The notes below the pieces were generated by a model. That model searched no databases. It saw only the letters and a list, made by a program, of their open reading frames with translations, and was not told the origin of the DNA. Made by a program: the position numbers and the translations under genes. A stretch of DNA of 47,943 nucleotides from Armatimonadota bacterium (lineage in GTDB: Bacteria > Armatimonadota > Armatimonadia > Armatimonadales > Armatimonadaceae). Positions 1-47,943 of the stretch are shown here, one piece after another (the first letter of the stretch is position 1; every line of letters begins with the position of its first letter). The stretch lies in NCBI GenBank assembly GCA_026392155.1, contig JAPLCP010000193.1, positions 1-47,943 on the forward strand, given 5' to 3'.

Positions 1-510
1 CCAAAAGAAATACTGAGTTCAATTTCCACATTATTTAATTTAGAGATAGCCATTCAGAGCAATGGCATTCGTATTCTTCGACCAAAAAGACCACCAATAC
101 CATTGACGATTAGCGAAGTTAATCATAATATATTTAATTACATTCCTGGCCCATTCGCATCGTTAAATAGGCAACGGATTGATGTAAATAATCTAGATTC
201 AATATATCATGACTATCTTGCATTATTAGACAATCAACTGAAGGGCAAGGTTTCGATCAAATCTCCTTTGAAAATCTCTGAAACGGATCCTGAAATTGTG
301 AATATATTATCTTCATTGTTTCTAATTTCTGCAATTCATCAAATTAATATTAATCGAATAATGCCTAAATACCCAGATTGGCTACAAGAAACTGGTTCAT
401 TAATTCTAAAAATAGAAGGCGATTTCTTGCCTGGTTCTAGGATAGAATTAATATTAAAAAATAATAAAACTGGTGATGTCGCATTTCGTAAAAGTGGAAT
501 CTTCAGGTGA
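1..510 (+). CDS. AT-rich gene of unknown function, 3' part only
   Basis: The frame is open from the first base to the TGA at 508-510, so this is the last 169 residues of a longer protein whose start lies outside the window. A TTG at 103 is in frame but need not be the start, because the reading frame continues unbroken upstream of it. The protein is rich in Ile, Asn, Leu and Lys, has no obvious membrane helix, and I recognise no catalytic motif. The DNA is about one third G+C by eye, against 55-60% in the rest of the window, with AAT, ATT and AAA codons dominating. This points to horizontal transfer or an integrated element. The function is not recognised. Confidence 0.6.
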   Translation, partial: PKEILSSISTLFNLEIAIQSNGIRILRPKRPPIPLTISEVNHNIFNYIPGPFASLNRQRIDVNNLDSIYHDYLALLDNQLKGKVSIKSPLKISETDPEIVNILSSLFLISAIHQININRIMPKYPDWLQETGSLILKIEGDFLPGSRIELILKNNKTGDVAFRKSGIFR

Positions 511-512
511 TT

Positions 513-528
513 CAAGTAAATTTACTTG
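513..528. repeat. Perfect 16-base palindrome after the AT-rich gene
   Basis: The sequence caagtaaatttacttg is its own reverse complement and begins three bases after the stop codon of the AT-rich gene. It is followed at 536 by a separate strong hairpin. It could be a protein-binding site, an element end or part of a transcript end. No U-run follows it. Confidence 0.5.
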
Positions 529-535
529 GGGCTTT

Positions 536-556
536 CTCCAATGAACCTCATTGGAG
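536..556. repeat. 9-bp hairpin with 3-base loop
   Basis: Bases 536-544 (ctccaatga) pair perfectly with 548-556 (tcattggag) around the loop acc. It lies 25 bases after the AT-rich gene and has no U-tract on either strand, so it is not a classical terminator. It marks the start of a run of hairpins that extends to about 880. Confidence 0.55.
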
Positions 557-564
557 TAAATGCT

Positions 565-905
565 GTCCCAAAAACGGTCGTTTTTGAGACGTGTTGCTGC
601 CTACCTGACGGACTACAGTACTGTCGTCTTCGGACGCCTTTCATGTTTCTACGACTATACCAAAGCCCTATATCAGAGTGCAAGGGGTTGGGTAAGTTTG
701 TTGAGGCGGTCTGGAAAAGGCAGGCTAAAGGGGCGAGAGTTTTGGCTTATCCGATGAAAGAGTTGGTTTATCTAGCCTCTGGATAAACGTAATCTGTGGC
801 GGAATAAGGACACTCTCTGAGGGAGTTGGGCAAGCCTGCTACTCGATACGCTTATCCAGACGGAGATTTAGCCAAATCCGTAGCGGGGTTGGCAAAAGCG
901 GCGAT
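565..905 (+). ncRNA. Candidate structured RNA or element remnant upstream of the FN3 gene
   Basis: Nothing in this stretch reads as a convincing protein, yet it contains a chain of stable hairpins. These are 565-576 with 579-590 (one mismatch), 625-628 with 633-636 around a TTCG tetraloop closed by C-G, 766-772 with 782-788, and 861-880. Bases 607-628 also contain a gacg...cgtc pairing around acagtactgt. The C(UUCG)G tetraloop is a known stabilising element of structured RNAs. The stretch ends about 70 bases before the start of the FN3 gene. The strand is inferred from that gene's direction. It could be a leader RNA, a guide-type RNA left by a mobile element, or a decayed insertion. I could not match it to a named RNA family from memory. 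Confidence 0.3.
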
Positions 906-975
906 AGAATATTCGTAGGCCGAGGGGGGCTTGTTGGACGCTCTCCCGGCGCTGGTTGAGAAAGGAAACACGATC

Positions 976-1599
976 ATGAGTAAAGTGAAACTACACCTGC
1001 AGAACCTTCCCATTGCGGAGAAATTGGCCCTGGCGCGGCGTATTCTCGCCAAGATCAAGAACAACCCCGACCTGCCCCAGGCACAGGCGCTTGTGGCCCC
1101 TACGGAAGCCGAGGTAGATGCGCTTGAGGCCGCCGAGACAAAGGTGCAGGGCTCGCGGCAGCAGGCAATCGCAGACACGCTGGCGCGGGATGCGCAGGAG
1201 ACGAAGACGGATCAGGTGCTGCGTGTGATGGGCGAGGCGGTGGAGAAAGAGACTGGCGGGGATGCGGCCAAGATCCACGGGGCGGGGCTAGAGACTGCGG
1301 CGGAAAAGTCGGCGATTGGGCCGCTTTCTGCACCGGCGCACCTCGCCGTGACGCAGGGCGATGAAGATGGGGAGCTGAGCGTGTCGTGCGACAAGGTGCG
1401 CGGAGCCAGCTCGTACTTGTGGGAAGTCACCGAAGATGCCACGGGAAAGAGCGGCTGGCGAGGGGCAGGCGTGAGCACCAAGTCCCACCATGAGCTTCAG
1501 GGGCTCACCAGCGGCGTGCGCTACCATGTCCGGGTCGCCGCCATTGGTGCCGCTGGACAGAGCCCCTTCAGCGACGCGATAGCCAAGGTCGCACCGTAG
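976..1599 (+). CDS. Fibronectin type III domain protein, 207 aa
   Basis: The start is the ATG at 976, preceded by AAAGGA at 961-966 with good spacing; an in-frame TTG at 931 has no such site. Residues about 1-115 are Ala/Glu/Lys-rich and predicted helical, with no signal peptide. Residues about 118-207 form one FN3 domain: a Pro-Ala start, a Trp in the B/C strand region, the Leu-Thr-Ser-Gly turn before Tyr-x-Val-Arg-Val, and a Ser-Pro-Phe-Ser-Asp ending. Short proteins of this build (helical front, single FN3) exist in several environmental phyla with unknown role. It sits alone between the structured stretch and the convergent frr operon. The function is unknown, and a surface or protein-binding role is only a guess. 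Confidence 0.8.
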   Translation: MSKVKLHLQNLPIAEKLALARRILAKIKNNPDLPQAQALVAPTEAEVDALEAAETKVQGSRQQAIADTLARDAQETKTDQVLRVMGEAVEKETGGDAAKIHGAGLETAAEKSAIGPLSAPAHLAVTQGDEDGELSVSCDKVRGASSYLWEVTEDATGKSGWRGAGVSTKSHHELQGLTSGVRYHVRVAAIGAAGQSPFSDAIAKVAP

Positions 1600-1636
1600 C
1601 CACCCAATAAAATTGGGCGTCGTCCTTTGGGAAAAC

Positions 1637-1687
1637 AAAGCCCGTGCCGGGCTGGAGAGTTGGATTCCCCAGCCCGGCACGGGCTTT
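1637..1687. terminator. Bidirectional intrinsic terminator, 19-bp stem
   Basis: Bases 1637-1655 pair perfectly with 1669-1687 around a 13-base loop. On the minus strand the stem is followed by TTTGTTTT-like sequence, so it can end the rpsB-tsf-pyrH-frr transcript. On the plus strand it lies 38 bases after the FN3 stop codon. The convergent arrangement fits a shared terminator. Confidence 0.85.
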
Positions 1688-1708
1688 ACAGTGCGTAGCG
1701 CTACTCGA

Positions 1709-1726
1709 CGCCCCGTTCACGGGGCG
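1709..1726. repeat. Short G/C hairpin next to the frr stop codon
   Basis: cgccccg (1709-1715) pairs with cggggcg (1720-1726) around the loop ttca. It lies three bases beyond the frr stop codon, just before a 10-base palindrome (1695-1704) and the main terminator. It may add to 3'-end stability of the operon mRNA. Confidence 0.5.
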
Positions 1727-1729
1727 GAG

Positions 1730-2281
1730 CTAGTTCTCCATCAGCTCGGATTCTTTGGTCTTGGTCATCGCCTCTAGCTCAGCGACGTACTTATCCAGGA
1801 GCTTCTGGACATCTTTCTCCGCGCGCTTGGCCTCGTCCTCGGTCACTTCTTCGTCTTTTTTGAGGTGCTCGTTGGCATCGCGGCGGATGTTGCGCAGAGC
1901 CACACGACCCGCTTCGGCCTTTCCGGCGAGCTGCTTGACGAACTCTTTACGGCGCTCGGTGGTGAGGGCGGGGATATTGAGGCGGATGCGAACCCCATCG
2001 CTGTTGGGGTTGAGGCCTAGGTTGCTGTTCATGATCGCTTTTTCAATCAGCGGCATCGCGGCCTTGTCCCAGGGCTCGATTAAGAGAACGCGGGGCTCGG
2101 GCGACGTGATATTGGCAAGATCACGGACGTTCATCGGGGTGCCGTAGTAGTCTACTTTCAGACCGTCCAGCATCGCCGGGTTGGCGCGACCGGTGCGAAG
2201 AGTCGCAAAATCTGCGGCGGTAGACTCCAGGGTCTTGCCCATACGGGTCTCGGTGTCTTTTAAAATCGAAGAAACGCTCAC
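1730..2281 (-). CDS. frr: Ribosome recycling factor
   Basis: The 183-residue length matches the family. Ribosome recycling factor works with EF-G to split post-termination ribosomes in the cytoplasm. The sequence shows the family hallmarks: an N-terminal helix ending in Leu-Arg-Thr-Gly-Arg-Ala (residues about 28-33), the Tyr-Tyr-Gly-x-Pro segment of domain II, the Pro-x-Leu-Thr-x-Glu-Arg-Arg-Lys motif near 105-113, and a long C-terminal helix rich in Lys and Glu. Its start overlaps the end of pyrH by 4 bases, which suggests coupled translation. It is the last gene of rpsB-tsf-pyrH-frr, an order conserved across many bacteria. Confidence 0.97.
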
Positions 2282-3009
2282 GAAGAACTCCTCTCGACCA
2301 GCGTCCCAATCGGCTCGCCGACCACGGCTCGCTGGATATTGCCGGCGACGTTCATATCGAAGACGATAATCGGCAGGTTGTGTTCCATACAGTGGGTAAA
2401 GGCGGTCAGATCCATGACGCGTAGCTTCTTGTCCAGCGCCTCCTCGAACGTCAGGTTCGTGTAGGGCTTGGCATCGTCAAACTTACGCGGGTCTTTGTCG
2501 TAGACCGCATCGGTGCCGTTCTTGGCCATCAGCACCACATCGGCTTCCAGCTCAACAGCACGCAGGGCGCTGGCGGTGTCGGTGGTGAAGTACGGGTTGC
2601 CCGTGCCACCTGCCAGAATGACCACACGGCCTTTCTCCAAGTGGCGGATCGCACGACGGCGGATAAAGGGCTCCGCCACTTGCGGAATCGGGATCGCGGT
2701 CTGAACGCGGGTGTCCACCGAGCATTTTTCCAGGGCATCTTGCAGTGCCATGGCATTGATCACCGTGGCGAGCATGCCCATGTAGTCGGCCTGTGCTCGG
2801 TCCATTCCCTGCTTCTCCCCCACGGAGCCGCGCAGGATATTCCCGCCCCCTACCACAATGGCGATCTGAGCACCGGTCGCCTGAATAGACGCCAGCTCCA
2901 AGGCGATCTTTTGAATCGTCTCGGGCTCGATCCCATAGCCTTGCTCACCGGCAAATGCCTCACCGGAGAGCTTGAGCAAGACACGATTGTAGCGGGGACG
3001 GGACTCCAT
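2278..3009 (-). CDS. pyrH: UMP kinase
   Basis: The 243-residue protein belongs to the amino acid kinase family and phosphorylates UMP to UDP with ATP, in pyrimidine nucleotide synthesis. Visible marks are the N-terminal Leu-Lys-Leu-Ser-Gly-Glu phosphate-binding segment, Val-Val-Gly-Gly-Gly-Asn near 51-56, the Ala-Asp-Tyr-x-Gly-Met-Leu-Ala segment, and [12 protein letters not shown] near 134-145. The gene starts 5 bases after tsf and overlaps frr by 4 bases, so it is read from the rpsB promoter region. Bacterial UMP kinases are hexamers controlled by GTP and UTP. Nothing here suggests otherwise. Confidence 0.97.
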
Positions 3010-3014
3010 TTCGC

Positions 3015-3881
3015 TTATCCTTCGGCTTTCTTGACGTTCTCACCTACCTGGAAGCAGGCAAAACGCACCAGAGCCGCGCCGGGGGTCTCTTTGACAAGCT
3101 GCCCAACGGACTTCTTGTCGTCGCGAATATACGGCTGGTTGAGCAGCACGATCTCCCCGAGAAACTTGTTCAGACGGCCCTTCACGGCTCCCTCGATCAC
3201 CTGAGCAGGCTTACCCGCCATCTTCGGATCGGCGGCAGTCTGCTCGGTCAGAAGCCGAGTCTCTTTCTCGATCGTTGCCGCGTCCACATCCTCAGAGCTC
3301 AGGAAACGGGGCTTGGCAAACGAGATGTGCATCGCGACCTCACGGCCCAGCTCCGCCACACTCTCACCCGATAGCTCGACCAGAACGCCGATCTTACCCC
3401 CATCGCTCGATGGCCCACCAGGGTTGTGGATGTAGCTGACCAGGGTGTTGCCTGGCGCGGCGTTGAAACGTGTGAAGCGGCCAAAGACAATCTTCTCACC
3501 AATGGTGCGCACCGTCTCGTCGTAGAACTCCTTGAGCCCCGCATCAGCGATGACGGCATCGGTCGTGTCGGCTTTACCCGCCGCAGCCTTCTCCGCCAGC
3601 ACACGAGCCAGCGCCTTGAAGTCGTCGTTGCGCGCCACAAAGTCAGTCTCAGAGTTCAGCTCGATCAGTGCGCCATCGGTACCACCATCGGTGATATAGG
3701 CCATGATCAGCCCCTCGCCTGCAACACGGTCGCCTTTATCTTTGACACCCTTTTTGCGCAGGAACTCGACGGCAGCCTCTAAATCACCATCGGTCTCGCT
3801 AAGAGCCTTCTTACACTCCATCATCCCAAGGCCGGTGCGCTCGCGGAGCTGCGCCACCATGCCCGCTGTAATTGCAGCCAT
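3015..3881 (-). CDS. tsf: Elongation factor Ts
   Basis: The 288-residue protein is the guanine-nucleotide exchange factor for EF-Tu. The N-terminal UBA-like domain (residues 1-50) has the classic [13 protein letters not shown] stretch. The core has [10 protein letters not shown], which contacts EF-Tu. The C-terminal part carries a typical dimerisation subdomain. It follows rpsB after 120 bases that contain hairpins but no clear U-run terminator, and it precedes pyrH by 5 bases. The partner gene tuf is at the far end of the window. Confidence 0.97.
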
Positions 3882-3935
3882 TTTCTTTCGTGATCCTTTC
3901 GGTTAAACAGTGCCCTTTTCAGGGGAACATAGCAA

Positions 3936-3959
3936 AGGGTAGGATTTTTGCCCTACCCT
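3936..3959 (-). other. Hairpin in the rpsB-tsf spacer
   Basis: agggtagg (3936-3943) pairs with cctaccct (3952-3959). A smaller ccc/ggg hairpin lies at about 3913-3925. Neither has a U-run on the minus strand. In many bacteria the rpsB-tsf spacer tunes the ratio of S2 to the downstream genes by partial termination or RNase processing. That role is possible here but unproven. Confidence 0.45.
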
Positions 3960-4001
3960 CGCGGAAAACTCTATCGCCCAGGAGGGGGCAGAACGTAAAG
4001 A

Positions 4002-4934
4002 CTACTCGGCGTCGGCTTTTGCTTCCTCAGCCACTACAGGAGCCTCTTCCACCACCACAGGAGCAGGTGCGGCTTCCGCTTCTAGGGCATCGGCGAAGAG
4101 CGCGTCTGCCTCATGGTCTACCGGCTTGCCTTCGTTGTCGTAGTCGAGATCAATGCCCTTCTGGTCTTCTTCAAGCTGACGGATGCGATCTGCCGATGCA
4201 GGGTCTACGCCAAAGGCAGCGGCCAAGTCACCAGAAGGAACCTCGTCCCACTCCTCTTGCTTGACTTCGACAATCGCCTCAGCAATCTTATTGGTGATCA
4301 GCTTGATCGCACGGATAGCATCGTCGTTGCCAGGAATAATGTAGTCCACATCGTCTGGGTCGCAGTTCGTGTCCACAATCGCCACGATCGGAATACCAAG
4401 AGCCTTGGCTTCCTGAACGGCGATGTGCTCTTTCTTGAGGTCAATCACAAAGAGACACGCGGGGATGCGGGGCATGTCCTTGATGCCACCCAAGTAGCGC
4501 TCTAGCTTCTCGTACTCTTCGGTCAGAAGAGCGGCCTCTTTCTTGGTAAGGCGCAGGAGCGTGCCGTCTTCGGTCATCTCCTTAAGCTGGCGCAGACGCG
4601 CGATTCGCTTCTGGATCGTGGTGAAGTTGGTGAGCATGCCACCCAGCCAGCGCTGGTTGACAAAGTACTGGCGGGAGCGCACTGCCGCTTCTTGCACGGC
4701 ATCAGAAGCCTGCTTCTTGGTTCCCACAAACAAAATCGTGCCGCCATCGGAGACAATGTCCTGGATAAATTTCTGGGCATCATCGAAGAGCTTAAGGCTC
4801 TGGTGGAGGTCAATGATGTAGATTCCATTGCGGCTACCGTAGATGTAGCGCTTCATCTTGGGGTTCCAGCGACGGGTCTGGTGACCAAAGTGGACGCCTG
4901 CTTCGAGCAGGTCTTTCATGGCGATTGTGGCCAT
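4002..4934 (-). CDS. rpsB: 30S ribosomal protein S2
   Basis: The 310-residue protein starts with the S2 signature Met-x-Asp-Leu-Leu-Glu-Ala-Gly-Val-His-Phe-Gly-His. The body contains Trp-Asn-Pro-Lys-Met, Arg-Trp-Leu-Gly-Gly-Met-Leu-Thr-Asn (the S2 core motif) and Pro-Gly-Asn-Asp-Asp-Ala-Ile-Arg. S2 is usually about 230-260 residues. The extra 50 or so at the C-terminus are Ala/Glu/Val-rich and acidic and look disordered. It is the first gene of rpsB-tsf-pyrH-frr. An AAGGA lies about 14 bases before the ATG, farther than normal. Confidence 0.97.
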
Positions 4935-5014
4935 AGTTTTCTTCTGTTCCTTCTCGGTTTCTCCTCCCCACGACGCGCCCTTGCGGGACCGAGATTTATC
5001 GTGAGTGTGACATT

Positions 5015-5037
5015 AAAAAAGCGCGAGCCTCTCGCGC
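5015..5037 (-). terminator. Terminator-like hairpin in the rpsB 5' leader
   Basis: gcgcgag (5021-5027) pairs with ctcgcgc (5031-5037) around a 3-base loop. On the minus strand it is followed at once by six T (5020-5015), the form of an intrinsic terminator. The next minus-strand gene is rpsB at 4934, and no minus-strand gene ends just upstream because the neighbouring DUF1648 gene runs the other way. It could be an attenuator for rpsB or a stop for antisense transcripts entering the DUF1648 gene from 5659. Confidence 0.6.
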
Positions 5038-5057
5038 CTTACATCTGGCGAAACCTT

Positions 5058-5094
5058 CGCAGTTTATCACAGTAACTTTTCATCAGCAACTGCG
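5058..5094. promoter_or_regulatory. Inverted repeat in the rpsB / DUF1648 divergent promoter region
   Basis: cgcagtt (5058-5064) and aactgcg (5088-5094) form a perfect 7-base inverted repeat 23 bases apart. The region between divergent genes must hold both promoters. On the minus strand TTGCTG is followed 17 bases later by TAAACT, a weak rpsB promoter candidate. The repeat could be an operator, but this rests on symmetry alone. Confidence 0.3.
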
Positions 5095-5095
5095 A

Positions 5096-5101
5096 TATAA
5101 A
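5096..5101 (+). promoter_or_regulatory. -10 box for a leaderless DUF1648 transcript
   Basis: TATAAA lies 5 bases before the ATG at 5107, and no Shine-Dalgarno sequence is visible. A -10 box at this distance places the transcription start at or next to the start codon. Confidence 0.4.
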
Positions 5102-5106
5102 TAGGC

Positions 5107-5634
5107 ATGATGCAACAACAAACCGAAAAGCCAAGACTCACCACCACACAGAAGACACTCTTCGCTCTTCCTGCTCTCGTTGTGGTGCACATTGCCTACT
5201 ACTGGCCGCAGCTACCCGAGCGCCTGGCATCTCATTTTGGACCTTCCGGGAAAGCAGATGGCTGGATGAGCAAGCAGGAGAACATGATTTTCTATCTTGC
5301 TCTGGTGAGTGTCTCATCAGCTCTCTGGACGAGCATAGGCTGGATTCTCAAAAAATCCCCCGATGAGAGCATCAATATCCCCAACAAAGAGTACTGGCTT
5401 GCCCCGGAGCGCCGCGAGCAGACTCTGGTGCGCATGGGGCACCAGCTGTCTACTTTTGGAGTCGCCACCATCGCGTTTCTGATGGCCGTGATGCACAGCG
5501 TTTTTCTTGCCAACCTCAATGGGGGAAAGCAGCTCGGAGCGCTGTTTTTCATCTACCTGGCTGGTTTTTTAGCCTACACGGGGATCTGGGCCTACCAGAT
5601 GGTCAAGGGCTCCAAAGTTCCCGAAGCCCCCTGA
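5107..5634 (+). CDS. DUF1648 domain membrane protein, 175 aa
   Basis: The 175-residue protein has a hydrophobic segment at about 18-32. It then carries Leu-Pro-Glu-Arg-Leu-Ala-Ser-His-Phe-Gly-Pro-Ser-Gly-Lys-Ala-Asp-Gly-Trp, the signature of DUF1648, a family of small multi-helix membrane proteins some of which relate to SdpI immunity factors. Further hydrophobic helices lie at about 60-80, 115-135 and 143-163. Two ATG codons open the gene (5107 and 5110) and no ribosome-binding site is visible. It is divergent from rpsB and convergent with the dehydrogenase at 5659. The molecular role is unknown. Confidence 0.8.
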   Translation: MMQQQTEKPRLTTTQKTLFALPALVVVHIAYYWPQLPERLASHFGPSGKADGWMSKQENMIFYLALVSVSSALWTSIGWILKKSPDESINIPNKEYWLAPERREQTLVRMGHQLSTFGVATIAFLMAVMHSVFLANLNGGKQLGALFFIYLAGFLAYTGIWAYQMVKGSKVPEAP

Positions 5635-5659
5635 CCCCCAAGATTGGGGGCTGGGGGGC
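5626..5659. repeat. Nested G/C palindrome between convergent genes
   Basis: An outer stem gccccc (5626-5631) / gggggc (5654-5659) encloses an inner stem ccccca (5635-5640) / tggggg (5645-5650). It overlaps the stop codons of both convergent genes. It has the same nested build as the palindromes at 35537, 40519 and 41246. It may act as a two-way transcript end, but no U-run is present. Confidence 0.5.
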
Positions 5660-6666
5660 TAGATCGCGACGCGTTTTCCGGTAGTTGCGGACTCGACGGC
5701 ACCAAAGACCATCGCGAGGCTCTTGATGTTGTCGTGGCACTCGCCCATCGGAGTGGCTCCGGTATCGAGCGCATGGAGAAAGTCTTCCAGGCTCCCGGCA
5801 ATCCCACCGGAGATCTCCTCAGTGATGGGCTCTTCTGTGGATTGTGTCTCACGGTGAAAGCCTTCTGTACCGACTACTTTAGCCCCTTTCAGGATGTCAT
5901 TGCCATCCCAGAGTGCGGTGCCCGCATCGCCGGTCGCACGCCACTCACACTCCCAGCTTGTGTGCAGACCCTCCGCGCACCACGAGCCCCTATAGGTGAA
6001 ACGTAGACCATTTGCCATCTCAAAGAGACAAATGGCCGATGCGGCGCCTTTGTACCAGGACCATGCTGGGTTGAACTCTTCCGCATAGACGGACACGGGG
6101 TCCGCCCCCGAGAGATAGCGTGCCTGGTCAAACGAGTGAATCGCCATGTCCAGAAGCAAGACATGATCCATCTCATCACGAAAGCCCCCAAAGTGCGCCC
6201 CGATAGCGAAGTCTGCGTTCAGAATCCCCAGCGAGCCGCAGGTCTTCTCGATCAGCCGACGGTAGGCCAGAATCCGGTTGTCGTAGCGCCGCGACTGGCT
6301 GACCATGTAGAGCTTGCCGGATTTATCGCTTGCCGCGACCATTGCCCGAGCGGCCTCCATCGAGTGCGCCATCGGCTTTTCACCGATCACGGGAATCCCG
6401 TGGGCTAGTGCCGTGAGAGTCACTTCGTGGTGGGCCTCAGGGATAGTCACATCTACCACAAAATCGGGCTGCACCTCGGCGATGGCTTTCTCTAGCTCCG
6501 TGCCCATCCACAGCCCCGAAATCTTGTGCTTTTCCGCGGCGGCGGCGGCGGCACCTTCGCGAATGTCCACCCAGCCTGCCAGCGACACTTGGTCGGAGTG
6601 GGCAACGAGGTTCTTAGCCCAGCCTTGACCCATTCCTCCCGCCCCGACGAGCAGTGCACGTCTCAC
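5659..6666 (-). CDS. Gfo/Idh/MocA-family dehydrogenase
   Basis: The 335-residue protein has an N-terminal Rossmann fold with Gly-Ala-Gly-Gly-Met-Gly at about 8-13 and the family's Glu-Lys-Pro motif near 95-97, whose Lys takes part in catalysis. The C-terminal half matches the dimerisation and substrate domain of the family. Such enzymes oxidise or reduce sugars and inositols with NAD(P). The exact substrate cannot be told from the sequence. It overlaps the upstream ThuA gene by 4 bases, and Gfo/Idh plus ThuA pairs are common in sugar-degradation loci. Both genes are read together from upstream of 7415. Confidence 0.9.
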
Positions 6667-7415
6667 GACTTCTTTTCCCAGCCCAGGTTCGGGTTGGTCT
6701 CAAACCAACCCTGAGGTGCATGCGGACAGACCCGAATGCCAAGTTCCGTGGTTGGCGCGGCCCACGTGCACGCGTTGGCGATCACGCGACGGATCTCCGG
6801 CTGGAAGTAGATGGGATAGGTCTCGTGGCCCGGCGAGAAGTAGAAGACTCTCCCCCGCCCCCGGTTCCAGCAGCAGCCCGAGCGGAAGACCTCGCCGCCA
6901 CCGTAGCTGGAGATAAAGACCAGCTCGTCGGGCTGAGGAATGTCGAAGTACTCCCCATACATCTCGGTGAGGGGCACGGTAAAGACAGGAGGAAGGCCCT
7001 CCGTGATTGGGTGACCAGGTCGAACCGTCCAGACTCGCTCAAGGTCGTCATCGCGCCAGATCAGCCCACATGTCGTTCCCATCAGCTTACGGAAGATCTT
7101 GGAGAAGTGCCCCGAGTGCAGGACAATCAGCCCCATGCCTTCTAAAACACGCTTATGGACTTTCTCCACGATGGCATCGTCCACTTTGTCGTGTCCCATG
7201 TGGCCCCACCACGTGAGAACATCCGTGCTAGCCAAGATCTCGTCGGTGAGGCCATGCTCGGGCTGGTCAAGTGTCGCGGTTCGCACTGTGGCACTCTCAC
7301 CCAGTAGCTCACGCAGGCCCTCGGCAATCGCATTGTGCATGCCGTCAGGATAGACTTTCTGGACAGCTTCATGCTGCTTTTCGTGGAGGTTTTCCCCCCA
7401 GACAGTAACAACCAT
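6663..7415 (-). CDS. ThuA-like protein (trehalose utilisation family)
   Basis: The 250-residue protein has the ThuA fold, a class I glutamine-amidotransferase-like fold. It shows Val-Thr-Val-Trp at the N-terminus, a Trp-Trp-Gly-His-Met-Gly-His stretch near 70, Leu-His-Ser-Gly-His-Phe near 100-105 and a C-terminal Gly-x-Gly-Arg-Val-Phe-Tyr-Phe-Ser-Pro-Gly-His motif. In rhizobia ThuA acts with ThuB in disaccharide 3-keto metabolism. Here the partner is the overlapping Gfo/Idh gene, so a keto-sugar route is plausible. GGAGG lies 7 bases before the ATG. A terminator ends only about 18 bases upstream. Confidence 0.88.
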
Positions 7416-7432
7416 TGTTGATCCTCCAAAAG

Positions 7433-7459
7433 AAAAAGCCCGGCACAGATGTGCCGGGC
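7433..7459 (-). terminator. Intrinsic terminator of the act-cox cluster
   Basis: gcccggcac (7438-7446) pairs with gtgccgggc (7451-7459), 9 bp around agat, followed on the minus strand by TTTTT. It ends the respiratory operon after coxD. The thuA start lies only 18 bases further on, and its ribosome-binding site adjoins the U-run. Confidence 0.85.
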
Positions 7460-7471
7460 ATCAGAGCAAGC

Positions 7472-7876
7472 CTACCGCATCCGCTCCGTGTACTGTGACT
7501 CCCAGCCTCCCTGAGAAGGGCGACTGCGGTAGTCAACAAAAATTCCCGCCATCAGCATCAGCCAGACAAAGCCCAGCACTGCCCAGAGCCAAGTCAGCTT
7601 CGTACTTCCCCGGACATTCATGAAGTTGTAGACCACAAAGCCCGCTTTGATCACTGCGACAAACATCGCGACCACGAAGTTCATTCCCACCCAGCGCGTT
7701 GCCGCACTAAGGTCAATGTAGTAGAGAACCACCGTGACGATCAGCAGGACGAAGAGTATGCCGTACGTGAGCCAGTAGAGCGAGGGTTTCGGATGCTGGA
7801 TGACCTCGACGACAGGGTTCACAGGCCCGTGCCCATGTCCGTGATCGTCGTGTCCGTGTGCAATATCAGCCATCAT
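7472..7876 (-). CDS. Cytochrome c oxidase subunit IV (caa3 type)
   Basis: The 134-residue protein has a His-rich front (residues 6-17), then three membrane helices at about 33-53, 63-83 and 93-113, with the Val-Lys-Ala-x-Phe-Val-Val-Tyr-Asn-Phe-Met segment typical of the prokaryotic subunit IV family. It is the last gene of the oxidase set, after subunit III. The start may be the second ATG (7873), which is better spaced from AAAGGA than the first. The small subunit helps oxidase assembly or stability and has no redox centre. Confidence 0.85.
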   Translation of the reverse strand: MMADIAHGHDDHGHGHGPVNPVVEVIQHPKPSLYWLTYGILFVLLIVTVVLYYIDLSAATRWVGMNFVVAMFVAVIKAGFVVYNFMNVRGSTKLTWLWAVLGFVWLMLMAGIFVDYRSRPSQGGWESQYTERMR

Positions 7877-7883
7877 CTTTCCT

Positions 7884-8852
7884 TTACGAGATTAAGTACA
7901 TCAGCGGGAACAAGAAGATCCACACGATGTCCACAAAGTGCCAGTACAGACCAATCATTTCCAGCGGCATATAGTCGTCTACGCAGGGGTGCTTGATCCA
8001 GTAGAAGAACATCAGCAGCACCATCATCACAATTCCAATGGAGACGTGGATGCCATGAAGCCCTGTCATACAGAAGTAGATGCTCATGAAGAGCCGAGCG
8101 TGCTGAGCCTCTGCTTTATAGCGCGTAAAGGCAGCATTTGGTACAGAAAAAGCAATCGTTCCATTGGGTATGGATGTTAGTCTCTGATCCATTCCTTCGG
8201 CGAGCTTAGCCGTCTGTGTGGCCGGAATTTCTAGCCCTTCTTCACTGAGTTTAGCTCCCGCCTTCTTGGCTTCTTGCATCGCCGTCCATGCACGGTTGGC
8301 GCGTGGATTCTCGGCATGACCGCCACTGTCATGACCCGCATGCTCTGTCTTGAGAATATAGAGCGCACGGGCGTAGTTGAAGTTGCGATCCGGGTAGAGA
8401 CCTTCGTGTAGCTTATTGGTGTACTCAAAGTACTTGACGACCATGAAGATCATCGCACAGCCTACCACTGTCCCAATCCAGAGGATCGTTTTAATCCGCT
8501 GGCCGATCTGAGCATTGTAGACCGCAAGTACCATAAAGAGCGAGCTCGTCAGCAGGACCGCCGTATTGATCGTCCCTAGCCAAGGAAAGCCACCTTTCAT
8601 CAAGCCTAGGAAGTTGTACTGGAGCAGGAACTGGTGAGCTTCCAAGTAGGTATCGAAATACATCACTCGGTAGAGAGAGTAGGCGAGGAACAGCCCCCCA
8701 AAGAACATGATCTCTGTTACCAGAAACGACCACATTCCTACCAGGTAGCTCTCGTTTTGCTGGTGAATGTTCTCATACTGCATCGAGACCCGCTGACCAG
8801 CACCATGCGAATGCTCAGCCCCTGTACTAGGCTCTAGAGCGTGCAGACTCAT
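7884..8852 (-). CDS. Cytochrome c oxidase subunit III with a long internal insertion
   Basis: The 322-residue protein is about 100 longer than the usual five-helix subunit III. Helices lie at about 36-58, 78-100 and 108-130, then two more in the last 90 residues, with the family stretch Met-Thr-Gly-Leu-His-Gly-Ile-His-Val near 270 and [10 protein letters not shown] near the end. Between helices 3 and 4 is a polar segment of about 95 residues (about 135-230) with a His-Ala-Gly-His-Asp-Ser-Gly-Gly-His patch. It overlaps coxA by 4 bases. Subunit III stabilises proton pumping by subunit I. The insertion would lie outside the membrane and has no known role. Confidence 0.93.
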
Positions 8853-10606
8853 ACGTGGGTTTCCTCTCGGACAGGTGAGCTATGCTGTGGATCCTTGTCG
8901 TGATCATGTGCATGATCCAAGACATCGTGAGCAGGATGCTCCCCATGGTACTCGTAAGCTTCCCACGTGACCACTGGGATCTCCAGGAAGTTGTGGGTAA
9001 CCGGTGGTGAGGGAATCGTCCACTCAAGTCCAACCGCTCCCCAAGGGTTCGCAACAGCCTTCTCGCCCTTGAACCAGGACCACATGAGATAGAAGACAGG
9101 CAACATGAAACCAATGCCCAGAACCGTAGACCCCGCCGATGAAGCAATATGCCAAATCTGGTACTCCGGGGCGTAGAAGTGGTAGCGCCGGGGCATTCCT
9201 AAGTATCCCACAATAAACTGCGGGAAGAAGGTCATGTTGAAGCCGACAAACTGAATAATCGCGGAGAGCTTTGCGGGAAACTCGGGGTACAGGCGACCGG
9301 TCATCTTAGGCCACCAGTAGTGCAAACCTGCCATGAAGCCTAGTAAGGCCCCACCCACCATAACATAGTGGAAGTGTGCCACAACAAAGTAGGTCGCTGT
9401 CAGGTGAACATCTACGGCGATTGCTGCTAGATACATGCCCGTAAGTCCACCGATCACAAAGAGACCAATAAAACCCAGCGCAAAGATCATGTGGCTGGAG
9501 AGCTCAACACTTCCTTTGAAGATCGTTGCGATCCAGTTAAAAACTTTGACAGCAGAAGGCACCGCCACTAAAAACGAGATGATCGAGAAGACCATGCTCG
9601 AGTACATGGACTGTGCTGTCGCAAACATATGGTGGCCCCAGACCACAAACCCAAAGGCGGCAATTGCAAGCGATGACATTGCGACAAATTCATAACCAAA
9701 GATTCTCTTTTTACAGTTTGTCGCAATGATCTCGTTAATGATTCCCAGGGCTGGAAGCATCATGATGTAGACGGCAGGGTGCGAGTAGAACCAGAACATG
9801 TGCTGGAACAAAACAGGATCACCACCCAGCTCGGGCGAGAAAACTCCAAAGCCAAGAGTACGCTCGACAAGAACCACCAGAAGCGTCACCGCCACAACGG
9901 GCGTCCCCAGCATGATGATGACGGAGGTCGCATACAGCGCCCAAACAAAAAGTGGAAGGCGGAACCAGGTCATTCCGGGGGCGCGCATCTTATGCACCGT
10001 GACGATGAAGTTCAATCCGGTAAAGATGGAGGAGAATCCTCCAAGAAACACTCCCATCAGACAAAGAGCCACATTTCCATTGGCATAGATACTGGAGTAC
10101 GGCGTATAGAACGTCCAGCCCGTATCCACTCCTCCTGAAAAGAGAGAGATCAAAATACAGGTTCCGCCCGCCATATAAACATACCACGAGAGCAAGTTTA
10201 AGCGCGGGAAGGCCAGATCGCGCGCCCCAATCATCAAGGGAAGAGCAAAGTTCGCCAAGATCGCTGGGACTGCCGGAATCAGGAACAAGAACACCATGAT
10301 AATACCGTGCGCCGAGAAAACTCGGTTGTAGGCATCACTGGAAAGAATCTGCCCCTTAGGTGCGGTCAGCTCCAGCCGAACCAGACCTGCGGCTAGTCCT
10401 CCAAGTAAGAAGAACATCGAGACGGAGAAGAGATACAGGAGCGCAATGCGCTTGTGATCAACCGTCAGCAACCAGGACTTAATCGAGAAATCGGTATTGA
10501 TATAGTTCTCGTTATCCACACCGTAGGGACTCTCCCCGTGAGCAGCACGGGCATGACCGTGGGATGCAACCGAGGTATCGTGGCTATCTAAAGTGCTCAC
10601 GCTCAT
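8849..10606 (-). CDS. ctaD: Cytochrome c oxidase subunit I (caa3 type)
   Basis: The 585-residue catalytic subunit reduces O2 to water and pumps protons. CuB and heme ligand motifs are present: Ser-His-Pro-Ala-Val-Tyr (His-Tyr cross-link site), Trp-Gly-His-His-Met-Phe (two CuB His) and Val-Ala-His-Phe-His-Tyr (heme a3 and a His). The first His, for low-spin heme, is in Ser-Ala-His-Gly-Ile-Ile-Met-Val. Leu-Asn-Phe-x-x-Thr resembles the D-channel entry of A-type oxidases. N- and C-terminal tails are His-rich (the last 40 residues hold many His-Asp pairs). It overlaps both subunit II and subunit III by 4 bases. It is a heme-copper oxidase, most like caa3 because subunit II carries cytochrome c. 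Confidence 0.97.
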
Positions 10607-11676
10607 TGGTATTGTTCTCCTCCATACATGTAACGAAACTGCTGATTGTCTGTGCTCGCCGGAATGGACTCATCGGCAGGTGTACCACTGTGGGGCTCCT
10701 CTTTAGTTCCGATCGTCTTGACATAGGCATTGATCGCAACCACATCACCTTCCGCTAAGACTCCCTTGTACGAAGGCATGCCTTGTGGCCAACCCGCAAG
10801 AGCAAACTCATCAGGATAGAGAATCGCATTTCGCAAGTACGCATCATCGGCGGTTACGATCTTGCCACTAGCAAGCTGACGACTCTTCCCAAAGATCCCT
10901 GCAAGAGACGGTCCCCGTTTGGCAGCATCAGAACCACCCCCACCGTGACAGCCCGCACACTGGAATTTTTCGTACAGTGCCTTGCCCTGCTGCGCAAGAG
11001 AGAGTCCCCCACGGGTTGCCTCAATCCCACCAGGATTGACAGCACGTACTCCACCGCTGGCAGCCCACTTATTATAGTCGGCACGGCTCATCACATAGAC
11101 CCAGCCTCCCATCTCGGAGTGCTGCGTGCCACAGTACATATTGCAGTAGATATGGTACTTGCCAATCCGGGTGGGTTTAGCCCACATCTGAGTGTACTCA
11201 CCTGGCTGAACCTGGCGCTGCATACGAAACTCAGGAATATAGAACGCATGGATCACGTCTTGAGAGATCATCGTAAACTTGACCGGCTCATCCACCGGAA
11301 TGTGAAGTTCGTTGTTCTCTCGGATGCCATTGGCATGTTGCATGTGCCACATCCACTGTTTCCCAATCACAAAGATCTCTTTTGCGTGCTTTGGCGGTTG
11401 ATAGACCTCCCCAAAGAGCTTTGCAGACCAGACAAATATCCCTAATCCCAAAACCAAAGCGGGAAGTGTCCAGGCCATTTCAAGACCGTTGTGATGGTCT
11501 ACAGGGTTAGAGCGATCCACATTATTGCCACGCTGATAGCGTGCCACCAAAAAGCCCAGCAGTCCCAGCACCAGGACCGTGAAGATCACTGTCAACGCAG
11601 TGAGAACCCAGTAGAGCACGTCTACGTTCTTCGCGTATTCCGATGCTGCCGGAGCCATAATCGGCATTTCACCCAT
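10603..11676 (-). CDS. ctaC: Cytochrome c oxidase subunit II fused to cytochrome c
   Basis: The 357-residue protein has two N-terminal membrane helices (about 20-45 and 68-90), then a cupredoxin domain whose CuA ligands are visible: Cys178, Cys182, His186, Met189 and an upstream His143. A C-terminal class I cytochrome c domain follows, with Cys-Ala-Gly-Cys-His at 240-244. This fusion defines caa3 oxidases, which take electrons without a separate soluble cytochrome c. No signal peptide Cys (lipobox) is seen. It lies 6 bases after the SCO gene, whose product probably loads CuA, and overlaps coxA by 4 bases. Confidence 0.96.
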
Positions 11677-11682
11677 CGGTAC

Positions 11683-12540
11683 TCAACCCTCTCTTCTCTG
11701 CTCCCGGGACTCGCGCCGGAAGCTAATAACCATAAACGAACCTAAGGCAATTGCTGTTGCGGTTCCCAGCACTTGCAGAAGCCGAAAAACAGCGAGCCCA
11801 TAGGTATTTCTCTGTGGATCGTAGTGGTAGCAGAAAAGCAAAATCTTCTCTGCCACACTCCCAATCCGACCTTGCCCCGCTTCCGTTAACGAAAGACGGA
11901 CGTCCTTAGCTTTGTAGCTCACTCCAAAGTGATAACGAGAGACACGTCCCTTGGGAGTTACCATGAAAGTCGCGCTTGCATGTGCATACTGCCCCGTCTT
12001 GGCATCGTAGACATATTTATAGCCTAGCGAATCAGCAACGGCACGAATGTCTTTTTCTTCGCCCGTCAGAAAATGAAATGACTTCTCCGCCCCGGCTAAA
12101 CCAAGCTGACTTAGATATTCTTGTTTCTTTGCCGTTGCAATCTCGGGCGTCTCTTTCGGATTAATCGAGATGACTACGACTTCAAAATCGCGCCCAATCT
12201 GGTAGCCAAGGCCAGGCTCATGCATGGCAGAGATCATCCCCTCGACCATCATAGGGCAGGTTCCCGTGCACTTAAAAAACGGCATGACTAGCCAGACAGG
12301 TTTTGTCCCAAAGTACTCTTTCAGGGGCACAATCTTGCCAGTTTCGTTTCGAAATACCGTTTCGAGAGGCAAAGCAGCATCCAGATTCTGGCTGATGGAG
12401 ACATCACGCGCGGCATTAATCCCCGTGTCAAAGCGTGGACGTGAGCCAAAGGGAGCCTGCTGAGACTGCCCCTGGCCGAAAGCCGAGGGAGCTAGCGCCA
12501 GGAGGGCGGCTCCTAGAGTGAGCTTACCGCGTAGGCACAT
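11683..12540 (-). CDS. SCO1/SenC-family copper chaperone with C-terminal membrane helix
   Basis: The 285-residue protein has a signal peptide (residues about 1-22), then a thioredoxin-like SCO domain with Cys-Thr-Gly-Thr-Cys-Pro (the copper-binding CxxxC) and a later His in Tyr-His-Phe-Gly-Val that completes the copper site. The last 50 residues contain a membrane helix (about 252-272) with positive charges after it, so it is anchored at its C-terminus rather than the N-terminus. It sits between the ACIII genes and coxB, in line with CuA assembly on CoxB. The start overlaps the stop of the preceding small gene by one base. Confidence 0.92.
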   Translation of the reverse strand: MCLRGKLTLGAALLALAPSAFGQGQSQQAPFGSRPRFDTGINAARDVSISQNLDAALPLETVFRNETGKIVPLKEYFGTKPVWLVMPFFKCTGTCPMMVEGMISAMHEPGLGYQIGRDFEVVVISINPKETPEIATAKKQEYLSQLGLAGAEKSFHFLTGEEKDIRAVADSLGYKYVYDAKTGQYAHASATFMVTPKGRVSRYHFGVSYKAKDVRLSLTEAGQGRIGSVAEKILLFCYHYDPQRNTYGLAVFRLLQVLGTATAIALGSFMVISFRRESREQRREG

Positions 12541-12965
12541 TAGTGTGCACCCTCTCCACCGGTATATTTACCACTACCGGGATAGGAGCTGTGCTCCTCT
12601 TTTGGGGCCTTACCGGTTACTCCTGAGATTCCTCGGGCGGCAAGGGTTTCTTTTGCTTTTTTAATCCCCACATGAAGCGGTTCCTCGGATGCCTTGTAGA
12701 TTTCCATATCTAGCTTAGGGTCACCTTGAACTTGTGGATAGGGCGGTGTGCGAGGCTTTGTCACAAATGCGGGTACCTCACGCTCAAGTTTCTTCCAGTC
12801 GGGCGTAAAGAACGGGTAAGCACCAAACTGAATGGCCATGATTGAGACCACGACGAATCCTGCAAAGATACTCATCCAGCGAACAATGGCAACAATATTG
12901 ACATCACGGTGCTCGTAGCCAAGCTCCGGAATCGTGCCGTCGTTGATATCATTTGAGCCATGCAT
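12540..12965 (-). CDS. One-helix protein of the ACIII-oxidase cluster, function unknown
   Basis: The 141-residue protein has an N-terminal Gly-Tyr-Glu-His-Arg-Asp-Val-Asn-Ile segment, one membrane helix at about 32-52 and a soluble Pro/Lys/Glu-rich tail. No cofactor motif is seen. Its place between actF and the SCO gene, with 1-3 base spacings, ties it to the respiratory complexes. Small single-helix proteins with a similar front part occur in ACIII-oxidase operons of other phyla. It could be an accessory subunit of either complex. The exact role is unknown. Confidence 0.75.
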   Translation of the reverse strand: MHGSNDINDGTIPELGYEHRDVNIVAIVRWMSIFAGFVVVSIMAIQFGAYPFFTPDWKKLEREVPAFVTKPRTPPYPQVQGDPKLDMEIYKASEEPLHVGIKKAKETLAARGISGVTGKAPKEEHSSYPGSGKYTGGEGAH

Positions 12966-12967
12966 GA

Positions 12968-14185
12968 TTAGTGTGCCTCCAGAGCAAGCTTGGTGTCTTG
13001 GATTCGGGTATCGTGGAGCGGCATTAGCTCCCCTGCCTTCAGATTTCGCACAAAGAGGATCAGCCAGACTCCTCCCACAAACACTAGGGCAGCCAGATCA
13101 ATCCAGAGCGTCGAGAACGCAATCGAGGCGGACTTGAAGAAAGGCACGACCTGCCACCAAACATCTATGGTGCGAAAGAAGAAGATCCACCCCGCAACAA
13201 TGATCAGAAGGTGCGGTGTCCGCTTGCCTTTACCCGAGAGCAGAGCTAAGAACGGCCCAAAGAACTGGAACACCACAATCGCAAGCCCGACGTAGACCAA
13301 GGGGCCTTCAAACCGCTGGACGAAGAAGATAATTTCCTCCGGCAGGTTGCCCGACCAGATGATCAGGAACTGTGAGATTGTAAAGTACCCGAAGACCATG
13401 GTAAAGCCCAGTAGCATGTTGCCAAGGTCTTTCGTCAGCGCGGGGTTGATTGCCCTGGCAAACGGGCGCATGGTGCGCATCGAGAGGACAAGTACCGTCC
13501 CAAAAGCGATCGTCATCAGGATTCCCGTTGCCATGTGCCACGCACCATAGAGTGTGGAGAAGAACATCGGGTTGAGCGACATCAGCCAGTCCGTGAAGGC
13601 AAAAGTCAGCAAGATCACATGCACCACGCCGAGTGGCGGTGCAAAGCTCCGTCGCCACTCCGCCCGTGCTTCATCACGATCTACATCCTGAGCCTTAGAC
13701 GAAGCATTCAGCTTGCTGGTCGTCCAAATCCAGAAGACAAAGTAGAACACCGCGCGGATGATCCAGGCCACCGGATTTAACCACTGCTGCTTTTGAATGG
13801 GAAGCTTGGCCATGAATGCGGGATCTGCCCAAGGAAAGTAGCTATGCCCTGCAACCGTGGCGATTGCGATAGGAATAAAGAACATTCCCATCAGGGGTAG
13901 GTTCTTGTTCCCTGCCTCTAGCACCTTAAGAATTGACAGGCTCCACTGTGCACGGATCGTGTGGTGCAGAAACGTAAGTGTCGTACAGCCAAGTGTCAGG
14001 GTCAGCCAGAAGATGAAGCCGTAGTGATACGCTCCGGCAAAGACGCGGTGACCGGCACTTTGATCCGTAAAGTACCCCGCAGCCAGTGCGATGGCACCGA
14101 TCACGGCCATTCCTGTGGCAGTGTTGCCCAGCTTTGTCAGCGTCGGAAGCGCTGAGGGAGCCTCGTGTGTTTCGTGTTCCGTCAT
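12968..14185 (-). CDS. actF: Alternative complex III subunit ActF
   Basis: The 405-residue integral membrane protein has about ten hydrophobic helices and no heme or iron-sulfur motif. It has the ActF pattern: a Phe-Leu-His-His segment after helix 2, Trp-Leu-Met-Ser-Leu near the middle (about 215), and a long loop with Phe-Val-Gln-Arg-Phe-Glu. ActF is a NrfD-related quinol-side subunit of alternative complex III and pairs with ActC in the membrane. Its start overlaps the stop of actE by one base, and the one-helix gene follows after 2 bases. Confidence 0.9.
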   Translation of the reverse strand: MTEHETHEAPSALPTLTKLGNTATGMAVIGAIALAAGYFTDQSAGHRVFAGAYHYGFIFWLTLTLGCTTLTFLHHTIRAQWSLSILKVLEAGNKNLPLMGMFFIPIAIATVAGHSYFPWADPAFMAKLPIQKQQWLNPVAWIIRAVFYFVFWIWTTSKLNASSKAQDVDRDEARAEWRRSFAPPLGVVHVILLTFAFTDWLMSLNPMFFSTLYGAWHMATGILMTIAFGTVLVLSMRTMRPFARAINPALTKDLGNMLLGFTMVFGYFTISQFLIIWSGNLPEEIIFFVQRFEGPLVYVGLAIVVFQFFGPFLALLSGKGKRTPHLLIIVAGWIFFFRTIDVWWQVVPFFKSASIAFSTLWIDLAALVFVGGVWLILFVRNLKAGELMPLHDTRIQDTKLALEAH

Positions 14186-15261
14186 TAGTTTGCGCCTCCC
14201 TGAACCGTCAGGGTAATGCGTCGGTTCTTGGCCCGGCCTTCACTGGAGCTATTGTCCGCGACAGGTTTGGCGGAGCCATAGCCCTTTGCCAGAAGCGTGC
14301 TACCTGCCACTCCCTTGCTCGTCAGGAAGTCTCGAACTGAGTCTGCTCGTTGGCTGGAGAGCGAGAGGTTACTCGCCGCTTTCCCCTGAGAGTCCGTATG
14401 TCCACCGACCTCGACTTTAGAGTCAGGATTTTTCTTGAGAATCTCCGCAACTGCGGTTAGAAATATCTGCGATTCGGGCTTGAGAGTGGCCTTTGCAGTG
14501 TCGAAGAGCACATCACCGGTCAGCTTACTCATCGCGCTATCGAGGTCTTCTTGCTCCTTCTTAGCTGCGTCCGTTGCGGGGAGGGCCTCGACAGGAGCAG
14601 GCGTAGCCGTTACCCTCGGTGCAGGCGTTGGCTCAGCAGGTTCACTAGGAGCGGGAGTAGCCGCCACTGCGACAGGAGTCACTGCCGCCGGAACGTTTCC
14701 CCCACTAGCGAGCTGGAGCGCACGGACATAGCTCACAACAGCCCAGCGATCATTGTAGTCCTGGATGCGGGAAGCATAGCCATACATCGCGCCCTTACCG
14801 TGGGTAAGAACATCGTACATGTAGCCATCTTCTGCTTTTAGGAGACGAGGTTGGTGCAAGGTAGCGGGTAGCTTCTGCCAGAACCCAAGGCCGCGCTGCG
14901 CTATAAAGCCATTGCCGTTGCCCGCAGTTCCGTGGCAGGGAGCGCAGTAGACCGTGTAGCGGTTCTCACCGCGATCCAGCATCGCTTTGGGGCCGCCAAA
15001 GCTCTTGACCGCCTCGGCAGGAATCTGCGCGACGAACTTTCCGGCCTGTTTCCCCGTGGTGAAGGCATCGTCGGTGCGGAGCTTACCGCGCGCAATCGTC
15101 CCCTCAGGCAGGGCACGGCTGGCCTGACGATCGGTGTAGAAATCGCTCTCGTAGTAGGCCTTCATCTTGGGCTGCTCCCACATATCAATGTGACAGCCCG
15201 AGAGAAGAGCACTTCCACCCAAGAGGGTTAGCCCTAGTGTGTATCGCATGCTAATGTTCAC
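14185..15261 (-). CDS. actE: ActE cytochrome c lipoprotein fused to an OmpA peptidoglycan-binding domain
   Basis: The start is the GTG at 15261, which overlaps the actD stop by 4 bases (GTGA) with GGAGGT 9 bases upstream; a longer frame to 15357 would overlap actD by 100 bases. The 358-residue protein has a lipoprotein signal ending at Leu-Leu-Ser-Gly-Cys23. The monoheme cytochrome c domain has Cys106-Ala-Pro-Cys-His110 and a likely axial Met159 in Gly-Ala-Met-Tyr, and ends at about 185 with Asp-Arg-Trp-Ala-Val-Val. A Pro/Ala/Thr linker follows (190-230), then an OmpA-like domain (245-355) with Gly-His-Thr-Asp near 287-290 and Asn-Arg-Arg-Ile. ActE passes electrons out of ACIII, and OmpA domains bind peptidoglycan. 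This joining is unusual. Confidence 0.9.
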   Translation of the reverse strand: MNISMRYTLGLTLLGGSALLSGCHIDMWEQPKMKAYYESDFYTDRQASRALPEGTIARGKLRTDDAFTTGKQAGKFVAQIPAEAVKSFGGPKAMLDRGENRYTVYCAPCHGTAGNGNGFIAQRGLGFWQKLPATLHQPRLLKAEDGYMYDVLTHGKGAMYGYASRIQDYNDRWAVVSYVRALQLASGGNVPAAVTPVAVAATPAPSEPAEPTPAPRVTATPAPVEALPATDAAKKEQEDLDSAMSKLTGDVLFDTAKATLKPESQIFLTAVAEILKKNPDSKVEVGGHTDSQGKAASNLSLSSQRADSVRDFLTSKGVAGSTLLAKGYGSAKPVADNSSSEGRAKNRRITLTVQGGAN

Positions 15262-15821
15262 TGGCGCGCTACCTCCGCAACATTCAGGGCTCCGAGCCCA
15301 TTTAGGAACGCCGCCGTTTCGTTTTGTTCGTACTTGGGGTCTTTGGTCTCGATACATAGGAAGTAGCGATCCTGTGTGGCGCGATCAAAGTTGGGGGCAT
15401 TAAAGATCGGGTGGTGAAATCGGGGAAGACCATTGAGGGCCCACTGCGAGATAAAGGTCGTCAGGCCCGTACAGAGAACCGTCATCTCAAACGTGACCGG
15501 GATAAACTGTGGCCACGTGTTGAGTGGCTTTCCTCCGACGTTCATCGGGTAGTCAATCACCGCGATGAAGTACTGTAGCCCAAAGCCTAACAGACAGCCC
15601 GTGAGTCCTCCAAAGAACGCAAACCAAGGAATACGGTCGTCCGTACCGTTTGGCAGTGCTTCGGCAAGGCCGTGAATCGGGAAAGGCGAGTAGGCATCTG
15701 TTTTCGAGTAGCCCGCTGCCGTCGCACGCTTCGCCGCAATCACGAGATCATCGGGAGAGTCAAACTCCGCAATCATTCCGTAGATCGGGTTTTCAACAGG
15801 CCCATGTCCATGTGCTGACAT
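15258..15821 (-). CDS. actD: Alternative complex III subunit ActD (DUF3341)
   Basis: The 187-residue protein has a short His-rich front, then the DUF3341 pattern: Tyr-Gly-Met-Ile-Ala-Glu-Phe near 14-20, Lys-Thr-Asp-Ala-Tyr-Ser-Pro-Phe-Pro-Ile-His-Gly, two membrane helices at about 66-88 and 105-130, and a C-terminal Asp-Arg-Tyr-Phe-Leu-Cys-Ile-Glu. ActD is a structural membrane subunit of ACIII without cofactors. It starts at the last base of actC and overlaps actE by 4 bases. Confidence 0.93.
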   Translation of the reverse strand: MSAHGHGPVENPIYGMIAEFDSPDDLVIAAKRATAAGYSKTDAYSPFPIHGLAEALPNGTDDRIPWFAFFGGLTGCLLGFGLQYFIAVIDYPMNVGGKPLNTWPQFIPVTFEMTVLCTGLTTFISQWALNGLPRFHHPIFNAPNFDRATQDRYFLCIETKDPKYEQNETAAFLNGLGALNVAEVARQ

Positions 15822-17248
15822 TAGTGAGCCTCCTCTTCATGCGCATCGTGAGCGTCATGAGTATCGTGACCAAACGTGTGGTGATTTTTATACAGTAGAT
15901 CGCGCATCTCAAAGATATTGATGAAGGGCAGCACCTTGATGAACATAAAGAGCAAGAAGGTAAAGAAGCCCATCGTCCCTAAAAAGAGTAGCCAGTCCCA
16001 GAGGGTCGGGGAGTAGTAGCCCCAGGAGCTGGTTAGGAAGTCACGGGTCAGCGACATCGGGATGATCACGAAGCGCTCCAGCCACATTCCGATTCCAATT
16101 ACAATACTGGTGACAAATAAGAAGGGAACATTCTTGCGGAGCTTGTGGTACCAGAGTGCCTGCGGCCAGATACCGTTGCAGAAGATCAGCGCCCAGTAGA
16201 ATGCGGCGTAAGGACCGGCAAATCTATGGTTGACCACAGCGAGCTCATAGACATTGCCTGAGTACCAGCTATAGAAGATCTCCAAGACGTAGCCATAGAA
16301 GACAATCAGGCCCGTTGCCAACGTGATCTTGGCCATCCAGTCGAGGTGCTTCTCGGTGATAAAGTCCTTGAGACCATAGAGAGCACGGAGCGGCAGGCCA
16401 AAGGTCAGTACCATCGCAAATCCGGCAAAGACGGCTCCTGCCACAAAGTAGGGCGGGAAGATGGTCGTGTGCCAGCCTGGGACAATTCCCACGGCGAAGT
16501 CGAAGCTCACGATGGTGTGCACGGAGAGAACGAGTGGGGCAGAGATGCCTGCCAGGATATTGGTCGCTTGCTCGTAGCGGAACCAGTGCTTGGCGCTTCC
16601 CCGCCATCCCAGTGCAACCGCACCATAGAGAACCTTAGCGATCATGCTCTGCGAGCGGTCACGGAGGGTTGCGATGTCGGGAACCAGTCCTAAGAACCAG
16701 AAGAGCATCGAGATGGTGAAGTAGGTAGAGACAGCAAAGACGTCCCACTCTAGCGGCGAGCGCGTCTGCGGCCACATACCCAAGATATTCGGGTAAGGGA
16801 AGAGCCAGTAGTCACACCAAGGACGACCCGTGTGAAGCAGCGGGTAGAGACCCGCACACATCACCGCGAAGATGGTCATTGCCTCGGCAAAACGGTTGAT
16901 CGAGTTGCGCCAGGATTGACGCATCAGCAAGAGAATCGCTGAGATCAGTGTTCCTGCGTGGCCGATACCAATCCACCAGACAAAGTTAACAATGTCCCAT
17001 GCCCAGCCCGCGGGCTGGTTATTTCCCCAGATCCCCGTTCCCCGCAGAATCAGCCAGGTGATGGCCATCAGCATGACGTTCAACCCAACAAAGCCAATGG
17101 CGGTTACGATAAACCAGACCAGCGGCGGGCGCGGGTTTAGGACAACGCGCGCAATGATATCTGTAATAGACTCATAGTCATGCTCGTTGTCAATAAAATT
17201 CTCGGGGATGAGCTGCGTGCGCTTGCCGCCCATCGGTTCCGTTGCCAT
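15821..17248 (-). CDS. actC: Alternative complex III subunit ActC (NrfD/PsrC family)
   Basis: The 475-residue NrfD-type membrane protein has about ten helices and carries the quinol site of ACIII next to the ActB iron-sulfur domain. Typical stretches are Trp-Trp-Ile-Gly-Ile-Gly-His-Ala-Gly-Thr at about 90-99, Gly-Arg-Pro-Trp near 140 and Ser-Val-His-Thr-Ile-Val-Ser-Phe-Asp-Phe-Ala near 243. The C-terminus is His/Asp/Glu-rich (about the last 20 residues). It begins immediately after actB with no spacer. Like other NrfD proteins it has no heme motif. Confidence 0.94.
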   Translation of the reverse strand: MATEPMGGKRTQLIPENFIDNEHDYESITDIIARVVLNPRPPLVWFIVTAIGFVGLNVMLMAITWLILRGTGIWGNNQPAGWAWDIVNFVWWIGIGHAGTLISAILLLMRQSWRNSINRFAEAMTIFAVMCAGLYPLLHTGRPWCDYWLFPYPNILGMWPQTRSPLEWDVFAVSTYFTISMLFWFLGLVPDIATLRDRSQSMIAKVLYGAVALGWRGSAKHWFRYEQATNILAGISAPLVLSVHTIVSFDFAVGIVPGWHTTIFPPYFVAGAVFAGFAMVLTFGLPLRALYGLKDFITEKHLDWMAKITLATGLIVFYGYVLEIFYSWYSGNVYELAVVNHRFAGPYAAFYWALIFCNGIWPQALWYHKLRKNVPFLFVTSIVIGIGMWLERFVIIPMSLTRDFLTSSWGYYSPTLWDWLLFLGTMGFFTFLLFMFIKVLPFINIFEMRDLLYKNHHTFGHDTHDAHDAHEEEAH

Positions 17249-20200
17249 CTAGTGTCCTCCCTCCGCCGCCACCGGCTTGACCAGCGCGGGGTTGGGGTTC
17301 TTGATCTTCGCCATGTACGTCGTTCGTGGGCGAGTATTTAGCTCAGCCAGGAGCGCGTAGTCATGAGGTTGGTGCTTCAGCTTGCTTACCTTGCTATTGC
17401 GATCGTTAATGTCCCCAAAGACAATCGCCTGTGTCGGACAGACCTGCTGACAGGCCGTGATAATCTCGCCGTCCTGAATCTCGCGGCTCTCTTTTTTGGC
17501 CTCGATTCGGACTTCATTGATGCGCTGGACGCAGAAGGTACACTTCTCCATCACACCACGTCCCCGCACGGTCACATCCGGGTTCGAGAGCATCTTAAGC
17601 ACAGGCTTCTCGAAGTAGTTCAGCGTGGTCGGCCCACCCGCGCCTTGCGTCCACTTCAGGAAGTTAAAACGTCGGACTTTGTAGGGGCAGTTATTGGAGC
17701 AGTAGCGGGTTCCCACGCAGCGGTTGTAGACCATCTGATTGAGCCCCTCATGACTGTGCACTGTCGCGGCAACCGGACAGACGGGCTCACAAGGCGCTTT
17801 CTCACACTGCATACAGGGAATCGGCATGAAGTGACTCTCGACATTGTCAATGTCTGCCGACTCAAAGTAGTGGTCAATGCGAATCCAGTGCATCTCGCGA
17901 CCCGCTGCCACTTGTTCTTTACCGACGGTTGGGATATTGTTCTCCGCCTGGCACGCAATCGTACAGGCGTTACAGCCGATACAAGTTGTCAGATCAATGC
18001 TCATTGCCCAAGCATTGAAGCCCTTACGTGAGTAATCAGGATAAAGCGAGATATTGCCTTCTTTATTCGCCTCATGCTTGGTCGTCGGATCGGCATCAAT
18101 GTAGAGCCAGTGCCTACGCCCTAGCCCAAAAGCGTCGTCGGCAATCACCGTGGGGAGCTTGTCGGCAGCGATCTCATGTGCACCGCCTCCATCATGTTCC
18201 CCGTGCGCATCACCATGCCCACTGGCCTCACCCGCTCGTTCGGGCTCGGCGTGGTGCGGCTCATGAAGATGCCCCTTGGTCTCGACAAAGCGGGCCAGTG
18301 TGCCCGAGCGGACAATATCGCGGTTTTTGTGCTCGACCACGTGAAGCGCTTCGTTCACCCCGAACGGGTCGGTGGTTTCCGAGCGCATCAGGTGGTGGGG
18401 CTGGGTGTAGGCAAGCTCATAGGTCTCATTGGTTGCCTTGACCGTCACCCCCACGGCATGATTTAGCGAGTCACTGGTGCGGACGGGGTAGACATCAAAG
18501 CCCTGCTTCTCACAGACCGCTCCGCCTTTTGTCCGACCGTAACCGAGAAAGAGCGTGATCGTATCATCAGGCTGACCGGGTTGAACCCACACAGCCACCT
18601 TGACACTCGCTCCACCGACAGTCACTTCGATAAGCTTCTTACCAGAGTACTGCGCGATATTGACCGCGTCGTTATTTCCTTCGGAAGCGATCAGCCCTAG
18701 CTTCTTGGCAGTCTTTGGCGAGATCAGTGCGGCATTGTCCCAGACAATCGTGGTCAGGGGCTTGGGCAGCTCCTGAAGCCAAGTGTTATTAGCATACCGC
18801 CCGTCCCAGATCGTCGGATCGGGGCGGAAGTTTACTTCCAGATCGGGGGACGCGGGGGTCTCAGGAAGGCTCGCCAGTAAGCTCGCCACAGGCACCACCG
18901 CGACAGCAGGGCTTGCGGTTCCAGGAAGCACGCCATCATGAACGGCCTTGCGCCAGACAGGCTCCGCAATCGTGGCGTGGTGCTGGCGGAGCAGCTCCAT
19001 TCCCGTCAGGGGCTGTCCTAGCAAGAGCGCGATCACTTCAGTAGCCGTCTTGGTTGCATAGAGCGGCTCCACCAGGGGCTGTTGCAGCCCAACGGTTCCA
19101 TCGTGCGCCTTCAGATCCCCCCACGACTCCAGGCCATGTGACTCTGGCAGCGACCAGTGAGAGAGCTCAGCAGTCTCGTTTTCATAGTGGGAGAGATGCG
19201 CCCGGAGAGGACACTTCTCGGAGAGGTAGGCTTTCTTGAGGTTCGCATCGGCAGGGCCATCGTAGAGCGGGTTGCCTCCCAGAGTCAGCAAGAAGCTCAC
19301 TTTTCCTGCTTCAATATCAGCGGAGAGTGCCTTGATGTCTGCCGCCTGATCGGTTACTTTCGCTTCAATTGGCGCATGGTAGGTAACCCCCTTGCCACTA
19401 GCCCCAATCGCAGCGTTGATCGCGTGGGCAATGGCATGGAGTGCGGGCGACTGCTCATCACCTGGTATCACCACGCCGCCGTTTTTCAGATCCTCCACCA
19501 GCGTATTCAAGAAAGCTTCGTCCACACCGGTGGGAAGCTGCCCGGCTCCGCTTCCCGTGATCTTGGCAAGCACCACACGAGCGACACGCTCCACATCGGT
19601 AGGCCTCACGGCCAAACGATGATCCGATGATGCCCCGGTAACGGTGTAGCTGCTCTCAATGGTGTAGAGGCGATTCATCTCCGGCTTGTCAATGCGCACA
19701 CGGCGGCCATCGGCAAACTCGCGGGCATAGCGCACGGAACCAGGGAGAGTTAGCAGGAAGTCTGCATCCAGCGAGAGAATGGTCTTTGCCTGGTTTAAGT
19801 GGTAGACCGGCGTCAGTGGCTTCCCAAAAGCAAGCTGAGTGCCTTTGCGGACATTGCCCTGCGAGAGCGGCTCCCACTGAATCCACTTGGCACTCGGGTA
19901 AGCACTGATAAACTTCCCGATCATCGCAGCATAGGTTGGACTCACGACAGTCGGGGTGACCAGGCGAATCCCTGCACCACCACTGGCAGCCTCTTTCTGA
20001 AGCACCGGGCGAGCGGTTGAGAAGAACTGATCCCATGTCCGAACTTCCCCGCGCTCGATCACAGACTGAGCACGCTCAGGATCGTAGAGAGAGAGCAGCT
20101 CGGACTGTGTCCAGACATCGGTGGCACCAAGGCTCGAAGGGTGCTCGGGGTTGCCTTCGATCTTAACCGGGCGGCCCTCGTAAGAGCGCACCAGCACTCC

Positions 20201-20479
20201 GATTCCCAGGCCCCGGCTCTCGAGCGTGGTGGCGTAGTAGAGCGACTGACCGGGCACAAGCTGCTCGGGGGCACGGACATAGGGCACCGACTTTGTCTGC
20301 GGCATGATGCGGCAGCCAGAGAGCCCGGCAAGCGCCATTCCCGCACCGGTGAGCTTCAGAAAGTCACGACGGTCCAGGTCTAAGAGTGTCGCACGGTTGG
20401 GAAACTCTTCATCTACCCACTGCGTAAACTCTTCGGTCTTCGCCAGCTCGGCGTAGGATTTCCACTGTTTGGTCTTCAT
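17249..20479 (-). CDS. actB: Alternative complex III subunit ActB (molybdopterin-like plus iron-sulfur protein)
   Basis: The chosen start is the ATG at 20479, 10 bases after the actA stop; a longer frame to 20578 overlaps actA. The 1076-residue protein opens with the ActB-type Ser-Tyr-Ala-Glu-Leu and Glu-Phe motifs, then a Tat-like signal Arg-Arg-Asp-Phe-Leu-Lys-Leu (37-43) ending in a lipobox-like Ser-Gly-Cys56. The large domain resembles molybdopterin oxidoreductases, which in ACIII lacks the cofactor. The C-terminal part has four cysteine groups for iron-sulfur clusters: CxxCxxCxxxC, CxxCxxxxCxxxC, a third with only three Cys (a probable 3Fe-4S site), and a CxxC plus CxxxC pair. A His-rich linker lies between the two halves. 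Confidence 0.95.
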   Translation of the reverse strand: MKTKQWKSYAELAKTEEFTQWVDEEFPNRATLLDLDRRDFLKLTGAGMALAGLSGCRIMPQTKSVPYVRAPEQLVPGQSLYYATTLESRGLGIGVLVRSYEGRPVKIEGNPEHPSSLGATDVWTQSELLSLYDPERAQSVIERGEVRTWDQFFSTARPVLQKEAASGGAGIRLVTPTVVSPTYAAMIGKFISAYPSAKWIQWEPLSQGNVRKGTQLAFGKPLTPVYHLNQAKTILSLDADFLLTLPGSVRYAREFADGRRVRIDKPEMNRLYTIESSYTVTGASSDHRLAVRPTDVERVARVVLAKITGSGAGQLPTGVDEAFLNTLVEDLKNGGVVIPGDEQSPALHAIAHAINAAIGASGKGVTYHAPIEAKVTDQAADIKALSADIEAGKVSFLLTLGGNPLYDGPADANLKKAYLSEKCPLRAHLSHYENETAELSHWSLPESHGLESWGDLKAHDGTVGLQQPLVEPLYATKTATEVIALLLGQPLTGMELLRQHHATIAEPVWRKAVHDGVLPGTASPAVAVVPVASLLASLPETPASPDLEVNFRPDPTIWDGRYANNTWLQELPKPLTTIVWDNAALISPKTAKKLGLIASEGNNDAVNIAQYSGKKLIEVTVGGASVKVAVWVQPGQPDDTITLFLGYGRTKGGAVCEKQGFDVYPVRTSDSLNHAVGVTVKATNETYELAYTQPHHLMRSETTDPFGVNEALHVVEHKNRDIVRSGTLARFVETKGHLHEPHHAEPERAGEASGHGDAHGEHDGGGAHEIAADKLPTVIADDAFGLGRRHWLYIDADPTTKHEANKEGNISLYPDYSRKGFNAWAMSIDLTTCIGCNACTIACQAENNIPTVGKEQVAAGREMHWIRIDHYFESADIDNVESHFMPIPCMQCEKAPCEPVCPVAATVHSHEGLNQMVYNRCVGTRYCSNNCPYKVRRFNFLKWTQGAGGPTTLNYFEKPVLKMLSNPDVTVRGRGVMEKCTFCVQRINEVRIEAKKESREIQDGEIITACQQVCPTQAIVFGDINDRNSKVSKLKHQPHDYALLAELNTRPRTTYMAKIKNPNPALVKPVAAEGGH

Positions 20480-20489
20480 AATGTTCAAA

Positions 20490-21263
20490 TTAGTGATGGC
20501 AAACGGCGCAGTCTGAGAGCTGCTCCACCTTAATGTTGTATTCCTTGACGAGCTTCTTGCCTTCTTCGAGCTCCTCACCCTTGCGAGCGTACTGCTCGCC
20601 TAACATCAGAGTCTGCTCCTCTTCCGTCAAGCCAGAGCCAGCCCACTCTTTCTTACCCGTCTTTTCATCGTGCAGCACAGTGCCCGTCTTGGTCTTGCGG
20701 ATCTTCTCATAGAGATCAAAAGCGGATCCAGGCTTCCCCACGTACTTTTCGGGATGACGGTGGCAATCCAAACACCAGGCCATCTGGAAGGGACGACCTT
20801 TGTAGGCCATCTGCATCGCCTGCACCGGGCCATGACAGTTGTTACAGTTCACGCCTCGATTGATGTGAATCGAGTGGTTAAAGTAGACAAACTCAGGAAC
20901 TTTATTAAGAGTTGTCCACTTGAGCGGAATATTCTTCTCGTAGCTCTCCCGCACAGGCTCCAGAAGCGGACTATTGGACCAGACCTGCGAGTGGCACGAC
21001 ATACAGGTGTGGGTCGCCGGATAGCCTGCCTTGGCGGACTTCTCCACCGACGTATGGCAGTAGCGACAGTCCAGTCCTAGCTCAGTGACATGGTGCTCAT
21101 GCGAGAAGGGAACGGGTTGCTCGAAGGCAGTGCCTACTTTAGTGACATAGCCAGAGCGGGTAAACTGCGAGATGGTGATCATGGCCACTAAGGGAGAAGT
21201 GGCGACGCCAATAATGGCCATCTTGCCGATCACATTACTACTAGGTGCGAAAATATTTGGCAT
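20490..21263 (-). CDS. actA: Alternative complex III subunit ActA (pentaheme cytochrome c)
   Basis: The 257-residue protein has one N-terminal membrane helix (about 12-32) and five CxxCH heme sites (first at 66-70 and 87-91, the last ending two residues from the C-terminus). This fits pentaheme ActA, the periplasmic electron-transfer subunit of ACIII. His residues between the motifs (for example in Phe-Ser-His-Glu-His-His and Asn-His-Ser-Ile-His) are candidates for second axial ligands. It is the first gene of the act-cox set. A half-conserved CRP/FNR-like site lies 64 bases upstream of its start. Confidence 0.95.
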   Translation of the reverse strand: MPNIFAPSSNVIGKMAIIGVATSPLVAMITISQFTRSGYVTKVGTAFEQPVPFSHEHHVTELGLDCRYCHTSVEKSAKAGYPATHTCMSCHSQVWSNSPLLEPVRESYEKNIPLKWTTLNKVPEFVYFNHSIHINRGVNCNNCHGPVQAMQMAYKGRPFQMAWCLDCHRHPEKYVGKPGSAFDLYEKIRKTKTGTVLHDEKTGKKEWAGSGLTEEEQTLMLGEQYARKGEELEEGKKLVKEYNIKVEQLSDCAVCHH

Positions 21264-21326
21264 GGATAATCAGTCCTGACCGACCCGAGGCGCCGGTATA
21301 ACTGCGAGGCGTAAAAAGCCCGCCAC

Positions 21327-21346
21327 TTTGTACACGATTTCACGAA
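21327..21346 (-). promoter_or_regulatory. Degenerate CRP/FNR-like site upstream of actA
   Basis: On the minus strand TTCGTGA is followed after 6 bases by a poorly conserved second half. The first half is identical to that of the perfect palindrome upstream of ctaAB, and the spacing is the same. Four of seven bases of the other half match. It could let one regulator control both units. Confidence 0.4.
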
Positions 21347-21384
21347 TTTCAGCAAGACCTAAGACGGTCATTTATTTGTGTTCC

Positions 21385-23268
21385 TTAACCACTGCCAAAA
21401 CGCGCGTCCACAGCCAAGGCTAAGAACAGCAGCGCTAGGTACAACATAGAATATTTATAAGCTTTCAGTGCAGAGAGCCGATCTGTCCCACGACGAAGCT
21501 TCCAGCTCTGCTGCACCAGCATTGCGCCCAGTGCGACCGCAGGAATCGCATAGAGCCATCCTGCAAGCCCTTGTGCCACGGGCAAGAGCGAGACCCCCAC
21601 CGTAATCACGGCGTAGAGAATGATCTGCGTCACGGTTCGCTTATCTCCCACTACCGCAGGGAGCATCGGCACGCCCACGGCTGCATACTGGTCTTTGATG
21701 AGTAGCGCCAGCGCCCAGAAGTGCGCCGGAGTCCAGACAAAGATAATCGCAAAGAGATACCAGGCCAGTGCACCCTTAAGATCTCCCGTCACAGCAGCCC
21801 AGCCCACCAGAGGCGGGAAGCAGCCCGCTGCGCCACCAATCACGATATTTTGCACCGTGCGGCGCTTGAGCAGCAGTGTGTAGATCACCACGTAGAAAAC
21901 CAATCCACACAGGCTCAGCATCGCAGCCAGTAGGTTCGCGCCCAGCCAGAGCGTGAAGAACGAGGCCAGTACCATAACCAAGGCAAAGCCCAGTGCCTGA
22001 TTTGCAGGAATGGTAGCCGTGACCGTGGGGCGCTTGGCCGTGCGGGTCATCTTAGCATCAATATCACGGTCAATGACCATATTGAAGGCATTGGCCGCTC
22101 CCGCCGAGCAGTAGCCACCCACAAAAAGTGCGACAAAGAGCCCCAGCCCCGGCCAGCCGTGTGCGGCCACAAAAGCCGCTGTCAGAGTGGTAAAGAGCAG
22201 GAGCGAGATCACGCGAGGCTTGGTGAGATTAAGATAGTCACGCCAAGTCGCGGGCCCGGAAGGCTCCACGACTCTCTGCACAACCACGGCTTCTTTCTCC
22301 ATTCCTGGAGAGAAAACAATATCCTCAACGTGCACCACACCCTCCATGGACGCCGAGTAGGCCAACAGACAAAGTGCTACCCAGGTGAAGTCCGCAAACA
22401 TCAGGTGGATGACCTGCATGACCACAGGAGCCCGAAGCCAGACATTGGTCAGACCGATCAGAATCTCGCACAAGAAGATCCAGCCCAGCATACTCCCCCA
22501 CCGGCGGGACTCCGTCGAGGGCCGTAAGTGGGCGACAAGCCCCGCGATCAGTATCAAGTAGAGCCCGACAGAGCCTGCGATATAGGGATGCCAGACACGG
22601 AGCTTCAGCAAAAACGGAGCATTGGCGGCCTCGGCGAGGCGCATCACTTCTTCATGACTACGCGCCGGAAAGAGCGTGTCTCCGAGTGCCGTGATGGCTC
22701 CCGAGACCCCCAGCACCAGCATCGCCACAAAGGCCAGTCCCAGCGCCCCACTCACCGAGCCTTGGGCAAAAAGCCGCACACGCGCTTTGCCGCTGGCGTA
22801 CCAGGCCGTAAGAGCCAGAGAAGAGAGCAAGAAAAATGTCGTGCAGAGATGCACGGACATCGCCACGGCACGCTCAACGGAGGCATTGTTCTCGACATAG
22901 CCTCGCTTGACCAGCACCGCCCCAAGCAGAGCCTCAACAATGGTGAGTGCCAGCACGACAGGCACAGCGCGGCGAATGTAGTGTCCACGCGGATAGAGCC
23001 GAAACGCCCCTGCAACCAGAGCAAGCACCAAAAGACCGTCTAAGCCGGAGACAGCGCGGTGGGTAAACTCAATGATCGTATGAAGATTGGGGGCAACAGG
23101 GATGATCTCTCCCTTACAGGTCGGCCAGTGCTGACCACAGCCTGCCCCTGAGCCGGTTGCCCGCACAACGGTACCTACCAGGATCACCAAGAGGTTAAAA
23201 GCCAGCACCGACCACGCATAGCGGGCGAAGGCTGGGTTCTTATGGGAGGTGTTGGTCTGGGTGTCCAT
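21385..23268 (-). CDS. ctaA-ctaB: Fused heme A synthase - heme O synthase (CtaA-CtaB)
   Basis: The start is taken as the ATG at 23268, giving 627 residues; an in-frame ATG at 23307 has its G-run too close to act as a ribosome-binding site. Residues about 1-300 are CtaA/COX15 (eight helices; [11 protein letters not shown] with Cys-Gly-x-x-Trp-Pro-x-Cys, and heme-ligand His in Glu-Phe-Thr-His-Arg). Residues about 340-625 are CtaB, a UbiA-family prenyltransferase with Asn-x-x-x-Asp-x-x-x-Asp and Tyr-x-x-x-Lys-Arg motifs. The protein would turn heme B into heme O and then heme A for the caa3 oxidase. Fusions of the two are known in some other bacteria. It precedes actA on the same strand. Confidence 0.93.
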
Positions 23269-23280
23269 TTCGTTTCCGAG

Positions 23281-23286
23281 AGTATA
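23281..23286 (-). promoter_or_regulatory. -10 box for ctaA-ctaB
   Basis: TATACT on the minus strand lies 12 bases before the ATG at 23268, so the leader would be only a few bases long. No good -35 is visible at 17 bases. The CRP/FNR-like palindrome is centred about 55 bases further upstream. Confidence 0.35.
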
Positions 23287-23328
23287 ATACCGCACACTTT
23301 TCGTCATCCCCCATTCAACAGAGCCGAG

Positions 23329-23348
23329 TTCGTGAAAAAAATCACGAA
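23329..23348. promoter_or_regulatory. CRP/FNR-like palindrome upstream of ctaA-ctaB
   Basis: TTCGTGA, six A, then TCACGAA is a perfect inverted repeat with a 6-base spacer. The layout is that of CRP-type sites (GTGA-N6-TCAC). It lies 61-80 bases upstream of the ctaAB start, a usual activator position for this family. The binding regulator is not in this window. Confidence 0.55.
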
Positions 23349-23389
23349 TTTTTTCAGTCTCCTAAATAAGAAATGCTTATTAAAAAAAA

Positions 23390-24199
23390 CTAACGACGCC
23401 AGCCTTTACGCAAGAGTGCCTCCAGTGCCACGCCATCTTCAGCATCGAGTGCCTTGAGCATGCCGTCCAGCTCCCCGATACAGCGATCCAGTGCATCCCC
23501 AAGCGCCTTTCGGTTCATCAGGCAGATCTCCCGCCAGAGCTCCGGGTCACTACTGGCAACGCGGGTAGCCTCTTTAAACGACGGACCTTCAAGCCTAGGA
23601 CTCTCCCCTGCCGTCGCCGACAGTGCGTAGGCCAACAAGTGCGGCAAGTGGCTGGTAGCTGCGACACTCCTATCATGTTCCTCAGGCGTCGTGATTACCA
23701 CCCGGGCTCCCAGCCCTTCCACAAGCTGCGTGACCTTCACAAGGGCATCAGGGCGTGTGCGGCTATCAGGGGTCAGTGCCCAGTGAGCGCCCTCGAAGAG
23801 ATCGGCACGAGCGAACTCCATCCCACCTCGCTCGCCGCCCGCCATCGGGTGGCCTGGCACGAAAGCCCCCCCCAGTACTTGGCCCGCACCAGCAATCGCG
23901 GTCTTGACAGAGCCCACGTCCGTGACCACAGCCCTCTCGGAGAGTGAGGGCGCAAGCCGTGCAAGCTCGGTGACAATGGCCTGAACCGGACACGCCAGAA
24001 TCACCAGATCCGCTCCCGCGATCCCAATTCCTAGCATGTCGGTGCACTTGGCAACGGCTTTGCGCGTGGTTGCTTCCGCACGGGTATGAGGATTGGTCTC
24101 CACCCCCACCACTTCTTTGGCCAGCTTGCGCTCCCGCGCGGCTAACCCAATCGAGCCCCCTAAGAGCCCTACCCCAACGATTGCGATTTTCTGAAACAT
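23390..24199 (-). CDS. tyrA: Prephenate dehydrogenase
   Basis: The start is the ATG at 24199 (Met-Phe-Gln-Lys); the longer frame to 24238 would run into a terminator stem. The 269-residue protein has an N-terminal Rossmann fold with Gly-Val-Gly-Leu-Leu-Gly-Gly, then Asp-Val-Gly-Ser-Val-Lys, and Gly-His-Pro-Met-Ala-Gly-Gly-Glu-Arg-Gly-Gly, the prephenate-binding signature, followed by the helical C-terminal domain. It converts prephenate to 4-hydroxyphenylpyruvate in tyrosine synthesis with NAD(P). There is no ACT or chorismate mutase domain. It stands just after tRNA-Tyr on the same strand. A TAAAGT lies 4 bases before the ATG. Confidence 0.92.
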   Translation of the reverse strand: MFQKIAIVGVGLLGGSIGLAARERKLAKEVVGVETNPHTRAEATTRKAVAKCTDMLGIGIAGADLVILACPVQAIVTELARLAPSLSERAVVTDVGSVKTAIAGAGQVLGGAFVPGHPMAGGERGGMEFARADLFEGAHWALTPDSRTRPDALVKVTQLVEGLGARVVITTPEEHDRSVAATSHLPHLLAYALSATAGESPRLEGPSFKEATRVASSDPELWREICLMNRKALGDALDRCIGELDGMLKALDAEDGVALEALLRKGWRR

Positions 24200-24218
24200 A
24201 GTTACTTTACATTCTGGC

Positions 24219-24256
24219 AAAAAAACGGGGCGCTGCATAGTGCAGCGCCCCGTTTT
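24219..24256. terminator. Strong intrinsic terminator after the tRNA pair
   Basis: Bases 24222-24237 pair perfectly with 24241-24256 (16 bp, loop tag). On the minus strand the stem runs into a T-run, ending the tRNA-Thr/tRNA-Tyr transcript. The plus strand also has TTTTCTTTTT after the stem. The tyrA ATG is only 20 bases beyond its T-run. Confidence 0.88.
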
Positions 24257-24264
24257 CTTTTTAA

Positions 24265-24345
24265 TGGGCCGAGCAGGATTCGAACCTGCGTAGCTCGCGC
24301 GACGATTTTACAGACCGCCTCCTTTAACCACTCGGACATCGACCC
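24265..24345 (-). tRNA. tRNA-Tyr (anticodon GTA)
   Basis: The minus strand folds as a type II tRNA. The acceptor stem GGGTCGA pairs with TCGGCCC (one G-U). The anticodon stem is closed around CTGTAAA, so the anticodon is GTA (Tyr). A longer variable arm with a GCGA loop follows, then the T-arm GCAGG-TTCGAAT-CCTGC. The discriminator is A, and CCA is not encoded. The long variable arm is usual for bacterial tRNA-Tyr. Confidence 0.93.
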
Positions 24346-24389
24346 ACAATGTCCATTTCTTAACAGAGCTATAGCAGCTCTCCAAACGA

Positions 24390-24461
24390 AGCCGACGACA
24401 GGACTCGAACCCGCGACCCGCTGTTTACAAAACAGCCGCTCTACCACTGAGCTACATCGGC
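24390..24461 (-). tRNA. tRNA-Thr (anticodon TGT)
   Basis: The acceptor stem GCCGATG pairs with CGTCGGC. The D-arm reads GCTC-AGTGGTA-GAGC. The anticodon stem GCTGT/ACAGC encloses TTTGTAA, giving anticodon TGT (Thr). The T-loop is TTCGAGT. CCA is not encoded. It lies 44 bases upstream of tRNA-Tyr on the same strand. A Thr-Tyr tRNA pair is common in bacteria, often next to tuf, but tuf is 23 kb away here. Confidence 0.94.
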
Positions 24462-24537
24462 AAGCTCGCCCCCACCAAGACGGCGACGCGGGTTGAATAT
24501 TATCACGCTTCCCAAGGCCTCGCAAGCGATTTTCGCG

Positions 24538-24543
24538 TATACT
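24538..24543 (+). promoter_or_regulatory. -10 box for the acyltransferase gene
   Basis: TATACT lies 10 bases before the GTG at 24554, so the transcript would have almost no leader. No clear Shine-Dalgarno or -35 box is seen. Confidence 0.35.
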
Positions 24544-24553
24544 TGAGAGAATT

Positions 24554-25633
24554 GTGAAAGCCTACTTCCCCCACCTCGATGGCCTGCGCGGCTTGGCGGC
24601 GCTCTATGTGGTTCTCCACCACGCGTTTTTGCTCTGCGCTCAGTCGTTTCCGATTCGTGCGAAAAATAACCTGACCGATGGTCTGCTCTACGGTCACTTG
24701 GCCGTGGATGTGTTTATCGTGCTCTCGGGCTTCTGCCTGGCGCTCCCCGAAAAAGCCCGTCTTATTGGTGAGTTCTATCTCAAGCGGGCCAAGCGCATCT
24801 TGCCCGCCTACGTCGCCGTGCTAATCGCCTCAGTGGCGCACACGCTCTTCTGGAACGGTGGGCCGCTGGATTTCCGTGCTCTTGGGCTCCACGGGCTTCT
24901 TTTGCAGGACATCTTCCCAGAGACAATTGTCGCCTTCAACCCGCCACTCTGGAGTGTCGCGGTGGAGTGGAAGATCTACTTTCTCTTTCCCGTACTCCTC
25001 GGGCTACTTGCCAAGCCACGCGGCACTGCACTGGTGCTGGCCGCGACAGCCATTATCGGCTACGGCCTCGCGCGGATCTTTATGCTCTCGGGAAAGAGTG
25101 TCGCGGAGCTGGGCCATACCTGCCCCTGGTATGTCTTTCTTTTTGGCATCGGCGTCTGCACGGGCAAGCTAACATCGCGCTGGGACGGCGAGACAAAGCG
25201 CCTCTCGGTAGTGGTTCTCGCACTGATTTCTAGCGTTCTACTTCTGGGTCTGCTCTTTATCTTCCCGATGGAGCACGCCGAGGCCGATCTCGCTCGCGCC
25301 TTTCCCGTAATTGATCCGGCGATGGGGCTGCTGACGGCGGCGTGCCTGGCGCTCTGGCACCACAAGCCTCCCAAGCTGCTCACTCTGCGCCCCGTGGTCT
25401 TTTGCGGCACGATCGCCTACTCGATCTACCTGATCCACTTCCCGGTTCTGGAGATGCTCGCCAAGAAAGTGATCAAGCCATTCTTGCCTGCTGCATCGCA
25501 GGAGCTACAGACTCTAGCGCTACTGGGGCTGGGATTGCCGCTGGTTATCGCGGCGGCGTGGGTCTCATGGCGGCTCTTTGAAAAACCATTTCTGGTAAAA
25601 CGTCAGCCTTCGTCGGTGTCGGAGACGATGTAG
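24554..25633 (+). CDS. Acyltransferase 3 family (OafA/YrhL type) membrane protein
   Basis: The 359-residue integral membrane protein starts at GTG. The front carries His-Leu-Asp-Gly-Leu-Arg-Gly-Leu-Ala-Ala-Leu with a conserved His in Leu-His-His, then Val-Asp-Val-Phe-Ile-Val-Leu-Ser-Gly-Phe, and Leu-Lys-Arg-Ala-Lys-Arg-Ile-Leu-Pro-Ala-Tyr. These are family marks for transfer of acyl groups to cell-surface sugars. About ten membrane helices follow. There is no C-terminal SGNH domain. The substrate is unknown. The gene is divergent from the tRNAs and its last 31 bases overlap the end of the convergent GT-C-like gene. Confidence 0.88.
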   Translation: MKAYFPHLDGLRGLAALYVVLHHAFLLCAQSFPIRAKNNLTDGLLYGHLAVDVFIVLSGFCLALPEKARLIGEFYLKRAKRILPAYVAVLIASVAHTLFWNGGPLDFRALGLHGLLLQDIFPETIVAFNPPLWSVAVEWKIYFLFPVLLGLLAKPRGTALVLAATAIIGYGLARIFMLSGKSVAELGHTCPWYVFLFGIGVCTGKLTSRWDGETKRLSVVVLALISSVLLLGLLFIFPMEHAEADLARAFPVIDPAMGLLTAACLALWHHKPPKLLTLRPVVFCGTIAYSIYLIHFPVLEMLAKKVIKPFLPAASQELQTLALLGLGLPLVIAAAWVSWRLFEKPFLVKRQPSSVSETM

Positions 25634-27048
25634 GCACGCCCGGAACCTGCGGGGGCGAGCTTCTGCCACTTCTTCTGGGTGGGGTTGCCCGCGTAGAACT
25701 GACGCACAAGGCTGGTCGTGTACAGGCTCGCCAGAAAGAGCGCCAGCGCCGCGACGACCCCCACAGCGAGCTTGACATTTGTGGGGAGCTTTCGAATGAC
25801 AGCCTCCAGCGCCGTGAGGAGCAAGAGCACCAAGAGCGGCGCCGCGGCGGTGAAGTAGCGCCCGGCAGACTGAAGCACGTTCCAGTCCACAAAGAGCATC
25901 TGCTGAAGCACCACGGCGATCAGAAAGAACAAGACGCTGCCCGCCGCCCAGAGCGCGGCACGGATCACAGGATCACTTGGTGCGAGCTTACGACGCACCT
26001 GCGACGCGTTCCAGAAGAGCGTGAGGCCAATCGCCAAGTCTACCAAGAGCAAGTACGCCGCATTCTGCACCATGCCATCGTAGCTGCCAGGAAGCAGGCT
26101 CCCGATCAGCCAGAACGGTGTCCAGCCCGTCGCGGCCCAGAAGAGCACGGTGATCAGCGGCGTGAACTGCGTCGGGGAGCCTTGCGGGCGAATCCCAGTC
26201 CCCAGAAAATCCGTGAGAGCTGCGCCGTGGGCCAGCAGCGGGTTATCAAAAGGCCGGATCAGTGGCTTGCCGTAGTTCGTGACATTATGCAGCAGCCACG
26301 GTATAAGCAGCACCAACGCGACACCCAGCGCGAGTGCCAGCGGCTTGAGTGCCTGCTTCTTAAAAGTCATCCCCAGCACAACCACAACGGAGAGGCACCA
26401 GATCACCGACGTCAAGCGGGTGAGCAGCGCCAGCCCCAGCACCAAGCCGAGCAAGAGCGCCTGTTTCGTGCCCAGCATGCACCCCTCGCGGCAGAGACGC
26501 ACGGTCATCAGCCAAGCCCCAGCCCCAAGCGCCATGGCCAGCGGCTCGTTGGAGACATGGCCCATGAGATGCCCGAAGATCGGAACAAAGGCCATCAGCG
26601 GCGCGGCGCACAGCGCAGCCAGCTTGCTCTCGGGAAAGAGCAGGCGGGCCGATTTGGATGCCAGCGCAATCGCCGCCGCGCCAAGCAGCACACAGAGCCC
26701 GCGCCAGAGTGTCCAAAAAGTGTTTCCTTGCACCAGCTTCCAGAGCGGGACGGATAAGATAAAAAACAGCGACGGGTGCTGGGCCTGGTAGCAGACAAAC
26801 TCCTCGGGGCTCTTGCGCTGCTCGGCGGTCGGGCGGGGCACACGGCCCGTCTCGGCTAGTGAGCGCACGTAGATCAGATACTCTTTCTCATCGGGGCCGA
26901 GCCCAGCAAGCACGGGAGCGCTGCGCTGCGCTTGCGGCACAGAGTCGGGTAGATAGAACTCTTGAACGGGTGTGCCAGCAACGTAGGTCAAGGAGAGAAA
27001 AAAGTAGAGCAAGAGAGTGCCAAGAAGGCTCGCACGGGCCAGATTCAT
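25603..27048 (-). CDS. Multi-helix GT-C-type glycosyltransferase-like protein
   Basis: The 481-residue protein has about ten hydrophobic helices and a large first outer loop with an acidic Gly-Pro-Asp-Glu-Lys-Glu-Tyr segment (about 52-58), followed by Gln-His-Pro-Ser-Leu-Phe-Phe. This is the layout of lipid-linked-sugar transferases (PMT/ArnT/DUF2142 class), where an Asp/Glu after helix 1 is the catalytic acid. It would act on the outer face of the cytoplasmic membrane. Donor and acceptor are unknown. No ribosome-binding site is obvious before the ATG. The last 31 bases overlap the acyltransferase gene. Confidence 0.7.
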   Translation of the reverse strand: MNLARASLLGTLLLYFFLSLTYVAGTPVQEFYLPDSVPQAQRSAPVLAGLGPDEKEYLIYVRSLAETGRVPRPTAEQRKSPEEFVCYQAQHPSLFFILSVPLWKLVQGNTFWTLWRGLCVLLGAAAIALASKSARLLFPESKLAALCAAPLMAFVPIFGHLMGHVSNEPLAMALGAGAWLMTVRLCREGCMLGTKQALLLGLVLGLALLTRLTSVIWCLSVVVVLGMTFKKQALKPLALALGVALVLLIPWLLHNVTNYGKPLIRPFDNPLLAHGAALTDFLGTGIRPQGSPTQFTPLITVLFWAATGWTPFWLIGSLLPGSYDGMVQNAAYLLLVDLAIGLTLFWNASQVRRKLAPSDPVIRAALWAAGSVLFFLIAVVLQQMLFVDWNVLQSAGRYFTAAAPLLVLLLLTALEAVIRKLPTNVKLAVGVVAALALFLASLYTTSLVRQFYAGNPTQKKWQKLAPAGSGRAYIVSDTDEG

Positions 27049-27232
27049 AGTGTCTGATTCAACGCTATCGGGGAGAATCCCTTGTCTATGCCTCTATCTG
27101 TTTGGCGTCTCTCTCTCCTCAGTGGCTTTCGGCTGGTACGCCATGCGCAGTGGCTCTTGGGCATTGAGGAACAGAGCGTCCCCGAAACTCGAGCGGAGCG
27201 CTGTCATCGGCAGGGTCTTGCTCTAACTCGTC

Positions 27233-27967
27233 TTAGCGAGGAGTGACGCCCAATTTTTCTTGCAGGGCCGCAAACCGGGTGCGGCTGACAGGGAGCTGCT
27301 GCCCACCCCGAAGCCGCACGCCGTACGAGTGACTCCCCAGATAGAGCAGCTCCTCGACGGCTTCTAGGTTCACAAGACACGAGTCGTGGACGCGAAGGAA
27401 AAGCTCCGTGGGCAAGAGCCGCTCCAGCTGGCCAAGCGTGTAGTAGGTCTTGTACTCCCCGTCGGCGAGATGCACCACGACGCGCTTCTCTTGCGCCACG
27501 GCGCTGCGAATTTCTTCGACACGCGGCAGGAGCACCGAGTAGTCCTGACGGATCGGCAGGCGCTTAAGCGGCGTGACAGGGAGCTCGATCGCCACCATAG
27601 GCGCTTGGGTCGCGAGGCGCTCTCTCGCCCGTTCGAGGGTATGAGCAAGACGCGTGCTGGCCACGGGCTTGACCAGGTAGTCCAGTGCGGCGTGCTCAAA
27701 GGCCGCGAGAGCATGCTCTGAGTAGCCCGTCACAAAGACAATCAAGACCTGCGGGCAGCTCTGGCGCAGTGCTGCCGCGAGCTGGAGCCCCGTGAGGCCG
27801 GGCATCTGGATGTCCAGAAAGAGAATCTCAGGCTGAAGATCCTCGTTACGCTGCAGCGCCTCGGTCGCGCTCGCCGCCTCGCCCAGTACCGTCACTCCCT
27901 GCTCCTCTAAGAGCTGGCGCAAGTACGCACGGGCCAGGGGTTCGTCGTCCACAATTAAGGCTTTCAC
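27233..27967 (-). CDS. LytTR-family response regulator
   Basis: The 244-residue protein has a receiver domain with Asp-Asp at 7-8, the phospho-acceptor Asp52 in Leu-Phe-Leu-Asp-Ile-Gln-Met-Pro-Gly, and Lys in Asp-Tyr-Leu-Val-Lys-Pro-Val near 101. A LytTR DNA-binding domain covers about 140-240, with the family's Ala-Asp-Gly-Glu-Tyr-Lys-Thr and Phe-Leu-Arg-Val-His-Asp-Ser-Cys-Leu-Val-Asn stretch. It overlaps the LytS-like kinase gene by 4 bases, so the two are a cognate pair. LytTR regulators bind pairs of direct repeats; I did not find a clear site. Confidence 0.93.
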   Translation of the reverse strand: MKALIVDDEPLARAYLRQLLEEQGVTVLGEAASATEALQRNEDLQPEILFLDIQMPGLTGLQLAAALRQSCPQVLIVFVTGYSEHALAAFEHAALDYLVKPVASTRLAHTLERARERLATQAPMVAIELPVTPLKRLPIRQDYSVLLPRVEEIRSAVAQEKRVVVHLADGEYKTYYTLGQLERLLPTELFLRVHDSCLVNLEAVEELLYLGSHSYGVRLRGGQQLPVSRTRFAALQEKLGVTPR

Positions 27968-29169
27968 TGCGGCACCATAAACACGGCGAGCGTGCCTTTA
28001 TTTGTTTTCGAGAAAAGCCGAAGCCGTGCGGAGCCCCCCAGAAGCAAGACAAGCTGCTCGTTGGCAATCTGGAGCCCGTGGGGCCGCCCCCCACTCTCAG
28101 CGCTCCAGGCACTTCGAGCGTGCACCAGTCGCTCCGGCTCCATCCCGACTCCACTATCAGCCACACAGATCAGCGTGCCACATTTGCACCGGGCGATCTG
28201 AATGCGAAGCACGGCGGGCTCCAATCGTGGCCCAATCCCATGCAGAATCGCGTTCTCCACTAATGTCTGGAGCGCAAACGGCGGCACAAGTGTACCTAGG
28301 CACTCGGGCGCGATCTCTTGTTCCACACAGAGCCGCCTTCCTAGGCGCAGCGCTTCTAGCTCTAAGTAGCCCGTGACGGCATCAAGCTCATCGCGCAAAG
28401 GTGTCAGGCTCCTTGGCGCACTCTCCAGCGTCCGTCGCATAAGCTGGCCGAGCTGCACCACGGCTTTCTCCGCCTTGAGCGGCGCAAGCCGGCAGAGGGC
28501 TGCGATAGAAGTCAAGGCATTGAACAAAAAATGCGGATGTACTCTTGCTTGGAGCGCCGCGAGCTGTGACTCGGCGAGGCGCGTCCGGCTCCGCTCCACC
28601 TCCAGCCGTAGCGCCTCAGAGCGCTGGCGGGCCTCGGCATCGCTAAGTACCATCTGTAGCAACAGTGCCCCCAGCCCATTCGCACCGACTTTCAGCACGG
28701 CAAGCTGGGCGGAAAATGCGATCTCACTCTGGCTGTGCAGGAGGCTTCGTGCCATAATTGCGCCTGCCTCGGCCAACGTAATCGCCAGGAAACACGATAG
28801 GCTATTGCGCTCGGTTGGGAGAGCCCGCCGTACAAAAAAACCTGCGCCGAGGCTGATCGCCAGCGCCGCCCATGTCCGTATCAGGGCTTCAGCATGGAGA
28901 AAGAGCGGTGCGCCCAGCCCAACAATCAAGGCGGCGATCCCGCCGATGCGTGCCCCAAAGCGCAGGGCCACAAACGTAATAATTAGCGTGTAGGTGTCGT
29001 AGGGCGAGCGCTCCCGTGCCACCCAGAGCTCCACCAGCCCCACCAACCCAAAGAGCACCCCGAGCCGTCCGATGGCTTGCAAAGGCTTGCGCGTCAAGAG
29101 ATAGGCAAAGACCACGATAACGCAGGTGCTCTTGAGGAACTCGTCGAGTGCCTCGGGATTGACATTCAC
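27964..29169 (-). CDS. LytS-like sensor histidine kinase
   Basis: The 401-residue protein starts at GTG. The N-terminal part (1-150) has five or so membrane helices of the LytS 5TM sensor type. The kinase part has the phospho-acceptor in His-Pro-His-Phe-Leu-Phe-Asn-Ala (near 210-217), the N-box Glu-Asn-Ala-Ile-Leu-His-Gly, and Asp-Ser-Gly-Val-Gly-Met of the ATP-binding fold. It begins 4 bases after the carbonic anhydrase stop and overlaps the regulator by 4 bases. Adjacency suggests that it responds to something linked to bicarbonate/CO2 or anion transport, which is inference only. Confidence 0.92.
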   Translation of the reverse strand: MNVNPEALDEFLKSTCVIVVFAYLLTRKPLQAIGRLGVLFGLVGLVELWVARERSPYDTYTLIITFVALRFGARIGGIAALIVGLGAPLFLHAEALIRTWAALAISLGAGFFVRRALPTERNSLSCFLAITLAEAGAIMARSLLHSQSEIAFSAQLAVLKVGANGLGALLLQMVLSDAEARQRSEALRLEVERSRTRLAESQLAALQARVHPHFLFNALTSIAALCRLAPLKAEKAVVQLGQLMRRTLESAPRSLTPLRDELDAVTGYLELEALRLGRRLCVEQEIAPECLGTLVPPFALQTLVENAILHGIGPRLEPAVLRIQIARCKCGTLICVADSGVGMEPERLVHARSAWSAESGGRPHGLQIANEQLVLLLGGSARLRLFSKTNKGTLAVFMVPQ

Positions 29170-29173
29170 AAGG

Positions 29174-29815
29174 CTATTTTATCGCCAAGCCGTTGTCCTC
29201 ACCGAGCTTGGCAAACTGCCCAATCGCACTATCGTAGACAAAGACCTCGCCCGTCTCGAATTTATACATCCAGCCATGCAGGTTGATCAGCCCGCGCGAG
29301 GCACGGCTCGCGATAATTGGCAGCGTCCGCAGGTGCTCTAGCTGCACCAGCACGTTCTCCTCCGCTGTGGCGGTGTAGAGTTCTTCCCCCGAGAGGTGAC
29401 CGTAGTGGTCTTTAATAATCTCCGCCGTAGAGTCGCAGTGGGAGAGCCACCGCTTGAGCGTCGGCAATGAGTCCAAGCTCTGGGGATTGAGCACGCCTTT
29501 CATCGCCCCACAGTGGGTGTGGCCACAGACGATAATATCTTTAACGCCCAGTACGCCTACGGCAAACTCGACAGCGGCAAGCTCTCCGTTATTAGAAGTC
29601 CCGTAACACGGAATCACATTGCCCGCATTTCGGACGATGAAGAGCTGGCCGGGCTTGGCATTGGTGATTAGGTTCGGGTCAATGCGCGAGTCGGAGCAGG
29701 TGATAAAGCAGGCCTCAGGACTCTGCCCTCCCGCAAGCCGCTCAAAGAGCTCTTGTTGCTGAGCAAAGCCCACGTTCTGAAAATAGTGCACACCATCAAT
29801 TAGTTTTTGCATCAT
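29174..29815 (-). CDS. Beta-class carbonic anhydrase
   Basis: The start is the ATG at 29815 with AGGA just upstream; a longer frame to 29893 overlaps the SulP gene. The 213-residue enzyme interconverts CO2 and bicarbonate. Zinc ligands are visible: Cys40 with Asp42 and Arg44 in Cys-Ser-Asp-Ser-Arg, and His99 with Cys102 in Cys-Gly-His-Thr-His-Cys-Gly-Ala. It follows a SulP transporter by 22 bases and precedes the LytS kinase by 4. SulP plus beta-carbonic anhydrase neighbours usually point to bicarbonate uptake or supply. Confidence 0.95.
   Translation of the reverse strand: MMQKLIDGVHYFQNVGFAQQQELFERLAGGQSPEACFITCSDSRIDPNLITNAKPGQLFIVRNAGNVIPCYGTSNNGELAAVEFAVGVLGVKDIIVCGHTHCGAMKGVLNPQSLDSLPTLKRWLSHCDSTAEIIKDHYGHLSGEELYTATAEENVLVQLEHLRTLPIIASRASRGLINLHGWMYKFETGEVFVYDSAIGQFAKLGEDNGLAIK
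29176..29181 (-). promoter_or_regulatory. Possible internal -10 box for the LytS-LytTR pair
   Basis: TAAAAT on the minus strand overlaps the carbonic anhydrase stop codon and lies 6 bases before the GTG of the kinase gene. It could start a leaderless transcript for the two-component pair. The A/T-rich stop context may produce it by chance. Confidence 0.25.
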
Positions 29816-29837
29816 TGATCCTTGCTTTATATAGCCT

Positions 29838-31370
29838 CTACTTGCGCTTAACACGAGGTTGGCCACTCTCGGCTTCGTGGTACCAAGCCTCATGCTTTTC
29901 GTCTATGTCCACGGTTCCGCCGGTTCGCTCATGCGCGTGTCGCCAGCTATGGAGCGCTTCAAAGGCGGCGTGATCCATAAACTCCACCATCAGGTCAATG
30001 TCTCCCTTGGCTCCGGGCGGAATCTTGGCCAGCTCCTTGGTAAGCTGAGGAACCGAGAGGAAGTTAAGCGCTCCCTCGATCTTGAGGTGCCAGCGCTCCT
30101 CGTCACCTTCGCCACGGCGCTCGATCTCTGCCTTAAAGTAGGCAAGGCGGCGGAGCAGCAGGAACACCGCAAGCCCGATTCCCAGCCCCACCCCTGCCAG
30201 GAGATTTAGAAACGCCACACCCAGGGCAGTCACCGCGTAGACGATAACCTCACGGTGAACATGGAGCTCTTTAATATGGTGGACATTGATCAGGCGGACG
30301 CCCACATGGATCAGAAGCCCAGCAAGCGCCGCGAGGGGAATCTTATTGAGCTGTGGCGTTGCCACTAGGACAAAGAGAATGATCCAGACCCCATGCAGGA
30401 TCGCTGACGCCTGTGTCTTGCCACCTGCGGTCACATTGGCCGCGCTTCGCACAATCACTCCCGTCACGGGGAGCCCACCGAGAAGTCCTGAGACAAAGTT
30501 GGACGCGCCCTGGCCGATCAGCTCACGGTCGAGGTTGGCGCGTGGCCCACTGTGAAGACGATCCGTCGCTACCGCACAGAGAAGCGACTCGATGCTGGCC
30601 ACCACCGCAATGGTCAATGCAGCGATCACAAACCCACCAACATCGTTGGGGAGCTGGGGCATCTGGAACTGGAAGAGAGGGCCATCCTTGATCGCGACGT
30701 GTGGAGCCTCGGTGAAAAATAGATTGCCCAAGATGGTTGCCACGAGCACGGAGACCAGCGCACCAGGGATCATGCGCACCTTTGCAGGAAGATAGCCCCA
30801 GCCAATCAGAACTCCCAGCGTGATCAGCCCAAGAATGGTCGCATGTGTCTCCGGCGTAGTGGGATTGGTGAAGAGCTGTCCGACCTCGGTGGGAATCGCC
30901 TGGAGGTTCAGCCCTGCCGCAGGCCGAGGCTTGCCCCCGAGCATCACATGGAACTGTGCGAGCGCAATCGTGATCCCAATCCCCGCGAGCATCCCGTGGA
31001 CAACGGCAGGTGAGATCATCAGACAGGCGCGTGCTATCTTGAGGGCTCCAAAACAGAGCTGAAAGACACCAGCGGCCACAGAGATCGCGCACATCTGGGT
31101 CCAGCCGAACTTCTGCACCATGCCGTAGACCAGCACAGTCAGCCCCGCAGCTGGCCCTGTGACTTGTAGTGGCGCTCCCGCGATCAGCCCGGCGACAATC
31201 CCTCCGACGATACACCCGATCAAACCCGAGGCAATCGGTGCCCCCGATGCGTTGGCGATCCCGAGCGCCAGTGGTACGGCGACCAGAAACACCACGAGAG
31301 AGGCGGGCAGATCTGCTGGGGAAAAATAGAAGCGCCGCGCCCCTATTGTCGATTTTTGAGAGTCCATCAC
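29838..31370 (-). CDS. SulP-family anion transporter (bicarbonate candidate)
   Basis: The 510-residue protein has the SulP core: Asp-Leu-Pro-Ala-Ser-Leu-Val-Val-Phe-Leu-Val-Ala-Val-Pro-Leu-Ala-Leu-Gly at about 19-36, Gly-Pro-Ala-Ala-Gly near 72-76, and about 11-14 membrane helices to roughly 400. The C-terminal 100 residues form a STAS-like domain (about 415-500) that keeps Leu-Lys-Ile-Glu-Gly-Ala-Leu-Asn-Phe-Leu-Ser. SulP proteins carry sulfate, bicarbonate or other anions. The carbonic anhydrase 22 bases downstream favours bicarbonate. It is divergent from a second SulP gene. Confidence 0.9.
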   Translation of the reverse strand: MMDSQKSTIGARRFYFSPADLPASLVVFLVAVPLALGIANASGAPIASGLIGCIVGGIVAGLIAGAPLQVTGPAAGLTVLVYGMVQKFGWTQMCAISVAAGVFQLCFGALKIARACLMISPAVVHGMLAGIGITIALAQFHVMLGGKPRPAAGLNLQAIPTEVGQLFTNPTTPETHATILGLITLGVLIGWGYLPAKVRMIPGALVSVLVATILGNLFFTEAPHVAIKDGPLFQFQMPQLPNDVGGFVIAALTIAVVASIESLLCAVATDRLHSGPRANLDRELIGQGASNFVSGLLGGLPVTGVIVRSAANVTAGGKTQASAILHGVWIILFVLVATPQLNKIPLAALAGLLIHVGVRLINVHHIKELHVHREVIVYAVTALGVAFLNLLAGVGLGIGLAVFLLLRRLAYFKAEIERRGEGDEERWHLKIEGALNFLSVPQLTKELAKIPPGAKGDIDLMVEFMDHAAFEALHSWRHAHERTGGTVDIDEKHEAWYHEAESGQPRVKRK

Positions 31371-31500
31371 CTTCTTCTTACTCGTGTCTTCCGCAATCTG
31401 CTACTGAGATTCGCTCAGACGTACCAAAGCGCCGCCCAAGTGTTCCAAACTCAAGATGACTGTCTGGTTTGACTGCGTTCTAGGCAACTTGGGAAACGGG

Positions 31501-31506
31501 TACAAT
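31501..31506 (+). promoter_or_regulatory. -10 box upstream of the second SulP gene
   Basis: TACAAT matches the -10 consensus at five of six positions and would start transcription at about 31513, giving a leader that contains AGGAG at 31533-31537. If correct, an ATG at 31505 in another frame would not be transcribed. Confidence 0.35.
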
Positions 31507-31544
31507 GTACCTGTGGGCGGATTCCCCCCACCAGGAGTTTCTAC

Positions 31545-32789
31545 ATTATAGACACCCTCAAGACACCCTCGCTCAAATCAGATATACTCTCCGGCTTTCT
31601 GGTCTTTCTCATTGCTCTGCCCCTATGTCTTGGAATCGCAAGTGCAAGCGGAGCCCCTCCGATCTCCGGAATCCTCACCGCCATCATCGGCGGAATTGTT
31701 GCACCATTTCTGGGAAGTGCTCGCTTCATCATAAAAGGCCCTGCTGCCGGAATGATCGTGATTGTGCTCGCTGCGATTACTGATCTAGGCCAGGGCGATC
31801 TGTCCGTAGGATACCCACGCATGCTCGCGGTTGGTGTGGTCGCGGGGGGGCTGCAGATTGTTCTTGCGCTCTTTCGAGTGGGCAACCTAGGGCGACTCAT
31901 GCCGACCTCCGTGGTGCAGGGGATGCTGACAGCCATTGGAGTGATTATTCTCTCTAAACAAGTCCATGTGCTGCTTGGAGTCAAGCCCCTCAGTCAGGAG
32001 CCGCTTCGGCTGCTACTGGAGGTTCCCTATAGCATTTCACACTCCGAAGGTTCCGTCTTTCTCGTCGGGCTGGTTGCGCTGGGAATACTCATTTTGGTGC
32101 CGCTTCTTAGTAAGAGACGAACGGCGCTAAAGGCAATTCCTCTACCTCTGATCATCTTACTTGTGACAATCCCGCTGGCTCTGAGTCTACACCTAAGCGC
32201 TCGATCTTTTGTCAAGCTTCCACCGTCGCTACTTGCCGCAATCACTTTCCCCGATTTTTCTCAGCTCGCCAGTGCTGTCTCGCTCAAGCACATTCTGATG
32301 TTCACTCTAGTCGGCTCTCTTGAGTCGCTGCTCACAGTCTCTGCCATAGACTCACTAGACCCCCAAAAGCAAGAGAGTGATCTCAATCGCGACTTAATTG
32401 CTAACGGAGCAGCCAACACGCTTGCAGCCTGTCTCGGAGGAATCCCCATGATCTCCGAAGTGGTTCGTAGCAAGGCCAATCTGGACAACGGAGCCAAGAG
32501 TGCATGGGCCAACTTCTTTCATGGGCTATTTCTTCTGCTCACCGTTGCCCTGGTTCCCGGTATTCTCCAGAAAATCCCTCTGGCGGCACTGGCGGCCATG
32601 CTGATTGTGATTGGATTTCGCCTCGCCTCCGTGCAACAGTTCAAGAGTGCCTGGCAAGCGGGGAAAGTCTCGTTCTTTCTCTTTGTCACCACTCTTGTCG
32701 TCACACTGACAACAGATCTGCTTCTTGGCGTGGCCGTAGGGCTGGTGCTGAAGCTGATCCTGTCACGGTCGAAATGGGACTCTAAATAG
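31545..32789 (+). CDS. Second SulP-family transporter without STAS domain, probable ATT start
   Basis: Family homology runs well upstream of the first in-frame ATG (31752). From about 31560 the frame reads Lys-Thr-Pro-Ser-Leu-Lys-Ser-Asp-Ile-Leu-Ser-Gly-Phe-Leu-Val-Phe-Leu-Ile-Ala-Leu, the standard SulP front. No ATG, GTG or TTG lies in frame there. AGGAG (31533-31537) is 7 bases before an ATT at 31545, the best start (414 residues). The protein covers the full membrane core (Gly-Pro-Ala-Ala-Gly, Ser-Leu-Glu-Ser-Leu near 260) but stops after the last helix with no STAS domain. A sequencing error changing ATG to ATT is the alternative. It is divergent from the first SulP gene. Confidence 0.8.
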   Translation: MIDTLKTPSLKSDILSGFLVFLIALPLCLGIASASGAPPISGILTAIIGGIVAPFLGSARFIIKGPAAGMIVIVLAAITDLGQGDLSVGYPRMLAVGVVAGGLQIVLALFRVGNLGRLMPTSVVQGMLTAIGVIILSKQVHVLLGVKPLSQEPLRLLLEVPYSISHSEGSVFLVGLVALGILILVPLLSKRRTALKAIPLPLIILLVTIPLALSLHLSARSFVKLPPSLLAAITFPDFSQLASAVSLKHILMFTLVGSLESLLTVSAIDSLDPQKQESDLNRDLIANGAANTLAACLGGIPMISEVVRSKANLDNGAKSAWANFFHGLFLLLTVALVPGILQKIPLAALAAMLIVIGFRLASVQQFKSAWQAGKVSFFLFVTTLVVTLTTDLLLGVAVGLVLKLILSRSKWDSK

Positions 32790-32818
32790 CCTGTAACGCT
32801 GACGTAACGGCGGAGTGC

Positions 32819-32824
32819 TATGCT
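32819..32824 (+). promoter_or_regulatory. -10 box in front of the 54-codon ORF
   Basis: TATGCT lies 7 bases before the ATG at 32832. The spacing fits a leaderless transcript. The -35 region is weak. Confidence 0.3.
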
Positions 32825-32831
32825 GTTTTGT

Positions 32832-32996
32832 ATGAGCGAAAACGACCTACGCCGCTGGGCGCTGGAGCAGCTTCGAGTCCTTCTGGCCTTCCCTACAGCT
32901 CCGCCAGAGTTGCCACTACCCGAGTCGGAGCGAAGCCCTCAGGAGCCGCCGCCGCCTGCTCCCGCGTCCCCACGCCCGTCAGTACCAGAGCGGTAG
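32832..32996 (+). CDS. Small ORF, 54 aa, antisense to the 3' end of the HAD gene
   Basis: The ORF reads Met-Ser-Glu-Asn-Asp-Leu-Arg-Arg-Trp-Ala and continues with a short amphipathic helix (to about 20), then a Pro/Glu-rich tail. It overlaps the last 104 bases of the convergent HAD gene. Support comes from a TATGCT box at the leaderless distance and a protein-like first half. Against it stand the short length and a tail that may only mirror the codon use of the opposite gene. No family is recognised. Confidence 0.3.
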   Translation: MSENDLRRWALEQLRVLLAFPTAPPELPLPESERSPQEPPPPAPASPRPSVPER

Positions 32997-33678
32997 GAAC
33001 GCCACAACGATTCCCGCAGAGGATATCGGTGTCGAGGCGATCCCCGATCATCATGGCGTCTTCCGGGGCGACTCCCGCGAGCTGTAAAAGTAGCTGGAGG
33101 CCCAGCGGCTCGGGCTTGCCCATCGTGAGTGGCTCGCGCTCGGCGGCGGCAGCGATGGCGGCGACCATGCTTCCTCCGCCCGGAATCACGCCGTTCTCGA
33201 CGGGATACTGGCCGTCGCGGTTGGTGGCGATAAAACCCGCTCCCCGGATCAAACACTGCTGCGCCCGGTGGAGCATCTCGTAGCGGAAGTTCTTGTCGAG
33301 CCCGACCACCACATAGGTGCAGTCGAGGTCGCGCTCCTCGGGATCGGCGACAGTCACGACATTTATCCCCACCCGTCCTAGCTCGTCGGAGATTCCGGGG
33401 CCACCAACGGCAAAGACCGACTTTCCCGCTGCGCCCTGGCTCTCTAAGTACGCCGCCGTAATAGACGCGCTGGTCGCGATCTCGCTCTCGTCGGCGGGCA
33501 TCCCAAGCCGCGTGAGCTTCTCGACATAGACCCGACGCGGCTGGCTGGAGTTGTTGGTCAGAAAAAAGAGACGCTTGCCCGCGCCGCGTAGCCGGGCGAT
33601 GGCTTCAGGTGCTCCCGGAACGACACTCTCGCCCCGCCAGAGCACCCCGTCCAGATCAAAAACATAAACGGAGGTCAC
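32893..33678 (-). CDS. NagD-like HAD-superfamily phosphatase
   Basis: The 261-residue protein starts at GTG. HAD motif I is Asp-Leu-Asp-Gly-Val-Leu-Trp (8-14); motif II is Thr-Asn-Asn-Ser-Ser-Gln-Pro-Arg (about 40-47), the NagD signature; the cap has Gly-Gly-Pro-Gly; motif III Lys is in Gly-Lys-Pro-Glu-Pro-Leu; motif IV is Met-Ile-Gly-Asp-Arg-Leu-Asp-Thr-Asp-Ile. This is the class IIA cap type, acting on nucleotide monophosphates, p-nitrophenyl phosphate or glycolate phosphate. The substrate is not predictable. It has no Shine-Dalgarno, and TACAAT sits 5 bases before the GTG. Confidence 0.9.
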   Translation of the reverse strand: MTSVYVFDLDGVLWRGESVVPGAPEAIARLRGAGKRLFFLTNNSSQPRRVYVEKLTRLGMPADESEIATSASITAAYLESQGAAGKSVFAVGGPGISDELGRVGINVVTVADPEERDLDCTYVVVGLDKNFRYEMLHRAQQCLIRGAGFIATNRDGQYPVENGVIPGGGSMVAAIAAAAEREPLTMGKPEPLGLQLLLQLAGVAPEDAMMIGDRLDTDILCGNRCGVPTALVLTGVGTREQAAAAPEGFAPTRVVATLAEL

Positions 33679-33683
33679 AGCAC

Positions 33684-33689
33684 ATTGTA
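33684..33689 (-). promoter_or_regulatory. -10 box for a leaderless HAD phosphatase transcript
   Basis: TACAAT on the minus strand is 5 bases before the GTG at 33678, and no ribosome-binding site is present. Confidence 0.4.
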
Positions 33690-33726
33690 CCGCGTGCTCT
33701 ACCTGGGGTATATTGCGCTCATCAGA

Positions 33727-33863
33727 AGTCCCGCCGGTTAGAGCGGCGGGACTAGAGAGCGCTTCGCGCTACGAAGGCCGTCCCGGCCATCATCCGTTCG
33801 GCATAGCCGCTTGCGGCCTTTGTGGCGGAACGCCCGTTAGCTCCCCCGCTCCAACCGGGGGAG
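33727..33863 (+). repeat. Array of five hairpins resembling an IS200/IS605-type end or guide RNA
   Basis: Five perfect hairpins follow each other: 33727-33736/33744-33753 (10 bp), 33758-33770 (agcgc/gcgct), 33776-33788 (ggccg/cggcc), 33806-33817 (gccgc/gcggc) and 33841-33848/33856-33863 (ctcccccg/cgggggag). The last, preceded by cgcccgttag, resembles right ends of IS200/IS605 elements and the 3' part of TnpB guide RNAs as I recall them. No transposase or tnpB gene is near. It sits directly upstream of the M28 peptidase gene, whose ribosome-binding site begins 4 bases after the last stem. It may be a non-autonomous element, an orphan guide RNA or a 5' leader. Confidence 0.45.
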
Positions 33864-33879
33864 TACAAGGATAAAGTTT

Positions 33880-35535
33880 ATGTCTCCAACGCTTTTTTTA
33901 ATCCCCCTTGCTGCCCTCATCAGTCCAGCCCCGCGCTTTCAGACCGATACGCCCGATGCGGCGATCATGGCAAAGATCCGTGAAGAGGGCCTGAGGCGCT
34001 CCCAGCTTCCGCAGAACCTCTCGTATCTTACGGAGGTTATCGGGCCACGTTTAACAGGCTCACCGGGTCTGCTACGCGCCAATGAGTACACGAAAAACAA
34101 GCTGATCGAGTGGGGATTAGAGGCCAAACTTGAGCCCTGGGGGCCGTTTGGCCGGGGCTGGACCTGCGACAAGTTCGCCGCAACTGTCGTCGGCCCAACG
34201 TCGTTTAATCTTATCGCCGCCCCCCGCGCCTGGTCCACGGGCTGGTCGGGAACCACGGAGGTTGTCTTGGTGGATGCCGACAGCCCGGAAGCACTCGCAA
34301 AGTTCAAGGGCAGCCTCAAAGGCAAGATCGCGCTGATTAGCCCGACCAAAGAGCTTCCCGCGCACTTCACGCCCCAAGGCTCCCGCTACACCGATGAGCA
34401 GCTCGCCGCCATGGCCAGTGGCACTCTGGCAGGTAGTGGCCGTCCTCGACAAGGCAGTGGCGGTGGCGGCGGATTGGGTGCGGACATGACCGACGAGCAG
34501 CGTGCGGCCCTTCAGGCACGCATGCGCCAGGCACAGATGGCGGGTCAGATCCTGGCGTTCTGTAAGGTGGAGGGCGCGGTGGCGACGCTCTCCCAGGCAC
34601 GCTCGGGCGACGGCGGGACGATCTTTGTGGAGCAGGCGACGGTTCCTCAGATACCTGTTGCTCGTGAGCGTGAAGAGGCTCGTCAACCAGGTGCCCCCCG
34701 TGCCCCACGCCTCACTCCCTACTCCGTTGCCGCCGAGAGGCTCATGGTTCCTCAGATCGCGGTCGGGGCGGAGCACTACAACCGGATCGTGCGCATGGTG
34801 CAGGCAGGTGAAAAAGTGAGTGTCGCGCTGGATCTAAAAGTGCGCTTCAACGGCGACGATAAGTCCATGGTCAACAACACCATCGGCGAGTGGAAGGGCA
34901 CGGATAAAGCCGATGAGATCGTGATGGCAGGCGGGCACCTCGACTCCTGGCACACGGGCACCGGCGCGACCGACAATGCAGCGGGAGTCAGTGTGGCGAT
35001 GGAGGCAGTGCGAATTCTGAAGGCCATCGGGGTCAAGCCGCGTCGTACGATTCGTGTCGGGCTCTGGAGCGGCGAGGAGCAGGGAATCTTTGGCTCCACC
35101 GCCTACGTGAAAGCGCATTTTGGTAGCCCCAGTGCCCCTGGAGCGGAGCACGCCAAGTTCTCCAGCTACTTCAACCTCGACAATGGCACCGGCAAGATTC
35201 GCGGGGTCTACTGCCAAGGCAACACGGCGATCATGCCCGTCTTCGCCGAGTGGCTCAAGCCCTTTGCTGATCTTGGCGCAACGACGGTGACAGCACGCAA
35301 TACCGGCGGCACCGACCACCTGCCCTTTAACTCCGCCGGGCTCCCCGGCTTTCAGTTCATCCAGGACACCATCGAGTACGATGCACGAACGCACCACTCC
35401 AATATGGACACCTTTGACCGTATTCAGCTCGATGACATGAAGCAGGCCGCCACGATTCTTGCCGCCTTCCTCTACAACGCCGCCATGCGCGACGACAAGC
35501 TCCCCCGCAAGCCGACCACACCTGCGGGTCAGTAA
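33880..35535 (+). CDS. Secreted M28-family metallopeptidase
   Basis: The 551-residue protein has a signal peptide (about 1-18) and AAGGA 8 bases before the ATG. The M28 zinc site is visible in the second half: Gly-His-Leu-Asp-Ser-Trp-His (His, near 353), Gly-Ala-Thr-Asp-Asn-Ala-Ala-Gly (bridging Asp), Trp-Ser-Gly-Glu-Glu-Gln-Gly (catalytic Glu and ligand Glu), Asn-Leu-Asp-Asn-Gly (Asp) and Gly-Gly-Thr-Asp-His-Leu (His). The region between about 110 and 300 looks like a PA-type inserted domain with a Gly-rich loop near 190-200. It probably acts as an aminopeptidase or carboxypeptidase outside the cytoplasmic membrane. It is convergent with uvrD. Confidence 0.9.
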   Translation: MSPTLFLIPLAALISPAPRFQTDTPDAAIMAKIREEGLRRSQLPQNLSYLTEVIGPRLTGSPGLLRANEYTKNKLIEWGLEAKLEPWGPFGRGWTCDKFAATVVGPTSFNLIAAPRAWSTGWSGTTEVVLVDADSPEALAKFKGSLKGKIALISPTKELPAHFTPQGSRYTDEQLAAMASGTLAGSGRPRQGSGGGGGLGADMTDEQRAALQARMRQAQMAGQILAFCKVEGAVATLSQARSGDGGTIFVEQATVPQIPVAREREEARQPGAPRAPRLTPYSVAAERLMVPQIAVGAEHYNRIVRMVQAGEKVSVALDLKVRFNGDDKSMVNNTIGEWKGTDKADEIVMAGGHLDSWHTGTGATDNAAGVSVAMEAVRILKAIGVKPRRTIRVGLWSGEEQGIFGSTAYVKAHFGSPSAPGAEHAKFSSYFNLDNGTGKIRGVYCQGNTAIMPVFAEWLKPFADLGATTVTARNTGGTDHLPFNSAGLPGFQFIQDTIEYDARTHHSNMDTFDRIQLDDMKQAATILAAFLYNAAMRDDKLPRKPTTPAGQ

Positions 35536-35536
35536 G

Positions 35537-35580
35537 CCCCCTCCCTCCCCCTTCCTTCGTAGAGGGAAGGGGGTCGGGGG
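35537..35580. repeat. Nested G/C palindrome between M28 peptidase and uvrD
   Basis: The inner stem is 35547-35555 / 35565-35573 (9 bp) and the outer stem is 35537-35541 / 35576-35580. It begins one base after the peptidase stop and ends six bases before the uvrD stop. It has the build of the palindromes at 5626, 40519 and 41246 and may work as a two-way transcript end. Confidence 0.55.
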
Positions 35581-35586
35581 ACGGGT

Positions 35587-37851
35587 TCAAACTTTCTCCA
35601 GCCGCGCATAACCCGCCACGAGCTTCTTAATTCCCACATTGGGAAATGCCACCGACACTTGTGCCTCATCGCCGCTTCCGGTGCACGAGATCACGACACC
35701 CTGCCCAAAGACGGCGTGCTTGACTTTCTCCCCAGGCCGAAACGCTGCCTCCGAGGAGACGGCTCCCCTTGCCTTTAGGTGAGGGGTTGGGGAGAGGTTA
35801 CTCGGAGAGGTTGGCTGGGCCAGTGTCGAAGCGGTTGGCGGAGGAGTTGGCGTGCTGGCGAGCTCGCGCTGCTTGCTCCTGAGGAAGCTGGGAAGACGTG
35901 CGCCCTGTGGAATAGCAAGACGCTCAAGAGCAATGTCCCGCAGAAAGCGCGAGGGCGGGTTGAACTGGGTGTTGCCAAAGATCGTGCGGCGGCTCGCAAA
36001 CGTGAGATAGAGCTCTTCGCGGGCCCTCGTGATCCCCACATACGCTAGCCGTCGCTCTTCTTCGATTGCCCCATCGCTCTGGAGCGAGCGAAAGTGTGGG
36101 AAGATACTCTCCTCCATCCCAATCAGAAAAACAACCGGAAACTCTAAGCCTTTCGCAGAGTGCAGGGTCATCATCACCACGCACTCGACACCGCCCTCGC
36201 CCAGCTTGTCCACATCGGCAATCAGCGCCGTTTGCTCCAGAAACGCCCGCAGCGACGGGTCTTCGGTACTGTCTTCAAACTGGCGCGTCACCGAGAGAAG
36301 CTCCTGGACGTTCTCGACGCGGCTCTGGGCCTCGACCGTTTTTTCCACCTCCAGGGTGCGAATATAGCCTGTCTCCTCAATCAGCCGCTCGACGAGCTTG
36401 GTCAGCGGCAGCGTCTCCCGCTCACTTCTCAGGTGCATGAGCAGCATCACAAAGCTCTCGACGGCTTTCTTTAAACTCGGCTTGAGCCCCAGTGCCTCGA
36501 TATCGGCCAGCGCTTCCCAGATCGTGCAGCCAAGCGTGGTCGCCCGCTCCTCCACTTTTGCCCACGTCCCCGCACCAATCCCTCGCGCCGGAACATTGAT
36601 AATGCGCTTCAGTGAGATACCGTCAAAGGGATTATGAATCACTTTTAGATAGGCAATCAGGTCTTTAATTTCCTTGCGCTCGTAGAAGCGCACGCCCCCG
36701 ATAATCGTGTAGGGAATCCGGTGGTTGATAAAAACCTCTTCCAGCATACGGCTCTGGGCGTTGGTGCGGTAGAGAACCGCGTAGTCCGAGAGCTTACGCT
36801 CCCCCGAGTCAACGGCCTCACGGATCACGGTGGCGACATAGACCGCCTCTTCCTGTTCATTAATTGCCTCTAAGAGCCGAATCGCCTCACCCTCGTTATT
36901 GTCCGTCCAGAGCTTCTTATCTTTTCGGCCTTTGTTTTTAGAGATCACATCGTAAGACGTGTCAAGAATTGTTTTAGTTGATCTGTAGTTTTGTTCAAGC
37001 TTAATAATTTTAGCATCGGGATAGTCTTTTTCAAAGTCTAAAATAATCTGAATATCCGCGCCTCTCCATCCGTAAACCCCCTGGTCATCGTCACCGACTA
37101 CGCATAAATTGTTATTACCACCAGATAATAGCTGTGTTAATTTATATTGGGCATGGTTGACATCTTGGTACTCATCCACTAAGACATATCTGAACTTACT
37201 CTGGTAGCGTTCTCGTATATCTTCGCGCTGCTGGAGCATGCGCACGGATTTTCCGATGAGATCATCGAAATCTAGCGCTCTGTTCATCGTGAGCTTCTCT
37301 TGGTAGAGGGTATAGAGCCGCCCGACGACGTTCTCAAAGTGGCCGGAGAAGTGCTTGGTGAAGTCCTCAGGCTGGATCAGCTTCTCTTTGGCGCGGGAGA
37401 TCAGCGAGAGCACGGCACGAGGGGCGTACTGCCTATCATCGAGGTTGAGCTGGTGCAGACACTCCTTCATCAGTGTCATCTGGTCGTCGTCGTCGTAGAC
37501 CACAAAGTCGCGCTCTAGGCCAATGCTCCCTCCGTTCTCGCGCAGGAGCCGAGCACACGTGGAGTGGAACGTCCCCACCCACATCTCCTTGGAGATCCCC
37601 TCTCCCAGGAGCTTCTCGAGGCGCTCACGCATCTCTTTGGCCGCTTTATTGGTAAACGTGACCGCGAGGATACTGCGCGGACGAACCCCGAGATACTGGA
37701 TCAGATGCGCAATGCGATGCGTCAGAACGCGCGTCTTGCCTGAGCCGGCACCGGCAAAGATCAAGAGAGGGCCTTCGGTGTGCAGCACGGCTTCGCACTG
37801 GACGGGGTTAAGAGCAGTCAGAAGAGGATTTTCGAGTTCGGTCACAGGCAC
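35587..37851 (-). CDS. pcrA: UvrD/PcrA-type DNA helicase
   Basis: The 754-residue superfamily 1A helicase works in DNA repair and replication fork clearance. Motifs visible are: I Gly-Ala-Gly-Ser-Gly-Lys-Thr (near 36), II Val-Asp-Glu-Tyr-Gln-Asp, III Gly-Asp-Asp-Asp-Gln-Gly-Val-Tyr-Gly-Trp-Arg-Gly-Ala, IV Gln-Asn-Tyr-Arg-Ser-Thr, V His-Ser-Ala-Lys-Gly-Leu-Glu-Phe, and VI Val-Gly-Ile-Thr-Arg-Ala-Arg. The C-terminal 50 residues match the PcrA Tudor-like RNA-polymerase-binding domain. Start: GTG at 37851, but a second GTG at 37845 is 7 bases after a TATACT and may be the true leaderless start. Codon use is AT-richer between about 36940 and 37210. The linker contains an inserted palindrome. Confidence 0.95.
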   Translation of the reverse strand: MPVTELENPLLTALNPVQCEAVLHTEGPLLIFAGAGSGKTRVLTHRIAHLIQYLGVRPRSILAVTFTNKAAKEMRERLEKLLGEGISKEMWVGTFHSTCARLLRENGGSIGLERDFVVYDDDDQMTLMKECLHQLNLDDRQYAPRAVLSLISRAKEKLIQPEDFTKHFSGHFENVVGRLYTLYQEKLTMNRALDFDDLIGKSVRMLQQREDIRERYQSKFRYVLVDEYQDVNHAQYKLTQLLSGGNNNLCVVGDDDQGVYGWRGADIQIILDFEKDYPDAKIIKLEQNYRSTKTILDTSYDVISKNKGRKDKKLWTDNNEGEAIRLLEAINEQEEAVYVATVIREAVDSGERKLSDYAVLYRTNAQSRMLEEVFINHRIPYTIIGGVRFYERKEIKDLIAYLKVIHNPFDGISLKRIINVPARGIGAGTWAKVEERATTLGCTIWEALADIEALGLKPSLKKAVESFVMLLMHLRSERETLPLTKLVERLIEETGYIRTLEVEKTVEAQSRVENVQELLSVTRQFEDSTEDPSLRAFLEQTALIADVDKLGEGGVECVVMMTLHSAKGLEFPVVFLIGMEESIFPHFRSLQSDGAIEEERRLAYVGITRAREELYLTFASRRTIFGNTQFNPPSRFLRDIALERLAIPQGARLPSFLRSKQRELASTPTPPPTASTLAQPTSPSNLSPTPHLKARGAVSSEAAFRPGEKVKHAVFGQGVVISCTGSGDEAQVSVAFPNVGIKKLVAGYARLEKV
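35761..35800 (-). repeat. Palindromic repeat inserted in frame in the uvrD linker
   Basis: ctcccc (35763-35768) pairs with ggggag at the far end, and an inner hairpin cccc...gggg carries a cct/agg tip. The build (double stem, short spacer between the two 3' arms) is that of the intergenic palindromes elsewhere in the window. It encodes part of the low-complexity linker between the helicase core and the Tudor-like domain, including Ser-Asn-Leu-Ser-Pro-Thr-Pro-His. Confidence 0.5.
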
Positions 37852-37852
37852 T

Positions 37853-37858
37853 AGTATA
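37853..37858 (-). promoter_or_regulatory. -10 box for a leaderless uvrD transcript
   Basis: TATACT on the minus strand lies 7 bases before the GTG at 37845 and only one base before the GTG at 37851, so the second GTG is the more likely start if this is the promoter. Confidence 0.4.
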
Positions 37859-37931
37859 CTTCAGGCAAAGTCCTCATGTGCCGATACTCAAGCCCCCATC
37901 GAGAAAACTGGCAGAGTCCTCTCGATTGGTA

Positions 37932-37937
37932 TATGCT
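37932..37937 (+). promoter_or_regulatory. -10 box for the GntR/LacI-type regulator gene
   Basis: TATGCT lies 15 bases before the ATG at 37953, giving a leader of about 8 bases with no strong Shine-Dalgarno. The -35 region is weak. Confidence 0.3.
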
Positions 37938-37952
37938 AATGAAAGCCAAATC

Positions 37953-39017
37953 ATGCTGTCCCCTCTTGATCTTACCCAAACTACCCCACGCCACCAGCAG
38001 GTCTATGAGCGCCTGCTTGGGCTGATTCGCGCGGGGCACTGGAAGTCGGGCGAGAAAGTGCCGCCAGAGCTAGAGCTAGCCGCCGAGCTGGGTGTCGCAA
38101 AGCTCACGGTTCACCGGGCAGTGCAGGCGCTCGCAACCGAGGGCTGGGTCACTCGAACCGTGGGACGAGGGACGTTTGTTGCTCCGAAACCACCGCCTGT
38201 TGGGCTGCGCCGTGTGGTGCTTGCCTTTGGCGCAAGTGCGGCTAATATTTTAGGCTCGGACTACTACGGGGGGCTCTACCAGGGAATAACGGAGGCGTTT
38301 GGTTCGAGTGTCGAGCTTGTTCTTTGCCCGAATGCTTTCTCCGATGCGAGTCTTCCACAAGCGGATGGTATTCTTATCATTGCGCCCCGCGAGAGCGCTG
38401 CTGCCTCGCTGGAAAAGCTAGCCTGTACCAAGCGCCCCGCGGTGGTCATGGGAGCACACTGGCCCGGAATGCCTCTTGCGGCTGTGGACTCCGACAATAC
38501 CGGAGCGGCACGTCGCGTGGTGGCACACCTGGCGGATCTGGGGCACGAGAAAATCGCTCTTGTCTTCGCTGAGCCTGAGACGGCCAACACGCGCGATCGT
38601 GTTGCAGGCTTCCAGGCCGAGGCAGCAGTGCACGGCATAGAGACCTCGGAGCACTCTGTGCAAGAGTTTTGGCGGCTGAGCGGCGAGGAAAAAGAGAGGC
38701 TACTAGAGTCGGTAAAGCAAGGAGCGACGGCGGTATTTGCAGCGGGCTACTTTATCGCACTTGATGTCCTCAATGCCCTCCGCGAGGCGCACTACCGTGT
38801 CCCCGAGGAGATCTCCGTGGTGGGCTTCGACGACCCCGTCTCCGCACGGCTCGTCTACCCACCACTCACCACCCTGCGACAGCCTCTCCGGGAGATGGGA
38901 AGACGCGCCGCTGAGCGACTTGCAGCCCTCGCTACAAGCCAAGATGACGGAAAGCTGGAGCTCCTTCCCGTCGAGCTAGTCCTACGTAGCTCCACTGCCC
39001 GTAAAGAAAAGTCATGA
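37953..39017 (+). CDS. GntR/LacI-type hybrid transcriptional regulator
   Basis: The start is the ATG at 37953 (354 residues); the GTG at 37878 would add a 25-residue tail unlike the family. Residues about 10-75 are a GntR winged helix: Tyr-Glu-Arg-Leu-Leu-Gly-Leu-Ile-Arg-Ala-Gly-His-Trp, Leu-Pro-like Val-Pro-Pro-Glu, Leu-Thr-Val-His-Arg-Ala-Val-Gln-Ala-Leu and Gly-Arg-Gly-Thr-Phe-Val. Residues 85-350 are a LacI/ribose-binding-protein-like effector domain ending with Val-Gly-Phe-Asp-Asp-Pro. Such AraR-like hybrids bind sugars. A 51-codon ORF starts within its stop codon. The target genes are not evident here. Confidence 0.9.
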   Translation: MLSPLDLTQTTPRHQQVYERLLGLIRAGHWKSGEKVPPELELAAELGVAKLTVHRAVQALATEGWVTRTVGRGTFVAPKPPPVGLRRVVLAFGASAANILGSDYYGGLYQGITEAFGSSVELVLCPNAFSDASLPQADGILIIAPRESAAASLEKLACTKRPAVVMGAHWPGMPLAAVDSDNTGAARRVVAHLADLGHEKIALVFAEPETANTRDRVAGFQAEAAVHGIETSEHSVQEFWRLSGEEKERLLESVKQGATAVFAAGYFIALDVLNALREAHYRVPEEISVVGFDDPVSARLVYPPLTTLRQPLREMGRRAAERLAALATSQDDGKLELLPVELVLRSSTARKEKS

Positions 39018-39169
39018 CCACCCCGAATGTCGTCGTGGCAGGACGCACCTTCCGTCTCCCAGATCGCGCCATCGGAGCCAATGAGTGGGTAGCAGGTTGG
39101 AGTGGAGCCACCTGGTGGAGTACCTTTGGCCTGCCGGTAGATGCTCTGAGTGAGCATTGGCTTCCGTAG
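39014..39169 (+). CDS. 51-aa ORF coupled to the regulator, possibly a gene remnant
   Basis: Its ATG overlaps the regulator's TGA (ATGA), the usual form of translational coupling. The 51 residues include two Trp-rich spots (Asn-Glu-Trp-Val-Ala-Gly-Trp and Thr-Trp-Trp-Ser-Thr-Phe-Gly-Leu-Pro). No family is recognised. The ORF ends inside the first unit of a 20-bp tandem duplication, so it may be the start of a longer gene whose rest was lost. Confidence 0.45.
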   Translation: MTTPNVVVAGRTFRLPDRAIGANEWVAGWSGATWWSTFGLPVDALSEHWLP

Positions 39170-39189
39170 GTGAGCATTGGCTTCCGTAG
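39150..39189 (+). repeat. Perfect 20-bp tandem duplication
   Basis: Bases 39150-39169 are repeated exactly as 39170-39189. The unit ends in tag, which gives the stop codon of the 51-aa ORF. Two identical copies suggest a recent event, such as slippage or repair of an excision. Confidence 0.85.
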
Positions 39190-39211
39190 AGTAAACTCTT
39201 TTTTCGTTCAG

Positions 39212-39241
39212 GCTTACGCTACATTAGCGTAAGCTTTTTTT
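39212..39241 (+). terminator. Intrinsic terminator just upstream of glutamate dehydrogenase
   Basis: gcttacgcta (39212-39221) pairs with tagcgtaagc (39225-39234) around a 3-base loop, followed by seven T. It ends the regulator transcript. It finishes 16 bases before the gdhA start codon. Confidence 0.9.
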
Positions 39242-39245
39242 ATGC

Positions 39246-39251
39246 CATAAT
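39246..39251 (+). promoter_or_regulatory. -10 box for a leaderless glutamate dehydrogenase transcript
   Basis: CATAAT matches the -10 consensus at five of six positions and is 6 bases before the ATG at 39258. The matching -35 region (TTAGCG at 39224) would lie inside the terminator stem, so promoter and terminator overlap. Confidence 0.45.
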
Positions 39252-39257
39252 CAAGGA

Positions 39258-40508
39258 ATGAGCGAACACCTAGATAGCTTTGCAATGGCGCAGCAGCAGC
39301 TTGCCGCCGTCGCCGAGAGGATCAACCTTGATCCCAATGTCCACGAAGTTTTGAAGCAACCCAAGCGCGAGCTGACGGTACACTTTCCTGTCAATATGCG
39401 CGACGGCTCGATTAAGATGTTCACGGGCTACCGTGTGCATCACAACCTCACGCGCGGCCCCGCAAAAGGCGGCATCCGTTTTCATCCCGAGACCGATATC
39501 AGCGAAGTAAAGGCGCTGGCGTTTTGGATGACCATCAAGTGCGCTGTCGTCAACCTTCCCTTTGGGGGCGCAAAAGGCGGTGTCGCCTGTGATCCTCGGC
39601 AGCTTAACGCCGCAGAGCTGGAAGACTTAACGCGCCGCTACACCACCGAGATCGCCATTTTGCTTGGGCCGGATAAAGACATTCCTGCCCCGGACATGGG
39701 CACCAATGGTCAGACGATGGCCTGGATCATGGATACCTACTCCATGCTCAAGGGCACCACCGTTCCCGCTGTCGTCACCGGCAAGCCCATCGCCATTGGG
39801 GGCTCCGAAGGTCGCATTGAGGCCACAGGCCGTGGTGTGGTCACGGTCGCCCGTGAGACCTTGCTCTCCCGTGGAAACCAGCTCCCCGACTCCACGGTTG
39901 CCGTGCAGGGCTTTGGCAATGTCGGAGCCGCCGCCGCCAAGCTCTTCTACCGCTCCGGCTGTAAAATCCAGGCCGTCTCCGATGTCCAGGGCGCGATCTA
40001 CCACAAAGATGGGCTCGATATTCTTGGCCTGGAAGACTGGATCAAGAAAACAGGCACGGTGGTCGGCTTCCCCGAGTCTGAGCCTCTTGATCCAGCGGAG
40101 CTTCTGCTACTGCCCGTGGACTTGCTCATTCCCGCCGCGCTCCAGAACCAGCTCACAGGGGAGAACGCTGCAAAAGTGCGAGCCCGCTACATCATCGAAG
40201 GTGCGAACGGCCCTACGACCCCAGAGGCCGATAAAATCCTCAACGACAAGGGAGTTATCGTCGTCCCCGATGTCCTCGCCAACGCAGGCGGCGTCACGGT
40301 GAGCTACTTCGAGTGGGTGCAGGGCTTGCAGTCGTTCTTCTGGAGCGAGAGCGAGGTCAACGCCAAGCTGGAGCAGATCATGGTGCGTGCGTTTGGCCAG
40401 GTCAACGCCGCCGCGAAAAAGCACAACTGCGATATGCGAACCGCTGCCTACATCGTCGGTGTAGGCCGCGTCGCTGAAGCAATCACCGCCCTCGGGATAT
40501 TTCCCTAA
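39258..40508 (+). CDS. gdhA: Glutamate dehydrogenase
   Basis: The 416-residue enzyme interconverts glutamate with 2-oxoglutarate and ammonia using NAD(P). Substrate-site marks are Gly-Pro-Ala-Lys-Gly-Gly-Ile-Arg-Phe-His-Pro (near 66-76) and Pro-Phe-Gly-Gly-Ala-Lys-Gly-Gly-Val (near 97-105), each with a conserved Lys; Pro-Ala-Pro-Asp-Met-Gly-Thr carries the catalytic Asp. The nucleotide fold has Val-Gln-Gly-Phe-Gly-Asn-Val-Gly near 215. The length fits the hexameric bacterial class of about 415-450 residues. AAGGA abuts the ATG too closely to act as a normal ribosome-binding site. It is convergent with rplE. Confidence 0.96.
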   Translation: MSEHLDSFAMAQQQLAAVAERINLDPNVHEVLKQPKRELTVHFPVNMRDGSIKMFTGYRVHHNLTRGPAKGGIRFHPETDISEVKALAFWMTIKCAVVNLPFGGAKGGVACDPRQLNAAELEDLTRRYTTEIAILLGPDKDIPAPDMGTNGQTMAWIMDTYSMLKGTTVPAVVTGKPIAIGGSEGRIEATGRGVVTVARETLLSRGNQLPDSTVAVQGFGNVGAAAAKLFYRSGCKIQAVSDVQGAIYHKDGLDILGLEDWIKKTGTVVGFPESEPLDPAELLLLPVDLLIPAALQNQLTGENAAKVRARYIIEGANGPTTPEADKILNDKGVIVVPDVLANAGGVTVSYFEWVQGLQSFFWSESEVNAKLEQIMVRAFGQVNAAAKKHNCDMRTAAYIVGVGRVAEAITALGIFP

Positions 40509-40565
40509 AAAAACAAAAAGCCCACCTCTTTATCCCCCCGCTCGGCGGGGGCTAGGGGGTGGGCT
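40507..40565 (-). terminator. Terminator of the S10 operon, nested palindrome
   Basis: The outer stem agcccacc (40519-40526) / ggtgggct (40558-40565) encloses an inner stem of about 7 bp (40535-40541 / 40545-40551). On the minus strand the structure is followed by TTTTTGTTTTTT, so it terminates the ribosomal protein operon 17 bases after the rplE stop. The T-run's complement overlaps the gdhA stop codon. Confidence 0.85.
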
Positions 40566-40581
40566 AAAGCCGGAAGAGGGA

Positions 40582-41184
40582 CTACAGTTCGAGCTTGGTT
40601 GCACCGCTGGGGCCCGCATTAGCGGTGGAGCGGAACGGCATTCCGAGCTGGAAGAGAAGATAGCGTGCTTCCTCGTCTTTCTTGGCGGTGGTCACCATGA
40701 TGATGTCCATACCACGGATCTTATCGATCTGATCGTAGCTAATTTCCGGGAAGGTCAGCTGCTCTTTCATTCCCATCGCAAAGTTGCCACGGCCATCGAA
40801 AGAGTTCGGATTGACACCCTGGAAGTCACGAACACGGGGCAGGGTGACGTTTAGGAGCTTGTCTAAAAACTCCCACATCCGGGCTCCGCGCAGGGTGACT
40901 TTGCAGCCGATCTTAGCGCCTTCACGAAGACGGAAGTTTGCAACAGATTTCTTCGCCACACAGACCGCAGGCTTCTGACCGGAAAGAGCCGCCAGATCCT
41001 TGATCGCATTGTCCAAGAGCTTTGGATCGCCACCGGTTCGACCGGCCTCACCGACGCCCATGTTCAGGACGATTTTCTCTAAACGAGGCACTTCATTGAT
41101 GTTCTTGTAGCCAAACTGCTTCATCAACGACGTGACCACTTCTTTTTCATAGCGCTCTTGCAGACGAGCCTTGTAACCAGACAT
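40582..41184 (-). CDS. rplE: 50S ribosomal protein L5
   Basis: The start is the ATG at 41184 (Met-Ser-Gly-Tyr-Lys-Ala-Arg), with AAGGA upstream. The 200-residue protein binds 5S rRNA in the central protuberance. Family marks are [14 protein letters not shown], Gly-Gln-Lys-Pro, Gly-Cys-Lys-Val-Thr-Leu-Arg, Leu-Pro-Arg-Val-Arg-Asp-Phe-Gly-like and Phe-Pro-Glu-Ile. It is the last gene of this operon. rpsN, rpsH, rplF and the rest of the usual spc genes do not follow. Confidence 0.97.
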
Positions 41185-41197
41185 AAACAATTTCCTT

Positions 41198-41301
41198 TCT
41201 CGGTTCCAACCGAGTCAGCTCCCGGCAAATGCCAGGGGGTAATTTCCCCCTCTCTTCCCCTTCTCCCAGGGTTGGGAGGAAGGGGCTAGGGGGAGGAGGG
41301 T
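41198..41301. repeat. Hairpin-rich spacer between rplX and rplE
   Basis: ctcggtt/aaccgag forms a stem at 41198-41213. A large G/C palindrome occupies about 41246-41297: the inner stem is ccccttctccca (41257-41268) with the tggga...gggg arm (41273-41285), and an outer C-run pairs with a G-run near 41288-41295. It is a member of the nested palindrome family, here inside an operon. There is no U-run, so it should slow or mark the mRNA rather than terminate it. Confidence 0.5.
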
Positions 41302-41302
41302 A

Positions 41303-41647
41303 CTAAATTACCTCGCCGCCCTTGACAGCGACGCGGACTTTTTTACCATCACGCACTTCGACACGGATACGGGTCGGCTTGCCATCCTTGTTGATCAGCG
41401 CCACTTTACAAGCAAGGATCGGGGCCTCGACCTCGATTCGCTCGCCCGTTGGGTTCGGGTTCGCCGCAGACGGCTGTCCCTTTTGGTGCTTGGTGACGAT
41501 ATTAATGCCCGCCACGAGAACCTTGCCGGTCTTCGGGTAGGTACGGGTCACCTCGCCGGTACGGCCCTTGTCTTTACCCGCGATCACGACGACGGTATCG
41601 CCCTTCTTAATGAAGAGCTTGCCTTCAAATGCCTTCTTAACTGCCAT
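41303..41647 (-). CDS. rplX: 50S ribosomal protein L24
   Basis: The 114-residue protein has the KOW motif [20 protein letters not shown] at about 12-31, then Lys-Val-Leu-Val-Ala-Gly-Ile-Asn, the usual L24 assembly-initiator core. It shares one base with the rplN stop. A 112-base spacer with palindromes separates it from rplE. Confidence 0.96.
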
Positions 41648-42024
41648 TACAGCACCTCCGGCGCGAGCGAGACGATCTTCATCCCACCCGAGATATTGGA
41701 GTCACGCATCTCACGAGCCACCGGGCCAAAGACACGGGTGCCACGCGGCTCCAGGTTATTATTGAGCACGACAGCGGCGTTCTCATCGAAGCGAATGGTT
41801 GAACCATCGCCGCGCTTAATAGGCTGCTTGGTGCGGACGATCACGGCCTTCACCACATCGCCTTTTTTGACGTTGGAGTTCGGGGTAGCGGACTTCACGG
41901 CGGCAACGATCACATCGCCAACATGTCCAACTTTCGTGGTCGAGCCTTTAAGCACACGGATGCACAGGAGCGAGCGCGCTCCCGAGTTGTCCGCTGCCTT
42001 CAGGCGGGTGTACTGCTGAATCAT
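41647..42024 (-). CDS. rplN: 50S ribosomal protein L14
   Basis: The 125-residue protein begins [16 protein letters not shown], the L14 opening, and has [10 protein letters not shown], Asp-Glu-Asn-Ala-Ala-Val and Gly-Pro-Val-Ala-Arg-Glu-Met-Arg. Family length is 120-125. It lies between rpsQ (88 bases upstream) and rplX (one-base overlap). Confidence 0.97.
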
Positions 42025-42047
42025 AACAAACTCTCCTTAGCGTAGCA

Positions 42048-42072
42048 ATAGGGCTGAATCTCTCAGCCCTAT
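42048..42072. other. 10-bp hairpin in the rplN-rpsQ spacer
   Basis: atagggctga (42048-42057) pairs perfectly with tcagccctat (42063-42072) around a 5-base loop. No U-run follows on the minus strand, so it is not a classic terminator. It may be a processing or stability element of the operon mRNA. Confidence 0.55.
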
Positions 42073-42112
42073 CCAGACGCTTATCGCACAGTGGCGACGT
42101 AAAATAAAGTAC

Positions 42113-42406
42113 TTACTTGGCTCGCTCGATCACTCGAACGAGACGCCAGCGCTTTTCCTTTGACATAGGACGGCACTCCATGATCTCAACCGTATCACCC
42201 GTGTGGGCATCGTTGGTCTCATCATGCGCCTTGAACTTGCGCGAGCGGCGCAGGGTTCGTCCATAAAGTGGGTGGGGCTTGAGGGTCGAAATGGTCACGA
42301 CAATCGTCTTGTCCATTGCATCACTCGTTACCACGCCCTGCCGGGTCTTCCGATAGCCGCGCTTGCTCTCTTCCGCAGTGACTGCGGTAGTTGTCTCTTC
42401 AGCCAT
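42113..42406 (-). CDS. rpsQ: 30S ribosomal protein S17
   Basis: The 97-residue protein has an N-terminal extension of about 15 residues, then Arg-Gly-Val-Val-x-Ser-Asp-Ala-Met-Asp-Lys-Thr-Ile-Val-Val, His-Pro-Leu-Tyr-Gly and [14 protein letters not shown]-x-Lys-Arg-Trp, the S17 signature. It binds 16S rRNA early in assembly. It shares one base with rpmC. Confidence 0.97.
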
Positions 42407-42621
42407 CAGTTTGACTCCTTCTGTGCCAGATACATATTGATCCGCGCAATTCGCTTGCGGGTCTTGCCCAGATCCGCTGTCTTCTCAAGCTGGCGCTTTC
42501 CATTGGTAAAGCGCAGCTCCCAGAGTTGCTTCTTGGCTGTATCAAGCTGGGCGTGCAGGCCTGCGACGTCCAGCGCGGAGAGCTCGGTGCGCTCCGACTT
42601 TGCCTGACGATTATTCGCCAT
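42406..42621 (-). CDS. rpmC: 50S ribosomal protein L29
   Basis: The 71-residue protein has the two-helix L29 pattern: [17 protein letters not shown] and [10 protein letters not shown]. The first dozen residues are an extra polar extension. It sits at the polypeptide exit. Its start overlaps the end of rplP by 11 bases and its stop touches rpsQ. Confidence 0.95.
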
Positions 42622-43090
42622 CTTCGTTTACCTCCACGCTCTCAGCGCTCTCATCACCCTCGGCGCTCTCCACGCTCTCGGACTTCTCACGAACCACAAA
42701 GCGGGTCGAGATCGGGAGCTTGTACTGCGCGAGACGCATTGCCTCGCGGGCCAGCTCCTCACTAACGCCCGACATTTCAAAGAGCATCCGGCCCGGCTTC
42801 ACCACGCAGACCCAGCCCTCCACGGCTCCCTTACCCGATCCCATACGGGTCTCGGCGGGCTTCTTCGTGTAGGACTTGTCGGGGAAGATGCGGATCCAGA
42901 TCTTACCACCACGCTTGATCTTACGGGTCATCGCACGACGAGCCGCCTCGATCTGATTGGCAGTCATCCAGCAGGACTCAAGAGCCTGAAGGCCGAACTC
43001 ACCAAAGCTAACTTCTGTACCACCCTTGGCCTTGCCACGGCGATGGCCTCGGTGCATGCGTCGGTACTTGACGCGTTTAGGCATTAACAT
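42611..43090 (-). CDS. rplP: 50S ribosomal protein L16 with acidic tail
   Basis: The 159-residue protein opens [11 protein letters not shown], the usual L16 start, and shows Phe-Gly-x-x-Gly-Leu, Ala-Ala-Arg-Arg-Ala-Met-Thr-Arg and Arg-Met-Gly-Ser-Gly-Lys-Gly. Family length is about 136-145. The last 23 or so residues are a Ser/Glu/Val-rich acidic extension. It overlaps rpmC by 11 bases and begins 8 bases after rpsC. Confidence 0.96.
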
Positions 43091-43098
43091 TTTCTGTC

Positions 43099-43974
43099 TT
43101 ACTCCCCTGCCGCCGTCGAGTAGCTACCGCCACCGGTGTAGCCGCCGCCACCACCTTGGCCGCCCTGACCACCACGGCCACCTTGACCACCACGACCGCC
43201 TTGACCACCACGGCCACCACGGTCGCCGCCACGGCCACCACGGTCGCCGCCACGGCCACCACGACCACCACGGCGCTCATCATCACGATCCCGTCCGCCA
43301 CGCTCACGCGGTGCGGTGGGATTCTCCACCGGGCGGCGTGCGCCGGGGAGGATATCTCCCTTGTAGATCCAGACCTTCACTCCGATGGTGGAGTAGGCCG
43401 TCACTGCCTCGGCAAAGCCGTAGTCAATGTCAGCACGCAGGGTGTGCAGTGGCACCTTCCCCTGGCGGTCTTTCTCACGACGTGCCATCTCAGCGCCACC
43501 CAGACGGCCTGAAACCTGTGTGCGGATTCCCAACACTCCCAGTTTCATGGCGCGGGTCACGGCCTGACGCATGGCGCGCTTGTAGCCGATACGCTTCTCA
43601 ATCTGCTGCGCGATCGACTCTGCGACCAGCTGCGAGTTCGTCTCCAGATGGCGAATCTCCGCCACATTGACATGAACCGTCTTCGTGGTGATCTTCTCAA
43701 GATCAACGCGAAGCAAGTCAATGCCCGAGCCACCACGGCCAATAATAATTCCTGGCTTGGCGGTATGAAGCGTCACACGAACCTGGTTGGCTTGTCGCTC
43801 AATCTCAATTTTGGAGATGGCAGCATTCTCAAAGCCTTTTCGCTTCTTGATGGTCTTGCGGATAACATAGTCCTCTTTAAGGAACTGTGCATACTGCTTA
43901 TCGGCATACCACTTGGAGTCCGCATCACGAATAACGCCGATGCGGAACCCGATTGGGTTAACTTTCTGTCCCAT
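43099..43974 (-). CDS. rpsC: 30S ribosomal protein S3 with Arg-Gly-Gly repeat tail
   Basis: The 291-residue protein opens [13 protein letters not shown], has the KH motif [16 protein letters not shown], and Val-Lys-Val-Trp-Ile-Tyr-Lys-Gly at the end of the conserved part (about 205-212). S3 is usually 210-240 residues. From about 218 to 291 there is an extra tail of Arg-Gly-Gly and Gln-Gly-Gly repeats with some Asp/Arg, coded by short tandem DNA repeats near 43140-43290. Such tails bind RNA in other proteins. It precedes rplP by 8 bases. Confidence 0.96.
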
Positions 43975-43977
43975 GAT

Positions 43978-44478
43978 TTATTCCCCTGCCTCGGCGGTCT
44001 CAGTCGTCTCGGTGGTCTCAGCAGGCGCAGTCGCCTCTTCAGCCTTGGGTTCTTCCTCAGCCTTTGCAGCCTCAGCGGGAACCGGGAGAGCAGCGCGCAG
44101 AGGCGGCTTCTTCTCCGTCTTGCGACCGGTCTTGCGTGGTGGAGCCTCACCCTCAGCCACGATCACGGTGATATGACTGGTGCGCTTCAAGATGCGGTAC
44201 GCACGACCCTGAGCACGAGGCTTTACTCGCTTCATGGTCGGGCCTACGTCAACATAGCAGCGGATAATCTTCAGATAGTCCGGGCTCATCTCAAAGTTGT
44301 TGATCGCATTGGCACAGGCCGAGTTCACCACTTTGGCGATCTCTGCAGCTGCGTGATTGGGCGTGAATTTTAGCTGATCCAGCGCCTCTTGAGCGTACTT
44401 GCCGCGAACCGTATCCAGCACAAAACGCACCTTACGAGGTGACATCCGCACGAAACAGGCGGTAGCTTTTGCTTCCAT
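43978..44478 (-). CDS. rplV: 50S ribosomal protein L22 with acidic tail
   Basis: The 166-residue protein has the L22 core in its first 112 residues: Val-Arg-Met-Ser-Pro-Arg-Lys-Val-Arg-Phe-Val-Leu-Asp, Ala-Asn-Ala-Ile-Asn-Asn, and the loop Lys-Arg-Val-Lys-Pro-Arg-Ala-Gln-Gly-Arg-Ala that lines the exit tunnel. The remaining 50 or so residues are an Ala/Glu/Thr/Pro-rich extension, first basic and then acidic, not found in the usual 110-120 residue protein. It precedes rpsC by 3 bases. Confidence 0.96.
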   Translation of the reverse strand: MEAKATACFVRMSPRKVRFVLDTVRGKYAQEALDQLKFTPNHAAAEIAKVVNSACANAINNFEMSPDYLKIIRCYVDVGPTMKRVKPRAQGRAYRILKRTSHITVIVAEGEAPPRKTGRKTEKKPPLRAALPVPAEAAKAEEEPKAEEATAPAETTETTETAEAGE

Positions 44479-44489
44479 TGTGCTCCCCC

Positions 44490-44777
44490 TTACTTTCTCA
44501 TGCGGCTGGACTGACCCGTCCCGCCCGCGTGGCCCTTAAAAGGCCGGGTATGTGCGAACTCGCCGAGCTTGTGCCCGACCATGTTCTCGGTGATGAAGAC
44601 AGGCACGTGCTTGCGCCCATCATGTACCGCAAAAGTATGCCCGATGAACGAAGGAAAGATCGTCGAACGACGAGACCAGGTCTTGATGATGGTCTTCTTT
44701 CCGCCTTCATTGAGGGTGTCTACCTTTGCGAGAAGTTTAGGGTCCGCAAAGGGCCCCTTCTTCAAAGATCGTCCCAT
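44490..44777 (-). CDS. rpsS: 30S ribosomal protein S19
   Basis: The 95-residue protein has the S19 marks [10 protein letters not shown], [10 protein letters not shown], [11 protein letters not shown] and Val-Gly-His-Lys-Leu-Gly-Glu-Phe. It is of normal length. It is separated from rplB by 92 bases that hold two similar hairpins. Confidence 0.97.
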
Positions 44778-44800
44778 AAATTAAAACTCCTGCCCCAGGC

Positions 44801-44853
44801 GCAGAGACTCTCTGCCGGGTGCGTGGCTGGAGCAGAGAACCTCTGCACCAGCC
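44801..44853. other. Twin GCAGAG hairpins in the rpsS-rplB spacer
   Basis: Hairpin 1 is gcagag (44801-44806) with ctctgc (44810-44815). Hairpin 2 is ggctgg-a-gcagag (44825-44837) with ctctgc-a-ccagcc (44841-44853). Both share the same 6-base stem core with 3-base loops and lie 9 bases apart. No U-run follows. They may bind a ribosomal protein or guide RNase cleavage. Confidence 0.5.
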
Positions 44854-44869
44854 AACACGGACACACAAA

Positions 44870-45700
44870 CTACTTCGTGCGTCGCTTGACGATAAACTTA
44901 TTCGTCGACTTGTTACGACGGGTCTTGAAACCAATCGCAGGAACACCCGTCGCAGAGACAGGGCCCTTCTTACGGCCAACAGGGCTCTTGCCCTCACCAC
45001 CACCGTGCGGGTGCTCTCGGGGGTTCATGGTCACACCACGAACGTGAGGCGTACGCCCCTTCCAGCGGGACTTACCCGCCTTACCCAGAGACTCGTTCTC
45101 ATGCTCCAGATTCCCTACCTGGCCAATAGTGGCACGGCAGGTCAGGAGCACACGGCGCATCTCGCTCGATGGCAGGCGAAGAGTGGCATACTTGCCCTCT
45201 TTTGCCATGAGCTGAGCGTACGCTCCGGCAGAGCGGGCCATCTGGCCACCCTTTCCGGGATGCAGCTCGATATTATGAATCAGCGTACCCACCGGGATAT
45301 TGGCGATCGGAAGTGCATTGCCCGGCTTGATGTCAGCCGTCGGCCCGCTTGCGATGTCATCCCCAACTTTAATTCCGACCGGAGCCAGAATATAGGCCTT
45401 GGTACCATCTTCGTACTGCAAAAGCGCGATACGCGGCGTGCGGTTTGGATCGTACTCGATCGCCGCAACAGTTGCCGCTACAGCATCTTTATTTCGTTTG
45501 AAATCAATGATGCGGTACATCCGCTTGTTACCACCGCCACGGTTACGGATGGTCATACGACCGGTGTTATTACGACCGGCCTTTTTCTTGATTGGCTCTA
45601 CCAGGCTCTTCTCCGGCTTGCTTTTGGTGATTTCACTAAAGTCGGAGATCGCCATGAAGCGTCGCCCAGGGGTGATCGGCCTAAAACGTCGAATTCCCAT
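44870..45700 (-). CDS. rplB: 50S ribosomal protein L2
   Basis: The 276-residue protein has the L2 marks [11 protein letters not shown], Gly-Arg-Asn-Asn-x-Gly-Arg, His-Lys-like Gly-Asn-Lys-Arg-Met-Tyr-Arg, Leu-x-Asn-Ile-Pro-x-Gly-Thr, and near the C-terminus Arg-Gly-Val-Thr-Met-Asn-Pro-x-Glu-His-Pro-His-Gly-Gly-Gly-Glu-Gly, whose His is needed for peptidyl transferase assembly. It is of normal length. It follows rplW after 3 bases. Confidence 0.97.
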
Positions 45701-45703
45701 TGC

Positions 45704-46024
45704 TTACACTCCCTCGAACAGCGTGATGCTCTGGCCTTCTGCCAGCGTCACAACCGCTTTCTTATAGCCGGGGGTCTTGCTTACGCTGTGGCGTCCAAAC
45801 ACACGGTAGCGCTTGGTCTTCCCCTTGACATTCATGGTATTGACCGCAGTGACGGTCAGCTTACCTTCGCCATCGCCATCGGTAAAGAGTTTCTCCACCG
45901 CCTCGCGAATCTGGTACTTGTTCGCATCCGGGTGGACTGCGAAGGCGTACTTGCGCTCGCCGTTCATCGTGAGAGACTTCTCCGTGATGATCGGGCGCTC
46001 GATAATCTCATAGATCCCTGGCAT
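45704..46024 (-). CDS. rplW: 50S ribosomal protein L23
   Basis: The 106-residue protein has Ile-Glu-Arg-Pro-Ile-Ile-Thr-Glu-Lys-Ser near the start, Tyr-Ala-Phe-Ala-Val-His-Pro-Asp-Ala-Asn-Lys and Val-Asn-Thr-Met-Asn-Val-Lys-Gly-Lys, the L23 pattern at the exit-site docking platform for trigger factor and SRP. It is one base from rplD. Confidence 0.96.
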   Translation of the reverse strand: MPGIYEIIERPIITEKSLTMNGERKYAFAVHPDANKYQIREAVEKLFTDGDGEGKLTVTAVNTMNVKGKTKRYRVFGRHSVSKTPGYKKAVVTLAEGQSITLFEGV

Positions 46025-46025
46025 C

Positions 46026-46676
46026 TTACGCCTCCTTCTCTTCCTTCTCGTCCGCCCAGCCGCTCAGGACTTCGGCAGCAGCCTTGGTAATCACCACGAC
46101 TCCTCCATCCACGACATCACGGGTCGAGAGACGCTTGCCAACACGAATGTTGACACCCTCGATATTGCGCAGGCTCTTCACGGTCAGCTCATCCGCCTCG
46201 TCAATAATAACCAGCGACTTGCGAGCCCCGCCGGTCACTTCTTTGAGGAAGCTTGCAGCAGTCTTGGTGCTCACTTTGTCCGAGAGGCCAAAGTTCTCGA
46301 CGACTACCAGCTCGCTATCGGCAAGCTTTGCAGAGAGCGCGGACCAGACAGCAGCGCGGCGCATCTTCTTATTGATCTTGTTGCCAAGGTCACGGGGGTG
46401 CGGGCCATGAGCGGCACCACCACCGGTCCAGTGCGGGGCGACAATAGAGCCCTGACGCGCACGCCCGGTTCCCTTTTGCTTGAAGGGCTTGCGTCCTCCA
46501 CCCAACATATCACCCCGGCCGGGGGCATTACGGGTATCCTGGCGCCAGTTCTCTAGCTCTGCAATCACCGCTTGGTGCATCAGCGAGATATTTCGCTCGG
46601 CACCAAAGACGCGATCAGAGAGGGAGATCTCTCCTGCCGTTTTTCCATTATTCGTTTTTATCGCCAACGTAGGCAT
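46026..46676 (-). CDS. rplD: 50S ribosomal protein L4
   Basis: The 216-residue protein has the L4 marks: Gly-Lys-x-Pro-Phe-Lys-Gln-Lys-Gly-Thr-Gly-Arg-Ala-Arg-Gln-Gly-Ser in the tunnel loop (about 60-77), Trp-x-Gly-Gly-Gly-x-Ala-His-Gly-Pro, and a C-terminal Asn-Ile-Glu-Gly-Val-Asn-Ile-Arg. In enterobacteria L4 represses the S10 operon through a leader RNA. No equivalent leader can be judged here. It starts 12 bases after rplC. Confidence 0.96.
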   Translation of the reverse strand: MPTLAIKTNNGKTAGEISLSDRVFGAERNISLMHQAVIAELENWRQDTRNAPGRGDMLGGGRKPFKQKGTGRARQGSIVAPHWTGGGAAHGPHPRDLGNKINKKMRRAAVWSALSAKLADSELVVVENFGLSDKVSTKTAASFLKEVTGGARKSLVIIDEADELTVKSLRNIEGVNIRVGKRLSTRDVVDGGVVVITKAAAEVLSGWADEKEEKEA

Positions 46677-46688
46677 AGTTAAACTCCG

Positions 46689-47369
46689 TTACTTCTTCTT
46701 GCTGGAGCGCTGCGTCTCCTGGCGAACACGAACCTTCTCTGCACGGCGAGCCTTCTCAATGGAAAGCAGCCCACCATTGGCACCGGGCACAGCGCCCTTC
46801 ACCAAAAGGAGGTTCTTCTCAGCATCAATGCGCACCACACGCAAACCTTGCTGGCTCACTTGCTCGTTGCCCATACGACCTGGCTTTTTGTTGCCCTTGA
46901 ACGTACGTGCGGCATCGGTGGCACCACCTGACTGTGGCTTGCGGTGGATCATCGAGCCGTGGGTCATGTCGCCACCATGGAAGTGGTAGCGCTTCACAAC
47001 ACCCGCAAATCCCTTACCCTTGCTCACGCCAACGACAACAACTTTCTCGTCAACGGCAAAGATATCGCTCGCCCCTACCGTCTGCCCCACGGCAACCGTG
47101 GCTCCGTCCTGAAGATCGTATTCCTTCAGAAAGCGGCGCGGCTGAACTCCGGCGCTGGCAAGGTGACCTTGCTCGGGTCGGGTAAGGCGATTGACATTGC
47201 ACTCCTCAAACGCGAGCTGTGCAGCGCTGTAGCCATCATTGTCAACGGTCTTAAGCTGAGCAATGACGCAAGGCTCGACCGCGATTACGGTCACCGGAAC
47301 GACCCGGCCTTCACTATCAAAAATCTGTGTCATCCCGACCTTGCGGCCAAGAATGCCCTTTACTGACAT
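46689..47369 (-). CDS. rplC: 50S ribosomal protein L3
   Basis: The 226-residue protein starts Met-Ser-Val-Lys-Gly-Ile-Leu-Gly-Arg-Lys-Val-Gly-Met-Thr-Gln-Ile-Phe and has Val-Val-Gly-Val-Ser-Lys-Gly-Lys-Gly-Phe-Ala-Gly-Val-Val-Lys-Arg, His-Gly-Ser-Met-Ile-His-Arg, and Lys-Lys-Pro-Gly-Arg-Met-Gly, the L3 loop near the peptidyl transferase centre. The C-terminus has a short basic tail. It follows rpsJ after 60 bases. Confidence 0.97.
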   Translation of the reverse strand: MSVKGILGRKVGMTQIFDSEGRVVPVTVIAVEPCVIAQLKTVDNDGYSAAQLAFEECNVNRLTRPEQGHLASAGVQPRRFLKEYDLQDGATVAVGQTVGASDIFAVDEKVVVVGVSKGKGFAGVVKRYHFHGGDMTHGSMIHRKPQSGGATDAARTFKGNKKPGRMGNEQVSQQGLRVVRIDAEKNLLLVKGAVPGANGGLLSIEKARRAEKVRVRQETQRSSKKK

Positions 47370-47429
47370 AACAAACCTCCACGGCGCACCTGGCGGGATT
47401 AACCCGTTGCGTGACGCGGCTTAATTTTC

Positions 47430-47738
47430 TTAGAGCTTAATCTCGATATCCACACCAGAAGGCAGGTCGAGGCGCATCAGCGCATCGATCGTCTTCGGGC
47501 CTGGATTGAGAATATCAATCAGACGCTTGTGCGTGCGCATCTCGAAGTGCTCCATCGACTCTTTATCAATGGTCGCGTTGCGCTGCACCGTAAATATCCG
47601 CTTCTCTGTGGGCAAGAGCACCGGTCCGGCGATCCTGGCACCGGTACGGCGCGCGGTGTCTACGATTTTCTCTGCAGACTGATCCAGAACACGGTGATCG
47701 AAGGCCCGCAGGCGGATTCGTACTTTATCGTTTCGCAT
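47430..47738 (-). CDS. rpsJ: 30S ribosomal protein S10
   Basis: The start is the ATG at 47738 ([10 protein letters not shown]), giving 102 residues, the usual length; a longer frame adds 14 residues foreign to the family. Marks are Leu-Arg-Ala-Phe-Asp-His-Arg, Gly-Pro-Val-Leu-Leu-Pro-Thr, [12 protein letters not shown] and Leu-Pro-x-Gly-Val-Asp-Ile-Glu-Ile. S10 also takes part in transcription antitermination as NusE. It follows tuf by 63 bases. Confidence 0.96.
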
Positions 47739-47801
47739 AAATTTCTTTTCTGAGGCGCAGAAAAAACGGGAGAGAGCCATGCTCCCCCCCGCCCTGCCTC
47801 A

Positions 47802-47943
47802 CTAGGCTATGATTTTCGAGACGACGCCAGCGCCTACGGTTCGGCCACCCTCACGGATAGCAAAGCGGAGACCCTCTTCCATCGCGATAGGAGCGATCAG
47901 CTCGCCCTTGATCGTGACATTGTCGCCGGGCATCACCATCTCG
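47802..47943 (-). CDS. tuf: Elongation factor Tu, C-terminal end only
   Basis: The window ends inside the gene. The last 46 complete codons read Glu-Met-Val-Met-Pro-Gly-Asp-Asn-Val, then [22 protein letters not shown], the conserved end of EF-Tu domain III, followed by a TAG at 47804-47802. It lies upstream of rpsJ on the same strand, the common str-S10 join. Confidence 0.96.

Follow-up and report, generated by a model that had tools for sequence, protein, structure and literature searches.

A SulP transporter gene without a standard start codon in an Armatimonadota bacterium, probably damaged at its front end

The window analysed here is a stretch of 47,943 nucleotides from an Armatimonadota genome, and it contains a SulP transporter gene whose reading frame has no standard start codon where its homology to the family begins. 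The question raised by this locus is where translation of the gene starts, or once started. A sequence-only reading had proposed that the gene starts at an ATT, and that a short overlapping frame just upstream acts as a leader peptide setting the transporter level through termination and reinitiation. After following up these claims we rank this second to what we consider most likely: an otherwise ordinary SulP gene, lacking the STAS domain, whose 5' end has recently been broken (or was mis-assembled).

The gene body and its genomic setting

The following features define the gene and its surroundings:
31545..32789, plus strand: SulP transmembrane-domain gene (PF00916, AlphaFold2), 414 codons plus TAG, without a STAS domain
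32769..32777, plus strand: TCGAAATGG (Ser-Lys-Trp), what is left of the C-terminal tail TCGAAGTGG of the orthologues, marking an in-frame internal loss of STAS
31464..32779, plus strand: stretch that the congener G001 lacks, with imperfect 15-nt direct repeats at its borders
29838..31370, minus strand: divergent SulP paralogue that matches STAS weakly and is conserved in G001

A Pfam profile search matched the product to Sulfate_transp (PF00916, E 4e-57), and AlphaFold2 predicted a complete transmembrane domain (pLDDT 87), the best structural match being the BicA transmembrane domain (6ki1, TM-score 0.80), with SLC26Dg (5iof) also among the top folds. In SulP/SLC26 anion transporters a C-terminal STAS domain is usual, not universal. 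The present ORF ends a few codons past the last TM helix and its orthologues are longer by about 105 residues; all indels relative to the closest orthologues are in frame, including the removal of the whole STAS region. Since the tail DNA TCGAARTGG is present in the orthologues too, the STAS region was deleted from within the gene without a change of frame, and a 3'-truncating insertion was rejected as the cause on the same ground. Another STAS-less member of the SulP clade was seen in a Myxococcales MAG (L039, 3001-4300).

Under a two-ratio codon model omega was 0.046 on the gene's own branch versus 0.051 elsewhere, and fixing omega at 1 was worse by 16 lnL units, with synonymous sites saturated and the branch length at its bound. 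Eight violations of nearly invariant residues were counted in the product, a number that falls inside the span seen on other long branches, and relative rates were only slightly raised. The codon model, the violation counts and the relative rates rule out a long-standing pseudogene, the gene body showing no loss of coding constraint; the start region carries no standard start and a frame-changing duplication. Selection on the gene until recently implies that the start defect is recent, rescued or artefactual, and any decay must be very recent, because 1.24 kb of sequence shows no further disabling change and omega is about 0.05.

The congener G001 has the same neighbours and lacks the SulP gene. 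Imperfect 15-nt direct repeats bracket the gene (window 31449-31465 and 32779-32793), and in G001 a single repeat copy (L078 9525-9539) is found with no gene, a junction that fits recombination between the repeats as the footprint of either a deletion or an insertion. In the tree the gene is sister to orthologues of the same family (support 99/91), which would favour a deletion in G001 as the more economical history; its atypical GC3 (7th percentile) would fit an acquisition instead. Its absence from G001, more economically read as a loss, points to a gene that the genus can do without beside the divergent paralogue and the carbonic anhydrase. The minus-strand carbonic anhydrase and the second SulP adjoin each other (window 29174-31370) and are divergent from the gene studied here, a pairing that suggests bicarbonate transport.

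Candidate start codons

Three features lie at the beginning of the SulP frame:
31545..31547, plus strand: ATT, candidate near-cognate start, one codon upstream of the relatives' ATG column
31548..31550, plus strand: ATA, alternative near-cognate start from the homologue alignment, overlapping TAG 31549 as ATAG; infC of the same genome starts at ATA
31533..31537, plus strand: AGGAG, Shine-Dalgarno (SD)-like, with a spacing of 7 nt to ATT 31545 and of 10 nt to ATA 31548

From a TGA at 31470 the frame is devoid of ATG, GTG and TTG until ATG 31752, which is codon 70 (69 codons after ATT 31545). The Pfam match starts well ahead of this ATG, and homology to relatives sets in at most about 10 codons past the ATT. 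The earlier observations of SulP homology upstream of the first in-frame ATG with no standard start, and of AGGAG seven bases before the ATT, were thus confirmed. The choice of ATT as the start keeps these two points in its favour but loses on alignment: the four homologues nearest to the gene (61-64% identity, Armatimonadota of the same family) all have their ATG aligned gap-free with ATA 31548, at -23 before the LPL motif, with the ATT at -24. An ATG in relatives at this codon had been named as a finding that would count against the ATT; the four closest relatives do have an ATG, but in the ATA column, one codon further on. Nor does TAG 31549 overlap the ATT, as had been stated, since A31548 intervenes and the overlap is with the ATA.

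The near-cognate codon is not conserved, being ATG in those four homologues and missing with the gene from the congener, and no close orthologue was found among 291 genomes of the phylum. By eye, no similar upstream sequence was seen before the relatives' starts. An RNA structure or riboswitch was rejected, there being no Rfam match and at best a hairpin with z -1.8. Start statistics were drawn from a 312-kb sample of the genome: an SD of 5 nt or longer, spaced 3-13 nt from the start, precedes 13% of gene starts (chosen by coding). For random positions the figure is 1.9% and for ATTs 2.7%, and the SD at the ATT/ATA is mildly informative. No other convincing startless gene with a strongly coding N-terminus turned up in this sample; judged by eye, the remaining rows of that scan resemble shadow frames or a Gly-rich repeat.

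The upstream GTG frame and the 11-bp duplication

Ahead of the candidate starts are:
31501..31506, plus strand: TACAAT, read from the sequence and genome-wide -10 statistics as the -10 box of a leaderless promoter, with GGG ahead
31513..31515, plus strand: GTG, putative former start codon of a leaderless mRNA; it follows TACAAT at 6 nt, the modal spacing in the genome
31513..31551, plus strand: 12-codon frame VGGFPPPGVSTL-stop, containing Pro-Pro-Pro and ending at TAG 31549-31551, proposed severed N-terminus
31524..31529, plus strand: C6 run, in which a one-base length change or slippage would alter, by frame arithmetic, which upstream start is in frame
31550..31571, plus strand: 11-bp tandem duplication AGACACCCTCA/AGACACCCTCG, period 11, whose +11 shifts the gene's frame relative to the upstream region

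All but the C6 run and the duplication had been described by the sequence-only reading, and the TACAAT, the GTG six bases on, the Pro-Pro-Pro frame and its TAG are all there; what finds no support is their use as a leader peptide. Of 182 gene starts, 44 have a mini-ORF of 8-30 codons whose stop overlaps them, and first-order random sequences show the same in 16% of cases. Because they are at chance level in this genome, the mini-ORF is uninformative and the leader-peptide argument has no weight by itself. The -10 box tells more. With starts picked without any promoter information, a strong -10 hexamer lies 5-8 nt before 27 of 195 gene starts (14%) versus 0.6% of all ATG, GTG and TTG trinucleotides, and the modal spacing is 6. 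TACAAT-GTG is an informative signal: TACAAT-GTACCT-GTG 31513 matches it, including the GGG that precedes the -10 box, and the neighbouring HAD-phosphatase gene has TACAAT-GTGCT-GTG, with a 5-nt spacing. Because of this match, the GTG frame is more likely to be the gene's own former N-terminus. In the test for a leaderless gene the -10 spacing was found at GTG 31513, but the GTG frame stops at 31549 and is not the frame of the gene.

Leaderless starts sampled in this genome (L100-L119 and the window) are mostly without a clear -35, and G-runs often precede their -10 boxes. A sigma70 promoter scan found no -35/-10 pair at TACAAT. Leaderless genes in bacteria are marked by TANNNT about 10-12 bp upstream (PMC3160421), and in Deinococcus 6-7 bp separate the motif from the ORF (PMC12340547); within the literature searched, leaderless genes in Armatimonadetes were the subject of no paper.

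The duplication sits directly after the mini-ORF, between GTG 31513 and the frame of the SulP gene. Tandem repeats of such size number 13 in the 312 kb, about 1 per 24 kb. As 11 is not a multiple of 3, an upstream start of any kind changed frame. The offset from GTG 31513 to the gene frame at 31545 is 32 nt, a distance divisible by 3 once 11 bp are taken off (1/3 by chance), and homology with relatives extends back only into the second copy (KTPSLKSD versus TTPPSKSD). A frameshift joining the gene to an upstream ATG frame had been named as another finding that would overturn the ATT start; something close to it was found for the GTG frame, not for the frame of ATG 31505. The latter was rejected as the original start, its frame differing from that of the gene by an amount for which the duplication does not account.

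We incline, by no wide measure of confidence, to the view that the 5' end of the gene is broken, with its leaderless N-terminus severed by the duplication. The original leaderless mRNA would have begun at or near GTG 31513, just behind the -10 box, and the GTG frame would formerly have continued into the transporter. The 11-bp duplication would then have thrown the two out of frame, so that the GTG frame now meets TAG 31549 after 12 codons, the apparent leader peptide would be a cut-off N-terminus, and the transporter frame would be left without ATG, GTG or TTG over its first 69 codons. Translation from AUA 31548 or AUU 31545, aided by AGGAG, would be residual and weak at most. We infer that translation formerly began at GTG 31513, that the duplication did the damage and that the gene is now expressed little or not at all.

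The leaderless signature, the position of the duplication, the frame arithmetic, the chance-level mini-ORF, the dispensability of the gene and the base rate of startless genes together tip us, just, towards a broken start. Against it, the starts of the closest homologues fall in the ATA/ATT column, and most of these genes leave no room for an N-terminal extension; the AGGAG at 7-10 nt would have to be put down to chance (2-5%). An open GTG frame before the duplication also requires A at 31549 (now T), as in the second copy (31560), and hence one extra substitution; the coding score of the GTG frame over its 12 codons is poor (-4.6 bits), there is no good -35, and the frame agreement carries its 1/3 chance.

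Other explanations and known systems

The initiation factor gene infC also bears on start codons in this organism. Near 4991 of its contig C109 (L098), and likewise in L083-L099, infC has a conserved ATA start (ATC in one genus) behind GGAGG, and in this family a start at the downstream ATG would truncate a conserved N-terminus. The conservation of this codon in the family indicates that the cell very probably initiates once at an ATA/ATC-type codon, in infC.

A native near-cognate start of the infC kind, with AUA 31548 or AUU 31545 read behind AGGAG and held low by IF3 discrimination, is the main rival account of the SulP gene, possible though rather unlikely. It draws on infC itself, on SDs like this AGGAG being about sixfold enriched at gene starts, on the ATA standing in the relatives' ATG column, and on an intact ORF with omega about 0.05, violations within the long-branch range and a predicted fold that is intact. 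Precedents are known: in S. aureus the AUU start of cvfC1 and the AUA starts of ccpN and citZ have strong SDs and give about 10% of AUG expression (PMC13009471), and the sigR GTC start is repressed by IF3 (PMC5472188). The SD here is, however, only 5 nt long, no relative shares the codon and there is no close orthologue, at most a few such starts are expected per genome, and both TACAAT-GTG and the 11-bp duplication are left as coincidences. Initiation at AUA or AUU could yield some transporter, either by native design or as the residual expression of a damaged gene.

We consider it improbable that the duplication, the length of the C6 run or the start codon is an assembly or consensus error and that the real gene has an ordinary start. 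The assembly is a draft of 228 contigs, and a one-base change in the C6 run would by itself put another upstream start in frame; the surrounding frames are otherwise clean, however, and short-read assemblies seldom produce tandem duplications or C6 errors. A study of Deinococcus leaderless genes did meet out-of-frame starts linked to a -10 box, and suspected sequencing errors (PMC12340547).

Very unlikely, in our estimate, is that the split gene survives through termination-reinitiation or recoding, in which ribosomes from the leaderless GTG 31513 would pause at Pro-Pro-Pro and, after TAG 31549, restart at the AUA, or would slip by -1 on CCCCCCA and so enter the transporter frame. The ATAG overlap, the AGGAG within the mini-ORF and the slippery-like C6A would suit it, as would a predicted RNA hairpin (window 31533-31559) with AUUA in the loop and AGG paired, but this fold is not significant (z only -1.8), stop-overlapping mini-ORFs are at chance level and conservation cannot be shown. 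Least credible of all is a combination in which the 12 codons severed by the duplication now serve as a leader ORF, with TAG 31549 coupled to AUA 31548 and a STAS-less transporter expressed at a low level; if true, a leader peptide and a near-cognate start would have been caught arising from a frameshift.

The SulP gene thus probably has a damaged front end rather than a new control device. What passes for an ATT start with a leader peptide can turn out to be a leaderless start in the wrong frame, and where leaderless genes abound in a genome, a -10 box just ahead of an "upstream ORF" warns of a frame break or an annotation error. If translation from AUA or AUU were proven, one transporter would join the short list of near-cognate-start genes and would show a gene surviving the loss of its start.

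Compared with BicA-like SulP/SLC26 proteins (PF00916; PDB 6ki1, 5iof), the product has the full transmembrane domain in common, and its gene has a carbonic-anhydrase gene and a second SulP as neighbours; STAS is gone by in-frame deletion with the C-terminal tail retained, and a 16-residue loop is missing. With the near-cognate class (infC AUU/AUA/AUC, E. coli pcnB AUU, S. aureus cvfC1/ccpN/citZ and Streptomyces sigR GTC; PMC5472188, PMC13009471) the gene shares the lack of a standard in-frame start and an SD-like AGGAG before its ATT/ATA; it differs in a codon that no relative conserves, in an SD of only 5 nt, and in an upstream leaderless start and a duplication that allow a different reading. 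Leaderless genes of Deinococcus-Thermus and Actinobacteria (PMC12340547, PMC3160421) have the -10 box 6-7 bp before the start, as in the TACAAT, 6 nt and GTG found here, but, unlike in those genes, the GTG frame closes at its twelfth codon and does not match the frame of the SulP gene.
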